From: Zoopage sp. CT-All
Taxonomy: Eukaryota > Zoopagomycota > Zoopagomycetes > Zoopagales > Zoopagaceae
Direction of reading: 5' to 3'
Length of the DNA stretch: 20,737 nucleotides
NCBI GenBank assembly: GCA_004114245.1
Contig: QZWS01000157.1
Coordinates: forward strand, 1 to 20,737
Both the position numbers and the translations under genes were made by a program. Shown in pieces: positions 1-20,737 of the stretch. How positions within the stretch are numbered: the first letter of the stretch is position 1; the number at the start of each line of letters is the position of its first letter. The notes beneath the pieces are model-generated. The model saw only the letters and a program-made list of their open reading frames with translations, was not told where the DNA came from and did no database searches.

Positions 1-56
1 GAACACCTCCCGAATCACCCGTCAAGGCCCACAGACGGGTGATTCGGGAGGTGTTC
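1..56. repeat. Perfect inverted repeat at the window edge
   Basis: Positions 1-23 are the exact reverse complement of 34-56, with a 10-nt spacer (24-33). The repeat begins at base 1 of the window, so a fold-back assembly or library artefact at a contig end is as likely as a genuine hairpin. No run of T follows it and no gene ends next to it, so I see no reason to call it a terminator. Confidence 0.9.
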
Positions 57-414
57 TAAGGAGAGGCAATGCAGGAGGCTGGTGCTGCGGTGCCCTGCGA
101 GGCCAAGGACGAGTTGAACCACCGGTCGCTCAACCTCCCGCGGGGCTTTGTACCTCCGAGCACGCAAGAGACACATATGCCAGCGGGGGTCGAGGCCGAA
201 ATGGGCACGGACCACCCACGCATCGCCCGTAGACTCTCGCAAGACATGGTTCACCCGATCGAGGCAGGTCACCCAGCTGGTAAGTCTTGAAACACTGACT
301 GTTTCTCGCAAACATGCACTATGTGCATAAACCATCTTCAAAACAGGAACGCATCACATTAATCCACGCTGTATTTCTCGACTGTACTTTGAAATAGCCA
401 TTAGCGTCCTGCCT
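57..414 (+). other. Region upstream of the F-box gene, with a possible extra 5' coding exon
   Basis: An ATG at 69 opens a frame with mostly G/C third codon positions that runs into a strong splice donor (gtaagt, from 280). Joining 69-279 to an acceptor at 397 (ccatt follows) or at 346 (gaacg follows) keeps the frame open into the ATG at 415 in both cases. This would lengthen the F-box protein from 732 to about 808 or 826 residues. The encoded stretch has no domain I recognise. The opposite strand is also open here, so coding status is uncertain; the alternative is 5' UTR containing an intron. Confidence 0.35.
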
Positions 415-2613
415 ATGACCGCGGCAGCAGGCGATTTCATGGTAGCGCATCGTCCCTCTGACATGGGACCCATTGATGGAAACTTTGTGCATGAACAGGA
501 CTCACAGTCAAACGCCCCTCTGTCGTTTTTTAACCAGGACGGGGACACTTCTGCAGACGCGAAGGCGGGCGCGATGGAACCACCAACGAGCCGGAACCCG
601 ACTATCCGAGGTCTACAGGAGAGCAACCCGAAACGGAGACGAGCCAGTGTCGCTGTTTGGACGCAGCAGGACCTCATGAAGCTCGCAGAATCGGCCCAAT
701 CCAAGGCCACTGTAAATACATCTCATGTTCCAACAACATCTAGCGCCATGGCCACCTCGATGGGTCAAGTCAGTCAACAGGATGAGGAGGCCGGTAAAAA
801 GACACGGGAAAGACGGTCGTCCAGCGTGCTGATGGCCGGAAAAGCAGCTCCCAAACATCGGACAGGGCCTGCGACTTTTCAGGATTTGGAGGAGAGCACA
901 GTTGTTCAGATCTTGAACGCGCTCCCTTTGAGCCACCTCTTGAAGGCCAGACGCGTGTGTAAGGGATGGAACAAGCTTATTATGGAGCACCAGGATGTGC
1001 TGTGCAACCTGGACTTTTCTCCTTACAAAAAGATTGTCACTGACGTGGTACTCGGCGACATTTGCAAGTCGATTCTGGCACACAATCCATCGCGGACGAC
1101 CCGGGTGTCCCTGCGGGACTGTTTCTTGGTGTCGGACAAGGGTTTGACGCTCTTGGCAGCGCACATGCCGGGCGTGCAGGAGCTGGATCTGCATAGTTGC
1201 TGGAATGTGACGGACGGTGGTTTCCGTGTATTGGGGCAACACTGCCCCCAGCTTCGGTCGATCGACTTTTCCAACTGCAGGAAACTAGGGGACGAGACCA
1301 TCTTTGCTCTCTATCCCAAGGATGCGGCCGCTATTGCGAATGCTGGGACAGGACAGTTGGTGGATGCTGTTCTGGGACCGCAGGCAGAGCTGCACCCTCA
1401 GCTGGAGGACACAATCGAGACGGAGGACACAACGGACACATCGATGGATGAGGCACAGGTCTTGATGGCACGTCGGCCTTCCATCAACACTGAGGCCGCG
1501 TTGGACGAGCAAGAGAATGTGGACAACAAGGAGGCTCTGTCGCCTTTGGTTCCTGATATGGATAACCGCAGTTTCTCTACGGGCATTGCTACTAAGTCTG
1601 CAGCCACGGATCTGACCAAGCCCGGCAAGACTGGCAAGCTCGAACTAGCACCTGGTGTGCCGCAAGGATGCCCGTTGCTCTCCCGGTTGAATCTCTCGTA
1701 TTGCAAGAACCTGACTGACAAGAGCTTTATTCACCTCTGCTTGTATGGCTCGAAGCAGCTGGAGTCGTTGAATCTTCAGCGGTGCACGACCATTACACCC
1801 GAGGCCTTTATGTCGCTAGACATTGACAACAAGATGTCTGTGCAAGAGAACATGGTTTTTGACGGAGCAGTATCGGGACAACAACAGCAACAGGCGGTGC
1901 ATCCAGGATACAACCCTCTGGTGGAGCCCTGCTTCCCGAGACTGAAGGAGCTTGTTCTTTCCGACTGTACGTTCCTGACAGATGCGGCGATTGTGGCTCT
2001 GGCGCCCAACATGCCTCGACTGGAGGTGGTGTCGCTCTCGTTCTGCTGTGCACTGACGGACATTGCGGTGGAGGCTCTTTCGGAGAGCTGTTTGTTCATC
2101 AAGAAGCTTGACCTGTCGTTCTGTGGGTCAGCCGTGTCGGATGCGAGTCTGTACCAGCTGGCGCGGTTTGATGCGCTTGAGCCGGGACAACACTCGCTGG
2201 AGGAGCTGGAGATCCGCGGATGTGTGCGGGTGACAGAGCTCGGGGTGCGCGAGATTGTGAATGGGTGTTTGCACCTGACACGACTGAATATCAGCAGCTG
2301 CTCTGGCATTGGAACTGGTGAGCTCAGCCAGCAGGAGAACAGGAAGAATGAGACTGGAGGCGATGTTTCGATGGCCAGTGCACAGGATGCGGTGGCACCT
2401 CAGCTGGCCGAGCCGCAGGTGGTGGACGGGGCCGTGCCGAATGATCAGGCGACACTGGCGCAGGACGATGCGATGGATGGGTCGCGCGGGTCGCTGGCAG
2501 GGCTGCCCAACTCTGCACAGAGCGGGGAGGTGGCGCGCAAGATGAGTGCGCTCAAGCGCGGCAAGGAATGGGCGCTGGCACAACAACGTCCTGGCCTTCA
2601 GATCATCGTCTAA
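415..2613 (+). CDS. F-box and leucine-rich-repeat protein (AMN1/FBXL-like)
   Basis: The 732-residue single-exon frame fits a substrate receptor of an SCF ubiquitin ligase. In that family the F-box binds Skp1 and the LRRs capture the target. The F-box lies at about residues 153-200 (FQDLEESTVVQILNALPLSH, then a CKGWNKL motif). Cysteine-containing LRRs of the AMN1/FBXL type follow: about 229-300, 418-462 and 506-636, with repeated L-x-L-x-x-C-x-x-[LI/V]-[TS]-D cores such as LNLSYCKNLTD and LVLSDCTFLTD. Two low-complexity insertions, about 302-417 (acidic) and 463-503 (with a QQQQQ run), interrupt the solenoid. The N-terminal 150 residues and the C-terminal 95 are Ser/Ala/Gln-rich and probably disordered. 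A basic NPKRRRAS stretch near residue 69 could be a nuclear localisation signal. The substrate cannot be inferred. The start at 415 is the first ATG of the long frame, but a spliced upstream exon (69-279) would extend it in frame. Confidence 0.85.
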   Translation: MTAAAGDFMVAHRPSDMGPIDGNFVHEQDSQSNAPLSFFNQDGDTSADAKAGAMEPPTSRNPTIRGLQESNPKRRRASVAVWTQQDLMKLAESAQSKATVNTSHVPTTSSAMATSMGQVSQQDEEAGKKTRERRSSSVLMAGKAAPKHRTGPATFQDLEESTVVQILNALPLSHLLKARRVCKGWNKLIMEHQDVLCNLDFSPYKKIVTDVVLGDICKSILAHNPSRTTRVSLRDCFLVSDKGLTLLAAHMPGVQELDLHSCWNVTDGGFRVLGQHCPQLRSIDFSNCRKLGDETIFALYPKDAAAIANAGTGQLVDAVLGPQAELHPQLEDTIETEDTTDTSMDEAQVLMARRPSINTEAALDEQENVDNKEALSPLVPDMDNRSFSTGIATKSAATDLTKPGKTGKLELAPGVPQGCPLLSRLNLSYCKNLTDKSFIHLCLYGSKQLESLNLQRCTTITPEAFMSLDIDNKMSVQENMVFDGAVSGQQQQQAVHPGYNPLVEPCFPRLKELVLSDCTFLTDAAIVALAPNMPRLEVVSLSFCCALTDIAVEALSESCLFIKKLDLSFCGSAVSDASLYQLARFDALEPGQHSLEELEIRGCVRVTELGVREIVNGCLHLTRLNISSCSGIGTGELSQQENRKNETGGDVSMASAQDAVAPQLAEPQVVDGAVPNDQATLAQDDAMDGSRGSLAGLPNSAQSGEVARKMSALKRGKEWALAQQRPGLQIIV

Positions 2614-3226
2614 GGTGTCTGAGTGTCGAGGTGTGTAGGCTATTTGTCCCTTTCCATTGTAAATATAAAAAATGCTGCTCGCATGGTCCAACATGCGGCA
2701 GCAGTCCACTTATTTTCATTGCCACCATTTTTTTTATAAGCTTTTTTTTTACTCTCTTCTTGACCAACTCTTTCTCTCTTCTCCTCTCATTCATTTCGTC
2801 CATCACTCTCAGTCTCTGTCTGTCTCTTGAGCTTGTTCTCGCTCTCCTTCCACCACCCTAACACACACACATAATACACACACGCATTCTTTTGCGCCAC
2901 CACGCACTCTCACCCGTTTGATTGACATCCTCTTCCGCACCGCGCCTTCGCCCTTGGCATAATTCCGCATTGCTCGCAGCTCTCTCTCTCAGCCCCTTGC
3001 AGGTGTCGACAGTCCCTTTTTAGCTTTCACTCGCCTGCAAACTAGCTTCCACCCTCTTTAGCTTCTCTCCTCGTCCACTCTTCTGCTTCTTCTTCTTCGT
3101 CTTCTTCCTTCCTCAGTCCTGCTGGTTGCTCTTTGTTGATTGCTCTAGCTATCTCTCTGTCTGCGTGCGGAGAGTGTGTGTGTATGTTTGTGTGCGTGTG
3201 TGTCCAGCAATAGCATCAGACGTCCA
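2614..3226 (+). promoter_or_regulatory. CT-rich intergenic region and 5' leader of the START gene
   Basis: No gene is seen in these 613 bases. The sequence after the F-box stop has an A-rich stretch near 2661-2672 (aatata-like, no AATAAA). T-rich tracts follow near 2728-2752, then long pyrimidine runs, a TCTTCTTCTTCTTCG-type run near 3086-3110 and an imperfect GT repeat at about 3173-3204. Pyrimidine-rich tracts are common in core promoters and leaders of filamentous fungi. I see no clear TATA box. Confidence 0.5.
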
Positions 3227-6200
3227 ATGGATCTCAACCACGACAGGTCAGACTCGCTTCTTCATTGCTCTCAGCGCCCCAGCATGGTTCACGGTTCATG
3301 GTTCATGGTTTACGGTGCTGACTTGTCATTCTCATTGACGCCATCCCTGTCGGCCACAGTGCAACGGAGCGGTACACCGAGACCCTGAACTCGGCCCTCA
3401 CCTACTTTAGCTCGCTCGCTCAGTCTTCCTCCGGCTGGAAGCGGCTCTCCTCGGCCACAGTTCGATCAACGAGTACGTACTCTCTCGGCGCTGCCTCTTC
3501 TTATTCATATTCCACAGAGGTGCCTGCTATCATCACCATGCGCGCATCCATGACATGTCGTAACCATCGCCCGTGCTTTTTGCTCTTCTTTTGTCTGTTT
3601 TCTCGTCTGTGCCCCACGCGCAGGAAGCGGTACGGTGGGATCGCCTGGCACAGGAGGAAAAGGCGCTGGAGCTGGCTCGTCATCAGCCTCGTCCTCACCC
3701 AACACAAGTCGGCATGGCCCTTACGATGATCCCATGGCCAGCCTGCTCGGAGGAGCCACTCCCTCGTCCGCAGCCTCGGCCGCCATAGAGTCTCTCTTGC
3801 CCGCAATATCCGTCTCCAGAAAGAGCGTGCCCGGAAAGTCAGCAGAGATCGTTCGAGCGAGTATTCTGCTGCCAGGGCTGAACGAGCAGACCGATTTGGA
3901 GGATTGGCGAGCTGTGCTGGAATGCACCGGGGCACGCAAGATTTGTAAGAAGGGCTAAGGGGGTCGAGTGCATTATATTTCTGCTGCGTTTTCATTTCGG
4001 TGTTGCAGACATGTGTGTCCTCGAGGATAAACAACGTGTCACTTCTCTAACCTAACAGCTTAACATTCGCGAGCCGGTACTCTTTCTCACTCCTATATTT
4101 TTCTTTTTTAAAACTCTCCAGGGGATCAGATGGTGGAGAGCTCGACCGTATTGATGACTCTGGACGACTCGACCTGTATCACAAAAACCATTTTCAAGAC
4201 TACCTGGCCCGCTAGGTGAGAACATAGTGCGCGAGTTGAGATAACGATGATGGAACTCCCATCATCATACGCGAAATGTCACATGTATTCAACTGCACTT
4301 TCACGGACACCCCCCATATGCTATGGTGACGACCATGGTTGTCATACAGTTTACTTGACATACTGCTCTCATTCCGCTGGGGGATAAAGTTTTGTGGGGC
4401 GGAGTGTTGATGTGGCACCCACGCACTCGGTCCAGGCTACCAAATACTAACATACACACCCCTTGAAACGCCCTCGTGGTCATGTCATGTCATGTCAGCC
4501 CTAGAGACGCACTCCTCATCGAGACAACGTTGTTGGACCACAACGCCGTGCTTCATATCGCCACGTCCATCAAACCGTCACACGACGACCCGATTTTCAT
4601 GCGGCCATCGCCCCCACATGTGCGCGCATACCTGCCGTTGGTAGCCTGGCACATCCAGCTGGTCCCTGCAGACCTTGACGACACCGTTTCGTTCACATCC
4701 TTTAATTCACTGGCGGCTACTCAGAACCGGCCTGTCATGCCCCGACATTCGATCCGCGTCAGCTTTTATTATCAGATCGACATGCGAGGCTGGGCCGTCA
4801 ATTCTTCCGTCTCGATGCAATCCCATGTTCCGTCTTGCATAGCTAACGTATATCGTCTGCTGCGGCGGCAGGGTGTACCACCCCATGTCAGCCGGCACAG
4901 TCCTCGGATACAGTTGGACCTGAACGAATATGACCCTGCGACAGGAATATACGAACTACGGTACGATGTTATTCCACTAGATTCTGAAGATCTGCTGGTG
5001 GAGCGGAGGACAGTCTCGAGTGCCCTGAAGCAGTTCAGGCTAGGAAACGCCGTGCAGGAGGAGGGGCCAGAATCGTCCAAGGACACTTTGGACTCGTCCA
5101 GCATACCTCAGGAGATTGTGCTTTCGGACGACGACGAGACCGAGGAGGTCGATGCCGACAATCCGAACGATGAGATGCAGCACGGTTATGTGGACGTGGA
5201 GCTGGATGGCGAAAAATGGGGTGTGGGCAGCGACATTGTTGTCCACATCTTCATGAACGACATTGAGGATGAGGAATTTGTACAGGAACATGTCGAGTGC
5301 CTCAAGTATATGGGCCGGGATCGATATATATTGCGGATGAAACACACCGAGATTGGCTCCAACCATGGAGCCATTAACGTCAAGCTGAGGATCGAGCGGA
5401 TTCCTCAACAAACCTCAGGAGGTGCTAATCTTCTTAGTCACCAGCAACTCCGATCCCAGCGTCAGCAGCAAGAGCACGAGCTCCAACAGCAGCAGAGGCA
5501 ACAGGAGGAGGGCCACGAAAATCTTTCGAATCCAGACATGACAGGATTGATCCTATCTGTGAACGGACACGAAAAGAATATCATGCCTTTTCATCGATCC
5601 TCGATTCAAGGGGCGAAGCGCGTCAGCATGTCTCTCCAGGAGCAGCTTGAGCTCAGCCAGCAGATTGTCCAAGAGGTTGACGATAGCTCTGGCCATTGGC
5701 GGTCGGGATCCGATGGACTGGATTCACAAGAGCAGCGGTCAACGGCATCACCACTGTTGCTCATGTCTTCATCAATGCCGACGACGATGCAGAGTCTACA
5801 TAGAAGCAACCAGAGTATTCTCAGCAACGGCACGAGCACAATGGCGCCAGGGAATACGAATCCGAGCAAGGTCAACAGCAGTTATACGTACTTCAACTCT
5901 TTGCTACAGGAACCCGCCAGCTCATGGAAGGCAATCTCAAAGCAACGAGGCGTCCAGATCTCCAAGCTCGAGACTCAGGGTCATACTCCGGGGATTGTCA
6001 AGGGCGAGGGGATCTTTGAGGACTATTCCATTTGGGACCTGAAGGCCGTCCTTGATTGTGCCTCTGCACGCAAGATTTGTAAGTCGAACCCGCCGTCTCT
6101 CACGTATGAATCTTTAAATGAAGCATTGTCGACTTTGCTATTCAAGACACTGACTCCCACCCTCTCTGTCCCTTCGATGCGTATGTGTGCGACTACATGG

Positions 6201-9200
6201 CCTGTGATCATGAAGGGGACAAAATGTTTGACGAATCACACATGCTTCAGCAGGCAACCCCCAGCTCAATTCTCAGCTACGTCAGACTAAAGGGGTTTTG
6301 GCCTACAAGGTATGTACTCCCGGTGTCAATGGCGGCACTTGTTGAGAACATATCTAATATCAAGTGAGTTTCAGGACTAAACGCCGTTCTTCTTTCGATG
6401 TTGATGCTGCAACTAGTCCAAAGGATATGGCGGTTCTGAACACCACTTTTATCACTAAAGACGCCATCCATTACTTTGCGACCTCCGTGGACGACACCAC
6501 CCAGTACCCATCCATACCCCCTCCAGTGTCACCCTTTGTGCGGTCAGAGCTCGTTGTTTCTGGGTGGTATCTGGAAGCGGTCAAACCAAGGAGCGTGCGG
6601 GTTGTTTATATCGCACAGGCCCCACCGACGGGCTGGATGGTGCCCGGAACTGCACTTGGTGCGATGACGACGGAGATGCCACTTTGTGTTGCAGAGATCA
6701 TCAAATACCTGGAAACATATGGCAGCCCACCGACACTGGTCAGCATCCGCAGAGGTCGGGCGCTGGGAGTGGACTACTCGCATGAAAAATCAACCTTCCG
6801 TCTCGAATATGTACAGGACAGCAATCCGTTATTCTCAGGTCATCGAGTATTACTCCAGCAACAGCAACAACAGCAAGTCCAGGCTGGAGATCGCTACAGG
6901 AGAAGTACGGTCGATTACACGGCAGGCGTTGTTGGATCGGGAGACCACCAGTCCCTTCATTCTCCAAAACTGGGACCAACCGACAAACTGCTGGCAGAAA
7001 TTCGGTTGGACGCAAGGACATGGGCGCGTAACGGAGATTCAGAGATCACTATTGACCCGCCACCCTCCAAGGTCACCTGCTCATGCGTTCCTCACGATGG
7101 TACTGGATATCGGCTGCGGATAGAGCATTCGAGCGGACGGGCAGTCCCTGCGGGTGGAAAGGTGCTTCTGATGGCCCGTAAGTCGGCCAAACCAGGATGT
7201 GGAATCGTCGTGAATGGTGTAGCCATCAAGATGCCGTCCATGGAACATTTGGACTCGTGGCTGCCTCGCAAGGCGCCTGAAACCGAAAAGGATAAAGCAC
7301 TGACAATGTCCATGGTAGATGGCGCGTTAGCGGAAAAGGAGGATCAGGATGAGAATGAAGACGGCAGTTTGAGATCAAAGCTGAATGGCGGGAACGTTAA
7401 CACGAGCGGTGGAGAGGACGATCCGGCCCTGGCGCATGTCACACCTACGGACAGTCAAGATAGGCAACGATCCCCGGAAGGGTTGCAGACGCCTCTGCAG
7501 TACGCGCAAGGCGCCATGAATCTCTTGTCCAAGATCAGATCAGAGCCCGAGGACAGCTGGTCTGTGGTCTCTGATAGCAAGGGAGGTATGAGAGTGACTA
7601 AGCGGTTCATGCCGACCGAGATTTCAGACCAGGTCCCGCTTGTACGGGGCGAGAAGGTCATGGAAGGGTTCTCGCTTGAGGAGATTGCGACTGTGATCGG
7701 AACACTTGGCACGCGATCAAAGTGTAAGTGTAGGCGTGCTTTTCACCCAACCAAAAAATGTTTTGTTGAAGAGCATCGACTAACGGCCAGCTGTATTTTG
7801 AAATGAATAGTGGATGACCTCTTTGAGTCTGGAGAGATGCTCGAGTCCTTTGGCGCTGGATGCTCAGTCTTTCATCACGTATTGAAAAGCTACTTTCCTT
7901 TGCCACTACCGTAAGTGTTTGAAGGATGATGACACAGACTTATACGTTGGATTATATAGTCGCTGACGAGGTATCATGCTCTCCTTCAATCGCTCGTTCT
8001 AGTTCTCGAGACTTGTATTTCATTACTGCCACTGCGTCTGTTGAGGCGAGCGCTCGATGCCCACAGATGGTTATTCTCTCGACGTCTGTGCCATTAGAGG
8101 CCATCACCCATAACCCCTCATCAGGCGTTAATGGACCCTCAGCAGCCCCCGCACCTTCTTCAAGTCCTGCGCAAGCACGGCCGAGAGCGCATCTTCACCT
8201 ATCGGCGTGGATACTGGAGAGAATAGATCCCTACAGCACTAGTCATCCCATTCCCTCGACCCGCGTCACCTACATGACGGCACTAGACTTGGGCGGCTCT
8301 GTCCCACAGCGGATTAGCGGCATGATTCAGACCATGTTCCCAAAGATGATAACTCAGGTGGAGACTTATCTTCAGGCGCAGGCAGCGCCTCCAATCGTGC
8401 GCATCCCAGAGCAGATGATCATCGGGCCTTCTGCAGGTATGGGCGCTTAGAAGGGATTTTCGTCTTTCTTGCATTTGAACAGGTCATCAGAGACCCTATC
8501 CTTTAGATCAGACTGACTGAACAACTTTTCATTTCAACGGATCGGATTAGAAGCTGAAACGGAATTCATGGATGAGGGAAACCAGAAACCACTGCCTTCG
8601 ATACTGCCATGGGTAGCACCCGCAAACAGACTGATATCGTCAGAATTCAAGTTGAAGGACTCTTTCTGCGAAGTCATCTTACTCTTTGATCAGTTCCGCC
8701 TCTCGCCATCGCGGCTGGACCTAGTAGCCGAGAGACGGGCGCGTAAACACAAAAAGACTCGACAAAAGTCCGTGGACGACAAGGATCACGCAAGAGATAA
8801 CGCCGAGGCGGAGGAGACGGAGAGCGATACGAAAAGCTCTCAGGAAAAGACCCAGAACCGAACCGTGCTTGAGATGGTCGTGGATCTGAAGCAGTACCCC
8901 ATTGGATATAACATCATGACAAATATCAAGGTGGATCCAGAGTTTTTGTTACAGCAGAAGCAGCAGCGGGATTCTGTCGTGAAGCAGTCGATGATGGTCA
9001 ATTCGGCGTCGAGCATCAAGCGCTCTGGTTCGGCACTCCTCCAGGCAGGATCCTCTGCAAATGCCTCGACCAGCAAATTTATTGGAGGGTTTGATAGTAG
9101 CGTATCAGGATCCGCGATGGACAGCGGCGGCCGACCGTCTCTGGAGGGCGAGGCGGGCCATACCCCAGGCGGATCAAAGTCCTCTACATCCGAGGCAGCC

Positions 9201-11486
9201 AGCAGTGGAACGGGCATTGCCGCAGTATTGGGTGGCTCTGCGAACTTGTCTCGGCCCCTTCCATCCTCGACCTCTCTCATCAGGATTCTGCCCCCACCTC
9301 TCACGGTGCATGTGATCGACATTCCCCCAGCACCTTCGCACTCGTCCTCGCTCTCGGGCGTCTCGAAGCGGAGAAAGCATCTCATCATTGTTACCGTTCC
9401 CGAGGCAGAAAGCAGCCAGGCCTATGCTCAGGCACAACAGCAACAGGCAGCCGCGGTTTCACAACAGTCATTGAAAAGTGCAGCCCCCCTGGTTGTTTCA
9501 GGAACGACTGCCAAGCCAGTCATGACGGCGAGTACAGTGTCGGGATCGACATCTATGAACTTCGCAGCCGATGACCGGAGCGATAGTCCACGCAGTCGTC
9601 CTCAAGGATCATCCTCCTCGTCATCGCAGGACACGGATTTCGCTACAAGCGAGACGGCCAGACCTGCGTTCTCTCCAAGCACGCTTGTGACATCCGAGAC
9701 CGTTACCCCAACGAAATCGACACTGCTGGCTCCAGTAACCAAGCCAGCGATGGCGATGGAAACGCGCATGTTCCAGTTTGGGGTCAAAATTGACCGACTA
9801 GAGCATGCGGCAGCACAGGCCACGAAGGAGACGCTCGGTGGTCTGGCTGAGGAGATGGAATGGCTCGGGCGGGTGTTGGTCGACGGTGTCCCCGTCAAGG
9901 TTATGACGGGCATGTCAAGACAGGACCTAGGTTTCACGGACGGCATGATGGAGGATGATGAAGATGGAGCAGAGCTGCAGCGTGGGCGAAGTCCACAACA
10001 GAATGGCAACGATTATTCCGACAAAGAGACCGAGGCCAATGGAATCATCACAGACAATGGCGACGACGACGGTGGCCGTGCACTGTATTCTGACGATGGA
10101 GAACCCAGTCTGCGCTCCAAGTCTGGATCGCGCAAGAGGAGACATCATCGCCAACAACTCGCCCAGTTGAATAGCCAGCTGGTTTCCGGATCAGGTACAG
10201 AAGGTTTTGAGGAGACGATGTCAAGGACAAACGGACCTGGGTCCGTGTCGGGGCCTCATTCAACGGCAGAACCAGTTTCGAATCGGAGGCCAACGAGCTC
10301 AATGTCAGGCTTCTCGGCGTTTTTGATGAATGTTGGTTTATTGAGTCAACGCGGATCAAGAGCAGACCTGGATGCGGTGGCGGAAAACGCTCATGATGGT
10401 GATGACGATAGTATGTCTGTGAGCAGCTCGGCGCAGGATCAAGGCCGTTGCCGTTCCTCGATGGAGTACGAGGACCTGGACGATGACCGCACTATCCGGG
10501 CCAGCAAGAGTGTAAGCCGAAATAGGACCAGTGATGCCACGAATGCCCAGGGCAGCAGTGGCAAGAAAAAGACGAGAAATGGAGGACGAAAGCACGCCAA
10601 GGCCGACCCTGAGCATGAGCATGATCTTGACCTGGAAAGTCTGCATGGGTCCATTGTCTTCCAGAACGACGCGTATGATGTCCCGTCCGGCACAGACATG
10701 TTGCCCAGTAATATCGATGTCGAACACGACGAGAGGAGGAACGACAGAGACGTGATGGACTGGGCCCACGAGAGCGGGACTGTCCGGCGGAGAAAGGGCA
10801 AAGAGGCGACTGTGCACGATGAACGCTTCGCGGCCAGAGACGATTTAAACGGCCGAGGAGAGAAGAGTCAGATGGACTCGGAGATCATGTTACCGTCCGC
10901 TCAGGCCCAAAATCATCGTCGACAAGGCAGTCGGTCATCGTTTTATCGATCGAGAGCGAGTTCGTCGCAGTCAAAGGTGCGGAGGCCTGGATCAACGAAC
11001 GGCGCCGACCACCCACGATTCAGAGGCAGTCTGCTTTACGCGTACACGTTCAGGAATATTTTCTGGTGTGCTGTGGCCTGCTTTTTGATGGGTCTACTGC
11101 TTAGGATATACGTGATCGGACCTTCGTTCCTGAAGACGGTCTCACGGACGTCGGGAAGACCCAATGGCTCGGGGTATACAACGACATACTATTACTACCG
11201 TGCAGCACCCAGGCGCCCCGCCACGGGAACGTTTACATCACCAGCGTCTAGGACTTTGTCACCACTGACGGGCAAGGGCAGCCGTGGCAATCCGAGTCGT
11301 GAGCGAGATCGTGATGGACGGTACCAGCATCCGGATGGGGATCGGACATCATCCGCAGAGGCAGAGCTGGAAGGGTCTGTGTGGCCGCAAGGGATCCGTG
11401 AGGTGTTCACCGTACGCCGGATCCTCGGCTGGGACTTTGTTTTGTTGGCGTACCCGGCCCAAGAGCAGCAACAACAGCAACAGTAG
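3227..11486 (+). CDS. Membrane-anchored protein with three tandem START-type lipid-binding domains
   Basis: Spliced from ten exons: 3227-3246, 3360-3472, 3624-3944, 4122-4215, 4499-6078, 6216-6309, 6417-7723, 7811-7910, 8003-8436 and 8551-11486. All junctions are GT..AG, the frame stays open, and the sum (6,999 nt) gives 2,332 residues. START domains bind a lipid in a hydrophobic cavity. Here they lie at about residues 10-315, 638-855 and 1100-1345. Each shows an N-terminal helix with GW/SW, a [KR]-[GS]-x4-G strand, an ARKIWD-type motif, a SPRD/SPKD/PSRD turn and a C-terminal helix ending in PP. Each START is followed by a similar beta-rich segment. Residues after about 1800 are Ser/Asp-rich and disordered, then a hydrophobic segment (about 2190-2211) and a ~120-residue basic, Tyr-rich tail ending in polyQ. 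Other polyQ tracts lie near 5461-5510, 6853-6881 and 9430-9460. The least certain parts are exon 1 (20 nt, donor gtcaga) and the acceptor of intron 6. Lipid ligand and membrane are unknown. Confidence 0.82.
3361..5570 (+). other. Module 1: START domain 1 plus beta-rich segment
   Basis: START 1 runs from exon 2 (ALTYFSSLAQSSSGWKRLSS) through exon 5. A low-complexity Gly/Ser/Ala insertion (residues about 45-105) separates its first helix from the first strand. Key motifs are ARKIWDQM at the exon 3/4 junction, TTWPASPRDALL at the exon 4/5 junction, and a final helix ending near GVPPHVS. The following beta-rich segment (residues about 413-540) begins VDVELDGEKWG, contains YILRMKH and VKLRIERI, and ends with LILSVNGHEK after a Gln-rich insertion. 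Confidence 0.75.
5863..7240 (+). other. Module 2: START domain 2 plus beta-rich segment
   Basis: START 2 begins with SYTYFNSLLQEPASSWKAIS. It continues with ARKIWDKM at the exon 5/6 junction and FWPTSPKDMAVL at the exon 6/7 junction, and ends near YGSPPTLV. The beta-rich segment (residues about 932-1005) begins LAEIRLDARTW, contains ITIDPPPSKV and YRLRIEH, and ends with GIVVNGVAIK. It is the most compact of the three copies and so the best template for defining the domain. A polyQ run separates START 2 from it. Confidence 0.75.
7492..9900 (+). other. Module 3: divergent START domain 3 plus interrupted beta-rich segment
   Basis: START 3 begins near LQYAQGAMNLLSKI and has a GTRSKLDDLF stretch at the exon 7/8 junction, where the conserved W of modules 1 and 2 is replaced by L. 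A LPPSRDLYFI turn lies at the exon 8/9 junction, and the helix ends near QAAPPIVRIP. The beta-rich counterpart is split: MVVDLKQYPIGYN (about 1460), RILPPPLTVHVID (about 1596), and GRVLVDGVPVKV (about 1793), separated by long Ser-rich insertions. The assignment of this third beta segment is weaker than the other two. Confidence 0.6.
11055..11120 (+). other. Predicted transmembrane segment of the triple-START protein
   Basis: About 22 hydrophobic residues (NIFWCAVACFLMGLLLRIYV, near residues 2190-2211) are preceded by Arg-rich sequence and followed by a roughly 120-residue tail. No signal peptide is visible at the N terminus, so the START domains are probably cytosolic and the tail would cross to the other side of the membrane. 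The tail is too long for a classical tail-anchored protein. Confidence 0.7.
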
Positions 11487-11665
11487 CATCCATCAAGCAG
11501 CAGCGCTAGTTTTTTGCCTATCGATTATCAAACACGAAAAAAAAAGAACTTGATTGCTCTTCATCCACCCCGAGACTTTTGACAGAGGAGTAGAAAGCGT
11601 ATGTTTTATTCTGAATGTATGGGTGTACGGAAAGTTTCTTGTATTCTTTTTTTTCCCTTGTATTC
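11487..11665. other. Tail-to-tail intergenic region with a poly(A) signal for the deacetylase
   Basis: The START gene (+) and the deacetylase gene (-) converge here with 179 bases between stop codons. On the minus strand, an AATAAA hexamer lies at 11605-11610, about 55 bases past the deacetylase stop. An A-run at 11536-11545 lies on the plus strand. The 3' UTRs may overlap. Confidence 0.55.
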
Positions 11666-12734
11666 TTAAGCCAGCACATAGGCCAGGATAGCACCCAAGC
11701 CAAAGGTCCAAGCAACAACGTTGTGCACTTGTGCCCCACTTGTAGGAGTTGGAGTTGGAGTATGAGTCGGAGTGGAGTTGGTCGGCGGGGTGACGGCTTT
11801 GTCGTGGTGTGTCTTCTGATGATAGGGATGGGTGCTCGTGAACTGACACTCCTTGTAGGGCTGACGGGTACCACCGAGGCACTCGGCCAGGGGCACGAAC
11901 GTGAAGCCCTTGGCGCGGATGGTATCGATGACCTTGGGGATCAACTTGAGGACGAAGGGAAAGGTCTCGTGGTGGAGCAAGATGATGGAATCGGATTTCG
12001 GGTCAGCGTCCTTGAGGATGTCGTTGAGGCGGCTCATGGACAGTTCCGTGGACTTGTCCTCGGGCAAGAGCACTTTGTCCTGGTGGGACAGGGTGTCGTT
12101 TCGGTAGGCGTTCTGCCAATCGGAGGAATCGACGTTGTAGTGGACGCGTTGCAGGCCCAGGTCGTAGACGGCCTTGGTGCAATTGGCGGTGGAGCATTGG
12201 TCATAGGGCACGCGCACAAAGGACGGACGGACTTTGCCGTAGGTGTAGATGAGGTTCGAGGTTTTGTTGAGGTCTCCGTAGATTGCTTGGTAGGTCATGA
12301 GGTCGTAGTTTTGGTGGGTGTAGCCGTGGAGGGCGACTTGGTGACCGTCGTTCATGATCTTGTCGATGAGATGGATTCTTTCGGGTTTGACACGCTCGAC
12401 TTGTTTGCCCCTAAGGAAAGAACCAAGAAAATAAAAAAAAATTGTCTAGTTATTTTTTCGATCATGGACGCGTCAATAGAACAATAATAATACGTTGTTT
12501 GGACAAGACATACAGCAAAAAGAACGTGGCGCTGACGTTTTTTGTCTTGAGGATGCTTAAAATATCCTCGGTGTAGTAATCTGGACCGTCGTCGATGGTC
12601 AAGGCGACGATCCCGGGCTTTGTGCAGTTCGAGGTCAAGTACGAGGGAGGAGTGGGGGAATGCAGGACCGCCGTTGTCAGGGAGGTAAATGAGAGTGCTG
12701 CTGAACAGCACAAGAGAAGGGTGAGGAGATTCAT
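11666..12734 (-). CDS. Polysaccharide (chitin) deacetylase, NodB family, probably GPI-anchored
   Basis: Two exons on the minus strand, 12734-12514 and 12410-11666, with a 103-nt intron (donor gtatgt, acceptor ttag), give 321 residues. The family removes acetyl groups from chitin to make chitosan in the cell wall, using a metal ion. The five NodB motifs are visible: TIDDGP (46-51; Asp48/Asp49), HGYTH (His102/His106, metal ligands), RVPY (140-143), DSSDW (168-172) and ILLHH (about 217-221). The N terminus is a signal peptide (MNLLTLLLCCSAALSFTSLT). The C terminus is a Thr/Pro-rich linker followed by a hydrophobic tail ending AYVLA with no basic residues, as expected for GPI attachment. Paired Cys (146, 151) and several N-x-S/T sites fit a secreted protein. 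The start is the only Met before the signal peptide. Chitin rather than another polysaccharide is inferred from the fungal context. Confidence 0.92.
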
Positions 12735-13100
12735 GGCAGGGGGGGGGGGAGACTCTTGTCTATGGACAAATGGGGTCGGCTAAAAATGAACTGAAGAGGG
12801 GGAAGGATGGAGTGACTATGCGCAAGGACTTGCGCGCGCGTGTGTGTGTGTGCGTCTGTGTAGGCAGGGAGGAGGGCTCTAGCGTGGGTGAGAATGTCGA
12901 CGTTCGTGCAAAGAGCGAAAGAAATGACGGGAGATAGGAAGGGATTTCGGTAGCCCTTTTGTATGTGGGCGGATTGTGTGTGCCTTGAAACCAAAGGTGG
13001 CTGCAACCGTTCTAGCTACTACGAGTACGACTACGACTACCCAAACACATGCAAGTAGTAGGGGACTAGAGACTAACATTTGCCTTTTTTTATATGTGCT
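12735..13100 (-). promoter_or_regulatory. Upstream region of the deacetylase gene, with poly-C and alternating CG/GT tracts
   Basis: Eleven consecutive C residues (minus strand; 12739-12749) lie four bases before the deacetylase ATG. A 24-nt alternating purine-pyrimidine run (12831-12854, CG then GT) lies further upstream and could adopt Z-DNA. The minus strand is CT-rich between them. No TATA box is evident. Confidence 0.45.
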
Positions 13101-14640
13101 GCGTCATCAAGATCCAGCCAAACAGACCATTTCAGCTTCATATGATTCAAAAGGAAATGAAGGAAGTCGCCCGGTCTCTGGATACTGACGTGTTCCATGG
13201 AAACCAGGCGATCCTGTCAAAGCCAAATCGCCCGCTTGCGTCCTCTATATCGACACAGTAGTGTAGGCTGAGGCCAACTTTTTTTTTTTCGCAAGTTTGA
13301 GTCAGCCTTAGCTGCAACAAGTATATTTGTTCAACAAGATCTGTGTTAATTCAGGAACCAAAAAAAGTGGCAACGACAATCCATTGTTCGTTAGGAAAGA
13401 ACTGCTTTTTCCGGGTGAACGAGTTCTTTTTTCACACTTTAGGCCAGTGATCCTCGCGAAAACAAAAGCCGGCATAAAACATAGACCAAAAGTCCTTTTG
13501 TAAAGTCTGTTGAAAGTCATACTCGCCCGTTTCCTTGCATGTGTCGTAGCCACCAGCGATATCTCCTTGAGACGCTTTTTTCGCTCTCGCCTCAAGATGA
13601 CCTCCTTGGATCAATAGCGTTGGTCATCGTGCTTTGAATTTCATTGTGGCCACCATTAAGAAGACCAAGAGCTAGCGCGGTTTGAGAACAACCATATCAT
13701 TATTATTGGGTGTCGACTGGAGTTGGGCAAAGCGTTCTAATGCAATGGAAGCATGGATCCAGTTTCAGCTGAAAAGTACTTGTTCCTTGGAGTCTTTCAT
13801 TTTTCGTCTTCTTCTAGGTTCCTGATCTATCTCGGATATTTGCCCTACATATGCGTGTGCTTGAATCCAAAGTTTTTTATCGCCTGCGCCTCGGGAGCGA
13901 GAAAAAGCCACACTGGCTCTGCCCTTGATGCCCTGCCAAGGATCAACCTGAGAAATCGAATCAGATTCGAGGTCAGACGCGTTAAGTGTATCCCCAGTAC
14001 ACATGAGAAGGACGCAATCATGTCGGAGTGCACATGGTGATAGATATGGATCGGCGATTTCCTTGATAAAAAAGAAAACCACAGAAATGAGCCCTTCAGT
14101 GTTCTGTGGCACCCTACACAACCGCAGCTTCCCCAAGGCAGTGTATACACGCCAAGCGGCTGTATAGCAATTAGTGACACCGCGAATACTATCTCTTGGA
14201 GGCGCGTGGAGACAGCGTCTAGACGGAGCCAGGATTATGTGTGTTCACATTCTGGACACGGGCGCGCGCGCGATAAACAAGGCTGAGACCGTGAGAGGGT
14301 AGACACGGGGCGTAGGTACGTATCCATCTGCTGATGGACTTCCTGTAGATTTCTATAAAAAAGAATAGTAAAAAAGGCGTCAGACAAGGACAGAAGAGTC
14401 TGGACCCCAAAACTGTGAGAAAATACCAAGAAGTTGCTTAAAAAAGGCCTTGTTTTTGTGGTTTTTTTTTGCTTGAGCTGGATGTTTACTTGACTGACGT
14501 ATGTGTATACACTGAAAGAATAGAAGGTTCTGCCCTTGTTGTGTGCCAGGGAGACAAACAGGTAAAATAAGGTGAAATACAGTTAAGCTACCTGCCCGAC
14601 GAGGTGGTACACAGTGTCCGCAGAAAAGTTCGGGATCGTC

Positions 14641-14659
14641 TTTTTTTTTTTTTTTTTTT
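14641..14659. repeat. T19 homopolymer
   Basis: Nineteen consecutive T residues. Length is likely to be polymorphic or miscalled. Confidence 0.9.
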
Positions 14660-15558
14660 GCGACATGAATATTCTTGTTTCCAATCCCGAAGATCAAAAA
14701 AAAAGTTTAACGTGGCTGAGCAGCAGCCTTTATTGCCGCACATGCAAGCGACTCCTTTTCGGACGTGCTCCAATTGCCCCGCCCAGATATTTCTCCCTTG
14801 TACCTGGATAGGCTAGATTGAGGCCCTGTGGAGACCTGCTTCTATTAAAAAGAATAACGGAAGACATATGACAGCAAACATGCATTCCTGTTGCATGGAG
14901 GGCAAAGACCTTGAGCACATTCAGTCATCCATTGTCTACCCCTTGATTCACCTCATCGTGGCAAGACTTCAGAAAAAAGCCATTAGGATGACCCGGGTAT
15001 CTCAGTGGTCCTGAAGAAACCCCTCATAGGTCCCTCTAGCCAAATGCGCGCTAGTCCAGCGTTCATGTGGTCTGTTGGTAAGGCTGGCTGTTAATTGATG
15101 AGAATGATGTATAGAACATCACGAGGTTGACGAGGCACCACGTACGGAGAGGAAGAGGGGGGCAGAGAGGGTTGCCAGGATAAGGCGGCGAGCGGTGAGA
15201 GGACGCAGGGCTGGTTTCCTGTCAAAATGTCCATGCCTCCATATAGACTCTGTTCACCGCGGTTTATGGAGAGGTCAGTAGGCTTCCCGGGAGATGATCC
15301 GAAGAAAGCGACGGATTTGTTTGTGGTAGAAACAGCCAAGAATGTGCCCACGGTTTGCTTGCTTTAAAGAACTGCAGGCCCTATTGAATTGGTTCACTTT
15401 TGCGCGCTCTTTTACAGTCTGATGAATTGCAGAAAGACGAGAGACGTGGCTTTGAGCTGCATGCACTGGTTGTACGCCCACTGAGCAGAGGTCGGATAGA
15501 TGCCCGTTGCAATCCGCGAGGGCGACAAAAAAAATTTAAGCATGAAGGGCACGGAACC

Positions 15559-15575
15559 AAAAAAAAAAAAAAAAA
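15559..15575. repeat. A17 homopolymer
   Basis: Seventeen consecutive A residues inside the gene-poor stretch. There is no upstream coding sequence or target-site duplication that would mark a retroposed copy. Confidence 0.9.
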
Positions 15576-16382
15576 CCTTCTAGACTGTCCATGCAAAACC
15601 ATCGCTCAGTGAGTGAAGACAGGGGCGAGTGAAAGAATCGCTTTCGGACAGTTTTGTCTCATTACCAATAACAACAAAACAGGGGGGAGGGGAGGATGAG
15701 AAGGCGTTGAGCGAGTGTTGGACCAAAGACGGTAAGGCGGGTTGAAGGCTGAGATGAATGAAACTACTGTACTGCATATATGACGGACTACAACGGTGTT
15801 GATCGCACCCAGTGCCTCAAGGTTGCGGCCCAATTTTGATGGAGTTTCATATCAGTCAGGAACAGGCTGGGTGTGCCTTTCTTCCCTCCCTTCTATCCTT
15901 GCGTGCACTGTGATCTGCAGGAGGTAGGCTTTTTCAATCCATTGTTCTTAGTTAAATGGACAGGTCCTGAGGGAAAGACCATAATCAAACAAGGTTGAGT
16001 GTGCTACGGCACGCCCTGCGACTCTGTGTTTTGTGTCAGCTCATGGAAGCATCAGAAACAGACTTGTCCGAACTAACAGCGCAACTGCGCACACGAGTGA
16101 TGATTCTTTGAAGTGCTGGGAAGGACCCCTACAGGAAAATCATGTCTGTGATGACAGCGCCGACATCAACTCGCCCAACATAGAGGTTACCTCAGGTGGG
16201 GCCTGTTTGAATGGTGCGGGGAATTAGTTTACTGGTCTCGGTCTACACGGACAGTCTCGACTTGCGACAGTGTACGTTACCGCATCGAGTTGGGAATCGA
16301 GTACAAATCGTAATTGTAGTCTGCTTACAGCACTGACTTGAATTTCTCTAGAGCCGCGTCTCGCTTGTTTACCAAAACTCTA

Positions 16383-16422
16383 ACCGAGGCAAGCATGCTT
16401 GTCTGAACTAACAAGCCTCGGT
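16383..16422. repeat. Small inverted repeat enclosing a 10-bp palindrome
   Basis: Arms accgaggc (16383-16390) and gcctcggt (16415-16422) are exact reverse complements with a 24-nt spacer. The spacer begins with the palindrome aagcatgctt (16391-16400). No gene is adjacent, and the role is unknown. Confidence 0.6.
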
Positions 16423-16624
16423 AAAGAACGCAGCGGACGTTGCTAGTGGCCCATGGCGTATGTAGGACCAAGACAAAAGCACGCGCACTGCACCCAGATC
16501 GGCCTATCGTTTTCAAGACGATCTCTTGGGCGCTTTCGCCGTTGTGCCGCTGCTTCCATGCATCGCCCTAGCCATCCGTCGTCTTTACTTTAATAACTAT
16601 CTCGCTGCAACTCAAAAGCCATTA

Positions 16625-16662
16625 TTCACTCACTCAGTCACTCACACTACTCACTCACTCAT
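16625..16662. repeat. Degenerate CACT/ACTC simple repeat
   Basis: Imperfect tandem tetranucleotide units (cactcactca type) over about 38 bases. Confidence 0.7.
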
Positions 16663-16699
16663 GCTCGTATCCAGCCCGTCCATCGATTGTCTTTTCCGC

Positions 16700-17321
16700 G
16701 TCTGCCTTCCTGTTCAAGACACCTAGGACCGCGACAGACGCAAACCACAAAACAAACACAACTCAGGGACTTTGGCCCTTTTGCTGCCCGACGGTCGCAC
16801 ATGCTGACCCTCGTTGCCGTGTTCTACAGATGACCGCTCTCATTCGCACCCACACCCACATTCATAGAACATAATACACAACCGCTGGTCCTAGTCTCAT
16901 CCACTTAATGCTCATTCACTATAGTCCAGTAAACCTGCATTATTGTTACCCAGTCGCCAACAGTAGTCTCTGATGCCCGAAGCATTCATTCACAGTGTAC
17001 ACTGATGGCATCTGACACGGGCGAGGAAACAGATAAAAGGGATCCCAAGTGAGGCACCCTTCTTTTTCTCTTTTTTCTCTTTTTCCTTCGTCCAACTCCA
17101 TCCCTTTGGCCCCGTTCATCTCCTTCCGCATCACCACCTCTCATCCACCCTCGTCTTCGCAACCTCCCTTGTGTAGACAGTCCGTCCGTTCCTCCTCGCG
17201 CTTTTTTATTCTCTAATAGCGACAAGCTCTCCAGCTCCTTCTACCGTTCTTGTCGTTTGTTTCCTGCAGTCAAACTCCCTGGCCGAAACACACCACATAC
17301 AGCTACACACACGGCTAAACG
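16700..17321 (+). promoter_or_regulatory. Promoter and leader region of the amino acid permease gene
   Basis: No gene is seen. The last 250 bases are strongly pyrimidine-rich (ctttttctcttttttctc near 17062-17090). A single GATAA at 17032-17036 matches the core bound by fungal GATA factors (AreA/Gat1 type), which control nitrogen-source permeases. One copy is weak evidence because the motif is short. A CACAC-rich leader (around 17288-17312) leads into the ATG at 17322. Confidence 0.4.
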
Positions 17322-19347
17322 ATGACCGTACCGGAACTCACTCCTGAGAATGCTCAGTTCCGAGACATGGGCGATGGCACTCGCCATCTGCGTAAGCCCG
17401 GCGAGAACGTCTTTAGTTGGCAGGCTCGTCGTCTCACCAATACACGCACGTTCGCCTCGCTCGACCAAGAGTCTGAGAACTCTCAGATGAAGAGGGTCCT
17501 TACCGTTAAGGATCTCAGTGCCATGGGTGTCGGTGCTATTATCGGCACGGGTATCTTTGTTCTCACTGGTAAGTTTTGTTTGCTTCTGCTCTTTGACTAG
17601 CCTTGTGCAAGGAAAAGGCAACGCTAGACGCCTTCATCCAGCATGATGCAGAACACACAAAGAAAATTAGGCTATTATGGATCCCTTCGCGTTACTGACG
17701 TCCAAGCCTTTCTCTTTGTTTGTGTACACTCTCTTTCATACGTGCGCGCATATATTTTTTTTTACCCTCGCACGAACCAAATAATAGGTGTGGTTGCTAA
17801 CGAGAAGGCAGGACCCGCCGTCTGTGTCTCGTTTATTATTGCTGCTATTGTCGCTGGTCTTGCTGCTATGTCCTATGCCGAGATGGCCTGTCTGGTCCCT
17901 ATTGCCGGAAGTGCTTATACTTACACCTATGCTACCTGCGGAGAACTCATGGCCTGGATCATCGGTTGGGATCTGTAAGTATCGCCCCCTCCCCTTTTTT
18001 TGTGCAGTATTTGCTAATGTAACAATCATGCATACATCGGCCTTTGCTTGCAGTTTGCTGATACTATTTCATATTTTCTCGGTGGTCTTGTTGTGGTTTG
18101 AATGTATTAGTATTCTCGAGTACTTGGTCGGAGCAGCTACAGTCTCGGTTGGGTTCTCGCACTATCTCAGCGCGTTCTTTAAAGATGCATTTGGTTGGGA
18201 GCCCGATTCAAAGCTGATGACCGCGCCCTTCCAGTACAAGAACGACTCTTTCAGTTTGACCGGGGACTGGTTCTCGCTGCCATCATTCCTCATTGTCATC
18301 TTCCTCACCATCCTCCTCTGCAGAGGTGTCAAGTCCTCAGCCCGTGTCAACAATGTCCTCGTCGTCGTCAAGCTGATTGTCATCATTGTCTTCATCTTTG
18401 GTGCCTGCAAGTGGGTCAACATGGACAACTTCAAGCCATTCATTCCCCCAAACACGGGCAAGTTCGGCGAGTTTGGAGGCTCGGGTGTTCTACGTGGAGC
18501 CACTGTCGTATTCTTTGCCTTTATTGGTTTCGATGCCATCAGTACTGCCGCTCAGGAGGCACGCAACCCCCAACGCGATCTTCCCATCGGTATCGGCATC
18601 TCGCTCATCGGCTGCACAATTCTCTACATCGCCACCAGTGTCGTCATGCTCGGTGTGGTCAACTACACAGAAATTGCCGGTAAGGGCAAAGGAGCGCCCT
18701 TCCAGATCACAGCTGCTGCCACTGGACAAAAGTGGCTCTCCATCTTTTGCGAAGTGGGTATCTTGGCTGGATTGGTCTCTGTCATGTTGGTCCTCTTGAT
18801 CGGACAGCCCCGTATTTTCTTCTCCATGGCCGTTGATGGTCTCTTCCCCCAGATTGCGGCCAAGCTTCACCCAAAGTACAAGACCCCAGTGATGACAACA
18901 GCCATTGCGGGAGTGATTTGTGCTGCTGCTGGAGGCATGTTCCCCGTCGACCTGCTGGCCGATCTGACCTCGGTCGGAACCCTCTTTGCCTTCTTCTTGG
19001 TCCACTGCTCAGTCCTTATCCTCCGCTGGCGCGAGCCCAACCGCCCTCGTCGCTTCAAGGTTCCTCTCGGACCCGTCTTCCCCATCCTGGGCGCTCTCAG
19101 CTGCGTTGGTTTGATTGCTGTTGACTCTGTTTCGGCCATCATCCGTCTGGTGATCTGGCTGGCCATCGGCTTGGTCTTCTATGCCGCCTACGGTGCCAGA
19201 TACTCCCGCCTCAATAACCCTGAGCGATACGCCCACGAGACTGCGCCCATGGAGGTTGTGGGTGAGCGCCAGCACACTCATCTCGAGGTCAAGGAGAACG
19301 AATCACCCTTGTACTCTTCCACTACACCCGCCGAGACCAAGGTCTAA
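17322..19347 (+). CDS. Amino acid permease, cationic amino acid transporter (CAT) type of the APC superfamily
   Basis: Three exons, 17322-17568, 17788-17974 and 18111-19347, give 556 residues. The introns are 219 nt (donor gtaagt) and 136 nt (donor gtaagt, acceptor ttag). APC permeases import amino acids across the plasma or vacuolar membrane. A hydrophilic N terminus of about 60 residues precedes about 12 membrane helices. Helix 1 carries GAIIGTGIF (71-79), the substrate-binding glycine motif. The exon 2/3 junction reads GWDLILEYLVGAATVSVG, typical of CAT proteins, and FIGFDAISTAAQEARNPQRD follows in the middle of the protein. The C-terminal tail is short and hydrophilic. Substrate preference cannot be read from sequence; cationic amino acids are only the family's best-known cargo. 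An upstream acceptor at 18053 is also in frame and would insert 19 hydrophobic residues after GWDL. I chose 18110 because it restores the family consensus. Confidence 0.9.
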
Positions 19348-19426
19348 AAAGGACAAAAAAGTGTTTTCTCTCAAAAGCTCTGGTTTTTTTCTTTCTGTAT
19401 CATAAAAAAAATCCAAAAACTTTCGT

Positions 19427-19432
19427 AATAAA
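19427..19432 (+). terminator. Poly(A) signal AATAAA of the permease gene
   Basis: A canonical AATAAA hexamer lies 79 bases past the permease stop codon, in an A/T-rich stretch and 24 bases before the stop of the convergent J-domain gene. Confidence 0.6.
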
Positions 19433-19456
19433 AGTAAAAACGCAGACTACTCTATT

Positions 19457-20684
19457 CTATTCTAATGCCTTGTCCGCGTCCATACGCGATACGATTGATG
19501 TCTTTATCGCGCCAAGGTGTTGATCTTGATGTAGTCTGCATTCGAGAACGAACTGGCAGAATTGCCCCTTCAGATGTGCATTCAGATCCTTCGAACTTGG
19601 AAGTGCCTTCATCATAGACTGTGTTTCTGTCAAGAATTGGGCATCTAATCGATTAAAAAAAAAAGGTACAAAGATGTGAAAAAAATGTTTTCTTCGACAG
19701 AAACCGAGAGAGAAAAATATGGCAGATGTATCCCCTTTACTTGATAGTGTGGTCAGGTCCTCCAGTCGCTTCAACAATTCCTTTAACGAGCCCGAGGCTT
19801 TTGGTTTGTTGTCGTTACTGGGCCAGAATATCGGCCCGATCTGATTGACAGCGATCGCGGACGAGAGGTAGATTTGACGGAGGATCACAATCTGCTCAAA
19901 TGTCACTCGATTGGGCATGAACCAGGCCAGGATGCGGTTCGGACTCGTGTTCTGTACGAGGGAAAGTTCCAAGAGTCCAATGGCTGCCAAAAGTGTGTAC
20001 CGCCAGTATCGGCCGTAAGTGGCCTTGCCCAGCCACCCCATGAACATCAACACCACGGCGGTGGTCCCGTACATGACAAAGATCTCGTTGATTCCGTTCC
20101 GAAGGTATTCCTTGGTGGTCTTGCAGGTTGTGCATTTGAAAGATGTAGGACCGAACCAGTCGTAGGCCTGGCGAAGGGTGGGATCGGACAGGACCTCATG
20201 GGCTCCTCTTATCTTGACAAAGACATCTTTCCATTGATCACATAGAGTAGTAAAGCAACAAAGCAACAAAGCTGTTTAGCCTTGATCCCAGTCCGCGCTG
20301 TGAGAGATTGAACCCTTGTGGGAGATCTTGTTTACCTGCACCGGCGTCTCCAACCTTGTCGGGATGATACTGCAAAGACGCTTTTCTGAAGTTTGTCTTG
20401 AGCTGCTTCTGACTGAAAGAGTGAAACCGAAGATCAAGGACGTCGTAATGGCTGGGTTCCAGTGCACGATCGACGCTTCGGACCAGGTAGAGGAGATAGA
20501 AGAGGATGACTCCACAAAGGATAAAGTTGCGGTCCCGGGTGTGCTTGGCTGATCCACTGGGTGGGATGGCCGCTGACTTGGTCGAGTATCGAAATGAGTA
20601 CCAGAGAGTGTGGAGGATGTTGGTCACAAAGGTGGGTACGACCATCCAGCCGACGATCCCTGCGAATGTCTCTTGATAGACCAT
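19457..20684 (-). CDS. Membrane-bound J-domain (DnaJ/Hsp40) co-chaperone
   Basis: Minus strand, three exons: 20684-20336, then about 20238 (or 20271)-19741, then 19644-19457. J domains stimulate Hsp70 ATPase through an HPD motif, here YHPDK with HPD at 107-109. Two hydrophobic segments (about 5-28 and 54-70) precede the J domain (about 78-145). RQAYDWFGP and a CTTC pair follow, then two more hydrophobic segments. The layout resembles fungal ER-type membrane J-proteins (Erj5-like), with low certainty on organelle. Intron 1 starts with gtaaac, but its 3' end is problematic. The only AG gives an 11-residue hydrophobic insert (ALLLCCFTTLC) inside the J domain. A clean J domain (GAGDQWKDVF) would need a TG acceptor before 20238. 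Both keep the frame (355 or 344 residues). Intron 2 (19740-19645, 96 nt) is itself open and in frame. The ATG abuts a homopolymer junction at the window end, so the true start or promoter may be missing. Confidence 0.78.
19612..19664. repeat. Internal copy of a 53-bp inverted repeat
   Basis: This segment covers the 3' end of intron 2 and the start of exon 3 of the J-domain gene (minus strand). Its exact reverse complement forms the last 53 bases of the window, so this copy is in its natural coding context and is probably the original. Confidence 0.95.
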
Positions 20685-20737
20685 TTTTTTTTTTAATCGA
20701 TTAGATGCCCAATTCTTGACAGAAACACAGTCTATGA
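20685..20737. repeat. Terminal 53-bp inverted copy at the window end
   Basis: These bases equal the reverse complement of 19612-19664 without a mismatch. They begin in a T-run directly against the start codon of the J-domain gene and continue to the last base. The junction lies in a homopolymer (T11 here, A10 in the internal copy), which suggests a false join rather than real upstream sequence. Confidence 0.95.

Follow-up and report, generated by a model that had tools for sequence, protein, structure and literature searches.

Here, we describe a gene of Zoopage sp. CT-All whose predicted product combines three START lipid-binding domains with a C-terminal hydrophobic helix on a single chain. 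It lies on contig QZWS01000157.1 within the window, by which we mean the whole stretch of 20,737 nucleotides that was analysed. Judged from the sequence, this architecture is nearly certain. START lipid-transfer proteins are a known kind, and it is the arrangement of three START domains that appears to be undescribed: the first-pass annotation of this DNA knew no named family with such a layout, and likewise the titles and abstract openings of the papers listed by searches of the open-licence literature gave no description of a three-START protein or of START combined with GH5_C. The layout proposed in that annotation stood; the annotation had overlooked how old the layout is, the conserved motif at the C terminus, and the beta-rich domains that follow START 1 and START 2. 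The features are collected in Table 1.

Table 1. Features of the triple-START gene and its product (positions in the window; residues of the 2,332-residue protein).
Feature	Position	Strand	Remarks
Triple-START gene, whole	3227..11486	+	Ten exons, 2,332-residue protein; junctions fit homologues
Exon 1, start codon ATG 3227-3229	3227..3246	+	N terminus as in P0004, unlike P0001
Exon 2, probable first START 1 helix and GW motif	3360..3472	+	Helix 5-28 in P0047 model
Exon 3, START 1 as far as ARKI, with low-complexity insertion	3624..3944	+	Spliced translation and P0047 model
Exon 4 (94 bp), START 1	4122..4215	+	Flanked by a phase-1 intron (between ARKI and W) and a phase-2 intron (between WPA and S)
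Exon 5, START 1 remainder, beta domain 1, START 2 beginning	4499..6078	+	Single open frame
Exon 6 (94 bp), START 2	6216..6309	+	Intron positions and phases equal those of exon 4
Exon 7, START 2 remainder, beta domain 2, START 3 beginning	6417..7723	+	Single open frame
Exon 8 (100 bp), START 3	7811..7910	+	Intron positions and phases match; 2 residues longer than exons 4 and 6
Exon 9, START 3 remainder	8003..8436	+	Spliced translation
Exon 10, encoding the possible beta domain 3, the presumably flexible stretch, the transmembrane helix, and the tail up to the stop	8551..11486	+	Spliced translation
START domain 1, residues 8-314	3361..4892	+	HMM match 88-314; introns 2-4 inside
Beta domain 1, residues about 315-543, ends in SVNG	4893..5579	+	Profile matches
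START domain 2, residues 644-848	5880..6738	+	Contains introns 5 and 6
Beta domain 2, residues 849-1020, GH5_C-like beta-sandwich, VNG motif	6739..7254	+	
START domain 3, residues 1107-1343	7513..8402	+	Contains introns 7 and 8
Possible beta domain 3 (VDLKQYPIGYNI), residues about 1384-1485	8637..8942	+	Weak profile match
Presumably flexible stretch of low hydrophobicity and low conservation, residues 1500-2185	8985..11042	+	
Transmembrane helix, residues 2187-2211	11046..11120	+	Hydropathy; conserved
Conserved C-terminal motif GIREVFTVRRILGWDFVLLAYP, residues 2302-2326	11391..11465	+	Homologue alignment

Joined in frame, the ten exons comprise 6,999 bases including the TAG stop and translate without an internal stop, which reproduces the codon count given at first pass, and all nine introns are bounded by GT..AG. 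Exons 2-10 show 81-100% identity to the annotated M. alpina protein P0001; junctions 2-9 align with it free of gaps, junctions 3-7 being identical over 11 residues and junctions 2, 8, and 9 carrying substitutions. Exon 1 has no match to P0001 and matches P0004 (MDLNHDSATERY). The acceptor of exon 6 was placed after position 6215 by homologue alignment. Another acceptor, after 6146 (exon start 6147), also leaves the frame open and yields 2,355 residues, but was rejected, its 23 additional residues being absent from all 12 homologues displayed; the whole-protein Pfam scan, the first homologue search, and the conservation comparison were carried out with this longer version, in which the extra residues lie in START 2.

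The neighbourhood of the gene in the window comprises an F-box-like and leucine-rich-repeat protein upstream (412-2613, +), polysaccharide deacetylase matches in two adjacent frames (11666-12779, -), probably a single gene with two exons that is transcribed towards the START gene, an amino-acid permease (17788-19347, +), and a DnaJ-domain frame running off the window end (20238-20735, -).

Three START domains on one chain, as annotated at first pass, were recovered by Pfam and by profile comparison of the modules, and are borne out by shared introns and by the recurrence of this layout in several fungal phyla. Pfam START (PF01852) matched the 2,355-residue version of the whole protein in three stretches, with 56.1 bits and an E-value of 4.4e-15. 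As single modules, START 2 (39.3 bits) and START 3 (30.1 bits) exceed the PF01852 cut-off of 22 bits, and START 1 on its own, with 17.6 bits, stays below it. An HMM built solely from three chytrid-like START domains of the assembly to which the window belongs (G000) matched START 1, 2, and 3 with 48, 91, and 69 bits, respectively, and gave no match at E <= 0.01 among 265 shuffled proteins. Profile matches link START 2 with START 1 (E 2.8e-21) and with START 3 (E 1.4e-22), while START 3 matches START 1 with 98% probability using broader alignments versus 27% within Mortierellaceae alone. Intron positions and phases are common to all three modules. START 1 is divergent and interrupted by a long insertion, so that it may bind no lipid; its residues 8-87 were added by eye and from the helix in the P0047 model.

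Module 2 of a close homologue, submitted to a fold search, showed the helix-grip fold of PF01852, with STARD5, STARD4, StAR, and STARD3 closest and CERT ranked lower. The fold-alignment rows of this 1,171-residue model cover START 2 and adjoining stretches, the START 3 model being incomplete. The START folds that the first-pass annotation had expected for modules 2 and 3 are recognised by Pfam and fold search for module 2 and by Pfam for module 3.

Behind START 1 and START 2, and perhaps behind START 3, a predicted beta-sandwich is probably similar to the domain that ends the sterylglucosidases (GH5_C), a reading based on re-aligned Foldseek candidates and on a Pfam match in a relative, namely the chytrid protein P0045, which scores 25 bits against PF18564 (Glyco_hydro_5_C; cut-off 22 bits). 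Three of 12 beta domains match PF18564 below the cut-off (13.0, 14.3, and 19.3 bits), and the window's own beta domains gave no match; a PF18564 match is absent from G000 and from 14 controls alike, which is uninformative. Foldseek itself returned no match for the beta domain at E <= 0.001, and the beta-domain alignments, used as profiles against PDB, revealed nothing relevant. Beta domain 1 matches beta domain 2 (E 1.8e-7) and the chytrid beta domains (E 3.4e-7) at the profile level; its match to beta domain 2 reaches 93.8% probability with broader alignments versus 0.2% within Mortierellaceae alone, where its match to beta domain 3 stands at 8.9%. Beta domain 3 shows a weak match to the chytrid beta domains (17.7% probability, E 0.0014) and, with broader alignments, just 1.4% and 0.6% against beta domains 1 and 2. 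An HMM trained with the window's beta domain 2 recovers that domain and misses the other two. Likened here to the C-terminal beta-sandwich (Glyco_hydro_5_C) of Cryptococcus Sgl1 and Rhodococcus endoglycoceramidase I, the beta domains differ in their surroundings: those enzymes have a TIM-barrel hydrolase domain, whereas the triple-START protein has none and its sandwich sits behind START.

Residues 1500-2185 contain 20% V/I/L/F/M/W/Y, compared with 27-36% in five domain stretches, and show low conservation with some islands. The membrane anchor annotated near the C terminus reappears as a predicted hydrophobic helix that is conserved in homologues; it is the sole one at the threshold used (residues 2191-2209, mean hydropathy 2.19), and 123 residues separate its end from the C terminus. 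Beyond the last START, a hydrophobic segment (threshold 1.8) occurs in 40 of the 43 relatives that have three START regions, and 33 of the 43 show a GWDxVLxA-like pattern within the last 90 residues. In the last 160 residues of Endogone P0034, the transmembrane segment and GWD tail are doubled in tandem, either by a real duplication or by an assembly or gene-model error. A Pfam scan of the 2,355-residue version up to E 10 returned START alone, with no PH, GRAM, VASt, or MENTAL match, and a home-made FFAT score gave no conserved good match among 12 proteins scanned, the best-scoring sites of the window's protein falling in START 1 and START 3. This means that no known targeting signal was found by these scans.

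The 43 relatives stem from a set of 50 database proteins (P0001-P0050), gathered by protein searches that returned 43, 3, and 5 proteins, one of them shared, from the best 7,973-7,993 candidates by shared words. They carry at least three START regions each, the third being partial in P0047; some models are split or truncated, and the START HMM used for counting was trained in rounds that took in P0001-P0050 themselves. The other seven are P0033, P0043, P0044, P0046, P0048, P0049, and P0050. All names returned are fungal or missing. Relatives with three START regions belong to Mortierella and related genera (P0001-P0032, P0047), Endogone (P0034), smut fungi (Ustilaginomycotina; P0035-P0038), the red yeasts Rhodotorula/Rhodosporidiobolus (P0039-P0041), Coemansia (P0042), and the chytrid Fimicolochytrium (P0045). 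For seven names, NCBI taxonomy gives Mortierellomycota, Mucoromycota, Basidiomycota, Kickxellomycota, and Chytridiomycota; the remaining names were placed according to our own assumption. The first-pass annotation had suggested looking for orthologues across Mucoromycota; relatives with this layout occur there (Endogone) and in further fungal phyla. The database entries of the relatives read "START domain-containing protein", "hypothetical protein", or "uncharacterized protein", some being unnamed, one an "unnamed protein product", and one a fused model. In P0014, the model is joined to PF05922 and PF00082, and in P0018 (named Suppressor of Sensor Kinase) to kinase domains; both are probably annotation fusions.

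When 41 START domains of 16 proteins were arranged in an unrooted tree, in which 8 rows from incomplete or two-domain proteins stayed outside the label count, START 1, 2, and 3 each fell in one group across Mortierellaceae, Endogone, and Basidiomycota, with 4 label changes versus a shuffled mean of 16.1. Since the three domains form separate lineages in these fungi, the tree dates the triplication to before Mortierella, Endogone, and Basidiomycota diverged. Coemansia, with long branches throughout, has its START 1 inside group 1, START 3 beside group 3, and START 2 outside group 2. Chytrid copies group mostly with each other and not by position, and several deep forks are weak. In the same tree, which includes Geranomyces, START 2 and START 3 of Fimicolochytrium fall together and START 1 elsewhere, which suggests a separate duplication history of the chytrid START-beta units. 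The chytrid multi-START proteins (P0045, P0044, and G000:C18) likewise show two to three START domains followed by beta domains, and P0044 and P0045 share the C-terminal hydrophobic helix, but they are shorter than the window's protein.

Two START-bearing frames of another type, G000:C18 (L004:4171-6699, -) and G000:C204 (L005:2594-4852, +), occur in the same assembly as the window. The best relatives of the former are an unnamed 962-residue protein (43%) and a Fimicolochytrium protein (26%), and the fetched C18 and C204 stretches have GC contents of 0.55 and 0.59, compared with 0.52 in the window. The assembly may be a mixed one.

Taken as a whole, the analysis points to a protein that is probably a membrane-anchored lipid-transfer protein of membrane contacts, with three canonical START pockets, of which two or more have a small, probably GH5_C-like beta-sandwich behind them. 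A canonical START domain holds a single lipid in a closed pocket. The C-terminal helix would anchor the chain in one membrane, with the ER as the likeliest candidate, leaving the START units on the cytosolic side, and the presumably flexible stretch of ~680 residues would let them reach a second membrane, where the pockets could lift a lipid from one bilayer into the other at the contact site. The beta-sandwiches would probably support the START unit or position START at the membrane or the lipid headgroup. As their lineages were already distinct when Mortierella, Endogone, and Basidiomycota diverged, START 1, 2, and 3 probably differ in ligand or role.

We infer this job because a tether combined with START-type domains is the plan of yeast Ysp2/Lam2 and Lam4. 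Excerpts of PMC4463742 and PMC12705765 describe these as mostly cytoplasmic chains with two START-superfamily domains each, an ER anchor, plasma-membrane contacts, and sterol binding. The likeness would lie in several START-superfamily domains per chain with a membrane anchor, the latter predicted here from a single hydrophobic helix near the C terminus. Whereas LAM/GramD1 domains are StART-like (VASt) and come with GRAM, our protein has three canonical START domains, beta domains, and no GRAM match. STARD3/MLN64, which we take to carry one START behind an N-terminal MENTAL domain, differs from a protein with three START ahead of a C-terminal helix and no MENTAL match.

CERT, presumably a soluble protein with a PH domain, an FFAT motif, and one START, is the best sequence-profile match of START 1, 2, and 3 among solved chains (START 1 over 44 positions only; START 3 with E 1.1e-8), while the triple-START protein has no PH match. 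Its ceramide contacts, which we assume to be E446, Q467, and N504, are mostly not kept in the sequences compared: the first position reads D in all three domains, the second T, V, and H in START 1, 2, and 3, and the third A in START 1 (by eye, outside the alignment), Y or A in START 2, depending on the alignment, and S in START 3. An excerpt of PMC13161914 gives ceramides and ceramide-1-phosphates more than 80% of the sphingolipid pool of M. alpina. With the presumed contacts mostly not kept and the fold search favouring others over CERT, yet with a ceramide-rich M. alpina, a ceramide ligand is possible, not favoured; sterol or sphingolipid is a guess. A cerulenin-resistant R. toruloides mutant from T-DNA mutagenesis maps to a STARD3-like gene in an excerpt of PMC5822628. 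As STARD3 is absent from the PDB-sequence matches listed for Rhodotorula P0039, this mutant (RCM9) is a lead only and no evidence. In PMC5922974, a study of R. toruloides fitness, a word search found no occurrence of "StAR-related" in the main text.

START domains can also serve as sensors or scaffolds, and it is possible, if rather unlikely, that those described here report the membrane state while the low-complexity stretch recruits signalling or trafficking partners and little lipid is moved. The length of that stretch with its conserved islands, the divergence of START 1, and the lack of a known contact-site targeting motif in the Pfam and FFAT scans would fit such a lipid-gated scaffold. 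However, the order of the three units has been kept from a time before Mortierella, Endogone, and Basidiomycota diverged, the START 2 fold is nearest to four proteins that we take to be lipid carriers (STARD5, STARD4, StAR, and STARD3), and known transfer proteins likewise combine an anchor with START-type units. Passing one lipid, or swapping different lipids, along the three pockets is quite improbable: the fixed order and separate identities of START 1, 2, and 3 across phyla agree with such a relay, but the linkers between the units are low-confidence in the predicted model, and the grouping of Fimicolochytrium START 2 and 3 fits simple copy number equally. That the single protein is an artefact of exon joining, hiding two or more transcripts, can hardly be credited, even though relatives' database models are mostly predictions and some truncated or fused, since exons 5 and 7 each run stop-free from one START domain into the next, making separate genes unlikely on DNA evidence alone, the exon junctions are consistent with the homologues, and three START regions share one protein in 43/50 relatives.

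A membrane-anchored lipid-transfer protein of this kind looks like an old lipid shuttle spread across several fungal phyla, which would have stayed hidden in budding yeast because that organism lacks a canonical START protein. Speculatively, and unlikely as it is, an early fungal ancestor may have built a three-stage carrier from START and GH5_C-like units, with a different lipid per stage (for instance, ergosterol, ergosterol glucoside, or a sphingolipid) on one membrane-tethered chain; if true, this would be a lipid-traffic route absent from Saccharomyces and therefore unstudied. If the GH5_C reading is true, the pairing with START would hint at the role of the accessory domain in sterylglucosidases and endoglycoceramidases. 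Given the age of the three START lineages, the protein lends itself to the question of why a single chain should need three pockets. This conserved protein, with its three START domains and membrane segment, occurs in Mortierella, in red yeasts, and in smut fungi; some of its hosts are genetically tractable, so that the lipid and the membrane contact are open to experiment.
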